Shown: in pieces, positions 1 to 64,000 of the stretch
Position numbering within the stretch: position 1 is the stretch's first letter
Layout: each line of letters begins with the position of its first letter
NCBI GenBank assembly: GCA_945643635.1
Contig: CALZFC010000009.1
Coordinates: 867,501-931,500, forward strand
Direction of reading: 5' to 3'
Length of the DNA stretch: 64,000 nucleotides
Source: Allodiplogaster sudhausi
Lineage: Eukaryota; Nematoda; Chromadorea; Rhabditida; Diplogasteridae
Program-made: the position numbers and the translations under genes
Notes under the pieces: generated by a model
What the model saw: only the letters and a program-made list of their open reading frames with translations
What the model was told of the DNA's origin: nothing
The model's database searches: none

Positions 1-664
1 CTTCTCCCCGATGCTGCGTAATTTCATCACTATCGCTGTAATCAGTTCCCAAGACGTCCTTTCTTTCCTTCTCTCCGTAGATTTTTTTTCCAGATAAGGA
101 GAAACGAAAAAAGGGTGGTAGCAAACGAAGAATGTTAAAGAGAGAAGAAAAAAAGGAATAAAAAATTAGACTGGAAAACAAAAATAATAACTGACTAATA
201 ATGTGCAGGACACGATCTTGCGCGATTCTCAACTTGTTCACGAGAACATTGCATCTTTCGGGATCTCTCCGGCCGTCGAAAGAGTCCAACTCGGATGCGA
301 TGTCGTTGAGGGTTTCATCCGCATAGAAGAACTGAAAAAAAATATGGCTGATAAAAATTGTCATCAGGTGCCTTTCCATCCTACAAACATTACATCAAAT
401 CTAAACAAAAGAGAAATAAAGACAAAGACATTTGTAGGGACGGTTTTTTTTATCAATTGCCACTTTAGTTTTACTATTCTTCTCCTGTGAAAGAACTCGT
501 AGAATCATTGATTGAATAAGGGATTAATTGAATTACAAATCATTTATACCTGATATTAAGAATAGGGATTTTTTTATGCCTCATTAATAGTGTGACCGTA
601 CCTTGGCCAGTGGCGCCCAGTCATCGGGCCTCGGCTTGTTCATCAACTTTCGCAAGGACTGCAT
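1..664 (-). CDS. lst-2: LST-2 / ZFYVE28-like protein, first exons (partial)
   Basis: Lateral signalling target 2 family: FYVE-domain proteins that dampen EGF-receptor signalling at endosomes (family knowledge). Only the N-terminus lies here. Exon 1 (602-664) starts at the ATG at 664 and encodes [20 protein letters not shown]; exon 2 (196-331) begins with [20 protein letters not shown] and continues through [15 protein letters not shown], the diagnostic helical block of the family; exon 3 begins at about 35 (acceptor at 36-37) and leaves the window. Donors GTACGG (at 601) and GTCAGT (at 195) and the acceptor TTTTTTCAG join in phase. The FYVE finger itself would lie beyond position 1. Identification rests on the N-terminal block recalled from the human and fly proteins; very likely correct. 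Confidence 0.88.
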
Positions 665-796
665 CGGGTCGGGGCGGAGAGAGTGCGATCCGTTACAGTT
701 CTTCTTCTTCGCAGAAGAGAGAAGGGCCACCGCTGATCAGCCAGGAGGGAGACCCTTCCCTTTCTCTTCTCTCCGCTTCTCTCTCCCTCAACCAGA

Positions 797-804
797 ACAA
801 TGTT

Positions 805-859
<55 letters not shown>

Positions 860-994
860 GAGTGCCAGACAAGAGAGAGACACATTCAGACACTACGACA
901 CGACACATTTCAATGCGAATCGATCGGGAGAGCAGCAACTCTAACAGGAAAGAGGGGGGGAGAGGCGCATACCTATATACATGACAATGAAAGA

Positions 995-1038
<44 letters not shown>

Positions 1039-1344
1039 GGAAGGGTCGCATCATTATCAATCAGTTTCTCCATTATTCCACGTCGATAACAGATGATTGA
1101 TACGATGATCCATCACCATTTTCCGTATGCCACCCAACGATCGACGGAAATGAGATTAAACAGGCAGCGAAATGATCATCACGCGCAGGTTTCAAATGAT
1201 GCACAACGAATTAATACTTGGATAATACTGGAATCGAGAGGAGAGAGAGAGAAAGAAAGAGGCTCATAGTTAGTTAGAGACAATAAGAGAGAGAGAGAGA
1301 GAGCGAGAGAGGGGATGCGAAAGACAAACGAAATGAGAGAGAGC

Positions 1345-1379
<35 letters not shown>

Positions 1380-1608
1380 GGGATGCGAAAGACAAACGAA
1401 ATGAGAGAGAGAGAGAGAAAAAGAGAGGGAGAGAGAAACACGAATCCTAGGCAAGAGTGAAGAATTTGGCAGGCGAGCAGCTGAAGAAACGCGCAATCGA
1501 TGGGTACGCTGAGAAGAAGGAGTATGAGAAAGAGCGTATAAAATTAGGTGGGAAAGTAAGATGAAGCGGTGAGAGTAAAGGAGAGAGGTGTGCAAAGTGA
1601 AGTGATCA

Positions 1609-1674
<66 letters not shown>
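797..1674. repeat. (GA)n microsatellite cluster
   Basis: GA tracts at about 807-862, 997-1034, 1287-1440 and 1613-1672, interrupted by GCGAGAGAGG variants. Within it a 68-bp unit (GCGAGAGAGGGGATGCGAAA and what follows) starts at 1303 and again at 1371. The purine strand is the plus strand throughout. Confidence 0.95.
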
Positions 1675-1677
<3 letters not shown>

Positions 1678-2863
1678 ACACGAGTGAAGGAAGGAAGAGT
1701 GAAGATAGTAATGAGGGAAAAGGAGAACGAATGTCTCGGGGTGGAAGTTCAAGGATCGGACAAAAATCTGGCTGTGCCTCTGGGAACCGACCGACGATTG
1801 CCCCAAGCGGTGCCAGGTGTGAAAGTGAAAGAGGAAACAACTCAGCTGGTGCCCTCCCATCTGCCACTAGCCAGCTTCCTGGTACTCACACAACTTTGCC
1901 CCCATCAACTTTATGTCTTGCTGTTGCTCTCTCTCCACTCTTTCTCTCTCCATCATCCCCAGACTCCACTTCTTTAGCGATAAACACTGAACAATGGGCC
2001 GGATACATGCTACTTAACTTATACAACCAAGTGGATTACTCTGGCACTCATGGAATGCCATAAACACTTGGCGATGTAATAGTCTAGAAGAAGCCAGATC
2101 GTGATAAAGTGGGCTAAAAAAATAAGGGCCACCACTCGAGCCAAACTATCCACGGGTGCCCTGCTGGATTCAGCAAAAGGCGGAACAGCGTTGGCGTGCC
2201 GCTATTTCGATAACTCCTGCCGACTTACTATTTTAGCGCTTCTTCACGGAGTCTACAGTGAGGGACAAGTGTTCGATATAACTTCGAAAACAAAAGGGAA
2301 AAGAGGACGTAAAAGTACGAATTAAATACATCGCGAACAAAATAAAGCCGAGATCGTTCATTACATGAAGCATTGCGGAATAGTGTGACTGGAAGCGACC
2401 GAGCGAATATAATGAGTAAATTAAAAAACAAAACGATTAAGATAAGGAATAGCGGAAAGTAACATAAATGACACCAAAGTACCTTATGCGCCTGTGTCCG
2501 TGAAGGAATGCTCTTACTGTATTTGTGAAAGTTTTGAAAGGATATTCCATGCGAGACAAAATTCCGTTCATATATCAATAGTTTACATGCTTGAAACTAC
2601 TTCAAAAAATCTGGTAGACTATCTGTTCGTCGATCTCTATGCCAAGGTACAAACGTCTATTTCAAGCGATTTACATGAAAGTCACAGGAGAGGGCAGCGC
2701 GCAGCAGTCATTATCTCACTCTCCAATGATAGGGAGCAGTTGGGGTAATCAGTGATGCGGCAGGCAGAGGAAGAGCTGACAGTGCACATTAGTAGGCAGG
2801 GTCCGTGACCGGCCACCTCATGCAGACGGACCACGCCTTTCGTCGCACTCAATTTACCATATC

Positions 2864-2872
2864 TCTCTCTCA

Positions 2873-2929
<57 letters not shown>

Positions 2930-3026
2930 ATTTCTCTCTCTCTCTCTCTCGTCTCTCTCCCTCTCAACTCTCTTCTCTCTCTCTCTCTCTCCTCTCTTTC
3001 TCTCTCTCGCTCTCTCTTTCTCACTC

Positions 3027-3069
<43 letters not shown>

Positions 3070-3388
3070 TTCCTCGCTTTCTCGGCTTCTCCTTTCTCGG
3101 TCACATCAACTCTACAAATGGTCCACAAAAGGCCGAGCGTATTCAGATGGGAGAGTCGGAGGGACTACATCATAGGCCTGTGGAGGAATGTTTAGCGAGC
3201 AGCAGCAGAAACACGACGCCAGCAGAGTCTGGGATCGGATTAGTAGACAAACACACACAATGTCATAAAGGAGAATTGTCTCGTTCGGAACGATGCGCCA
3301 GCCGAGGCCTTTTTTTCTCTCTTTCCAAGTATTTCAGTCTCTCGTTGTCAAGCCTTATTATCTTTCTCTCCCACTCTTTCTACCAAAT

Positions 3389-3435
<47 letters not shown>

Positions 3436-3446
3436 CTTTCTACCAA

Positions 3447-3497
<51 letters not shown>

Positions 3498-3755
3498 AAC
3501 TATCACTTCCTCCCCCCCCCCTCTCTCCCATTCTTTCTACCAACTCTTCTCTCTCTCTCTCTCCCTCAATCTCTCTCTCTCGGCTGCCACCAAGAGACCA
3601 TAGCTGCCATCAAAACAAGAGCGGTCGCCCCCGTGCCACTCTCTTGCGCAGCCACGACGGGGCGTACCAACACAACTAACTATACTTGCTTCCTTCCTAG
3701 CGCGTCATGGCACACGCTTCCACACTCTTAATTAAACATTCACTGTGGTAAAGAA

Positions 3756-3817
<62 letters not shown>

Positions 3818-3846
3818 AAGAGAAAGACTGAGAGAGAGTGAGAGAA
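2864..3846. repeat. (CT)n then (GA)n microsatellite cluster
   Basis: CT tracts at 2864-3070, 3390-3430, 3450-3495 and 3545-3585 followed by a GA tract at 3760-3840. The long frames across this block are only Ser-Leu or Arg-Glu dipeptide runs that stay open because (CT)n has no stop in any frame. Confidence 0.95.
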
Positions 3847-4018
3847 CCAGACATAGAGGGAAGATATTCTAACACTCAAACACTCATATTTCATCCGATC
3901 ACGCGTCAGCACAGTCTTTGTATTCAGCTTGATCCCAGGCGCTCAGGTCAACTTTAAATACGTATTAGAATTCTAAACAGACCACGCGTAGAGGTGGGGA
4001 CAGGCAGGAAATGACGAA

Positions 4019-4109
4019 GTAACGCATAGTTAATGCGATGTAATGGTAAATTTACTTCCTTCATCCTAGGAAGTAAATTTACCATAATATCGCATTAACC
4101 ATGCGATAC
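4019..4109. repeat. Near-perfect 42-bp inverted repeat (hairpin)
   Basis: Two arms of about 42 bp around a 7-nt loop (TCATCCT). The left arm contains GGTAAATTTACTTCCT and the right arm AGGAAGTAAATTTACC; outer parts TTAATGCGAT/ATCGCATTAA also pair, with a few mismatches. It could be a minimal foldback or MITE remnant. No flanking target duplication is evident. Confidence 0.85.
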
Positions 4110-4307
4110 TTTCAAGTCCGTTCTTTCGCTACCGCGATGGGGATGAAGCTGTAAAAACGTGACGAGCTTCTGTAATTAGATGGAGGCACCCGCGGGGGGG
4201 GGGTTCATGCACCTCGCATGCACTTGAAGTACGCATGCATTGCTAAGGAAGGACGATATGGCGTCGGATAACGATGCTTGATGCCCGAAACGAATGAAAC
4301 CGAGGGG

Positions 4308-4310
<3 letters not shown>

Positions 4311-4345
<35 letters not shown>

Positions 4346-4351
4346 AGAGAA

Positions 4352-4385
<34 letters not shown>

Positions 4386-4639
4386 GGAACAAAGAAAGAG
4401 AGAGAGGGAGAGAGAGAGAGGGAGAGAGAGAGAGAGAGAGGAAGATGGAGAAATAAAAGAAAAGGAGAGAGAGAGAGAGGACCAAAAGAGGATTGTACAG
4501 GAAAGGGTCGCCGCTTCGGCTTGCTGTCCTCGTTTTGTCCTCTGCTCGAAGCGTGTCGAGAATAGCCCGAACATGGAAAGGACGGCTAGCATTATGATGA
4601 TTAGTGACAGAAGAAAGGGAATGGGGAAAAAGGGAGAGG

Positions 4640-4692
<53 letters not shown>

Positions 4693-5340
4693 GGCTGTGT
4701 CAGTGACACGAATACAAAATAACTCTCACCCCACAGATCAGATGGACAATGGATGACGACTGAAGAGCTCGAACACGTTGGACAAAGTGGATGGAGCATT
4801 ACGGAACGACTTGCCGGCAAAAGATCATCTCATAATGAAGGACGGGGGTTTCAGCTTGTACAGACCGGGGATGTCTAAAACCACGCCGGGCAAAATATTA
4901 GCACTGGGGCCCCACTCTTTGGCGCGGGCCTGGTTTCGAGAGCATATCTCCTCATTCATGACTGTGCTCTCTTCAATCGGATGGTGCACTCTCCACTTAG
5001 AGCCAGAGTCGAAATGGCCTCTCATTCGCCCCAAAGGCAAACGACAAGCGGAAGCAGGGCGCGCATGGCATGAAGAGGAAGTCGATGGAAGGCATCAATA
5101 TTGGCAGAAACATCCATATGTCAACTTTTCAAACTAATCAACCACACTGCGCATTATCACAACGAGAAGTGATAATCTTGTCGTCCACTTCTAGAACGTA
5201 GCAGGTTCAGTGACAACAGCAATATGTGTTCGCATGAAGCCGAGCTGCTCAAGCTCTCTTCAGGGTGAGCAAAGCATTGAGAGCCACGGAATGCGGAATG
5301 TACGTGAAGATGAGAGATGGAGTGCTGCAGACGAAGTGAA

Positions 5341-5379
<39 letters not shown>

Positions 5380-5456
5380 GAAGAGGGCGAGAGAGTTGAG
5401 GAAGACAGAGAGAGAAAGAGAAACAATGAGAGAGAGAGAGAGCGCGAGAGAGAGAC
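4311..5456. repeat. (GA)n microsatellite cluster
   Basis: GA-rich tracts at 4311-4482, 4636-4690 and 5341-5456, separated by unique sequence with no supportable gene. Confidence 0.93.
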
Positions 5457-6583
5457 GACGATGGCTGGCCTTCGGTCGACGGTGCACTGACGATCGAAAG
5501 TAGAAACAGAGTGACTGGCACCACAAGTGCGTCTCCTCCTCGTCTCCCAACCGGAAATGAAGGGAGGAATGAAGTGGAGGAGAGGGAGGAGAGCAGCAGT
5601 AGAGTGCGAGGTGTCGAGGAACATGCTGCTGCCTGCCTTGCCTTGCCTTGCTCGCTCTCCCTCCCCTCTTGCTCCAACACTTCTCTCCAGCCTCCCTTCC
5701 ACTCCTCCGCAGTCCCCAACAATGCAGCAAATTGTAGCACGGCAATTACCTATGCACTCTGCGTTCTGAATCAGCACTCTGGGCTGGCTGAACAAAAAAA
5801 AAAACTATTCCTTGAAGATAAAGCGTTCGAGTCGTGTCGCCTTGAGAAATAAGGAAAAGTCTTGCGAAGTACTTCACGATCAGTGAAGCTGCGACTTGGG
5901 AAGTACAGATAAAATCAGGCTTTTAAATTCAATTCGGTTCATATCCTTCACAATCGATTCTCTCGGGTATACGGCAAAGAATTCAGCTTCTCGCGGAAAG
6001 TTCTTATCAAAAGAATCAAACAGAGAAGTTCAAGTAAGATAACAATCTCGAAGTGGAGTTGTATGGGGAAAGGGAGCACAGCTCAGAATAGAAGGGTATA
6101 ATAATGTCATAGTATGTGAGTAGTTGTTGCGACGTGAAGTTCATGATGCCTCTTAACTTTGAGAAAAAAGGGCCCAAAGTAAAATGCAAGAGGCGAAAAG
6201 ATTAGACACAGAGATGTCTACGACATGGAGTTAGTTGCCATGCGAAGTGAATGTGTAATCTCGGAACCGCGACGCATTGGAGACGCAATGCGGTCGCAAC
6301 TTGCCTGAATGTCACAGGGGCAGTCAATGTATTGGATTGGGGCGCGCAGTTTGTGTGCTCGTAGCCATAAGGATGCCTAGTGGCCGATGAGAGAAGCTGC
6401 ATCTAATGAGCGCTTAAAGGGAAAGAACGCAATTATCATACTTTTATGTATTTTTCTTTCGTGTTGTAGTGCTTGCCGTGTGCTTCTTTCTTTTACTGCT
6501 GTCAATCTTGAATGGTTTGTTCAGGCACATTAGAGCACATATCTACATTGCTCTTTGAGTGTTGGCCAGGAGGCTCTTCCGCC

Positions 6584-9739
<3,156 letters not shown>

Positions 9740-10749
9740 GCTGAGCGGCGTGGCCAACACAGGGCACATACTACAGCTTATGCATCAGGCACCTCTCACT
9801 TTCTTTCTTTTTTCTCCAATTCCACATACGCGAGTGATGTCATATTTCTTCAATTTGTGCACAGTAAGCATCATTAACCAGTAGCCTTCCATTGCCCAGT
9901 ATGCTAAAATCTCACTTGCTCCAGACCATAAGCTTGCAGCATCCTTATACGATTCCTAGCTGCAGTTCTATTTATTTTTATTTTCTGTTCTTATCCAGCA
10001 GATACTTTCACGATTTAGGCCAAAGTGATCTAAGAGAAAGCATAAATTAATTTTTTTATGAAACACGATCCTCAGAGTTTTTTCACAGAAACCCTTCTAT
10101 TCCTTTCAGTTTTTTATTAACAAGATGCCATATAATAATTTCAGTTTTAGCCAGTTGGTGAAGAGTAGAAATATATGCATACTTATTAAATTATTGAATA
10201 AGTTTATCTAATAATATGCTGCTTAATGGTAAACAACTTTGCATTTTCTTCTAACTAGACACCCTTTCATAACAACCATTGTAGGCAAACCCTTGTTCCC
10301 AGTACATTGTAGTGTCATTATTCTTGCTCGTTTTCGAGTAATTAACTATAATAGCATCTATAGTAACGTTTGATGTTGTTCATAAACAAGTAGACTACAA
10401 TGCCCATTTCTCATTAATTAAAGTACGTTGTAGTCCGAACCATTGCAATGAAGAAAAGTATCAGTGATGTCTTAATACTACAAGCGAACAAGATGACTAA
10501 ATTGCTTTGCATGGAACTGCAATTTTTAGCATTCCACATGAATGTATATAAGTAGAAACTATGACACATACATATGGAATTTAGCGCATACACATTTACA
10601 AAAATAAAAATAAAAATAAAGAAAGTCTAGCTAACAAACGGCTTATGAAAAATACAATCAATTCTACCAAAATATCTCACAATCAGTTCAGTGTTAAAGG
10701 ACGAGTTTCCTCGCAGCTACAAACTTTAGAATGGCGGGCCGTGAAATAT
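9740..10749. other. Intergenic, tail-to-tail gap
   Basis: AT-rich sequence between the 3' ends of the AP-2 mu and zinc-finger genes. It contains a short (AAAAT)n run at about 10601-10620. I see no exon, RNA gene or clear repeat. Confidence 0.6.
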
Positions 10750-13700
10750 TCATTTCAGGTCTGTCTGGAAGATGCCACGAAGTCGTGCACTTAGTGGCCT
10801 TGACATTAACTCCGGATCATCATCGACACGTTGCAATCGTCGCTTTCTTGCCGTACGTCTCTCTAAACAGCATCAAAGGAATAATCAGAGCTTTTGAAAT
10901 TAAAAATGAAGGATAACCTCTGAACAATGTTCCCAATTCAAGCGTGGCTTCACTTCGATCAATTGACGGTTTCGGCACATGCGGCGCTGCCTTGCGCAGT
11001 GTTGTTCCCATGGCAAGCGTGGCTTCACCACAACTAGTTGACGGTTTCGGAACTAGCGGAGCTGCTTTCTGTTGAACTGAAATTGTGACTTGCATTAAAA
11101 AAACGGAAACATTCGCATAGTAGATGTCAGCAATGACGTCCAGAATAGAAAGTGGATACATACTGATTTCAGGCGCATCGTCGTCGCTTGAATACTCGCC
11201 ATCCTGCTCCCCCGCGGCTATGGCTTTCCCAGTATGATTTCGCTAAATTATAATTTTGACTTTTGGTCAAAATTAATTAGTTTTTTTTATTTAACAAAAA
11301 AAAACAAACGGACATATGCATGCTTTCGCCTGCCTTCATACGTTCTGAAGCGAAGTCTACAGCCATCGAACGTGCACTCGTACGGGTATCGAATCTTTGT
11401 GATTCTTATTACGATCCGCTACCAAAGATAATAATACTATGCGATACCGTAATCGATTCATTCCTTTCATTAAAGTGTTCTTAATTGGAATTTATTTTAG
11501 ATGACATTTGCCTTCGTGATGGACTCCGAATCGTTAGAAAGATTAAACAAAAATAAACTGTAGGAAATTGACAAACAATAAAGTCTTCCGGGTGCGAGTC
11601 CCTCCAGTGCTCCATGATAGCACGCATCGAATGATTCTTCATCGACTTGCCACACTTTGCGCACCCCGTAAATTCTGATCCTCCTGGAATAGAAAATGAT
11701 CAATATATCACGATGAGATTTCATAAAGTAAAAGTCTGACCACATAGAGCGCCAGCTCTGAGGTCGTCTTCCGTTCCCTTCTCCTCTGATTCCACTGCGA
11801 AGCTTGAGCTCGGCTCTGAAGGAAGTCTGTAGCAAATGTCGAAGCAAACAAGCTGAAGAGAAGTGTGCCAACTTGACTGCTCTTCGTTTTGTGAAGGAAG
11901 AGCACCATCTTTCATTTTCTGTGCCTCTTTTCGTTTCTGCTGCGCCACTATGTATATATGGCTATGGCTCGACTGAAAAGGGAAGACTGCCATTTATAAT
12001 AGTTATAATAATAATAAAGCGAATCTTGGTGACGAACCTCAAAATGTCTCCTTAGGTCTCGGTGACGACTGAATCGCCTGTCACAAGTCTGTTCCGGACA
12101 CGCGAACACTTGTTCATGGCGACTCTAGAAGTTAGATGAGTTAAAATCAGTGCTAGGGTACTGTAAGTCTTCTAACATTTTGTATTTTGAGCACATTTTG
12201 TATCTCAAGTCAATTGATAAATATAATTAATAACTGCTCGCTTACTGGTATCTTCAGCCCTATGCACGTCTTGGAGTGCCGGACACGCCAGGCAACGGTT
12301 GCGAGTTCCCGACCGCAGCGCTCACACGTCCTATCTGTAGAGGAATCGACATTTCAAAGTACTAAAAAATCATTCATGAAACTACAGAAAATGATATCCT
12401 ATTAGATGCAATTTCAATAATTTTTGCACACCATTACTCGCCACAGTATCCGGAGTCTCGTCATGGTCTTCTATTTTCAGCTCCGAATTCATCGAAAGGC
12501 CAAAAAGCGATGAATGTATTCCTAAAAGGGAATAAAATCGATGTTTGTTCTATAGGGAAGCAAAAGATAACCTAGCACGTCGTCTCGTTCCTCTTTGGCA
12601 GTAGTTTGAGCAGGAACGGGTATGCATGGAATAGGAAGTTCCAACTGCAGGGATCAAATATGGAGTAAACTGATACCAAATTAATTCCAGATGAACTTGG
12701 AATAAACAATTGTTGGAAGTTATTAAAATGTGAATCACTGTCTTATTTATCCGCCATAAATAAATATATAAAAAAAATTGACTGACTGCGACATCCTCCT
12801 TAATTTGACAGTTCAGTCTTCCTTCCTCTTCATTATTACGAGCTAGTACTTCCATAGCATAAGAGAACAGACGAATGAATCGAACGGGCAGCTCTGGTGA
12901 ACATTTCTCTTCGAGCAACTTCGCAAAGATGTGCAAGGGGGCAAGCTTCTCCTTCGTTGTCTAGGTCAACTGTTTGTTCTACGATGTAAAAGACCATCTA
13001 TCATCATGACCAGTTCTCAAACAAATCTCACCGAGGTTTCGGTACTGTTCGGATGGTTCAATCCATGGAGGAGTTTGCTCATTACTGTAAGCACGGAGTC
13101 GAACGTATCTCTTGATAACGTACCAATGTTCGCAATCTAGAATTTAAAAAAAAGAAAACGTTGCAACATGAAAAAATGCGTTTATATCCATATATTAAAC
13201 ATCTTAGAATGTATGTTGATCTGATGCAAAGAAGCCTATCATGGTAGAAAAGACACATCATTTCCAACTGACGATTGAAGCCATGCTATCCGGGTCCTCA
13301 TCAGCATGAACCATGAGGCCATTCTCTGCCTCCTTCTTAACCACGATAGCGGGATGAAAATTGGGATTACCGTCGGTAGCGTTACTAAAATGGGTTCATT
13401 ATGTGCCAAATTAAGCCTGTTCTTCGAAATTCTATTCTGAATGAATAAATGAACACCTACTCATTCCCGTTTTCATTGGAAGGCAGTTGCTTGATGACTC
13501 CAATGAATTGTCTAGCAAAGCAAAAGCGCAAAATCGCGCTCGACGAGTAGCCAAAGTCGCTCCTATGCGACTCGAGCACAATGGAAGCTCTTTCCAGATG
13601 TTCCAATGCAATCTATAATTAGTCTAGCAAATTACCACTTGTCTCGATATTGTGATCGAAGTTGGCAAATGTTTTCGAAAAAGGAAAAAAAAGAACGCCA

Positions 13701-14869
13701 ACATGTGAAAGGAAGCCTCGAACAGCAATCTCTCCAATGACTTCGCCCAACTTGACAAGAACGCGATCGAAAGGCTCACAGCAAACGTCACCTTCTTCGC
13801 GTATCTGCCAGGATAAAACAATGAATATCAGTTGAAAAGAGAACATAAGGCACTACCAATGCCAAAGAAGTCAACCAAACCTTGTCGGCCAACTCCTGCG
13901 CCGTCGGCGTTGTGAACATGGTTGTGGATATGAAGGAATGAGCGACGCAGTTCAACAACGCATGGTGCCAGTGCCAATAATCTGCAAACTACCATCGTTA
14001 TTGCAATAAGAACAAGAAAGAAACAACAAAAACTTTAAGCACAACAACCCTGTTATTATTTAGAACCCTTTTATGACATGAGAAAACAGTACCGTAGTAA
14101 GCTAATCTGTGTTATTTAATGTGTCATAACGATGACTCTGGCGTAATTCTAATACAACACATTTTAAATTCCTCTCTAGAATTTAACTACAAACGAAAAA
14201 TTGTAAGCACAAAAAATTTCTCTAAGATGTTTTCTTGTTAAAAAAAAGACTCCCCAAAGAACATTATTAGAATATAAACTGACTCCTTCTTTACTGGTTC
14301 GCAGGGTGAGGTTCCTAAAAGGGATCGCAAGAACAAAGGAATGTTAAAATGCAGAGATAGGAAAAACCAGTACTCTTTCATAATTAAACATTAAATCCAA
14401 AATTCACGTCTACAACATTTACATATTTACGTAATATGTAGATATTATAATGTTGAACTGACCTGAAAAAGTGTTGACAAAGGCACAGGAGAAGAGTGGA
14501 AGAAGAGGAGGAGCGAGAATTACAAGATGAGGCTGGTCGATGACTCTGCAAATGAGAAGCCGCCGAATTGCATCAGGGTCCTTCAGACAGCCATGTAGCG
14601 CAGCAGGCGTTGTTGGCTAAACAATCATATCCTTCTTCTTCATCTACATACAAACATACGTACATACATTCCATCTTGACAATGCCATTGTCGTTTGCCA
14701 GGTGTCCCAAGGCTGGTTGTGGCGACGATACGAACGAGGTTTTAATACATATTAAAATGTAAAATAAAAAATAAATCAATTAAAAAAGATTTGGATCACT
14801 CAAAATCTTCATATACTAAACCTTTTTTGCCCCCTTTTTCGAGGCCGGTGGTTTAATTATTCGAGTCAT
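10750..14869 (-). CDS. Uncharacterised multi-exon zinc-finger protein
   Basis: Not recognised. Proposed start ATG at 14869 (MTRIIKPPASKKGAKK); later exons lie near 14.6-14.46, 13.98-13.88, 13.81-13.72, 13.61-13.46, 13.39-13.27, 13.14-13.03, 12.94-12.79, 12.64-12.57, 12.52-12.44, 12.33-12.25, 12.13-12.04 and 11.98-11.1 kb, ending at TGA (10750). The N-terminal half looks alpha-helical (for example RRLLICRVIDQPHLVILAPP and MSKLLHGLNHPN). The C-terminal half carries three Cys/His modules: RTCERCGREL...RHSKTC, a C2H2 finger (CPEQTC, then HFESSH) and GCAKCGKSM...MEHWRDSH. Then follow two about 25-residue repeats (KAAPLVPKPS / KAAPHVPKPS), an acidic stretch and a basic tail (RRTARKRRLQR). Probably nuclear (inference). 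Joins in the second and last exons are least certain. An ARID2-like nature was considered but not supported. Confidence 0.6.
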
Positions 14870-14960
14870 GAATATTAGCGGGGCTGCTTGTTTTGGGCTG
14901 ATTTGTATTGGCCATCTGAGACTTGAAGAAGAATAAAAAATCACATAACATGGACTACAA

Positions 14961-15102
14961 GAGTAAGAAGGAGACAGGGTGAATCAGGTAACCTGGAGTT
15001 GTGCCAATAGAACGAATTGGTTCCCCTCGTGCCAAGGGGGACCAATTCGTTCTATTGGCACAACTCCAGGTTACCTGATTCACCCTGTCTCCTTCTCTTC
15101 TG
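14961..15102. repeat. Hairpin at the LINE 5' end
   Basis: Left arm 14961-15022 and right arm about 15039-15102 are near-perfect reverse complements; both hold CAACTCCAGGTTACCTGATT or its complement, and the loop is about 15 nt. The right arm continues into the LINE leader, so the left arm looks like an inverted copy of the LINE 5' end. Confidence 0.9.
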
Positions 15103-15168
15103 GCTCTTTCTCCTCTTCCCCTGGGCCAGGGATTCATGTGATCTACTTTCGTTGGCCCCTCAGAAGTT

Positions 15169-16207
15169 ATGTCTGACTCTGCGATCCCCTCTCAAGCTGT
15201 CTCGCCCCTTGGCTCGTTCGCCTCTCTCTTCCAGACTCGCAAACGCCACGCCCTCGGCTCGCCTTCCTCTTCTGAGGCCGACGACGCCGACCAGCTCATC
15301 GGCGCCAAGATTAACTCTCTCGTGGAAAAGCTCAACGCTCTCTATGTCACGGTCAGCCAGCAGCAGCAGCAGATCGATGCCCTCACCATCGAGCTCGCCT
15401 CCAAGGATGCCAGGCTTGCCTCCCTCGAAGCCTCCTCCTCTCTCGTTCCCCTTCGTGACCCTGACTGTTCCATGAATTCCCCTACCACCCACCCTGCCCC
15501 CTCCATCCCTTCGGCTCAAACCGATTGGAACTTTAATGCTGAGACCCCTGATGAAGTTGCTGATCGTTCTGAGCGCAGACGCTCCTTTGTCCTGACTGGA
15601 TTGACTATTCCATGGCTCTCCCTCTTCTCGTGCTATTTGGGTTATTGATGCCACTATTCGCCTCCTCGATTCTATTGGCGTTTCTGCCGTCCCTGTTTCC
15701 GCCTACATTCTCGGCTCTCGCAGCAACTACTCAATTGTCAAGGTTGTTATGCCCACCTCTGTTCTTCAGCAAGAGGCCATCCGCAAGTCATCCCGCCTCA
15801 GGCGCACCACTGACTTCTACCAGTGCCACCTTCGCCCTTCCCTCACTTTTGCCCAGCGTGGCCTCGTTCCCACTCCCCGTATCAACCCCGATATCTCACC
15901 CTACTTCACCCCTCCTGACCAGCGCCCCGCTGCCAAGCCCGCCGTCGCCACCCATCCTCCTCCCACCGCCACCAACACTATTCCCCTCCCTCTCTCTCAG
16001 CCTTTCCTCTCCTCACGCCGCCGTTTCTCTCACGCTCGCACCTCTCTTCGTCTCCCTCTCTCCCAATCTCACACCTTCACCCCCTACCAACATTCCCACC
16101 GCTACCCTCTCCCTCCTCATCCTATTACTCCAAACTTCTCCCACTACAACCGCTTTACCCCTCTTTACTCTCCTTTCCCCCAACCCCAGCCGCTCTTCCA
16201 TTATTGA
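15169..16207 (+). pseudogene. LINE ORF1, frameshifted
   Basis: Starts MSDSAIPSQAVSPLGSFASL at 15169. A coiled coil with QQQQQ (VEKLNALYVTVSQQQQQIDA) lies at about residues 48-95. After SFVLTGL the frame is lost at about 15615-15650; the +1 frame continues with RAIWVIDATIRLLDSIGVSA and a basic segment (RKSSRLRRTTDFYQCH), then a Pro/Ser/His-rich tail ending at the TGA at 16207. This fits an RNA-binding LINE ORF1 protein. The stop overlaps the start of ORF2. Confidence 0.8.
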
Positions 16208-18855
16208 ATGATCTCTCTCGCAGGCATCCTATTTCCTCTTCAACCGCTGCTTCTCTGCTCTCCCTTTATTCTTTCAACTCCCGCTCAATTCTTAATAAGA
16301 CTGCGGAACTTTCTATCGCTTTGTCCAACTCCTTTTCCATTATCTGCATTACCGAGACCTGGCTTTCCTCCAAAGTGCCTGATAGTTTTCTTCTTTCTGG
16401 AAATCCTTCCTACATAGTTCTCCGCCAAGATAGAGTTCGCAGAAAAGGAGGCGGCGTTGCCATTCTTATCCACTCCACCTTATCTTCCAAGGTTGTATCT
16501 TCTCTTTCCATCAAAGATTCTTTCGAGCTGATAGCTGCAGATCTTTCTATTGATACCCACACAATTCGCATTATTGTAGTTTACCGCGCACCCTCATGTC
16601 TAGCCGGGCCTAATTCCGATCTCATTAAGAATCTTCGCGATCTCTCTACATGTCTTCACCCATCCATTATCTCCGGTGATTTTAATTTCCCTGATCTTTC
16701 TTGGAATTCTTCACTCCTTCCAACCATTTCTTCTCAGTCCAAACTCTTCTACGACTTCACCCTCTCCTGTCAACTCGTCCAGCTTACCCCAGCACCTACT
16801 TGCAACAACCACTTTTTAGATCTTTTACTATGCAACACCCCCGGTCTTGTTACCAACACGAGCGTCTCCCCTCCTTTCTCCTCTTCTGACCACTCCGCTA
16901 TTAACGCTGATATTTCTCTTTCCTGTGCTCGCCCCACTTTTACTTATATTAAAGATTTTTCTAATGCTGATTATGTTTCCGCCAACAGATTTCTTCTTGA
17001 TATAGGCTTCCCTTCCCCTCATTTCACCACCACAGATGTTGAATCCATGTACCACCAACTCTCCTCTGCCATTCACATTGCTGATTCTCTTTTTGTACCG
17101 TATAAGCGTGTCAGCCCCCATGGCTCTCGCCTCCCAGATCATATTTTACGACTCCAAATTAAACGTTTCTCCCTATGGCAACTATCAGTTTCAAAACCCT
17201 CCCAGAAGACTAAGGACGATTTTTCTAGGGCAAACTCCCTTTACATCAAGGCTGTAGATAAGTATTCCCGTAATGTTGAGAAACACATTATCCTTTCTAA
17301 GAACATGTCCCTTTTTTATCGCTTTATTAGAAATCGCACATCAGTTAAACCGCGTGGGGTTGATACCCTTGCTCGTCCCCCTCTTCCAGACTGTTTCTCT
17401 GACACCGACAAGGCCGAGCTTTTAGCTTCAACTTTTGCACAATCGTTTACCGCCGACGACGGCATCCTCCCCACTATCACCACTCCCCCTCCTTCCCATT
17501 CTCCATCTTTCCTGCTTGTATTTGCTAGGCATGATATACTCCGTCTTATAGAATTCAAACTCCAGAACCCCTGATAACTTTAATATAAGTTTCATTAAGA
17601 GAATAGGTATTCCAATCAGCGAATCCTTAGAATATATTTTTAATTATTCTTACAATACTGGTACTATCCCGTCTATTTGGAAACGCTCTGTCATTGTTCC
17701 TATCAAAAAGAAACCCCCCTTCTTCGATCCCTCCAACTATCGTCCCATTTCGATTACATGCATGTTCTCCCGTTTATTTGAGAAGCTTCTTTGTCGTAAG
17801 CTCTTAAACTGGTGTGAGGAGTCCAACCTCATCCCCGATGAGCAATATGGCTTTCGCCGTCGCCGATCCATTGAATTTCAACTTCTTGATTGTCTTGAGC
17901 ATTGGACCAGTTCCCTCCACAATGGCTTATCCACTGATGTAGTCTATTTCGATCATTCTAAGGCTTTTGACCGTGTTAGCCACCCAAAGCTTATTCACAA
18001 ACTTAAACACTTTTCCCTTCCCTCCAAAGTAGTTAGTTGGATTTCTGAATTTCTTTCCGGTCGAACATTTGTTGTACGTGTAGGAAGTTCTCTCTCCTCT
18101 CCTCGACCAGTTCATAGCGGTATCCCCCAGGGATTGTTATAGGTCCCCTCTTGTTCACGCTCTATACAGCTGATCTCCCCCAAGTTGTTTCCCCACACCT
18201 CTGCATCGCTCGTTGTTTCGCTGACGATTTGAAAATTTTTAAGTCTTTTAGTAACAAACAGTCCCGATCTCCTTTGCAACTTGCAATTAATTCTGTTGAT
18301 AATTGGGCCAAAACTTGGCAGCTCCCCCTTGCCGTTGATAAATGTGCTGTTCTCCATATTGGTAAGCCCGATCCTTCTCTTTCCTACATCCTCGATGGAC
18401 GTCCTCTCCCAGTTGTCGACTCTATTCGCGATCTTGGCATTCTTATTGACTCTAAGATATTCGCGCTCTTGAAAAGGTCCAAAATTATGTAACTCGGCTT
18501 ATTTATCGCCGCTGTCTCTCTTATTCCTCTACCTCAATCCTCCCTCCCAGCGAGGAACGCAATCTATCGCTTGGCCTCCCCTCCCTCCGTTCGCGGCGCG
18601 AGGATAAGGACTTTACGCTCACCCGTCGCCTCATTTTTGGCCACCGTAAGATATCTTCCCGGTCCCCTCACCACTTCCATCTTCGCAATTCTCGCACTCG
18701 TGGCTTATCCTTTCATTTGTTTTATCCCTTGTCTAGGTCCAACATACGCCTCCATTCCTTTTTTATCAGGTCCGCTAAATTATTTAACTCCATTGCTAGA
18801 ACTTGCTCCATCCCCAATCAGCTATCTTCCCCCAATATTCTCCCTCGCCCTTAGG
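16204..18855 (+). pseudogene. LINE ORF2 (endonuclease plus reverse transcriptase), frameshifted
   Basis: The endonuclease part (16204 to about 16900) shows FNSRSILNK, CITETWL, GGGVAILIH, SGDFNFPDL and the SDHSAI block near its end, which are the family's catalytic motifs. The RT part follows: SNYRPISITC (17737), QYGFRRRRSIEFQL, FDHSKAFDRVSH, GIPQG and FADDLK (the active-site Asp pair). The C-terminal part contains ALEKVQNYVTRLIYR and ends RSAKLFNSIARTC...PRP with a stop at about 18855. Frame breaks occur near 17570 (before PDNFNISF), near 18134 (after GIPQG) and near 18465 (before ALEKVQ), so no complete product can be made. Confidence 0.88.
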
Positions 18856-19111
18856 TAATACCATATTATTTTACTTATGTTATCTTGCATTCACTTCCCA
18901 TTCTTCTCATAATAATTCATGCTATACTGTTTTTACCACGTGCTGACTTATTCATGCCGTAAATAAAGTAAGTAAAGTAAGAAAGGTGTCATTATCTGCA
19001 ATTAGACGTGGGAGTGCCGGGCGGAGACACCCAACGACTGCCTCGTCTAGGACGGCGTGCTCAGCGTTGCGCAGACTGCTTACTTTCCTTTTTTCTCTCC
19101 TTCGCGCCATC

Positions 19112-19112
19112 T

Positions 19113-19168
<56 letters not shown>

Positions 19169-19175
19169 CCTCCCT

Positions 19176-19202
<27 letters not shown>
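19112..19202. repeat. (CT)n microsatellite
   Basis: CT tract downstream of the LINE. The flanking sequence 19203-19800 has one long frame (19277-19888) with no recognisable domain; I do not call it a gene. Confidence 0.9.
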
Positions 19203-19207
<5 letters not shown>

Positions 19208-19814
19208 TCTCCCAGCGTTGCCTATCGTGCTCGCACACATCGCTCTGCTCATTGTTAGAGTGCCCGAAGCAACTCATTGTCAGAGATTATAACGACAATT
19301 CCATCTCGAGTAGATGAAAGATTTTGGTTAGAAGGTGATAATTTTCTTGTACTTTGTACTTTCAACTACAAGTTATTCAAATACTTGAAAGAGGAATTCC
19401 TTCTGGCTAACCCTCAAAAAGCAATTCACTTTGCACTGTTGCTTCGTCCGCGGACGGTCGGCCTTCCCTCAGATCTGCTTCGGGTGGGTCATTTTGTCGT
19501 TCATTGGATTACGAGATTAGCTAATGATAACATATCCATCTCGCTCTATCTATGCTATCGTTATCTCTCTCTCTCTCTATCTTTTTCGCTCTCTTGTAAA
19601 CGAATGTTAACCATCACTATTGTCTTTTGCTGGAATGTCCTTGATGCCCGGATACGCTGCTCCCACGATGTTGTCGATTCTGAAGCAGAGAGAGCGAGTT
19701 GCACCGCGGATGCCTTCCACTCGCATCTCCAAGCGAAATGTATGTTGTCAGATGTAGCTGCTGCTTTGACGGAGAGATCAGTGGACCATTCTGCCCATAA
19801 AACATTTGCTGCAG

Positions 19815-20230
19815 GTCTGCGAGCGGCTGAGAAGGGAACTCCGATTGAGGAAAGTCGGCCATCCGGGCAAGTCGTAATTGCACATTAATTCAATTCTAAT
19901 TGATTTTTAATTCCTTGTGATTCTTCGCACTTTTACTTCGTTCTTTTAGAAAGCGAACGGATACTCGAGCAGCTGGGAGAGCTGGACAAGCGTGCTGGTC
20001 AGTTGGCACGGCTTCTTCTGCTTTCTCTTTCTTAGTCCAAGCAAGTTGTGGTCTGAGCATCCTCTCATTCAACAGGTCCCAAGCAAGTTGTGGTCTGAGC
20101 ATCCTCTCATTCAACAGGTCCTTCTTGCGTCATTTGCTGGACGGACGCTTCGATCGAACGAGTTGCTGCCTGCGGTCAATGCGGCAACCTTCTGGGATGT
20201 AAGAAGTAAGTCGGGTACCATCTCTCTACA

Positions 20231-20289
<59 letters not shown>

Positions 20290-20513
20290 CACCCTCTCTC
20301 TCCGTCTCTGTCTCTCTCCCGTCTCTCTCTTTACCCTCCATCTAGTACCATCTCTCTATTTCTATTCTCTTCTTCACAATCTCCTCTCTCCCCTTCTCTT
20401 GATATCTCTTTCTGCCTCTAGCTCTTTCTTCAGATGCGTTCTCAGCTGGCTCGCACAAGCCGGCCAGCAGACATGTCCGCTGTGCCGTGCCCGATGGCAG
20501 AGCATTTGCATCC
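19815..20513 (+). CDS. RING-finger protein (partial model)
   Basis: Exons 19815-19873, 19950-19997, 20118-20205 and 20434-20513. The RING reads CVICWTDASIERVAACGQCG then NLLGCKKCVLSWLAQAGQQ then TCPLCRARW, a C3HC4-like pattern in which the usual His after the third Cys is Gln/Cys, so metal binding may be atypical. Likely an E3 ligase or structural RING (family inference). A helical segment (SERILEQLGELDKRA) precedes the RING. The first exon was not found. The donor at 19874 (phase 2) and the acceptor at 19949 are one nucleotide out of step for the RING frame, so either the upstream exon differs or the gene is broken. After GT at 20514 the next exon may be 21522 on, where one frame gives a Pro/Arg-rich tail; this is unresolved. 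Confidence 0.55.
20036..20118. repeat. Tandem duplication spanning a 3' splice site
   Basis: A 41/42-bp unit (CCAAGCAAGTTGTGGTCTGA through CATTCAACAGG) occurs twice in a row, 20036-20076 and 20077-20118. Each copy ends in CAACAG/G, giving two identical potential acceptors for the RING exon. Only the second acceptor leads directly into the CVIC frame. Confidence 0.92.
20221..20345. repeat. (CT)n microsatellite in the RING-gene intron
   Basis: CT tract with TCCGTCTC/TGTTTCAC variants between the two RING exons. Confidence 0.9.
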
Positions 20514-21818
20514 GTGAGTCGTTTTCGCACTGCCGCCACGTGGTGAGCTGGCCGCTCACTCTCGACCTCTACGTGTAGCAGCATCTTCCTTCAGCCTACA
20601 CATTGTCTACTCACAATGCTATGTCGTCTTTCCTACTTGTAAAATCCCTTCTCGGTAAATAGCCTTTTCATGATTGCTCATCACAACTATAATTGTTACT
20701 TATGGATTATGTTTTTGAAGACTGTGATATTCCCGGAATATAGAAAGAAGGGAAGAGTTAACCTGATACCTGATGAATGAGAATCCTCTGCTGATCGGCG
20801 CCCTGCTCTGTCTCGTTGATCATCTACAGAAAACGTGTTCGAACAATTTAGCTTGCTATCAACCACATGCGGGTTGTGCGTCTAGCCTCGAAAAGCGCAC
20901 TACAGTTGTCTTCTCTCGCTATCCCTTTCTCTCTATTCTAAGAACATTATCAGACTGACCATAGTCCGCGAACGAGTAAAGAATGAGGAGGTTCGCAAAA
21001 AGAAGTATAAAATGTTTGAACGCAGATTAGCAGATAAAATTGATAATCATATTCTTATACTCGAGTCAGATGGACCGAATAATGTACAGATTAGATATTT
21101 AAAATTGATGACAGTAATAATTTGAAGCTTAACGTTTTCGCTTGGCCAATCTAAATTAATAAAAGTAACTACATGCTTGCTGCCGTTGTATTTAATCACA
21201 CCTGTTTTTTTATTCGAAATTCTTGATATTCGATCAGCGCCTGAGAAGCATTTTCAAAAACAAAAACGGCTTGATGGAGAGGAGAGAGAGAGAGAGAGAG
21301 AGAGTCAGAGAGAGACAGAAAGAGAAAGAGAGAAGAAAAAGCCAAGAAATGCTGATGCCTGTTACTTTTAAAGCTTGATGTCTTTGTCAGTAGGCTAGGA
21401 GGAGATCCAGTGGATCTGGCGAGAGTTGCTTAAGTTGAAAAGCTCTGTAGATCAAGCAAAAAAATACTTGAATCGATTGATTCCCTAGGATGAAAACAAT
21501 TGCCTGGTTACTTTACTGCAGTAATTCAGAAGTCGCTGACCGGCCCAGTGGCCCTGTTCCTGCTCGCCGTGCCACGTTCTTTCGTCCTCTCAATCGCCCT
21601 CGTCCTCAGTCTGGTGCCGAGCTCCCTGTGGTCACGGATGCAGCCACAGGAATTCCGAGCGATACGCCCGTCGACCCTCCCGTCTCTCCGCTTCTCCTCC
21701 CTCGTTAGCTTTTCTCGATTTCTTTGCTTCCTTGGAAAGACATCATTTTCATGGTTCACCTAATTGTCTAAATGACAAGATATCAAAACTTTTCATTTAG
21801 TGTTTCTAATGTAGGCAT

Positions 21819-22206
21819 ATGAATAACTCAAGCAACATTGCAGACCAGAGAGCAGCGGTGGCCGAAATTCTTAGACGACTAGATGTTGCTCCGCAGGAAG
21901 AACAGGCTACACTTAAGCAATGTGTACGTCCTCTGCTCTAATGGAGACATTATTTTGTAATTATATACGTATTGCTGCAGTTAATCGAGTGGCTGAGAGA
22001 GGAACTCCGATTGAAGGGAGTCGACCATTTGGGCAAGTCGTATTTGCGCATTTATTGAGTTATATTGAATTTAACTCCTTGTGACTTTCTTCATACTTTT
22101 CCTTCGTTCTTTCAGCAGCGAAAGGATCGTCGAGCAGATGGGACTCTGCGAATTGCCTTTTCATGATGCCTCATTAATCGATTATAGTGACTTAAATTAT
22201 AGTTAG
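21819..22206 (+). CDS. Small paralogue of the RING-gene N-terminal region
   Basis: Exons 21819-21923, 21981-22039 and 22116-22206 join in phase to a protein of about 83 residues starting MNNSSNIADQRAAVAEILRR and ending at TAG. The segment LIEWLREELRLKGVDHLGKS followed by SERIVEQMG is clearly related to the upstream gene (RRELRLRKVGHPGKS, SERILEQLG). The intron between these exons is also similar at the base level, so the two loci arose by local duplication. This copy has no RING. Function unknown; helical and charged, so possibly a dominant or scaffold-like partner of the RING protein (speculative), or a decaying copy. Confidence 0.5.
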
Positions 22207-22296
22207 GTCCAAAAGGCGAGCAGGGCGGCCAACTAGTGATGACTGCTTCTTCTAGCGATGCTGCTATTATCCCTCCATCTCTCTCTCTGTCTCTCT

Positions 22297-22380
22297 CTTT
22301 CTCGCTTTCATTCGCCTTCTCTCTCTCACTTGTTACCTTGCTCTCTCTCTGATATCTCATTGAGATGCTTGCCTGTACAG
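22297..22380. repeat. Left flanking direct repeat of the minisatellite
   Basis: This 84-bp segment (CTTTCTCGCTTTCATTCG to CTTGCCTGTACAG) is repeated nearly identically at 23449-23535, directly after the array and its short CT tract. The array therefore sits inside a local direct duplication. Confidence 0.88.
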
Positions 22381-22385
22381 TCTCA

Positions 22386-23372
22386 GGTGAGGAGGGATGA
22401 GGGAAGAGCCTGAGGAGGGAGGAGGGAAGAGTATTAGGAGGGAGGATGGAAGAGCCTGAGGAGGGAGGATGGAAGAGCCTGAGGAGGGAGGATGGAAGAG
22501 CCTGATGAGGAGGGAGGAGGGAAGAGCCTGAGGAGGGAGGAGGGAAGAGTATTAGGAGGGAGGAGGGAAGAGCCTGAGGAGGGAGGAGGGAAGAGCCTGA
22601 GGAGGGAGGATGGAAGAGCCTGATGAGGAGGGAGGAGGGAAGAGCCTGAGGAGGGAGGAGGGAAGAGTATTAGGAGGGAGGAGGGAAGAGCCTGAGGAGG
22701 GAGGATGGAAGAGCCTGATGAGGAGGGAGGAGGAAAGAGCCTGAGGAGGGAGGAGGGAAGAGTATTAGGAGGGAGGATGGAAGAGCCTGAGGAGGGAGGA
22801 TGGAAGAGTCTGAGGATTGAGGAGGGAAGAGTATTAGGAGGGAGGATGGAAGAGCCTGAGGAGGGAGGAGGAAAGAGCCTGAGGAGGGAGGATGGAAGAG
22901 CCTGAGGGGGGAAGAGGGAAGAGCCTGAGGAGGGAGGATGGAAGAGCCTGAGGGGGGAAGAGGGAAGAGCCTGAGGAGGGAGGATGGAAGAGCCTGAGGG
23001 GGGAAGAGGGAAGAGCCTGAGGAGGGAGGATGGAAGAGCCTGAGGGGGGAAGAGGGAAGAGCCTGAGGAGGGAGGATGGAAGAGCCTGAGGGGGGAAGAG
23101 GGAAGAGCCTGAGGAGGGAGGATGGAAGAGCCTGAGGGGGGAAGAGGGAAGAGCCTGAGGAGGGAGGAGGGAAGAGTATTAGGAGGGAGGATGGAAGAGC
23201 CTGAGGAGGGAGGAGGAAAGAGCCTGAGGAGGGAGGATGGAAGAGCCTGAGTGGGGAAGAGGGAAGAGCCTGAGGAGGGAGGATGGAAGAGCCTGAGGGG
23301 GGAAGAGGGAAGAGCCTGAGGAGGGAGGATGGAAGAGCCTGAGGGGGAAGAGGGAAGAGCCTGAGGAGGGAG
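22386..23372. repeat. 23-bp minisatellite array
   Basis: About 40 tandem copies of a 23-nt unit (GAGCCTGAGGAGGGAGGATG plus GAA), with variants GAGTATTAGGAGG, GAGCCTGATGAGGAGG (3 nt longer) and GGGGGGAAGAGG. From about 22900 a higher-order 46-nt dimer alternates regularly. Because three units make 69 nt with no stop in any frame on the minus strand, long spurious Pro/Ser/Leu-rich frames cross the array. Confidence 0.97.
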
Positions 23373-23388
23373 GACCACATTGCAGTTG

Positions 23389-23435
<47 letters not shown>

Positions 23436-23902
23436 ATCTCCCACTCCCTCTTTCTCGCTTTCATTCGTCTTCTCTCTCTCTCTCACTTGTTACCTTGCTC
23501 TCTCTGATATCTCATTGAGATGCTTGTCTGTACAGTGCCAAAGACGAGGAATTCGCTTCACGAAGAAGGGAGAGTGCTGATATAGATAGAGTGTATGACA
23601 ATGGAGAATAGAAGTGAGCAGTGAGTCGCGTCCAGTTAGACATTCTCTGTCTTTTATTATCTTCTTCCTCTCTCTCCCTCTCATTCTCCCAATTTGTTTA
23701 TGATTTCTGAATAGTCTGCTCATTTGCGTGCGAAGGAAGTTTAGTGTGATTGACACTGTGCAGTCTTCTGCACCTCATAGCGACGGAAGTCAGCAAAAAG
23801 ATTTCTACATAATTCACTGCAAATGTTAACAAACATATTAGCAGCGCTTTCCCAATCAATCTTGCTATCTTCTAATGGTATCCCTCGCTAGATCTCTCTC
23901 TG

Positions 23903-23935
<33 letters not shown>

Positions 23936-24453
23936 GCCAGCTTCTCACAAACTCGCTCCATTCGAAGCGAAAATACCGCTCTCGAGATCGTGATCATTTC
24001 CTTTTTGATCAAGAAATCGGTGGTAAGCATGCAAATAATAGGGATAATGATATACAGCGGCCTCGTGAAAGTGTTTTTCCACCGGGCGTGTTCCACTCTC
24101 TCTCGTCTTCGCCTCCTCACTTCCGCACGGCTGAAGAAGAAGTCCGCACAAGTGCTGCAGTGCTATTTATCTATTGATATTCCAAGGCTTTCAATGTATA
24201 TTTTCGGAAGCGTTTTCCTTCAGCTCGTAAGACAGAATAATCTCAAAGGGTTCACAGTCAAGATGTTAGCGCACTGATTCACGCGCACATTATTCTTTTG
24301 TAGCCAGTAATTAGTGACAGTAAAACAAAGCGTTTCTTCTTATCTTTTCATTTCAATTAAAGATGCAGCATTACAAGCATTTTTATGGGGTTTTTTTAAC
24401 AATTATTTTGATCTCACAAGATTTCTCATGAAATACTTGCTCAGGTTTAGAAG
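23373..24453. other. Low-complexity and unassigned sequence
   Basis: CT tract (23383-23430), the right flanking rep copy (23449-23535) and unique sequence. One frame (23875-24177) encodes a signal-like Ser/Leu run and a charged segment. It might be an upstream exon of the membrane protein that follows, but no supportable join was found. Confidence 0.5.
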
Positions 24454-24983
24454 ATGCCCCATGTTTCCCAAAGCGAATCGACTTACAGCTTTTCGAATGG
24501 AGCAGTCATTGAGATCATACAGATAGCCATCGCCTTCCTACTATCACTTTCTCTTTTCTATGGTTGGTGAGTGGCTGTTTATCAATTTATTTAAAAAAAA
24601 AAGCTGCTACAATGTGCAACACTGTGAACAATTTACAAAAAAAAATATTTTGAGGCAGGGAAACGATGATTACTTGGCTTGCTTCTCAGATGGGTTCAAG
24701 GCATTCGCCGTTCTGCTAAATTTCTTCTGCGTCATCGTAAATTTCGTCGTCCTCTTTTTCGGCGTTTTCGAACTCAGAAACAGGAGATATGTATGAAATT
24801 TTAATGATAATGAAGGAGCAAGACAATATACTAAAATGAAATTAACACACTACCCTTCCATAGCTTTTTCATAGACCAGATTTCAAATGTAGGAGCTACA
24901 TTTATGCGGCTCTCTGTGCCATTCTATATCTGGTCGCCTTCAGCCTGCTCGTTTTCACAATGGCCAATTACGAACGAGAATGA
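24454..24983 (+). CDS. Small multi-pass membrane protein
   Basis: Unrecognised. Exon 24454-24562 encodes MPHVSQSESTYSFSNGAVIE and a first hydrophobic helix (IIQIAIAFLLSLSLFYG); exon 24690-24790 gives a second helix (AVLLNFFCVIVNFVVLFFGV) and ELRNRRY; the last exon (about 24875-24983) in the most plausible frame holds a third helix (IYAALCAILYLVAFSLLVFT) and ends MANYERE-stop. The first join is in phase; the second is not clean at the visible acceptors, so the last exon boundary is uncertain. The pattern resembles small nematode three/four-helix (MARVEL-like) proteins, but no family call is made. Confidence 0.5.
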
Positions 24984-25628
24984 CTTATACTGTCGTCAGC
25001 CCTCTGGTATGTAGATTCTATCCGGAGCAATTATCGACACTTCTCTCTCTCTCTCTCTCTCTCTTTCTCGCGCTCGATCTCTCTCTCTCTCTATATACAT
25101 ATATACCTATGTATGTACATACTATGATTCTAAAGCTACTTTTATGCTCTATGCGACCCATCTCTATCTCAGTTTTTCAATTGTACCTCCCACTTCTGCG
25201 ACAAGCAGCAGTCCCTTACTGGACTAAATTCAATCACCGGTCTTTTTCCAGAAGACAATTAAGTGCACAATTTAATGTGCACCAAAAATAAAAATTTGTT
25301 TCACCCGTCTAATTTAATAACAAAAAGCGGACCTGATGTTGGATCCATGCTTAAGAATAAAGGACGAAAATGATTTCTGAAATACATAAGCCAAATTCGA
25401 AATATGAAAGTTTTTGTGACAAGATCTACATAAACTATTACTATGTATGTATGTATATGCATATGTGGGAGTAGGAACCTTGTTTTCGTTTACACGCCAT
25501 CACCAAAACAACTGTTTTCTCTGAAGATTAGTGTTGAAAATGCAGTAAAACTTATGTATACTCGCTTCCGTCACGTAATAACAGCAATAACAAAAGTTGT
25601 TGACATGTGAAGTCGTAACCTTCCAACA

Positions 25629-25914
25629 GATCTTCCATCCGGTCCCATTCCTTTTTCATCCGAGCCGCAAAGGCGTTCAACAATATAGCCAATTCCAGAA
25701 CACTTTCCCCGTCCCTCATCTCCTCTCCCTCCCCACTTCCCCTCCCCCCATACCCTTCCACCTCCCCCTGACCTCAGCGCCATATTATCTCACTATTATA
25801 TATGTACATACTATGCTATATCATATATTCATATATTCATAACTATATATAATTACTACGTGCGTTTTACCAATGCCGTAAATAAATGAAAATGAAAATG
25901 AAAACAGACACGCT
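25629..25914 (+). mobile_element. 5'-truncated relic of the LINE family
   Basis: Translates as RSHSFFIRAAKAFNNIANSR, matching the end of LINE ORF2 (RLHSFFIRSAKLFNSIARTC). It is followed by a C-rich stretch and a tail GCCGTAAATAAATGAAAATG(AAAATG)n, comparable to GCCGTAAATAAAGTAAGT at 18956-18975. The tail repeat unit differs between copies. Confidence 0.82.
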
Positions 25915-26779
25915 TTTCTTCAAAGTTTTCGCAATAAAAATGTTTCAAACAGAACGAAAACAACCATATGCGCAAATACAGCGCCGTGTTATCTATTTAT
26001 CGACTAATCGTATGATAAAGTCATTAAAAATCTAGAAACATAAGCATATGTATAATCAATATTAAAACGAAAGAGGTCTTCGCGTCTACAGTAAGATGTC
26101 TTCGACGGATTCGACTCATTCGGTCCCCATGTAATGCTATTTTAATCCAATTCTGGTCCATTCGATGTAGAAGACGAGGGGAGGGATCGACTTTGCAGGT
26201 TTTTTTTCCGAGAACCAGGACAAGAAGAAAGGCGACCGCACACGATGAGCCAAGAAGGGAAGACTGACTAAGAACGATATGAAAACATAATGGCAATGCA
26301 TAGCAATTGGCTATGTTAATTAGGGAAAGGGCAATAAGGAAGGAAGCGTGAGAAATGGGACATTCCATTACACTTATTGTTAGACAAAACTGGAAAACAT
26401 TTCTCGAATCTCATTTGAAATATCTAATGAGCGTGGGAACGAGAGAAAGAATAAAATAAAACTGAAAACTAAGTAGAGAAGAGTTCGAGATAATATGAAT
26501 TTGCTGTTCTTATTATCTTGAACTTTTCTGCACTCATTTTGTCCCGAAAGTGAAAGAAGACAAAATGCCCTTTTATCCAGTTCGGCAGCTATAAAAGGAG
26601 GCTAAAATGGCCGTCCTGCATCAATCGTACCTTCGCTTTTCCTGGAGTCGTATCAAGCTTGACCCTCTCGCCTTCCTTCTTCTCCGTCTCTCGCTACGCC
26701 ACACTCTCTCGCCTTCCTTGTCCTCTCTCTCGGCTCACCACACCCTCTCACTTCTCCTTTCCCTCTCTCCCGTCGACTA
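25915..26779. other. Intergenic, upstream of the PP1-like gene
   Basis: AT-rich then C/T-rich (26640-26775) leader sequence directly before the phosphatase ATG. No exon seen; contains the likely promoter and 5' UTR of that gene. Confidence 0.5.
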
Positions 26780-29597
26780 ATGGCGGACCCCGATTCGAGC
26801 AAGATCAAGAGCGAAGCAAATAGCAAGACGAATAAAAGCAAGGTGGGTAATTCCTTCTACTCTAACTATTTTTGTAAAAAAAGGAATTAATTTAAAAAAA
26901 ATTAAACTAATTTAAAAAGAACAGAGGAAAACAAATGATAACATAATTTCCTTTTAGAATGAGGCGCCGGAGAACGACCCCATGCAGCAAGAAATTCTAC
27001 GTAAGATGCTCAAACAGCTCATGAAGGAGAAGATGTGGGGCAACTACGTGAGAATGCGCAACTTTTTCTTTGATATTTGTCTAAAAGTTGCCGTACTCGC
27101 AATAGCAAGTCAATAGTTCCTTTGCACTTTTCAACTTCGCACTAATTCTATACTTCAAGAACTTCAAGCAGAAATGCAAATATCTCGGCATGAATTGAAC
27201 TCCCCCACCGCGGGCAAACAAAATAGTTGCTTGAAATGAGCACCCTCAGAGCAAATGTAAAATAATGAACTCAAAAGGGTTTCTATGATCTCTGTCTCGT
27301 TTTTCACTTTCTTTTTTTATCCAATGTTTCACTCTTGCAGTTTCCCTTCAAGTACAAGGACCTGCTGAAGATTCTGTGGCTTGCGAAGGACATCTTCGAG
27401 AAGGAGAGTCCCCTTGTCGAAATCGCCCCTCCGTGCGCCGTGGTTGGCGACATCCATGGCCAGGTTTGAAAGAGAGCAATCAAAACGAAAAATTAGATGT
27501 CATTTCAAATTGCCGCGGTCTCATTCGAGTGTGCTATTTTCACGCAGCGAGTCTGTGAAAAGTGAATCTGCGAAATAGTACGCCATGATTAGCGCATTCC
27601 CAGAATGAATGCGCGGCAATTCGAACATTCGTTAATTATTTTTATCCTTTTAATCTTACCGTCGAATCTTATTCACGTAACAAGAACGGAGAGTCTCCCA
27701 TTTGCCCCTTTTCAGTTCCAGGATCTCTGTCGGATCTTCCAGTCGTTTTCGATGGATGGAAAAATGGCATGTTTAATATGAGTAACAGTTAAATACTTCT
27801 TCCATTATGGTTTTCTTGGAACGACACCAAAAATCGACTATACTAATAATTTGTTTGTAATCCAGGGATACGCCTCGAAGAAGTTCACTTTCCTCGGCGA
27901 CTACGTGGACCGCGGCAAGCAGTCCATCGAGTGCGTCATCCTGCTCTTTGTCATCAAGATCTTGTATCCAACTAAGGTAGTCTTTCTATTCTTCTACTTT
28001 TTATTCTTCTTCTTCTCATCTCTAACAAATTCTGAATTCTTTCATCATCTTATTCTCCTACCGTAACCTGCACACATGCTGTCAGATCATGCTTCTCCGC
28101 GGGAACCACGAGTCACAGACGATCAACCAAGTCTACGGATTCAAGGACGAGATCTTCGAGCGTTTCAAAGATGTCTCTGCGATCATTGTTGTCTTCTGAA
28201 ATTTGCTTTTCCAGTTTTTTTAATCCAACGTGTCAAAAAGGTGGTGATGCGCTTAACATAAAATAATACAGAAATAAATATCATCTTTGTTAAAAGGAGA
28301 ATGAAATGCAACTGTAATCTATTAAAAAATTACCTTCGCATTCAAGTTGAGCTCTCCCTAAATCAGAAAAAAGGTGCGAATTCAAATTTGAATATAATTT
28401 TGTTTGCTCTCAGAAGAAGGAGGCACTCGGTCTTTGGCTGCTCTTCAACGACGTCTTTGCCAATCTCCCGCTCGCCTGCCTCATCCACAAGACTGTTCTC
28501 TGCATGCATGGAGGCATTTCGCCGCACCTCAACAGCCTCGATGATATCAAGAAGGCCGGTGTCAAATAAATATGATATTCGATGATATTCCAAGCGTATT
28601 TTTTAATGTAAAATATATTGTAATATACATGTATATATATATATAATATAATAAATTATATGCATAATAAAAATTGCGTGCTTCAACTTTAAAGATCCCG
28701 AAGCCGCTGCCCGAGCCTCAGAAGTCGCCGCTCGCGCTCGATCTCATGTGGGCAGATCCCATGCTCGGTCTGAAAGGGTTAGCGTTGCTTTTTTGGTTCT
28801 TTTTTATAATAAAATTTAATTGAAAATACTATGAATATATTATTTTTCTTTTAAATTTCTTTATTTCTTATTTTTTTATACAAATGCAGCTTCGAGCCTA
28901 ATAACGTCCGGAGCGTCTCCGTCCACTTTGGCGAGGACGTCGCGATTGAGAAGTGCGAGAAGCTGGGCATCCGAAGCATCATCCGAGCCCACCAGGTCAC
29001 GCATAACGACCAATTTTATTTTATTTTTTATTTTTTAGGAACAACTAATTTTTAGGAACAATTTTTTAGGAACAACTAATAAAAAAACTAATAAACTAAT
29101 AAAAAAAGTTGGAAAATTCTTTCTTGCAGATGATGATCAACGGCTTCAACTTCTTCTGCAACCGGCTCGTCCTGACCATCTTCTCGGCCGCCGATTACTT
29201 CCCAGCCAAGGTGGATTTATTTTTTCTCCTTTCTTTTCTTTTCTTCACCAAAATCAAAACATTCCAATGTCTTAAACGCGTTTTCTTTGTTTTCTCTTGG
29301 GTAAATTAAATCATTTTTAGTTGTTTTGATTTTAGGCGAATCGCGGCGCCGTCGCCATCGTCAACAAGGATGGCCACGTTGGGATCACGATGCTCATTCC
29401 GAGCGATAAGAAATCAAGTAATTATATAATTGAATGTTATATAATTTTTTTAGAACGTTACAATTTTTTTGTAATTTATTAATCTCTATTTCATTTTTAA
29501 ATCGAATTTTATTTTAGCCGGTGAGAAGGTCTTTCGCGGCAAACACGACGAGGGCACCGATGAGGACTTTGGCGGCATCCACCGCAAGAGGAACTGA
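26780..29597 (+). CDS. PP1-like serine/threonine protein phosphatase (divergent)
   Basis: PPP-family metallophosphatase. Exons: 26780-26842, 26958-27047, 27341-27463, 27716-27766, 27866-27976, 28086-28172, 28414-28560, 28695-28777, 28890-28995, 29130-29210, 29336-29417, 29518-29597. Metal- and substrate-site motifs are present: [30 protein letters not shown] and IIRAHQ. The C-terminal block that is SAPNYC in PP1 is [13 protein letters not shown] here, so the Tyr-Cys pair is not kept. There is a 5-residue insertion before GDYVDRG and a basic tail ([18 protein letters not shown]). The intron after 27766 needs a GC donor (ATG/GCATGT). Nematodes have many such divergent, often germline-specific PP1-like genes (general knowledge). 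An active enzyme is likely. Confidence 0.9.
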
Positions 29598-30373
29598 GGG
29601 GCTGGATCAGTCGGAAGCTCCGCCCCCTCGAAGAAAAAGGTCCCGCCCACCACTCACAAGAGAGCCCCGCCCCCATCCTTCAAGTTCCCATTTAACGAAT
29701 GCTTCAGTTCCCTCAGCCAACGAATATATAAATTGGAGCGGATGATATTGGCTTGCGCACCTTTTCCATAAATAAATGGAACAATTGAAAAAGAAAATAA
29801 TAAAATAACTGAAGAAGAAATGCGAAATGGACAAAAGAGGGGCATGGAGTTTTTCAACTACATATCTGCGAGAAACTTGTGGTCTATGTAATTGCTATTT
29901 AGTCACATACTGCCTGCCTCCAGTTTCTTCATGCACATTGCCTGAGATCCAGAGGAAGGTTCAGGTGGGTAAGATCGAGCAACTTCTACTCTGCCTAAAG
30001 TAATAATGATTTTAGAATCATTGAATCTATTCAGATGACTAATTGATCTTTGAAGCACCTTTTTAAGAGCGAATAATACTCGCAGATATAAAAATTGCGT
30101 GGCTTCCTGGTAGAAGGAAACCTTGATGCCAACTCGGGAAAGACGGCCGCCTTGTTGATCACGTCCGTGTGAAATGTAAGAACGAGATGAGCTATCAGTG
30201 AGCTCACTGCACTTCTTTCCTTGTTCTTTCTCTCAATCGGCTACCTCTCTCTAGCTCTCTCATTACAAATCTCTATCCACCTCTTGCCTCACCACTCGCA
30301 TGCAGACTCTCCTCTCGGAATGGGTGCGTGCAAATAATAAAGAAACACAAAGTGCATACATAGTACATACATA
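29598..30373. other. Intergenic
   Basis: Sequence downstream of the phosphatase stop. I see no exon or RNA gene with support. A short ACATACATACAGT run precedes the TIR element at 30374. Confidence 0.5.
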
Positions 30374-30818
30374 CAGTACCACTCAACGGCGAGGAGTCAA
30401 TGCTGCGTCGGCTATAGCGGATGCGACCAAATAGGCCAAGTTGAATATCCCGCTGCAGAAAGCTTTTCAGGCAAGTCACCAAGAAATTTGAGAACCCTGA
30501 ATTTTTCTTCACTAATCCCGTTAAGAAAAGTCTAGAAAATTTGCGAAATTAGAATTTTCATGAACCACGGTGACATAATTGTTGCGTTCACATATGGTAT
30601 TTCGTGTGTCGCAGGTTCGAACCCCAAGCGGAGCAAATATTTTGCTGCATTTGTTTTGAATTGAATTGTTTCCAGAATAGTGAAGAAAATTCATGGATCT
30701 CCTATTGAAATGTGATTTGGCTGAAAACGCTTTCTGCAGCGAGATATTCCACTTGGCCCATTTAGCCGTGTCCGCAATAGCCGACGCAGCATTGACCTAT
30801 CGCCGTTGAACGGTACTG
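30374..30818. mobile_element. 445-bp TIR element (MITE) flanked by TA
   Basis: Terminal inverted repeats of about 90 bp: left 30374-30464 begins CAGTACCACTCAACGGCG and right 30730-30818 ends CGCCGTTGAACGGTACTG. They share internal blocks such as CAATGCTGCGTCGGCTAT and GCTGCAGAAAGC. TA lies directly outside both ends (30372-30373 and 30819-30820), as for Tc1/mariner-type insertions. It has no coding capacity. A tRNA-like sequence sits in the middle. Confidence 0.88.
30575..30632 (+). other. tRNA-like (Pol III B-box) sequence
   Basis: TTGTTGCGTTCACATATGG followed after a spacer by TCGCAGGTTCGAACCCC. The B-box GGTTCGAACCC is perfect, but the T-stem and acceptor stem do not pair well, so this is not a functional tRNA. 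It shares the stretch GTCGCAGGTTC with the tRNA-like copies at 53211 and 54021. Confidence 0.5.
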
Positions 30819-30839
30819 TATATGTCTATGGAAAGTGTT

Positions 30840-31618
30840 TCCAAAAACAAAGAATTAATATAATCAATATTTAACTAATCAGGCTCCGGCAATCAGAATG
30901 TTCAGTTTCTGCTCGGCTTGCAAGTTGTTCTCCATGTCTGGGGTCTCCTCAGGCAAACTTATATTAATTCTACATGATTTCGCTTTCGTTCAGAATCAGT
31001 TGTGAAAAAAATTGTTGTGTGATGTGTAAAATCATTACCTCATCTGAATAATTGACTATGTTAACGACAAGGTAGTATGAAGTATCGGTGTATAATTAAA
31101 GAACTTTGGGAGCTATCAAATTGTTTGTTAATGCTTGATATAGAAAGCAAATTGTTTCGCTGCGAACTAATATGAGTGAACCGATAAATTATTTTTGAGA
31201 AATGCTGCTGGTTTCAGCGGAAACGCAATTGAAGAACCTTTACCATTCAATCAAATTCAGCTATGAAGAGATACTTTTTTTCGTTCTTTCTCTGTGTGCC
31301 TCAATCGGTATTTGATTCTATCTGCCGCTCTTATTCTCCTTTCTCTTTTTTCTCCTCTTTCGCTGCTCTCAATCTCCAAAGTTAACTCGTGCAATCTCTC
31401 GTTTCCATTCTCTATCACGTGATTGATCTGTTAGCAATCTCATGAATAATGTTAAATGTAACTACTTCGTTCATGTATGTGCTCAATAGATAAGATGGAC
31501 AGTGTCATTCTATTTCTGGTTTATTGTATCAATTTTGAGACAGAGGTGCCTCTGTTTTAGATTTTTTTTCTTAGAATAAATACATTTTAATGAGTAAATG
31601 TTTACCTATCGCAGAGCA
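30840..31618. other. Intergenic, upstream of the transporter gene
   Basis: AT-rich; nothing supportable. An acceptor-like TATCGCAG ends 4 nt before the transporter ATG, so a 5' UTR intron or a trans-splice acceptor may lie here. Confidence 0.45.
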
Positions 31619-33716
31619 ATGCTTGTGATACGTGACCGCTACCGCGTCCTGGTTATTCTGACTACATTCGCAATGCTTGGCGGACTTATGATTCTTCCTG
31701 ATACTTTCACTTTTACTATGGTCTACATGGAAAAGAACGCCACGGTCAGTTACATATTTTTTTATTAAAAAAGAATTTAATTTTGAGTCGACGAATGTTC
31801 GCATCTACGAAGAGAGCGAGAAAAACTTCTTGATATCAGCCGTTGGAATCGGAACCTTGCTTGGCATGTACCCTTACACTTGGCTTTTATCTCTCTTTGG
31901 AGCACGGCACGTCGTATTTATAACAGGTTTAGTTTTCTATTTTATTTTTTTCTCGTAAAAAAATTATTATTAATTTTGCATTCATTAGAGGCGTCTTTTC
32001 GGCTGGATTGAATTGCTTTCTTCCGTTTATCCTCGATCACTCGTACCCAGCAGCGATTGTAGCGAGGGTTGTCCAAGTATGTTAAAGGAGGGCGACCACC
32101 GAAAAATATTTAATGCAGGTATCTAATTTGATATACCACATTATTTTTCCGTGATCGTCCTCCTTTAAATAAAAATTATTTAATAATTACTGATATCAGA
32201 TTGAGAATGCTGTCACTGCTTCCGAACAGCCAAAGTGATTTTTCTCCGTAGGGAGTTCTGTATGCGGCCGACTTCAGTGCGATTGGGTTGGTGGTCTCTC
32301 GTTGGGTTCCGGTGGATGAGACAGGTCTCGCATTGGCTGTTCTGTGGACGTTCCCATTCATGAAGTCGCTCGTACAAATGCCTGTGGCTAGCACGGTTAC
32401 TCGCAATACACTCGTGCAATGCCTTCATTAATCTGTAATTAAGATTCTTGGGTTAGCGGGATGGCGAGCGGTTTTCTACGCCATGAGCGGAATCACCTTC
32501 TCCTTGTCACTTCTATGGCTGCTTGTGTACCGTGATGATCCGGCGGAGTCGATTGCAACCAAGCGTGAATTGGAGAGAATACGAGCGCTCAAAGTGGCAT
32601 CCTCAACCGCTGCGAAAAGGATTATCGTGCCCTACCGGGTAATATTCTTTTTCCATCCCTCTTATTTGTGCAAACATATTCAAGGCAAACTCTTTAATTG
32701 TGTAAAGGCCAACGAAAAAAACTTTAAATCTTAAAGGCTATACTGAAAGACATTCACGTCAACGCGGTTTGGTGGGCGACATTTGCTGATACGACATCGA
32801 CTATTATGATTATGGTGACGATATTAGTTATTATATTATGGTGACGATATTATGATTATGGTGACGATATTATATAGTTTGCTCTTTAAAAGCAACTGCA
32901 ATTTCCATTTCTTACTCTGTCGTCAATAACCGCAAGCTGCATCAGATGTACACTGTCAAATATCTGGACACTCTCGGCTTCTCGCCATCTGAAGCTGCGT
33001 GGAGCTCAATAATTTCTGGCTACATCATGTTCGCCGTTCGTATCGTCGGCGGCTTGTTGAGCGATAACATCAAGTGTGGAGTTTAACAAATAATTTTTTG
33101 CATATTTTAATTTTAGTATTTTAAATAGTTTATTTTGTTGTGATAAACATATTATTCTGATAACAGAGGCGTGAGAGAAGTGTCGAAGATTCGCTTCTTT
33201 GCCTTCCTCTCGATGCCAGTGGCCGCAGGTGCTCTTGTCTTACTGGCCATTCTGCCAGCTACTCATTCTTTTTCTGCACCGCTGATCATCATTCTTTTCA
33301 AGGTTAATATTTTTGAGAGAGGAAAAACACTGAAAAATATTATAATCAAGGCCCTCGTTGGATTCGCCGTTGGAGCCTTCGGAAAAGGCGCCGTTCTCAT
33401 TTCGGGGTTTGTGTCTCATTTTTTTTTCTACATGAATTATTAGAAATGCTTTTATACCGCATCCGTCTAACTTTGACTCGACTCTCCCAGTCCATATGCC
33501 TTCTTCGTGGTCGGCCAGGGCCAGCTGTTCAAGTCGATTGCCGTGCTCGTGGAGCCGCTGCTCTTCAATCTCGTAGTCCCCTCTGGCAGTCATGCCGAGT
33601 GGCAGCTCTTCTTTGCTCTCCACGCGGCTCTCATCACTCTTTGCTTCATTCTCTACATGCCTTTCGTCAAAGCGGAGCCTGCCAGCTACATTACGCGTAA
33701 CCGTGAAAGTGACTAA
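31619..33716 (+). CDS. Major facilitator transporter, SLC17-like (anion/phosphate type)
   Basis: Multi-pass transporter. Start ATG 31619 (MLVIRDRYRVLVILTTFAML). Exons at about 31619-31740, 31788-31926, 31987-32078, 32252-32398, 32444-32640, 32736-32811, 32944-33075, 33167-33301, 33351-33408 and 33491-33716; phases agree. Characteristic segments include the glycosylatable loop with NAT, the exon ISAVGIGTLLGMYPYTWLLS, the central GWRAVFYAMSGITFSLSLLW followed by LLVYRDDPAE (the helix 6/cytoplasmic loop hallmark of SLC17), LGFSPSEAAWSSIISGYIMF and the last helix FFALHAALITLCFILYMPFV. Substrate cannot be told from sequence; nematodes have many SLC17 paralogues. Alternative: another organic-anion MFS branch. 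Confidence 0.82.
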
Positions 33717-34091
33717 TAAATTGCATTTAATTTCGATCAAACAACATTAACATTGTGATTGCGGAGCGAATTACAAAGAAATTATTCTTTACAAAACTGG
33801 ATTTGTATGTAATACAAAACGGAAACAAAGCCCTGCAGTGTTAGACTCGACATTTGTAGGAAGAATTAAAGTAAAAACTTTTATTGCTTTTGAGCGTATC
33901 AGACTAGAAAAATGCAGGCAGGAATGACTCTACAAATTCTGGACTGTCTTACTCATTCGTTGTGGCATTCCAGTTGTCACTTCTGCAGCTTCAGTGGACA
34001 TCAATCGATGTGCTGCTCGGTTGTTGCAATAGATGGCAATGACTTTTGTCAGATACTTGCAGTTTGAAGAAGAGTTTCCTTCCAGATTCAG

Positions 34092-34927
34092 ATGTTTCTG
34101 CTACTTGCGCTTGTCTTTCTTCCAACGATAACTGCGTCCCCGGTGGTGGGGTCAAATTTTCGTAAAATTATTGTATCTGGGAAGCTAGAATGTGCCGAGG
34201 CTATTGGCGTCAACGCGACATATACAGTCTACTTGATGGAGGAAGATGGCGGTATGCATTTATCCTACCTAGAAAAGATAGTGTTTATATATTGAAGTAC
34301 ATACATATATGTATATGTATGTATGTACATAGTACCTTATTTAATATTATTCTCTTATTCAAGTTGACCAAGCATAATTTAATCGCTGTAACTACATATC
34401 TTTTGGATAAGTCGTTTGTGCCTTTACTTTCTATACACATATTTTTTTCTATTACAGGAATGGACTCGTTGTGGAATCCGGATGACGAGCTGGCCGTAGT
34501 GCATGGCGAGCATCCTGGCGCGGCGCCTTTCAAGATTGAAGGCAGATCACACTTTGAGCTTGACTTCCAACTCGAGCCCTATCTACGCATCACGCACAAT
34601 TGCATTGATGTCAATTCCTATTTTTTGTACATTTAAATTTACATTCTACATATTTCTCATACACAATATTAGAATTGTGGCTGTCATTCAGAATGCAAAG
34701 ATAAATGGAGGACTTGCCACCGGCTGCGTTCCTCTTCAAGTTCTCTACATGGACGACGTTCATGCGCCCGAATATTACCAGAATATTAATACCGTTCGAT
34801 TCGATGTTCGTTCCATTAAATCTGATTTTCTTTTGACATTCTCATGTTTTATCCGCTTATGATGATTTAGCAACTATGCAACTGCGAGAATCTTGACGAC
34901 CCAGACTGTGCAATCGGCGTGCCATAA
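34092..34927 (+). CDS. Transthyretin-like (TTR/TTL) secreted protein
   Basis: Nematode-specific extracellular beta-sandwich family. Start ATG 34092 with a signal peptide MFLLLALVFLPTITASP, then KIIVSGKLECAEAIGVNATY (the typical first strands). Exon 2 (34458 to about 34625) has WNPDDELAVVHGEHPGAAPF and FQLEPYLRITHNC, the conserved His-x-Cys block. Exon 3 carries the ATGCVPLQVLYMDD segment, and exon 4 (34871-34927) ends QLCNCENLDDPDCAIGVP-stop. Introns are GT-AG; exon 2 most likely ends at TTTTTT/GTACAT, which restores frame. An N-glycosylation site (NAT) is present. The role in general is poorly known; TTR-52 acts in engulfment. Confidence 0.83.
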
Positions 34928-35693
34928 TTTTCATCCAATGGAATCATTCATAAATTTGATCATGACAAGATAAAGTCCTTTCATATCCATGAACTTGTGC
35001 ACTTCCTTTCTTCATCTACTTATGTATGAAGACTAATATAATCAATATGATATAATGTGTAGAAGTTATACATGTATTTGTTCTATGTACATACATTCGT
35101 TTGATCTTTTGGCTTCGTGAGCCACACACTGTGTACTACATAGTTTGGTAGCACTGAATCTTTACCCTTGTCAATGCCTTGTCCGGCTGAGGCCCCATGC
35201 TCCTTTTGCTCTACCAACTACCTCTCGGCAGCAATTGATATACAAGCTCTGCCTAACCACATAAGTCAGAGCAATGTTCACTCTTCATTTGGTTCTCGTA
35301 AGCGGTGGTCTTTTCGTCTCTCGTAATAAACCTCTCTTCCGCCTCGGCTCTTGTCTCACACACATCATTCCCTGTCCCTCTCGCACTCGGAAGGACGTTA
35401 GACAGACATATGTACATACATATTTTTAAATCTAAAATAATCGTAAGTACATGTAAAAATTGTAAAGTATGTTCCTGAATTGTCAGCAATTTTGGGCGTG
35501 TCCGACATTTGTTTGAGCACGATCCTTTCATGACTACGCTGTTGTGCATGGGAAGTCGAAGCTGTTATCAGTTCGTACTTGAATCGATGTCCTCAGCCGC
35601 GCCCATGTACAGAGATGAATGATGCTCCTGGATGCATTTCGCTGCCAAATCTGTTTTTCCTTCTTCTAGACAATCACTCCCTTCCTCTCAAGA
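34928..35693. other. Intergenic
   Basis: No supportable gene. Contains short TACATA/TATGTA runs at 35050-35100 and 35410-35425 of the kind found in many introns in this window. Confidence 0.5.
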
Positions 35694-37915
35694 ATGGCTC
35701 ATGTTCAATATGATGACGAAGATGATCTCTTTGAGTATGTCAACATGAGAACTGATTGTGAGGTAATCCAATTTGGAGACTCTTAGTTAGCATCTTGTCT
35801 GAAATCAACCACCGCTCAGCCCTTCTTCAAAAGGCTCGGATGCGGAACTCTCGCTGCCCAAGGACGGCTGCGTCAATTTGTATGCCTTATCGCAGCAGCT
35901 GTTCTCATCTTCTACTTTGTTCTATGGAGCGATGGAGGCATTATTACGAGTCGTATAACATTGACAGATGAGCGCGCGTTGGAGATAGAACGACGCAAAC
36001 TGCAGGTCCTACTATTTTTATTGCCTAACCCTATTTCCAACACTACAAATTTATCTTTAAACTAAGAAATAACAAAGCTTTTCAGATGGAGGTTCTTTCT
36101 AACGTGTTTACTGGGAACTCACTTCTGCGAAAACGCTCTGAAGTTGCTGATGTTGACTGTGGCCGTATTTTAGCCGGCGATAAAGCCTATCAAAATGCTG
36201 TTGCGAAGCAAAAGATCAAGTTGAAGCCAATAAAAGAGGTAAGGCCAACTAATAAGGTTGAAGATGCTATAATTTATAAGTTTTATAACGTTTGTGACAT
36301 TTAAATACAGTATTAATGTTTTGAAGCTTTATTTCTTCCTAGGTGAACTTAACCTGTTCCGCAATATATAACCGAATCCTGCCGCCTCGCAATAAGAAGA
36401 CCGAATATCCTCTTGCTTTTGCAAAGCTTGTTTATCGAGTTAGTGACAATCATAAGGAAACAAATTTTGTATTCAAGTGAATCTTATAGGACGCGGAATT
36501 TATTGAGGAAGAGTTGGCTACAACATACTCATTTGAAAACTTCTACTGTTTTGCTCTCGACAATAAGGCAGGTTAATGCTCTCTCAAGTCTTTCAAAGTT
36601 TCTAGTCACTTCTTGCTAGATATATGGCCGTCATTAATATCTTTAATTATTTTTAATTGTTTGAATATCTATAGAAGTTCTAGACGTCACACGCCTTCCG
36701 CTCGCATATGATTGCCCTGTCGGAGTGTCTGCCAAATGTCTTCCTCTCTGAACGGGAGTACGCCTTTGACTCCGCCGGTCATTTCCATAATGATGGTCAT
36801 CTCGATTGTGCCAAGCGACTGCTGCCGTTTCATTGGAATTACATAATGTTTTTGCAAGTTTGTACATACATATGTATATGTATGTATCTACTTGAATACT
36901 TTATACAAACAAAACATGAGTAGTGTTTCTCATTGATCTTGCGTATTTTTTTTCTCGCAACACAAGCACTCTCTCTCTCTCCTCTCTCTCCTCTCTCTAT
37001 CCTCTCTCTCTCTCCTCTCTCTTTCTCCTCTCTCTCTCTCCTCTCTCTCCTCTCTCTCTCTCTTAAGAATGATGACGTGCTGCTCAAGTCCAACGATGAG
37101 CTCGTCCACATCTACCAGCTGCTGAATGGCTCAAACGACTGGGAGATGCTCTTCTGCAGAGACTGCCGCTGTGTCAAGGCGCTCGAACGTAATCTCGGCA
37201 AACTTGGCCTTTGTCCAAGCGGACAGTGGCTTTGTTAGTCATTTTAATAACTTTCTTAATTAATAATAATTATACTTTTAACGACCGCGATTATTTCAGT
37301 GGGTTCGAGTAGTATGTGCACTTCGAGCAATCTGACCTGGGGCAAAGGCTCTGTCCAAGTCTCCCTGTCACGAGCAACGATCGAGTACATCATCAAGAGG
37401 CTCGACTACTCAAGGCTGCTGGCTAATCTCAATGCATTAGTTAGCCTCTTCCGGTTCTTATGTCAGAATTGTCTTACAATTAATTCTTTTTATTTTACTG
37501 AATTTGCATTTCCAAGTGTCGTCACATTAATTTATTTTAATGTCGATAGTATATACAGGAGTACGGATCGGACGAGGAGCTTATTCATACTCTTGCGCTG
37601 ACTCCCGAGCTCGGACTTCCTGGGGGATACACGACGAAATGTCTTCGGCATGGCTACAAAACGAAAGTCGCTGATAACATCTTTGTCACGCGGTAAGTAA
37701 TTAATTAATTAGTAATTAATTGCATGACTGGGAATTTTTTACGGGTATATTTTTGTTGAGACTGTCGCACTGGAGTCACTTGGATAAAGAATGCGGTGGC
37801 AGCTGGCGGCATGGCATCTGCGTCTTCGGAGTCAGAGACCTGCCGTACCTCGCCGGCTCGCCCTATCTCTCCGCCAACAAGGCATGCGATCTCTTTCTCT
37901 GCCACCCCCCCCCCC

Positions 37916-37961
<46 letters not shown>

Positions 37962-38276
37962 GCCCTCTCTCTCTCTCTCTTCTCTTTCTCCCTCTCTCTC
38001 TCTCTTTCTTAATCACTCTCTTTCTCTCTCGTCTTTCCTTTCTTAATCTCTCCTCTCTCTCTCTCGTTGTCGCTCTCTCTCTCCTTCTCTCTCTCTATTC
38101 ATAATGAGTCGCAGATGATGGTGGATCATGACTACGCTGCCATCGCATGCTTGTCCGAGCTGCTCTTCAATCGTTCCGTCCGAGGAGTGGTTGATCATCC
38201 TCTCCGAGATGAGCACTATCTCAATCTGCCCCAGGTGCGAAGAGACTCTCTCTCTCTCCCCTCTCCGTCTCTCTCC

Positions 38277-38319
<43 letters not shown>

Positions 38320-38688
38320 AATCTTCGATTTCACTGCTAACTCGTCAAGATTCGAAAGTATGCATGTAACGTGAGATATGTAGTTCAGGTTCGTTTCGAT
38401 AGAGAACGAAGAAAGCCCAACTTCAATGTCAGCTCCTTCCAATGCTCCCTTGTGAAGCCGACAACTACTTTCACTCCTCCACATAGCAATGCACACATTA
38501 CCACATTAAAATTGCTGTCTTCGATTCCCCAAAGCAATACAACAAAAGTACCCTTAACGAAGTCAACGTTTTCGCACTTTACAAATATATCGCGATTTGA
38601 CAAAGGCACTAGTGTCTCAAGATTAGCTGCCTCAATGTGTCCATCTACAAATGTTTCCAGACCCAACAATATATCTACGGAACATTAA
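35694..38688 (+). CDS. Core-2/I-branching beta-1,6-N-acetylglucosaminyltransferase
   Basis: Golgi type II glycosyltransferase (PF02485 family; gly-1-type in nematodes) that adds GlcNAc in beta-1,6 linkage to O-glycans. The cytoplasmic N-terminus MAHVQYDDEDDLFEYVNMRT is followed by a signal anchor (FVCLIAAAVLIFYFVLW) and stem. Catalytic-domain landmarks: CGRILAGDKAYQNAV, TEYPLAFAKLVYR, FENFYCFALDNK, ECLPNVFLSEREYAFDSAGH, HLDCAKRLLPFHWNYIMFLQ, NDDVLLKSNDELVHIYQLLN, LTWGKGSVQVSLSRATIEYI, PGGYTT and HGICVFGVRDLPYL. Two introns use GC donors (after 36566, AAG/GCAGGT; after 37880, AAG/GCATGC). The last exon (38350-38688) adds about 113 Ser/Thr-rich residues beyond the usual end of the domain. CT tracts sit in three introns next to acceptors. 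Confidence 0.9.
36969..37063. repeat. CT-rich tract in intron, adjoining the acceptor
   Basis: About 95 nt of CTCTCTCCTCTCTC ending in CTCTTAAG at the next exon of the glycosyltransferase. Confidence 0.9.
37915..38098. repeat. (CT)n tract in glycosyltransferase intron
   Basis: C11 followed by CT repeats with TTTC and TCGTTGTCG interruptions, between the exon ending 37880 and the one starting at 38115. Confidence 0.92.
38246..38320. repeat. (CT)n tract in the last glycosyltransferase intron
   Basis: CT repeat just after the donor at 38236. Confidence 0.92.
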
Positions 38689-39510
38689 TGAGAGACTTCA
38701 ATTTGAATAATGGGGTGTCATAATGCTTTTTTTGGTTGATATATTTAAGATGTTTTCTTTAAATGATGGACGCAACGGGTGAATTTTGTTGAAAAGATTA
38801 TCTGTTCTCTCTAGGAAGTGAATCAAACAACTTTCCGCATCTCGTTTTGTCAATGTATTTGAGGTTACATATATTTCGTTGCCTACTTTCAATGGACTGC
38901 TTTTAAGTGCCTTTATTCTTCCTCAGAAATTTCATGTCCTTTCGTTTCGGCGTCGGAAACTGTAACAAAGGTCCACTTAACATTGTTGGCGACAAATGTT
39001 ATTCACAAGACTCGTCGCACGATTATAACCAGTTCTTACTCAGACATCAGACGTCATATTTTTAGCGTCGTTTAAGTTCGAAAGTTAAGAGGATGGCGGC
39101 AATCAGTTTAGAGAGTTCGGTCATGTGTAAAATTGAGATGCGATCAACGCGCGCGTTGTAAACACCAGGATCAAGGAGGTAGAAATTATTGTCAGCCGGT
39201 GTTTTTTTTAGGAAGTAGTAAATCTTGACCATTTTCTCTCATGCTAGCCTTGCGAGATAAATGGAAAATGATATGAGAGACGTTCTTCGGACTCGAGGGA
39301 AGAAAGGGCTCGGAGAACTTTGAAGAATGAGCAAAGGAGTCAACGTGCATGTCGCCTCCTTCCGTGGCCGTTCCTGTCCGCTGAACCGGAAAGCGAGAGA
39401 GAGAAAGAGAGAAAGAAGAGAGAGAGAAGAGAGAGAGAGATAGAGAGAGAGAGATAGAGAGAGAAGAGAAGAGAGAGAGACAGAGAGAGAAACAGAGAAG
39501 AGAGAGAGGC

Positions 39511-39571
<61 letters not shown>

Positions 39572-39952
39572 GAGAGGGCCTCGTTGTGTTCTCTGACTTG
39601 GCCATGTGCGCACCATCCAATTTGTTCAGATCACTCGAGAGTGGCTCAAGTACCGGCTTATGCCATGTGAATGCCCCTCCGCCCCGCCGCCACTTTACAA
39701 TATTCGTCCTCGAGAGTCGAGTATAATAAGGCACTCTCTCGCCCACCATCTTAGAACAGAACGAAACGTTCTGCCTCTTATCATTTAGACTATGTCGATT
39801 CACATTTGTCTTCCTTTTTCTCCCCTCCGTAAAGTGGTAGTGCTTGAAGCTGATGGATTGTAAGTCAATTGGTTTTCAAAGTATGTATATACATGATTAC
39901 ATATGTTCATCAGTTTAAGATAATGACACCTGATTTCCTTGCAGATCGCAAA
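38689..39952. other. Intergenic with a GA/AG tract (39395-39573)
   Basis: AT-rich 38.7-39.2 kb, then an imperfect (GA)n tract with GACA, GATA and GAAGA variants. No supportable gene. The last 100 nt (39.85-39.95 kb) are probably the leader of the EF-hand gene; TTGCAG at 39939-39944 may be a 5' UTR or trans-splice acceptor. Confidence 0.55.
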
Positions 39953-40819
39953 ATGGGCTGGTTCTCGTGTAGCTTGGTCGCTGTACTTGTGACGTTGACA
40001 GCTCTCGCTCAAGGTCAGTTTATTGTAAGCGTGACGGTTTATCAACGAAATGACAACAATTAATCAAGTTACCGAAAAACACAAATCTGTTGCAGTTATA
40101 CATAGTTTGATGTGTCCAACTCTGATGCGTGCGTTTCAGGAGATTCCCATGTGGACGACGCTTTCCGCACCGTTGACCTTGACGTGGATGGAAAGTTGTC
40201 GCCGGCCGAGTACGCCCTCGCGTCTCTCGGAGAAAGCAGAATGGATGACGAAACTGCGAAGATCTTGTGGGATTTATTTTTGGCTTTGAAGCTTTCACCA
40301 TATTGAAATGAGGCTTAAAATGGACGATGTATTAAGATTGAAATATCATTACTTGACTGCCATATCTCAAATTGAAATATCCTTGTTTAGTTCTGGCCTC
40401 GATGCCAATCAAGACGGCTTCATCCAGAAGCACGAATTCGCGTTAGGCACAGAGCGAGTTAAGGAAATGAGTCAGTTTGACAGTTTTAATTTTGTTACAA
40501 ATATAAAAAAGAACCTGTCGTCGATGATTAAACTTTCAGTCAGACTGAAAGCTCGTGACATCTTCGAGAAGTCCGACGTGAACCGGGATGGCTGGGGCAG
40601 CAAGGCAGAGTACGCCATTGCTGTGAGCCGGCCACTCAACGCGGAGGAGCTAATGATCTGGTCAATTTCAATCTCGTCAATTATCTCGAAAATTTCGACA
40701 TGTATGTAGATTTCAATGCCTTATACTTCAGGAGAGCACTTGACGTGAATGGAGACGGAATGTTGACCAGGACTGAAGTCGACATGGTCGTCTCCTTCCT
40801 CTTCCGGCGAAGTGCGTAA
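39953..40819 (+). CDS. Secreted four-EF-hand calcium-binding protein
   Basis: Exons 39953-40013, 40140-40266, 40391-40470, 40539-40660 and 40732-40819 give a protein of about 159 residues. Signal peptide MGWFSCSLVAVLVTLTALAQ. Four EF-hand loops in order: DLDVDGKLSPAE, DANQDGFIQKHE, DVNRDGWGSKAE and DVNGDGMLTRTE; all keep Asp at 1, 3 and 5, Gly at 6 and Glu at 12, so calcium binding by all four is likely. No ER-retention signal at the C-terminus (FLFRRSA-stop), so the protein is probably secreted. The family resembles small nematode secreted EF-hand proteins; the partner is unknown. Confidence 0.85.
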
Positions 40820-41716
40820 TATTTTAATGCCCCTGTTTTCAAGATGCATGGCATCTTGTCTTCCACATATCTTGCTACATTCGATTTATTATGTAACCTG
40901 CATGCATAGGCAATTTCATTGCTTTCGCCTGTAATTTCAAAATAGTAACGGGGCAACGAATTCCTATTCCTGTTCAGCTACCAACTAAAACCGCAGCCCA
41001 AACCTTTAAGTTGGCTCTTTATTCATGGTTTGGTATATCCTTTCTCACAAGGAACTCTTCTCGGAGTTTGCTGCTGTTTTATTTAGAGATTTTGTAAAAA
41101 AAAAAAAAAAAAAAACCTCTCAGAAAGACAAAAGAAATATTGTAGAGCCAGCCAAGAAGAGAGATTTGTGCGAAATGAAGAGTATCTTTATTAAATGAAA
41201 TCCGAGCGAAAAATGTTGCGCAATAGCATTGTTTCCTATTACTTACGAATATAGTATATGTGACCGGTACAATAATGTTGCCTAGCGTTTTCTTGATGAA
41301 GCTATATTAAAATCGGTCGAATCTATCACTACACACGGTGAACAAAAGATCAATGTCGACATTGACAATCAGTGAGCAATTGTGGCTTGTGTTTCTCTTG
41401 CACGAGGTGATATATTGAAAAAGTCTACGACTAAAAGGAATGCACAGAAAAGGAAAGAGGAAAGGCACTGAATGATATGTATGTGCAAGTTCGAGACATT
41501 GCTGGAAAAGAGATGACACTTGGTATGTTTAAAAAAACATATTCGAAAGACAATTGAAAAGAATGGTTAATTCTGTTTTTGAAAGACAAGAATTATTACA
41601 GTTGATAACTCGCAAGAAGAGGCTCCTGAATACTTAGTAGTAGTAGTAAGTAGAAATCGGTACCGTGGCAAGAAGTCACATGAAAGAGATGCTGATACTA
41701 CTGCTGCTGCTCATGG
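40820..41716. other. Intergenic
   Basis: AT-rich tail-to-tail gap with a poly(A) run (41098-41114). No supportable gene. Confidence 0.5.
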
Positions 41717-44700
41717 TCAGCAGAGAGGGGCAGCCTTCTCGAAGTCGCCGTCCGTCCTGATCATCTCGATGTTGTCAATGGCACACGCGCCCTGGTTCGT
41801 ACGCGTGTTCTCGCACAGGAAGATCACCTGAAAGTATCCTCCATCTTCTTTGTCGTTGTTTGGGTCACCCATTCTTCCTCTTTGTCACTCATGGTTTAAT
41901 TATCCATAAGTAATCATATTTTTTTTAGATTGATTAAATGTTTCTAGAAATGTACATAATATGTGATTCGGGAAAAAAACATTTTCTCGCAAACCTTCTC
42001 AGTTCCAAATGGACAAGTCAGACTGCCCGACTTCCATACGCGGTCAGAGACACTGACGAACTTGTCCGATTGGAAGGGGCATTCCTCAATCTGACCGCAG
42101 CATCCCTGGAAGGCGATAGACAAGTAAGTTTAATTTTGATTGCTGTTCAGCTTTAACGCCTAATAATTAGATTGATCATTGATGTAATTGAATGAAACGA
42201 AGAAGAAAGGATCTTTTGCCTTGAGCTGGACGCCGTGCGTTCCTTCGTAGTAGTTGAATCGCATGCGTTGCTCCTTGACAAAAGGCTCGGTGGCCGTTTC
42301 CAATCCGGCCATTTCGCGCGGGAAGAGGAAGGTCGCCGCGTAGTAGTTCTCCTCTCAAATTAAACGACGAGGAAATGTTACATATTTAGAATTTAATTAA
42401 TTAATTTCCATGCTTATCTTTGCAGAACACACGGTGAAGGGAATACTGTTTCTTTTAGTTCAAGAGATCTCGTTCACTAACTCTTTCCGCTCTTGATGCC
42501 CGTGACTTTGTTCATGAATTGCCCGTTGACAATCTGGAACGTTGTTGTGAGGCCACGGATAGACTGGGTTTGATGTGCGTCCTGGTACGAACATGTGGTG
42601 CCTGAGATGTAATAATTAATAATAAGATAATTAATGCTGTTAATTAGAGCCCTGAACTCATCTTATCGATGCACCAATTAATTTCCTGATTATCACCGTT
42701 TGACTGACAACTTAGAATGCATCTTTCTCCCGTATAAACCCGCTTTTGCCACCCCCCCCCCCTTTCCCAAGTCCCCGTGAAGATATTCAATCAAATGTGT
42801 GTCATTCCTTTCTGTCTCAATAGATATGCAAATGAAGAGTGAAAAGTGAGGAGAAAGTGGAGCAACCCCGGAATCTACACAAAGAGTGGGACAAAGGAAT
42901 GGAACACTGTAAATGTGTAAATAGATTTTTTTCAATGCGACTTTATGTTAAAAGGTTCCATGGAAAAAATATGTAGTATGTATGTATTAACACGCCATTT
43001 GTGCATAATTTCAAAGAACTAACCGTTGTCAAAGTTGCACGAGACGGCAGTGCATACGGGTCTGGCCGAGTGGACGGGCTCGGGAGGAGGAGAAGAAGAG
43101 TCCGAGGAAGAGGAAGGCGCGTCTTTCGTGAGGCCTCTCTTCTCTGCCGACGACACCGCCTTCAGCTTGCTCGTCTCGCGCTCCTTGAACGTCGCCTTTC
43201 CGAGGGCGCGCACGTGCTTCTTATAAACCAATTCTGTTATTATTCAAGTGATCGCCGGAGAGAAGAAGGCGAAAAAATCGTGGCTATTCTAGCATGATAA
43301 GATAAGGCGGTAATTAGATCCGAACAGAATCTAATGAGTAGTGAACCTCATCCTGATCATGGTTCCCAGACGGGTTCACCGGGGGAGGAAGTGGCACGGC
43401 TGCGCGGTGTCCGCCTGCTTCCGCCCTCTGGCTGACTCCGGCGACTTCGGGGAGTGCTGCGGCATGGATTCGACTGGGAAGCTTCACTGGTGGCGCGACA
43501 TCTTCAACAATCTTTTAATCTCTTTTGAAACGAGCAGTACTTTAGCCAAAATAAGTCTTTTTATTTAATTTATTTTTTTAAATATATTTTTTAATTATGA
43601 AAGAAGATAGGAAGAAGAAAAAAAAACCACCAGACCAAGCGTGGCCGTTTTGCCGGCAGAATTAGTCTCTAGCGTGAGCCGATGCGCGACTTGCGCTGCT
43701 TCTGTGCCGACTGAAGAAGCTGCCGCCGCTGCCTCGGCCGCTTCCTCCACCGACGATGCAATGGCGGCCTTCATTTTTGTTTCTCTTCTTCTTCTTTTTT
43801 TTTTAAAATAAATATGTTTGTTTTAGAATTTTTCCAGTATAATATGCAAATGAATCAATTTGATAAAGTAGATCAATAAGAAGATCAATCTAACGTTCTG
43901 ATCCGTGGCGAACTGCTCTGGCTCACGAGCTCCATTCTGTATGGAGAAAAAAAAGAGATTATATTATGAGCCCTGTGCATTCATTCTATTCTTTGTCTAT
44001 GGAAAATGAGAAGGAACCTGAAGGCACTCTGGTCCGCTTCCATCGTAGAAGACTTCAATGTCATCCAGGATCGCCATGTCGCCATTCTCACCAATAAAGT
44101 TGGAGGCAACGAATACAATCTATATATGAACAAACTTGGAAAATAGACATCAGTATATCAAGTCAATCAATTGAAAAATTCTCAGACGTATTTGATTCTC
44201 TTTCTCTTGTTTGTACGAACACTCCTACAACAGACGAATAAATATCCGATTGCTATCACTGACATCGATGAGAGACGCCTTGGGCAGGACAACTTCTGTG
44301 GTACGGAGGCCGTCGGCGTGAGGGAACTCCTGGCAGTTCAGGAGCGGGTTGAAGTTGACCGAGTTCGGGAAGGACTCTCGTTGGCACACTTGCAGAAGGA
44401 CATTATCCGACTGCCAGTGCCTGAAGGAGAAGTTTGGAAGTAAGAGAGAGAGAGGGGGAGGGAGCGAGAGAGGTAGAGAGAGAGGAAGATGGAGAGGGAG
44501 ATGAAGGTGGACAAAGAGATGAAGAGAGGAGGGAGAGAGGAAAGTAGAAACAGGGAAGGAGAGAGAGAGAGAGTCAGTGAGAGAGAGAGAGAGAGAGAGT
44601 AAGAGAGAGAGACTTTGCTCGAATGGTGATGGGTGTGCTGGCGCAGGCGATGGAGCAGGATGCAAGCTGAGCCTCGTCGGAAGGCGCTGCACCGCGTGCA

Positions 44701-46122
44701 TACGCGATGAGGTAGCTGCCCTCTGAAAGCAAGTGTCTTATCTCTTTGCCAAGAATTTGGAAAGTAGGAATTATCATAGTTAAAATATCTGCACTATTCC
44801 TTCGCTGAGCACTTCCCGAAGATTTACAACTCCACAGCAGACTACAATATATCAGCTGTAGTCCTTACCTTGTAAAGAACCAAGGACTACGTCTTGGCTT
44901 TTTACAAGCCAATGATTACACCATGGCTGAATGTGGAAAAAGGTCAAGGTTATCAGAGTTACTAATATATTATGTAAAATGAGTGGGATGAGAGTATGCA
45001 TGTATTTACGCTATGAAAATGGAATCAATTTCTTCGGTAAAGGTAGAAACTGATACTCATTGTGGCCTGCTTATTTAGATCACGTGTTCAAATGCCGGGC
45101 GAATGCGATTAGTTCAAACCAAATCGGAAAATCAATTCTTTGTTTGCTGAGCAAGCTGCCTCCTTTGTTATGTAAATGATTTGAGCTGAAATGAACAGGA
45201 CGCCACAGGAATGTCATCTCAATTAATCACATTTTCCTGTTCGCGCAGTTTACGATCTGCGCTTTGTAGAGAATGTGCCCTCTAAGCAAGAATGGGACAA
45301 TGAAAGCGGGAGAAAGTGAAAGGAAAGGTCAAAATCAAAGTGGCTATTCGGCTGAGTTGGGAGCTTGGGTATTTTCCTTGAAAAAGCAGACTACAAAAAA
45401 TGGAGCACATATAGAAGCAATGTTCTTGATCACTCTAAAAATAAAGGTGTCATCATAAATTAGACTTGTTATAAAAAGGAGTGAGCTACATACTTATGAA
45501 AGGAAAACGCGAACAAGGAAAAAAAACTATTGCGACCAGTGGTAATTCGCTAAACCAATGGTATTTTCTTCTTGGGTGAGGTAATTAATTAACCTGGCCG
45601 TGGCACATTCTGGAAGTGGACCGCGTCGGGAGTGCCCGTGGCGATCTGCCAGTCGAGTTGATCATCGAGCGGAGGGACATTCGCCCAGCAGCACGGCGCT
45701 CCATCGGCGCGGCATGTCAGAGAAGAACCTGTGCGCGGCATTATTACTTGACTCTTCTTCCCACCACTTTTGCCGCTTATTTTGCACTCTTGTTACCATT
45801 CTCAGCATGTTCTTGAAAGTGAGACGGCTCGCAGTTTCTCTTGCTCTCTCTCACTCTCTCTTTCTCTCTCATCCTCTCACTCACCCTCTCTCCCATGCTC
45901 TCTCTCTCTCTCTCCCTCCCTTCCTCCACTCACTCTGTTCAATTTCATAGATTCACTGCGTCAGTCCATTAATTCGTACAAGCAGGCCTGTCGAAACTCC
46001 TGCTTTACATACACACAATGAAAGCGAAAGTAGAAGAGAGCGCCTGCTGAGATATTCGCCTGACTCTTGCCGTCCCTCTATGGATACGCCCGGCTGGCCT
46101 TTCCCAAGCTTGTCTCTCTCAT

Positions 46123-46158
<36 letters not shown>

Positions 46159-46955
46159 TCTCTTTCGCTCCCTCTCTCTCTCTTCACTTCCCTTTATCTC
46201 CAAATCCCACCCTCCTAGCACTTTCTCCCGCTTTTTCTCCCTTTGCTGCGGTGTCTTCGCCTCCCGCTGGCTACTCTCAAGACCGGCAGTCCAAGGGCGT
46301 AGAAGGAAAACAAAGCCCAACCTGTTTCTACCCAAAGCTTCTTCGATTAACAATAATCTCAAAGGGAATAAGCCAATTTTGCTTTGTTTGTGGAAAAGGA
46401 AGACAAGCGCAGTTAATGAGAGATCTTTCAACAGACTTCGTTCTTGTCAGTCCAGGGACACGCGCTCTGGGCAATAAAATGTGGAAAGAAGACTGACCAG
46501 CATTGACCGGTCCGCCTCCCTCGGCGTTGTAGCCGTCAGCCGTGAACTCTGACAGCGAAATTTGTCGACCAAGAAGGTCTGAAATGCGAATCTTCTTCTT
46601 TTCGGCACATTTAGTAAAGAATGCTAAAATGACTAAATTAAAAAATATGTTTAAAAAAAAACAAAACGAGAAACAGTATAGACAAAACGAACACTGGAGC
46701 ACGCTTGGCTGGTGGCTTTGGCCGCCGCCGACGGGCTGTGCAACGGCCTCGTTGGCGGCGCCAGCGACTTCTGGCCGCGGGAGAGCGGCGCCGAGGCCGT
46801 TCTGCACGAAGCCACCGCCAGACTGCGCAGCCACCGGCAGCTGCGGTGGCTGAGGAGCCTGTTGGAACTGCACTGAAGGCGCAGAGAAGGTTCGCGGAGG
46901 CTCGGAAGGGAGGCAGCCAGAACTCTCTGAGGACGCACATATGTATGTACATCGC
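41717..46955 (-). CDS. MAM-domain-type extracellular protein
   Basis: At least 13 exons from about 46.95 kb down to TGA at 41717; the signal-peptide exon upstream was not found. Order: Gln/Pro-rich N-terminus (QFQQAPQPPQLPVAAQS), a Cys-rich first module (CRADGAPCCWANVPPLDDQL, DWQIATGTPDAVHF, EGSYLIAY, LQVCQRESFPNSVNFNPLLN, IVFVASNFIGENGDMAILDD), an Ala/Glu-rich then basic linker, and a second module starting CNFDN and containing MRFNYYEGTHGVQLKA, GCCGQIEECPFQSDKFVSVS, VIFLCENTRTNQGACAIDNI and ending FEKAAPLC-stop. The ANVPPLDDQLDW, beta-jellyroll spacing and ...ILDDIEV / AIDNIEM endings suggest MAM modules (adhesion or matrix). Most introns are GT-AG with matching phase. The exact fold is an inference. 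Confidence 0.65.
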
Positions 46956-49166
46956 AAGATTTACTCCTAATAGTTAATTACTAATAAGGACGGTGGCCAA
47001 CAAATATTATGCACGTTGAAATTGCCGCCCGCTTCTAACCTCGCGTTATCTCGTGCACATTTTCATCGGTTTTTTTTAAACTATTTACTTCAGCCTTACT
47101 TAAATATCTTCTTGTGAAGAGCGCGATAAATTCTCAAATCTTCGATCTCTATCATTTCCGAAAGGAAAAGTGAAGAAAAACTTGACACACACGCTCGGTG
47201 ACACGGATCAGATCCGAGAAATGAGTGCTAATCGAGGGGAAAGATCTCGTCAAGCCAGAGTTCCATCAAGCATGCATACCACTAAATTCCTCGAGAAGAA
47301 ATGCTAGACATCCATACAAGCTCGCCAATTTGCATAGAGAGGAAGACTAATTAATACTTCATAATTAATTACTAATCTACATTAAAATATGCACAATAAA
47401 CATTTTAATTTCTTGCATCTCTGATAGTGATTCTTGTTTGTTTAGCAAATATCGTGTCGTTTTGGATACATCGCATCGGTCAAGACTTGGGCGCGCGACT
47501 GACGGTCTAGCAATTGGAATAGTCTCCTCCAGCAAAAAAAACGAAATGATCGTTGTGACGAAGGTGAAAAAGTGTGATGGCTGATTCCTCCTGTGATTTG
47601 ATTCGTGCCCACGAAAAGATAAAGAAACATTGATGTTTGAGAAGAGAGTGAACATCAGACAAAAAAGAGAAGGCTGCGCAGACGAGATGAGTTCGAGGGA
47701 AAGCGAGGCGTGCGCGTGCTCAAGAAAACACAATGAGACATCTGATGGGTCCAGCCGGGAGCAGTGAAAAGGGAAACGAGCCACTTTGTGCGCAGCCTAC
47801 ATATACATTGTAATATTATACGATCAAAGCAGGCAAGCAAGATAAAGCACAATTATTTCGTTGAAAAGAAGCAAATCGCGTGAAAATCAGTGGTAGAATG
47901 GAAGATAATTTGTTTAAAAAAATTTAGCAAGTAGTAACTTAAATAAAAATTAAGGCATAATGTAAAGTTTAACCTCGAATAAGTAGTAGAGCTAAAAAGA
48001 TGCCCGTCCTTCTCCACATCATGAAGTGGCAGATTAGAAGGAAGGTGCCAGAGGGAAATCTCGCGACAGGCGAATTGACCGCCTCCTTCTCAGCTGCAAA
48101 CGGCACTCCTTACAGCCGGCTTCTCTCGAGTCTGGATAAGGATTGGGCGGGCATAGAGAGTGGATCAGAGAGAGAGAGAGAGAGAGAGAGAGATAGCGAG
48201 AGGGAGAGACTGAGAGAGAGAGAGAAGGGGAATGGATGACCACCATGAGAGAGCTGAACAAGGAGGCAAGCATCAATCCGCACAGAGTGAAGAGGATAGA
48301 GCAGCTCAAGTCAGAGAGACCTTCTCCACTCTCTCGTTCTCTGTCTCTCTCTCTCTCTTATCCACTCTCTTAGTCGTTCAATTTCGTCCCGTTTTCTCTA
48401 TTCTCATCCCTTGTCTCTTTCATTCCATTTCTCACTTCTCACTTTCAAACTCCCTTTCCCCGCAGTTGTAGAGTAAGAGAGAGAGAGAGAGAAAGACAGA
48501 GACAGAGAGAGAGAGACAGAGAGAGAGAGACAGAGAGAGAGATGGAGAGAGAAAGAGAGAGAAAGAAAGTAGAGGCCCGCACCGGTGAGAAAGGGAAAGC
48601 GAAATGGAGAGACGATAGGCGAGAGACGAATCGGTATTGCTCTGGAATCCACTCGCATGCGCTATGACTCGGCTCCTTGAGGCGATCTCAGATCTTTCGC
48701 TCTCTCTCTCACTCTCTCTCTATCTCTCTCTCTCACTCGAAACTCTCTCACTCTCACTCTCACTCACTCACTCACTCTCTCTCTCTCTCCATTTACTCCT
48801 TTACTCCCTCTCCTCCCAACCTCTTTCTCTTCGGTTCTCCCTTTCACTTCACTTTCCCTTGTTACCTTTCACTCTCTCCCTTTTCTCACCACTTCTTCAG
48901 GCGACTACGCCCGAATTTGTCCACCAGGCGATGGTCGCGAGTCCTTTTGGCTTAAACCGCCCCAGGGCAAAAAGGGAGGGGGGGGCAAATGGGTGGGTCT
49001 GAGAAATTGCGGATTGTTCAATCGGATTGCATGGACAGCCCATGGCATGCATGTGTGACTCACAGTCTGGAGTGGATTAAATTAGAAAGTTAAGAAGGGG
49101 CAACAGGGCGGATATGCCCGGCGGCGAACCTCTCTCTCTCTCTCACTCTTTCGCTCTCTCGGCCTT

Positions 49167-49209
<43 letters not shown>

Positions 49210-49688
49210 CTAGCTCTTTCTCTCTCTCTCTCTCGATCTCTACTCTTCTCCTTTCTTTTCCTCCTCCAAGCTGACCCACTTGCACACTCTGATCATGACT
49301 GTGATGGTTATGGTGGAAGTGGTTTGCTTTGCCGCGTGTGGCTATTGTCCCCGTCTAAATGTTCAGAAGAAGAAGAAGCAAACGCGTAGCAATAAAAGTG
49401 TATACCATTCCTTCCATTCCTTGTACTTTGGCATAATGACAATTCTGGCGTGGGGTTGGAATTCGCCCTCTTCGGATTAGCCAAAGCCATCATCAATCCC
49501 TTCTCTCTTTTTTCTCTCCTTCTTTACATGCCTTTGTGCTATACCGCAGAGTCGAGTGACCGGGCCGCCGCCACCCGCTTGATCCGAATTGCCCAAGACG
49601 GAACAGGATTTGGACATGTTGAGATAAGCGGCAGAGGAAGAAGAGTCATCAGCCGGACGGCCACAACCGGCCACCAACCATCGCCACA

Positions 49689-49743
<55 letters not shown>

Positions 49744-50051
49744 TTCTTTCTTTCTCTTTCTCTTCCTATCTCTCAAACACTCTCTCTCTCTCTCTCTCAT
49801 CATCATCCAATCCTTCCATATCTCCCTGCCTTACTGACAGATGCATCTCACAATCATCCCTGTCACCTTAAACATATTGTAGTTCCCCCTTGTGGCGAGC
49901 TCCCTGACCTGCCGCCTAGATTGTTCCGACTAGAAATGGTCTTACAAGACGATTGCCAGCATGGAAAACGTATGCATCATGAGTTACAATAGTCAATAAA
50001 TGCTTTATCATAGTAAAACGAGGAAACAAGAAAATGAATTAATGAAATTCG
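46956..50051. other. Low-complexity intergenic region
   Basis: Contains GA/CT tracts at 48172-48232, 48341-48362, 48477-48570, 48699-48785, 49134-49250 and 49696-49798. The tracts switch between CT and GA on the same strand. Upstream exons of the MAM-type gene may lie at 47-48 kb, but none could be supported. Frames at 49450-49992 and similar are microsatellite artefacts. Confidence 0.6.
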
Positions 50052-50999
50052 CTAGCGACGAGAACCATTCTCGAAGAAAGCGCCGCCATCATTCGCACAG
50101 TACACGGGGCAGATTCCTTTCTCACCCGGAGACCCGGGTTTGCCATTTTGACCGGGCATGCCAGGTTGCCCTGCTTCTCCCTGATCTCCAGGCGATCCCT
50201 GAGGTCCACGCTCTCCTGGTGCGCCAAACTTTCCAGGAGATCCAAGTGGACCAGGTCGACCGGGCTCTCCCGGAGGCCCCGGACTACCTGGTTTTCCAGG
50301 CGGGCCTGGAATCGGAGGCGTTGCCTCTGGCGTCTTGCCAGGTGTCCCCGGCTTGCCGGCTTGTCCAGCAGATCCAGGTGTTCCAGGTTGTCCTCTTGCT
50401 CCTTTCTCGCCTGGACTTCCATCGGCTCCAGTCATCCCTGGCGCTCCAGGCTCACCTGGAGAGCCTGGAGGCCCAGGGAGACCAGGAGGACCGCGTCTTC
50501 CGGCGTCGCACGCCTGGCAGGGTGGCGGTGTCATTGGTTCGCAAGGATGGCCATTAGGGCGTCCGGGATTGCCGCTGGCTCCAGGCGCGCCCGGCCTACC
50601 GGGGCGTCCATCCTTGCCGGGCACACCTGCATTGCCAGGTGGACCCGGAGTGCAACAACCTTCGCAGACGCCATCGCCGACGTAGTATGCCTGCCTGACT
50701 GTTCTGTTTCTCGCCGAAGGGAGAAGCGACGACTTCAAGCGAACTCCGCTCACGGTATACTTCAAATATGAAGATTTATATTAATGTATATAGACAAAAA
50801 AAGGAAAGGGTATGCTCAGGAATTTATATTTGAAACCGGCACAAACCTGACAATACGCTAGGTCTTTGAGCATGGCATGAGACATCACGCTGAGGTGACT
50901 GTAGAGGGACGGAAGGACTAGTGAGATGGAAAGAAGAACAAACGCGGAGAAGGCGAGGGAGCCATAGGCAACGACAAGGAAAGAAGCTTTCTTGTCCAT
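50052..50999 (-). CDS. Nematode cuticle collagen
   Basis: Structural component of the cuticle. Exon 1 50847-50999 starts [20 protein letters not shown], a Col_cuticle_N-type transmembrane/signal-anchor domain ending in LKDLAYCQ; exon 2 50052-50759. A subtilisin-type processing site (RNRTVR) precedes the first Cys cluster (CEGCC). Gly-X-Y domains follow: a short block from [16 protein letters not shown], an interruption with [12 protein letters not shown], a long block from [16 protein letters not shown] with a break at KTPEATPPI, and a last block to GEKG; then the C-terminal cysteines ICPVYC and tail ENGSRR-stop. About 287 residues, the usual size. The plus-strand Pro-rich frames opposite it are shadows. 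Confidence 0.95.
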
Positions 51000-51418
51000 C
51001 AGAGGAAAAGCAGAGTTACCACTCTCTCACACTTGGGTTTGGAAAGGCGTCATTCCTTATAAAGGGCAATCCGATCTACAATGCGTTCATTTCATTCATT
51101 CTCTTTTCAAGGTCCCGGTCGCTTATCGAGAACACTTTTTTTTGTGGTTTTAGCTGTTTCCATCTTCGCTCTGACTCATGTAGGCAAATAGAAAAAAAAA
51201 TCTTTTCTGGTCTTGCCTCGGTCTCAATCTTGCCCCGTATGTTTTCTAGCTAGTTTTCTTTTAAATATATTATTTAAAAGTACTGGGAGTGATTGGCACT
51301 CCAAAAAAGTCAACACATGGCATTGGCTGAATACGGTCGGGAGAGATGGAGATGTAGACAGGGGGAGCGGAAAATGGGAAAAAAAAACGATTAGATGATT
51401 ATGGCATGAAAGAGAACT

Positions 51419-51449
<31 letters not shown>

Positions 51450-52035
51450 GCGTGTGATAAAGCGGGAATTTTCTACATACCATTTGAGCATCAAGAATTT
51501 TTAAAGCTCTTTTTTATTAGTAAAGAAAGATTAAAGATACGGAAAAATGGGTGTGCACGTTTCCTCGTTCAATAACATTCATTTCATGAAAGACAAAAGA
51601 CATTTAAAGCACAGATGATTTCTCATAGACGTGTAGAATGCACGTATAATTTCAATATAAATGGAACTCTAAATCTGCCGAAAAAATCTTTGGGCTTTAC
51701 AGACAGGTTTATATCATCACGATGGATAGAACATTGTCAATATGAAAATCTTTGACAAAATAAATATTACAGGGCCTTGAAAACTGCAAGATCACTTGTC
51801 CACATAATACAGGACTTCCCAGAGTCATGGGATCAAGAAAATAAGCCTATCTACCATTAGCTGACAGCGAGTTATTCTTTCCCACGCAATTGAATTGCTT
51901 TGTTATTGATCCACCAGGTGGAAATATACAACCTAAATGTTAAACTTAATAAATATATTACAGAATGAATGTCTAGTCATGAAAATCGATGATGGGAACA
52001 TATTAACATTAAGGAGAGCTTGGGAGGAAGAGAGC
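51000..52035. other. Intergenic
   Basis: 5' flank of the collagen gene, then AT-rich sequence with a short GA tract (51418-51448). No supportable gene. Confidence 0.55.
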
Positions 52036-55000
52036 TTAATCCAGGCGAGAGCGCAAGGCAGATCGAGTGACCATTCTCCTTGGCTGGGCAGCCCCGCCAG
52101 ACGCCCTCAGCGCATCAGCCTTCAGCACATGGTTCTCCTTCTTCAGGCTGTCATTCTCCTTCTTCAGCTCAAGCAGCTGGTCTCGGTACTTCTGCAACAT
52201 TTGCTGTAGATGTGTTTACATTTCATAGCTCTTAAAAATATATATTAAGAGAGCCTCTCTGTATGCCTCCAGTTGGGCCTGCCCCAGATCCAGATGTTCG
52301 ATTTCGAGAGCGAAAACGTTGTCGGACATGGCACTGGGCCCCAGTAACAAGAATAAATGATAAAACTTTTTTTTCCAAAAATATTCTTGCGTGAATAGTT
52401 AAATGTATGGATATTTTGTGATTTGATGTATCTCGCTTCAAAATCAATATTTTTCAATTTTCTTTTTTTTATTGGCATCCCCGTCGAATTCTAAACAAGA
52501 GTCCTTTAAATGTCCTTCGAAAGATATTTCATTTTCATATCGAAAAAATATTTTATATATTTGAATTTGACCGTTGAATACTTTATACTCAAAACATTTT
52601 GGGTACTATATCTCAAATTGTAGAGCATTAAAAACTGTATAACATATCTTCTTTTCGTTTAGCCTGGATGTCCCCTAAGCTGTTAAAAATGGGCTTAAAT
52701 AGGGGCACCTCGGAGATGAACGATTCAAGGAATGCGTGAAGAAATGGTTAAATTCTTGTTTAAACATACAGTGAACCTCTTCATTCGATTCAGCGCTTGT
52801 TTCTTGTCATAATAGCTATATATCATAATTCATAAAACTATCGTATTCCACGAACAAAACTCATTTTTCGATTTTTCTACCATCGACAGAAAATGACCTA
52901 AAACTATTCGAATCGCTATATTTTCGACAAATTCAAAGACTACAGAATATGAATAGCACTATTCTGTACGCGACAAAAATTCTCTACAGCATACATCATT
53001 TACATCTGGATAGGACGTCCCTACCAATGACTATATCGATTTTCCCACGGCTGTCTCGTCAACACTGACAGATCCGCATTTTACAACTTTTCGTGCAATC
53101 TTAATGTTTCTTGCTCATCCAATACACCATTCTGCTCCACAAAGCATCCTGAAGTCAGAACGGCTGTTTATTTTGCATATTTCCCGTGGTAAAAGCCCGC
53201 AAAAGGGTTTGCATGCGCGCGGAATTGAACCTGCGACCTATGACATTCGACGTGCACAACCAATACGCCCAAATTACATTTTAAAATTCATTTCTCGAGA
53301 CTCCTTGAACCAATTTTAAAGGTTGAACTATCAATCGATAGCTATTTTTTCGCTCTATCAAAATAAAAATATCCGTCAAAAAGGGTTAAATGATGGTAAG
53401 GCAGAATAAGACGGCAAAATATTCGAACACAAAAAAGTATATCAAGCAATTTATTCATGAAGAAGTGATGTATGGGAAAGTTGTTCGTCTTCGCGAAAGC
53501 TATCTAATAGTAGTTTATGAAATGTGGTGATGATGTGCACATGCGAGAAATAGCGGCTGCGGAACTGGCCTCCCAAAAAATTAAATTTGCAAAGCCCCTC
53601 AGGGCACTTTTCCGGTACCCAATGGGAAGATAAAATAGTGGCTGACATGGTATGTCCTCAATATTGATAATAGTACAGGAAAAGTGCCCTGAGGGGCTTT
53701 GCAAATTTAATTTTTTGGGAGGCCAGTTCCGCAGCCGCTATTTCTCGCATGTGCACATCATCACCACATTTCATAAACTACTATTAGATAGCTTTCGCGA
53801 AGACGAACAACTTTCCCATACATCACTTCTTCATGAATAAATTGCTTGATATACTTTTTCGTGTTCGAATATTTTGCCGTCTTATTCTGCCTTACCATCA
53901 TTTAACACTTTTTGACGGATATTTTTATTTCGATAGAGCGAAAAAATAGCTATCGATTGAGTGTTCAACCTTTAAAATTGGTTCAAGGAGTCTCCAGAAA
54001 TGAATTTTAAAATGGAATTTGGGCGTATTGGTTGTGCACGTCGAATGTCATAGGTCGCAGGTTCAATTCCGCGCGCATGCAAACCCTTTTGCGGGCTTTT
54101 ACCACGGGAAATATGCAAAATAAACAGCCGTTCTGACTTCAGGATGCTTTGTGGAGCAGAATGGTGTATTGGATGAGCAAGAAACATTAAGATTGCACGA
54201 AAAGTTGTAAAATGCGGATCTGTCAGTGTTGACGCGTAAACAAGAATTTAACCATTTCTTAACGCATTCCTTGAATCGTTCATCTCCGAGGTGCCCCTAT
54301 TTGAGCCCATTTTTAACAGCTTAGGGGACATCCAGGCTAAACAAAAAGAGGATATGTTATACAGTTTTTAATGCTCTACAATTTGAGATATAGTACCCAA
54401 AACTTTTTGAGTATAAGGTATTCAACGGTCAAATTGAAATATTTAAAATAATTTTTCGATATGAAAATGAAATATTTTTCGAAAGACATTTAAAGGTCTC
54501 TTGTTTAGAATTCGACGGGGATGCCAATAAAAAAAAGAAAATTGAAAAATATTGCTATTAAAGAAAGTTATGGCGAATTAGACTTTTTCCTTACTTTTTC
54601 ATGCCTAGACAAGGGAAAAATTTTTATAACAAAATTGATCTACTAATTTTCCTTACAGTGCGTATGGGTACCCCTAATTAAATTTTGGATAACTGAATCG
54701 GAATTTTTTGCGCCGGGGCAGGTCCCCATTGAGGGCAGCTTGATCCTTACAGAGAGGCTCTCTTAATAACATTAATTGATGGGTCAATTTTGTGACAGAA
54801 AGAATACTGCCACACGGATGTTGGGAATATAGTAGAAATCTGGTGCAACGATTGGAATGAATTTTATAGCGATGATATGAAATGCCAACCTTCTGCTTCT
54901 TGTTGTTGTTGTTGGGGCCGCGTGGATCATCATTCTCCTTCTCATCCTTCAACGCTTGCTGGTCCTGCAGAAAAAAAAAGCAGGGATACGAACAGCGATG

Positions 55001-57400
55001 TGGAGACAGAGCACTGGCGACAGAGATAAAGAGAGAAAGAGAGTGAAAGAGAATAGATAAAGAGAGAGAGAAAAAAAAGAGAGAGAAAGAGAGAGAGAGA
55101 GAGAAAGAGAGATAGGGGGAGAGAAGAATGAGAGATAGAGAGAGAAAGAGAGAGTAGGAGGGAGGGAGAAGAATGAGGGATAGAGAAGAATGAGAGAGAT
55201 AGAGAGAGATGAATGAGAAAGAGAGAGAGAGAGTGAGTGAGAGATATAGTGATAAAAAAGAAATGAGAGAGATAGAGAAAGAGGAGAATGAGAATGAGAG
55301 AGAGAGAGAGTGAGAGAGATATAGAAAAAAAAAGAAATGAGAGAGGAAGATAGAGAGAGAGACGGAAGTAGAAGTGCGAAGAAAAAAAAGTAATATTCGT
55401 AACATGAGAAGTATGCGTCCAGACAAACGCTACTAATTAATAACAAATTATTCAAATTAATAAAAAATAAGCGGAATAGGCATATCTCACCATTAAATGC
55501 TGATGAGCAGTCTGGGCGTCCTCGAGTCGTTTCTCCCACTCTTGGTTGAGTCTCGCGACTCTTCGAGTTGTCTCTGCTTCTGCCTCCACTCCTCTCTTTA
55601 CTTCAGCTCTCAACTCCGCTTCCTTCGCACGCAGTTGCGATTCCATCTGGTTCATCGCCTTCTGTGCAACATAATTCATTTTGCACCAAAATGCTCACAA
55701 ATTGATAGAATAATAGGAGTAAATGACTGCAGAAGTGAGAGGGCTCTTCGCGATTAATTCAAGGGACTCACTTGCATGTCGCTAAAGCGACTTCTGAGCT
55801 CCATGTGTTCGTTCTTCGTCGATTCGAGTTCCTCCTCCAGTTCCCTTCGCCTTCTCTGCTCCGTCAACATGTCAGCATTCAACTCAGCCAGCCGGTAATT
55901 ACACTCCTTTAATGAATAAAGTAAGTTTAAACAAAACGAACTAAAAGGCAAACCTTCTCTGCCTTCTCAGCCTCCAGCCTCGCCCTCTCGAGTCGCTTCT
56001 TCTCATCCTTCAGCTTCTGCATTTCGCCTTGTGTAAGTAGCTGCTAAATATATCCCACTATTACTTGGTTCTAGCCACGGCAATAGTAAGAGTAAAATTG
56101 AAAATATTAGTAAAGATTGACCTGTTTGTGTCCTGCGGAGTCTTCCTCATCCCTGATCTTCTTCATTTCCTCTCGGAGTAATTGCTGCTTCACTTCATAA
56201 TCGTCGATCGCTCGTTGCAGTTCACTGCGACACTCAACCAGAGACTCCTCCAGACAAGCTGACCGTCTCTCCAGTTGCACCACCTCAACTCAACACTCTC
56301 ACTCCTCCACGATCTCAACTCTACACTTCCCCTACCCCCTTCTTTCCCCACCTGATCTGCTGCGACAGAGAGTTTCTGCCGGAGTCTGGCAGCGTTGTCC
56401 TCTGCCTTCCCGACTCTCTCGCGTGCCTTCTCCACTTCCTTCTCTGCCTCTGCCACTCTCCGCTCTGCTCGTTCTCTCTCGCTCTTAGCCTTTTGCTCTC
56501 GCTCAGTTGATTCGGTCAGAAGAACAGTCAGATGACGGTGAGCATCCTCCTTAACAAGGAAGACTGAGTGTTATGGCTCTCTTCGCTAACGCTGAAACAT
56601 TCGCTCCTCTCTGCCCACCTTGTCTTGAATGCGTTGATTGAGAGAATTGTTGTCCATCTCTAGCTCGAGCAGTCTTGCTTCAGCTGATTCTTCGTCTCTC
56701 CGGCCCGGTACGTAAATTGCCTGCCGTCTGCGTCTCCGCTCCCTATCGCGCTCCCTTTCCAGCGCTTCGTTCAACTTCTCCTTTGTCGTCTTCACTTCAT
56801 TTCGCAATTCCTCCTCACGGAGTTCGGCCTCTATCTTCTCGAATTCACACTATAGAAACGAAAGACTAATGGTAAGTAAGCAAGGCGAGAATTGATAGTG
56901 AGGAAGAGATCAAACATGCCAGGTCAATGATGTCTTGCTTGTGCTTAGAGAAAGAGAGGATAGAGAGAGTGGAGAGAGAGAGAAAGGAAAAACATAGAGT
57001 AGGCTCGCCTGTTCCTTCTGAGCCTCCATCTTGGCCAGTTCGGCAGTCAGTTGATTGATTTGATTCTTGTACGCGAGGATACTCTTTCCTTTCAGGACCT
57101 CATTTGCAATAAGCGTGTTCTTGATAAGGCGGGCATCTTGGGCGAACTGAAGAGTCGAACGCGTCTCGGCGAGGTACCTTGAAGAGAAGAAGTGCTCATG
57201 GTCAGATCAAGACTATACTACGAAAGAAGGTTACTTTACATTTGATCAGGATGGACGTTGACAACCACGGCAGTTCGGGCCGAGCCACCAAGGGAATCCT
57301 TAAGGACGTGGGTGAGAAGAGACTCCCGGTACGGAACGTGCGTCTTCTACCCCAGGGGCTCCGACAAGATCCGGAACACTCGACCAAGCGTTACCAGCGA
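52036..57400 (-). CDS. Kinesin-12 (KIF15/KLP-18-like), motor C-terminus and coiled-coil tail; 5' part missing, in-frame TAG
   Basis: Plus-end microtubule motor family of the spindle. Exons: 57240-57400, about 57009-57177, 56619-56849, about 56352-56548, 56122-56287, 55955-56035, 55771-55906, 55490-55662, 54889-54965, and the last 52036-52212. The first visible exon gives LVTLGRVFRILSEPLG, then TAG, then KTHVPYRESLLTHVL and KDSLGGSARTAVVVNVHPDQ; the next gives YLAETRSTLQFAQDARLIKN, the end of a motor domain. The rest is charged coiled coil, ending LLELKKENDSLKKEN and SALRSRLD-stop. The TAG at 57347-57349 lies between the last alpha-helices of the motor. The N-terminal two-thirds of the motor, with the P-loop, is not found upstream, where an LTR element sits. 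It may be a pseudogene, or the assembly may be wrong here. Confidence 0.75.
52247..52336 (-). other. Possible extra kinesin exon at the edge of the inverted repeat
   Basis: Minus-strand frame MSDNVFALEIEHLDLGQAQL then EAYRE reads as coiled coil and could precede QMLQKYRDQL if GAG/GCTCTC were used as a GC donor. It sits at the outer end of the large inverted repeat, and no clean acceptor phase with the preceding exon was found. Splicing directly from KKQK (54889) to QMLQKY is also in phase. Confidence 0.3.
53211..53270 (-). other. tRNA-like sequence, left arm copy
   Basis: Reverse complement of the copy at 54021-54080. On the minus strand: GGGCGTATTGGTTGTGCACG, spacer, TAGGTCGCAGGTTCAATTCC. 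A-box-like and B-box-like (GGTTCAATTCC) parts are present, but stems pair poorly; not a functional tRNA. Confidence 0.5.
54021..54080 (+). other. tRNA-like sequence, right arm copy
   Basis: GGGCGTATTGGTTGTGCACG ... GTCGCAGGTTCAATTCCGCG. Identical in kind to the left-arm copy, in the opposite direction. It shares GTCGCAGGTTC with the unrelated TIR element at 30374-30818, which suggests a common tRNA-derived SINE component. Confidence 0.5.
55013..55370. repeat. (GA)n-rich tract in kinesin intron
   Basis: Imperfect GA repeat with GAATGAGAGATAGA variants, between the kinesin exons at 54965 and 55490. It reads as a pyrimidine tract in the kinesin sense direction, close to an acceptor. Confidence 0.92.
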
Positions 57401-57459
57401 CTGAAGAGGATAAGAGCTGCTGGAGTCTCGACGCTACTCTACGACTCGACTAACCCTTC

Positions 57460-58022
57460 TGTAACCCTTATTAGCCCACTTTAAACGTGAAGAAGGCCCG
57501 GAGAAACAAAGAAGGGTTTATTAAACTCAGAAAATAAACTCAAACTAAAAACATAAATATAGGCACAATACAATTTACGCACGTCGAATCCTTGTCCTTG
57601 CTGCGGAGTGGTTGCCGCCCTGTACGCTCGACTCCTCTCCTCGGACGAGCCTCGACTAGCCGCTACCCAAGCGGCCTTCCTCTATCGCAACCCAGCGACC
57701 GACTAACTGGCCAACCGGCTCACCCAACCCTTGTCGAGCAGAAGGGGCCGTAGCATCTACACCCGTGGGCAATCACAACTCTAACCCACAGCACCAATAT
57801 ACGGGTGTACTATATCCACACCAGAAATCAAACACTAGCATTTACAGCATAATACAGATCAAGGCGACAACACTATAAACAACGGTGCCTAGCAGAAATA
57901 TACAAAGCAACACAAACTAGAACAGTCTAAAACGGGGGGACTAAGGGAAAGGGTCTGGGAAGAAGGGAAGGATTGCAGAGAGAGAGGGAAAAGAAAGAGG
58001 AGGGATCAGCCTCTCTCTTACA
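57460..58022 (-). mobile_element. LTR of a retrotransposon (563 bp)
   Basis: On the minus strand it begins TGTAAGAGAGAGG directly after a polypurine tract (AAAGGGGGA, 58023-58031) and ends GGGTTACA at 57460, the classical TG...CA ends with a short inverted repeat (TGTAA/TTACA). A poly(A) signal (TTTAATAAACCC) lies near 57515. The PPT position makes it the 3' LTR. No second copy is present in the window. It lies 60 nt upstream of the first surviving kinesin exon. Confidence 0.78.
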
Positions 58023-58053
58023 TCCCCCTTTCATCCGTAGAGTCGTCCCGACG

Positions 58054-59341
58054 CTAATAAGGGCGGTAGGACGAGGGGCCTCTTCCGCGAAAGCCTCCGC
58101 CGCGCCCGCGTCCTCTGCTCTGTCCTCTACCACCTCCGAAGTCGTACTGTCCGCTGTAGTTGTGACCGTAGAAGATCCTTCCCCGGAAACCTCCACCCTG
58201 TCTTCTCTCTCCATTGGTAGCTGAAAAAGTAATCAGTTATTTTGTCTCTTCATTCTTCTTCCTTAGACTATTCTCCTCCTTCCTCTCATTTCTACTCTTC
58301 AAAGTCTCACCTCGCAAAAACTCCATATCGATCTTGACTGCTCTGGCCAACTCGTGCCGTGCCGAAGAATTATCCATTCATTTCTCTCCTGATTCCTCCG
58401 TCTTGTGCCATGGACAGGTAGGCTCGCACAGTTGAACCAAACGCGGGTGTCTTGGTGCCCACGACTGTCAGTCTCCTTCCACTCCAATCCACAACCAATA
58501 AGGCCTCCATTTCATCACGTTCTGCCTTGCTGATGTCGTCAGGAAGGATGTCCAGGCATATGACTACTTCCGATTTCGCTTCCTCAGCCAGTCCATTCAG
58601 TCGCCGCAGCTGCACCGCAATCCGACTCCCCAGTCCAGTCCATTCTTCATCCTCCTTCCAATGAATCACGATGAAGACCAGCCGAGCCTTGAGCTGTTGC
58701 AGATGCTTGAGCACTGTGAGAAGCTCACTAGCGCCTTCGTACGGTATGCAGGTACCGTCTTGCCGCGTCACGAGTGCCCTCTCCCATGTGGTTCCCGATG
58801 TCGAATTTTCCTTTCTCGACTCGCGTGCTCACTCCACCCCAATCCTTCTTCTTCTCACCTCCTCCTAATCTCTCGCCTCTTCTCTGGATCATTTCCATCC
58901 TCAGCGCTGCCTCTTTCACCTGGATGTAAACTATATTCTTTCTCGCATGGTCCATCTCCTTTAGCAAGTCCTGGTAGTCCCGCCAATGAGAGAGCTGTGC
59001 AACCAATTTCTTAGCCAAGATGGGTGTCAAGTGATGCTCTGGGACTCGAGGGAATGCGCGCTCGGCTAGTTGCTCCAAGAAAAGTGTGAAGTTGGTCAGG
59101 CTTTCCCTTTCTCTCATTCTCAAATCTCCCACTTCGCAGTCGCCGAGTATTCATCCATGAGACTATCTCCCCTGTATCTCTCTTTCATTTTTCTCACGAT
59201 CACCGAACGAAGATCCAAGAGATCGGAAAGTTTAGCAGTAAGGTGAAAGTTTTGACAAATAAAATATTGAATTTTAGTCTCGCAAATTTGGAAACTGTTA
59301 AAACAACTTACACGTTCGGGTAATACGGTCACACAATCCAC
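58054..59341 (-). pseudogene. Gag-like coding remnant of the LTR element, with RGG-box C-terminus
   Basis: Frames on the minus strand upstream of the PPT: LTAKLSDLLDLRSVIVRKMK, then in another frame ESLTNFTLFLEQLAERAFPR and LVAQLSHWRDYQDLLKEM (Gag-like helical pattern); a third frame (58370-58771) with LVFIVIHWKEDEEWTGLGSR; and a final piece starting MDNSSARHELARAVKID, rich in RGG/FRGRG (GQSRGRGRGGGFRGRGP) and ending SYRPY-stop at 58054. An intron-like GT-AG gap joins the last two exons. Frames change at least twice, so this is probably degenerate or non-autonomous. No protease, RT or integrase motifs are seen and no 5' LTR, so the element is truncated. Alternatively, parts could be a host gene. 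Confidence 0.5.
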
Positions 59342-59362
59342 ACAATCTACTATTCATCAATA

Positions 59363-62103
59363 CTCGGGAAAAAAGCGAGCAGTTGCTACGCACTACAAGA
59401 GCAACGACTTAGCAAGGTGTTTAGCAGTTTAACCCTTACACTCTGTAACTTCTCCTGCGCGCATTCTCAACTGCTACGATGCTCATTAGGTGTGTAGCTG
59501 CTGCTAAATGAATGCAACTCGAGGTTACGCCGGTGCTAAGCAGCTGCTTAGCAGCAACTTCTGAATTGCTAAGTTGGATACTGTAGCAGCCGAGTGTCAC
59601 AACACCGGAAATACGTACTGTCAAAATTGCACCGAAATTTATCTTTCTGTTCTCCATCTGTTGTTTGTCACATATTATGTAACATTAAGTGTTTTACTGG
59701 TTAGTAATCAAGAAAACATGATAACATCAAAATTACATAGTCAACACCTATAAACTTCACAAGAAACACAAGCAGGGAAGGATATGTTATTGCAGTTAAA
59801 GCTTGAATGGAGATTGATTTAAAGATTGTATCAACTATTTCATTTCACACGAAAAATTTAGACTTCCTACGAACTGAAGATGCATAGTAGGCTATAGAAG
59901 TCACGTTAAAGGATTTTACCCACCATTTATTATACCATATCGTCATGATGATTCCGTCAATGTAACTCTCGATGTCACAGATGGGTGGATCAGTAGTCGG
60001 CGTGCGAGATTCGAGTCGAGTTGCAGTCATGATCACTTCTAAATAAAAATTCACTAAATTACATGATAGTTATACTCTAATGCAACAAATATGTAAAAGA
60101 TAACAAATGGGCTTACTCCTAACACATGCAACAACTTCCGGTGAGAGATGAAGATAGTGGCGCGCCGGACGTTCAGTTGCGGAATAGAGCGGAAGGAACT
60201 CCTTTCCACCAACAATCTGAGTTGTAAACAAGTGTAGAGGAATAATTCATTGAGATATTTAATTCAAGACCTGGATTAACACGTAGTTGGCGAAATGTCT
60301 GGTATGATAGATGAGTGCGTTGGTAGATCGATGAAATATAAGTCGAAGAAATCGACACAATGTCAACGGGATGAGCAGCACCGTCCGGAGCGGGAATGTT
60401 CACAATTAGAGGATCAGCTGACCAACTTCGAACCAAGTCAACATCGAAAATCAATGCCATTGAAGAGATCTATAATCGGAAATGAAATAAGTTTACATTA
60501 AAAAAAGCTGGATATTTCAATGAACCTGATTGTGCTGAATGTTAGTCTTCCGAGGCTTAATTCGTCTGGAATGTTCGCGATTGTTCTACAAGAATATTTA
60601 CAATGAGTCCCAATTGTTTCTCACAGCAGAATAAAGTTTTAAATAAATGGAACCTCCAGACAAGATTTCTTGGTGACATGCACGAATTGATCCACCATAT
60701 CTTCGGCATATGTCCAGAACTTGGGCAGCGACTCCTCCGTAGACTAGAATCGCGTCCACCGATGAGTTACAATTGCATCTAAAATTCATTAATAACGATC
60801 CAACTTGGCATGCTATAACATTCTATCCTTGAACGAACTGTTCGCTGACCTCTCTTCTGCGCAATTTCCGCAAACTGCTACCGTCATAATTGAGCGTCGG
60901 ATGTAGTCCTTGACTTCTAGAAAACCCTTCTTCGTCCGTTCGCCATTCACAATGAAGTATCGCTCAGCAGCTGAAATGAGAAAGAACATTAAAACGCAAA
61001 ACATTCTGCAGAAATGAATAGAATAAGTAACCTTTGCCTGACAATCCTTCATCAAAAATGAAGGATGTAGCTAGCAGTTCATCATCAGTTAAAGATCCGA
61101 CAATGCCGCTAATGTTATCTAAGCATTTGTTGTTACTTTTCCCGATTCTTAGCCTTGGAAATATACATTTAAAAAAAACACACCAGAGAGGTCAATAGAT
61201 GGAGGCATCACCGGAAATACTTGCAGATCATCAAATTCTTAAAAGTAAGTAAATGTCGTTTAAAGTATCCAAAATTAAATCACCAACCGTTAGCCGCGCC
61301 TCGCGATAATTCGTCTTCGCTCGACGTACAGCCGTCTTCGCTTTCATGAGGAGTCAGACAATCGCGATCGTTTGTTGCAGATCCTGCAAAAAGTAAAGTT
61401 ACCCGAAAGTGAAGACATCGTCGAACATATAAAATGGATAACCTGAAGCAGTATCCTCCATCCGATTTTCCTTCTTGGAGGACCATTGTAAAAATGGTTT
61501 GACATTTCGAGGGTTAACGAAAGAATCCCTGCAAAAATAAGTGTCATTCTACTTGACAAACGATGAAGTAACACTAACATAATTAATCCAGCTGCCGAAG
61601 AATTAATCTTCTCGCTAACAGAAGAAAATCACTGGAATTAGCATTTTAGCTTTGAGAACTCAACAAATATTAAAAATAAATTCATACCGTTTTAGAACGG
61701 GTCGCAGCCACAACGCACCATCAAGCAAATGCTCCCTCTTAACCGACAAACGACATATTTCTCTGAAACACTTCGTAAACTGTTGATAAAATAACACATC
61801 ATATAAGAACGGCAAACACGCATCATCGAAGAATGAGGCCTGAACATGGTTTTGAGGCTAGTCTTCAGGCGAAAAAAGACAGTTGATTTCAATTATCTTT
61901 AATGCTTATCGTTGCAGGAATTTTCGAAATTTAAAATTTTAGCAGTTCATTATGCAATGCTATGCAACAGCTTCGCAGTCCAGAAGCAGTAGACTTTAGC
62001 AGTTGAACCCTTACACTCTGTAACTGCTAATGCATTTTGTCACTGCTAACGGACAACTTTACGCATTTTTAACTGCGTAGCAACTGCGCACTTTTTTCCC
62101 GAG
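59363..62103. mobile_element. 2.74-kb TIR DNA element flanked by TA, carrying a spliced gene
   Basis: TIRs: left CTCGGGAAAAAAGCGAGCAG(TTGCTACGCA) at 59363; right end ...CTTTTTTCCCGAG at 62103; about 30 bp matching with three mismatches. TA borders both ends (59361-62 and 62104-05). Both subterminal regions are rich in AGCAGTT/AACTGCT/GCTGCTAA motifs, and a segment CCCTTACACTCTGTAAC occurs in both (59430 and 62003) in the same direction. These subterminal repeats are typical of transposase-binding sites. Superfamily not determined; TA target suggests Tc1/mariner-like or a related group. Confidence 0.82.
59845..61839 (-). CDS. Uncharacterised multi-exon gene inside the TIR element
   Basis: Unrecognised. 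The first exons join in phase: 61688-61839 (ASFFDDACLPFLYDVLFYQQ, LSVKREHLLDGALWLRPVLK), 61579-61614, 61443-61528 (MDSFVNPRNVKPFLQWSSKK), 61288-61383 (HESEDGCTSSEDELSRG), about 61186-61238 (FDDLQVFPVMPPSIDLSG), about 61032-61155 (SIVG... LTDDELLATSFIFDEGLS) and about 60826-60971 (AAERYFIVNGERTKKGFLEV, VCGNCAEERSANSS). Downstream, the exon at 60657-60780 can be read in two frames (ILVYGGVAAQVLDICRRYGG or LPKFWTYAEDMVDQFVHVTK); 60173-60478 and 59.95-60.03 kb also look coding. An acidic Ser-rich middle separates two globular parts. No DDE/DDD catalytic pattern could be identified. It may be the element's transposase or a captured gene. Confidence 0.45.
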
Positions 62104-62407
62104 TAGAAGACTCGGGTGAAAGGAACCATGTGCTACACAGTTAAAAAAGTTGTAGTTGTTATGAAAAATTCCACTTATGATTACCATCCTGTTTCTTGCA
62201 GAATCTGTCACCGTCCATGGTCAGCACTTGAGAAGAACTTCATGAGCACTGCATCGAGTGATCCGTTAGTTTTGCAGATGCTTCCTTAATCTAAAAATAT
62301 CGAAGTGTGATGTTTCCTTAAAGTTTAATGACGCCTTTTTAAGTTGTGCTAGAATTAATTTTGGAGTGTCTTGTTAAGTATGTTATGCTGCTGGTCCATA
62401 TACCCTT
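62104..62407. other. Gap before the MBOAT gene
   Basis: About 300 nt of AT-rich sequence; likely the promoter and 5' UTR of the acyltransferase. No exon is supported. Confidence 0.4.
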
Positions 62408-64000
62408 GTGTGCCGTTCAGATCGGCTGGGTGGCCTTCCCTTCTGTCCCGCGACGATTGGATGTATACGCTGCTGCTCACGTCGTCCTTCGTCATCGCCG
62501 CTGCTCAACGCTTCGCCCTCCACGGCTCTGCCCTCTATTCGTCTCTTCGGCTCCTCGGTGGCCCACTTGGCTTCTTCATTGCACTTCTCGTGCTCAAGTT
62601 CGAAATACATTTCCTTTTTTTAGGTTCATCCTCATTTTACCTGGAATATTTTTATATATTAATTTTGTAATTTGAGATGGAAGATCTTCTATTCTCTCCC
62701 TGTTGTTGTGTTCACGATTGCAGTCATCCATTGTGGGCCTCGCACGAGGTTTTTCCATGTGTTTATTACAATATTATAAAACTTTTTATCATAATTGTTT
62801 TTATCTGAATCATCGCAAAAAAAAGATGAAAGCAAGTTGTACGCGATTCGCAGGAAGATGCCGTTGATAGTCTTCAGTAGTGTGTTCTCCTATCTCATCT
62901 TCGTACGCCATCTTCACCAGCTCGTCAACCTTCCTGAGTTGGCTAGCCAAGCGAACGCGCTTCAGCTCATTCTTACTCTTCGGGTTTGGAAATCTTTTCG
63001 TGAACGGTCTTTGGTTGTATGTTTATGTTAGGAAACATTAACCATGCACTAATTACTTATTTACCAAGTTAAAAATAAATAAAATGAGGGGAATGAATTG
63101 GGATGTTTTTCTTCAGGCAATTGGCCTCGCTTACGAAGTTTCCGATGGACGCTACAACAGAGAGAATCCGGGCAAGTTGAAGCCGCTACGATACCTCGCT
63201 GAAGATCCTGGTATTCTGAGCTCCCTCAACTACTTCTACCATTTCTGCGGCCTCTTCACTGGTCTGTTATCTTTGCAATTCCTGCCCGGTCTACCCACCC
63301 AATTCTTCTTCTATTTGAGATATACTGCTGATAAGGAGCAATTATCCTTTTAGCACTGTAGCTTCGCTTTTTGAGATCCATTTTTTTCTTCCATTCCAGG
63401 ACCATACTACTCATTTCAATGCCTGGAAGATTCGTACGATGTCGAAGCGGAGCCTTTCCACACAAGGTTCACTACAAGCGATCGACCCCTTACTCTATTT
63501 GGTTTCATTTGTTCTCACTTTCCCTTGAAATGTGCGAGAATGTTGTTCCAAAAACTTTATTCCGTTCTGCAGCAGTTCAAGCTATCAACTATCTTAAGTT
63601 TCTTTCTATTAATTTTTTTTCCAATTTCCTTTGAAAAGTGTCGAAATGTTCTTGTAAACATTTATTCCATTCTATTTAGCAAGATATTCAAGCTTCATTA
63701 GGATTGATGTTGTATACCTTGGCAGTATTTTTGTACTTTTATGCTTCCCATATGTTATTTCAATAATTGGATGCAGATATGCGACTGGAAAGGGCCTCTT
63801 CCGTGAGTACCGTAGTCGTCTGATGCAACTTGCTGTCTCTACGCCAATCTTCATCTTCACCAACAGTCTCTTCCCGCTCGATGTGGGTATTTCCAATTTA
63901 AAACCATCTTTTCTACTTAAAAAACATCCTTTTACACTTTACAAAAACAGTATATATGAACGCACGCTTGACTCATTTTATTATCAGGGATTACGGTCGG
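62408..64000 (+). CDS. mboa-7: MBOAT7-like lysophosphatidylinositol acyltransferase (partial at 3' end)
   Basis: Multi-pass O-acyltransferase of the Lands cycle, ER membrane. Exons: from about 62420 (WPSLLSRDDWMYTLLLTSSF, then SALYSSLRLLGGPLGFFIAL), about 62854-62983 (SVFSYLIFVRHLHQLVNLPE, ANALQLILTLR), 63117-63261 (AIGLAYEVSDGRYNREN..., ILSSLNYFYHFCGLFTG), 63400-63466 (PYYSFQCLEDSYDVEAEPFH) and 63777-63882 (YATGKGLFREYRSRLMQLAV). The motif Y-x-FCGLFTGPYYSFQ corresponds to the YCYVGIMTGPFFRYRTY segment of human MBOAT7. Phases agree for the last three joins. The catalytic His lies beyond 64000. The start codon and the exon between 62600 and 62854 are uncertain. mboa-7 is the nearest assignment, from the overall order of conserved blocks. 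Confidence 0.8.

What the first reader, a model, noticed from the sequence alone, without database searches (positions are those of the whole stretch)
59363..62103. TA-flanked 2.74-kb TIR element carrying an unfamiliar spliced gene
Seen: matched about 30-bp ends (CTCGGGAAAAAAG...), TA on both sides, dense subterminal AGCAGTT/AACTGCT motifs, and an antisense gene of at least seven exons whose frames and phases agree over more than 300 residues but resemble no transposase I know. Tc1/mariner-type transposases are usually intron-poor and have a DDE/D triad that is not evident here. It is either a new transposase type with introns or a host gene captured by a DNA element.
Basis: partly seen in the sequence, partly recalled or inferred. 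Interest (0 to 1): 0.75.

Follow-up and report, generated by a model that had tools for sequence, protein, structure and literature searches.

The report
Internally deleted Mirage-type nematode DNA transposon
This is a shortened copy of a cut-and-paste DNA transposon of the nematode 'Mirage' group, a relative of plant CACTA elements; it looked strange only because an internal deletion removed the catalytic part of its intron-rich transposase gene.

Summary
In detail: 59363-62103 is a 2,741-bp element with inverted ends (28 of 30 matched), TA on both sides, dense subterminal AGCAGTT motifs and antisense spliced coding sequence. It is mobile: the same genome (352 Mb; a nematode by its SL1 leader) has five other long copies, 98.4-99.2% identical, and at least 25 short two-ended ones, and an 84%-identical second copy of the locus lacks the insertion. 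The longest copy is 6,056 bp; the window copy has lost 420 bp and about 2.9 kb internally. Read against it, the window holds exons 1-6 and half of exon 7 of a 16-exon transposase gene, plus remnants of a second gene. The full transposase matches Pfam DUF1258 (E 5.5e-29), which a published RNase H-fold survey equates with the Mirage group. Its YDGV and DDP aspartates and CxxC motif lie in the deleted part, so no triad could be seen. The target duplication is any 2 bp (27 of 30 copies; TA in 10), so this is not Tc1/mariner. It is neither a new transposase type nor a captured host gene. The less familiar part is the second gene: conserved in a sister family, without a database match.

The parts
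59363..62103 (.). Whole element, 2,741 bp, internally deleted copy of a family whose longest copy is 6,056 bp
59361..59362 (.). Target-site duplication TA, left
62104..62105 (.). Target-site duplication TA, right
59363..59392 (+). Left terminal inverted repeat, CTCGGGAAAAAAGC...
   Evidence: 28 of 30 match the right end
62074..62103 (-). Right terminal inverted repeat
59363..59622 (.). Left subterminal region, AGCAGTT/AACTGCT-rich; holds one copy (59420-59458) of a 39-nt direct repeat
61814..62103 (.). Right subterminal region, AGCAGTT/AACTGCT-rich; holds the other copy (61995-62033) of the 39-nt repeat, 90% identical
61688..61779 (-). Transposase gene, exon 1 of the model (possibly untranslated: no in-frame ATG seen in it; its left border is uncertain)
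61443..61528 (-). Transposase gene, exon 2 (likely start codon, MEDTASG, near its end)
61288..61383 (-). Transposase gene, exon 3
   Evidence: similar sequence in the sister element
61184..61219 (-). Transposase gene, exon 4 (36 nt; placed by comparison with the sister element)
61032..61118 (-). Transposase gene, exon 5
60850..60970 (-). Transposase gene, exon 6
60650..60778 (-). Transposase gene, exon 7, first 129 of 246 nt; cut by the deletion before the YDGV aspartate. Exons 8-16 are absent
60650..60651 (.). Joint of the internal deletion of about 2.9 kb (end of gene 2's upstream region to exon 7 of the transposase gene)
60283..60469 (-). Second gene, exon 1 (2-nt gap relative to the 6-kb copy, so out of frame here)
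60117..60216 (-). Second gene, exon 2
59936..60038 (-). Second gene, exon 3
59835..59866 (-). Second gene, first 32 nt of exon 4, cut by the 420-bp deletion
59834..59835 (.). Joint of the internal deletion of 420 bp

Best explanation
A non-autonomous, internally deleted copy of a two-gene, about 6-kb cut-and-paste transposon of the Mirage group (CACTA-Mirage-Chapaev superfamily) in a nematode genome. Shown by sequence: insertion with a 2-bp duplication of an unspecific target; a longer copy with coding capacity for a DUF1258 (Mirage, RNase H-like) transposase in 16 exons; deleted and short two-ended derivatives that multiplied. Inferred: transposase from long copies acts in trans on the shared ends, probably recognising the CTCGGG ends and the subterminal AGCAGTT repeats; the internal deletions arose by imperfect repair; the second gene encodes an accessory protein.
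For: DUF1258 equals the Mirage group and is close to Transposase_21/CACTA (PMC3985635, passages). Five other long copies and at least 25 short ones. 2-bp duplications in 27 of 30 two-ended copies. Empty site for this insertion and for a short copy. Six of six other DUF1258 loci read have inverted ends and 2-bp repeats. YDGV, DDP and CxxC shared with relatives, and an intron at the same place. Sister element with 55-66% identical transposase C-terminal exons, pN/pS 0.24-0.33.
Against: The third catalytic acid and the H(3)H motif of the superfamily were not settled. The exon structure rests on frame, phase and comparison with relatives, not on RNA. No tree with named Mirage, CACTA and Chapaev entries could be made. 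Three of 30 copies show no 2-bp repeat. The empty site of the window copy has TT where the filled site has TA.
Confidence: 0.94

Rival explanations
1. A Tc1/mariner element or MITE, as the TA flanks suggest.
For: TA on both sides of this copy and of 9 others of the 27 with a duplication.
Against: 17 of the 27 duplications are not TA; the transposase of the long copy matches DUF1258 and no Tc1/mariner family in Pfam.
Confidence: 0.01
2. A transposase type unknown until now, with introns.
For: No match in the 5.8-billion-protein collection or the PDB; the fragment kept in the window reaches no Pfam cut-off.
Against: The complete protein of the long copy scores three times the DUF1258 cut-off, and DUF1258 is published as Mirage.
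Confidence: 0.02
3. The second gene is host coding sequence captured by an ancestor of the two related element families.
For: No Pfam match; a relative at L069 6889-7170 lies outside the DUF1258 element there; two weak relatives, on C134 and C87, were not read.
Against: Two relatives outside this family lie inside CTCGGG-ended elements with 2-bp repeats, in the same order after a transposase gene and with introns at matching places. No single-copy host gene was identified.
Confidence: 0.15

Closest known systems
Mirage group of DNA transposons (Pfam DUF1258; CMC superfamily; EnSpm in Repbase)
   Same: DUF1258 transposase, nematode host, 2-bp target duplication, terminal inverted repeats
   Different: This family's ends (CTCGGGAAAAAAGC) and its second gene; I found no description of either in the papers searched, and had no Repbase or Dfam entries to compare
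CACTA/EnSpm elements
   Same: Related transposase family (Transposase_21 clusters with DUF1258); short unspecific duplications (2 bp in Spongebob, PMC4298943, passages); subterminal repeats and a second protein, as recalled for En/Spm
   Different: Ends do not begin CACTA; Transposase_21 was not reported for this protein at E up to 10 in Pfam
Sly1-1 of Neurospora (PMC4592977, passages)
   Same: CMC element with a second gene of unknown function beside the transposase gene
   Different: Fungal, 11,534 bp; its homologues in Chaetomium are divergently transcribed, whereas here both genes lie on one strand
Tc1/mariner
   Same: TA on both sides of this one copy
   Different: Target not TA-specific; DUF1258 transposase in many exons

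Membership tests
Mirage (CMC superfamily) | Transposase of the DUF1258/Mirage family | tested here: met
   E 5.5e-29, residues 106-332 of the 740-aa model; DUF1258 = Mirage in PMC3985635 (passages)
Mirage (CMC superfamily) | 2-bp target-site duplication (that this defines Mirage is recalled, from no call) | tested here: met
   27 of 30 copies; exact at three empty sites read
Mirage (CMC superfamily) | First two catalytic aspartates and C(2)C motif | tested here: met
   YDGV, DDP and GCYYC aligned with relatives in the genome; absent from the window copy by deletion
Mirage (CMC superfamily) | Third catalytic acid and H(3)H motif (named for CMC in PMC4592977) | tested here: inconclusive
   KDF here, KEG in a relative at a possible place; H(3)H not located
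Mirage (CMC superfamily) | Place inside Mirage in a transposase tree | not testable with these tools
   No named Mirage, CACTA or Chapaev sequences were at hand
CACTA proper | Ends beginning CACTA or the like (recalled) | tested here: not met
   Ends begin CTCGGG
Tc1/mariner | Insertion at TA only | tested here: not met
   17 of 27 duplications are not TA
Tc1/mariner | Tc1/mariner transposase domain | tested here: not met
   DUF1258 is the only Pfam family reported for the protein
Captured host gene (transposase gene) | Gene matches an ordinary single-copy host gene outside such elements | tested here: not met
   DUF1258 transposase family with 29 matches in this genome, several in elements with their own ends

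The most novel reading that the evidence does not exclude
The CTCGGG-ended branch of Mirage carries a conserved second protein of an undescribed family (187 aa; 47% identity between two element families; pN/pS 0.35-0.57 over three exons) that is a needed partner in transposition, for example a TnpA-like protein that binds the subterminal AGCAGTT repeats.
Probability: 0.4. Interest if true: 0.35.

Novelty: new member of a known kind. Interest (0 to 1): 0.2.

Why it matters
It shows how an apparently unknown spliced gene in a DNA element can be an ordinary deletion derivative, recognisable only once the longest copy is found. It documents a Mirage family with a 6-kb two-gene form, internally deleted copies, two short-element subfamilies and empty sites, and a second gene that could be tested as an accessory transposition protein.

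Tried and rejected
Second gene as a DNMT1 replication-foci (RFTS-like) domain: one phmmer hit, 6pzv_C, E 0.03, was no longer listed with a four-row profile, so I treat it as chance; a genome search for that domain did not complete. A first 15-exon model was replaced by a 16-exon model after comparison with the sister element. A 30-nt 'intron' with a phase break was replaced by a 20-nt exon with a 41-nt intron. Open plus-strand frames at L009 1928-2327 gave no Pfam match. A possible old relative's end in the right flank (62131-62147) is weak: score 29 against a best of 26 in 500 shuffles. Protein-collection searches with the transposase and second gene, NCBIfam for part of the transposase and PHROGs for the second gene gave nothing. 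Papers: I saw passages of PMC3985635, PMC4592977, PMC12239620, PMC5718144, PMC4455052 and PMC4298943, and only listings of the others. I found no passage giving the Mirage duplication length (paper searches); that is recalled.

Full report
What is there. The interval 59363-62103 is a discrete insertion. Its ends match as inverted repeats at 28 of 30 positions; 100,000 shuffles gave at most 20. TA stands on both sides. AGCAGTT or its complement occurs at 11.5 and 10.3 per kb in the terminal 260 and 290 bp, 0.9 per kb in the middle and 0.07 per kb in the rest of the window.

Copies. A search of the window's own genome (352 Mb, 382 contigs) gave 114 matching pieces; 40 of 68 candidates were scored, so counts are lower bounds. 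Besides the window copy there are five long relatives: C278 (6,056 bp), C7 (5,901 bp), C347 (4,641 bp, part of it inverted), C93 (4,125 bp) and C18 (second end not found). Identity between the six long copies is 98.4-99.2% over aligned parts. I looked for end pairs in 34 loci, the window copy and L009-L041; 30 have both ends near the expected places, and L012, L019, L021 and L041 do not. Twenty-five of the 30 are 726-806 bp long and fall, after orientation, into two subfamilies of 13 and 12, mean identity 94.7% and 93.5%. In the four of these compared with the long copy, both ends are shared with it.

Target sites. 27 of the 30 have a direct repeat of at least 2 bp (two of them 4 bp): by the two bases next to the element, TA 10, TT 6, AA 4, GA 2, and TG, GC, CA, AT and TC one each. 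The three without are L028 and L029, which have the same flanks, and L031, whose end is altered. TA is not a requirement.

Empty sites. The window copy's flanks, joined with one TA, match C26:1954890-1955106 across the joint at 86%. The alignment has no gap at the joint (CATCAATA/GAAGA against CATCAATTGATGA, so the empty site reads TT for TA) and runs over 1,645 columns at 84%: a diverged second copy of the locus without the element. For the short copy L014, 37 of 41 listed matches to its joined flanks span the joint in unoccupied copies of a related short element; three are L014's own locus and one stops short of the joint (40 of 88 candidates scored). The three that I read base by base are exact at the joint with a single TT.

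Why the gene looked unfamiliar. Aligned with the 6,056-bp copy, the window copy lacks 420 bp at 59834/59835 and about 2.9 kb at 60650. In the long copy the minus strand carries 16 exons with consistent phases and GT-AG borders, ending in a stop codon: 793 codons from the start of the first exon, 740 from the likely start MEDTASG. A sister element, L083, has similar sequence for exons 3-7 and for the C-terminal exons, 55-66% identical over the latter, with the same end (NHN, stop); synonymous change is saturated and pN/pS is 0.24-0.33 in the three exons compared. L083 itself lacks the catalytic middle. The window keeps exons 1-6 and 129 of 246 nt of exon 7, up to ...HQEILSGG. YDGV, DDP and GCYYC lie beyond the cut.

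Identity. [quoted passage not shown] PMC4455052 (passages) says that Repbase has reclassified Mirage and Chapaev into EnSpm. The genome has 29 DUF1258 matches, 0 in the 14 control genomes. tblastn against 20 of those loci (one of them this family) shows DG(V), D(D/Q)P and CxxC shared, a change to WDRV in one, and an intron after the DDP at the same place. Six of six further DUF1258 loci read out (L065-L070) have inverted ends, CTCTGG in five and CACAGG in one, and 2-bp repeats TG, TT, AA, AA, CA and CT. The 22-nt leader that I recall as nematode SL1 occurs 1,188 and 633 times on the two strands, 0 for the reversed control. Not settled: the third catalytic acid (KDF here, KEG in a relative) and the H(3)H motif.

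The second gene. Downstream on the same strand L009 encodes a 187-aa protein in four exons. Pfam, PHROGs and the protein collection gave no match, and a weak PDB hit did not survive a profile. Of 26 genome matches, 22 are this family's copies. Of the other four, those on C20 and C10 lie in CTCGGG-ended elements with 2-bp repeats (L083, 5,158 bp, TA; L084, 2,674 bp, AA), after transposase exons on the same strand, with introns at matching places; those on C134 and C87 were not read. A distant relative in L069 lies outside the DUF1258 element there, which counts against a strict link to such elements unless it belongs to an unread neighbour. The L009 and L083 proteins are 47% identical, with pN/pS 0.44 and 0.35 (exons 1 and 2, synonymous change saturated) and 0.57 (exon 3, dN/dS 0.40), over 31-59 codons each. 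My reading is a conserved accessory gene of this branch; its function is not shown.

Mechanism. Shown: insertion with a 2-bp duplication, multiplication of deleted and short derivatives that keep the ends, and coding capacity for a DUF1258 transposase in a longer copy. Inferred: cut-and-paste movement of deleted copies by transposase supplied in trans, recognition of subterminal repeats, and origin of the deletions by imperfect repair (at most 1 nt shared at the joints).

Verdict. Ordinary: a non-autonomous member of a known transposon group in a nematode. I score it low, with some interest left in the second gene.

Noticed in passing
window 62100-63600 and C26:1954890 (L085): The sequence right of the element encodes pieces of a host gene weakly matching MBOAT (PF03062, E 5.4e-4, below its cut-off), and the locus has an 84%-identical second copy, introns included. 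This could mean a duplicated or polyploid genome.
   Followed up: partly
L009 1928-2327, plus strand: Two plus-strand open frames between the two genes (63 and 66 codons from ATG) with no Pfam match; in the window most of this is deleted.
   Followed up: partly
L014 (C55:784961-785716): A short copy inserted into a related short element with ends CTCGGGAAAAATCGG, of which at least 37 unoccupied matches exist: a nested insertion between related families.
   Followed up: yes
L083 (C20:5003514-5008671): Sister element of 5,158 bp that has lost the catalytic middle of its transposase gene, as the window copy has, while keeping the ends and the second gene.
   Followed up: partly
window 62131-62147: A 17-nt stretch in the right flank resembles the element's own subterminal sequence in inverted orientation; barely above shuffles.
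   Followed up: partly
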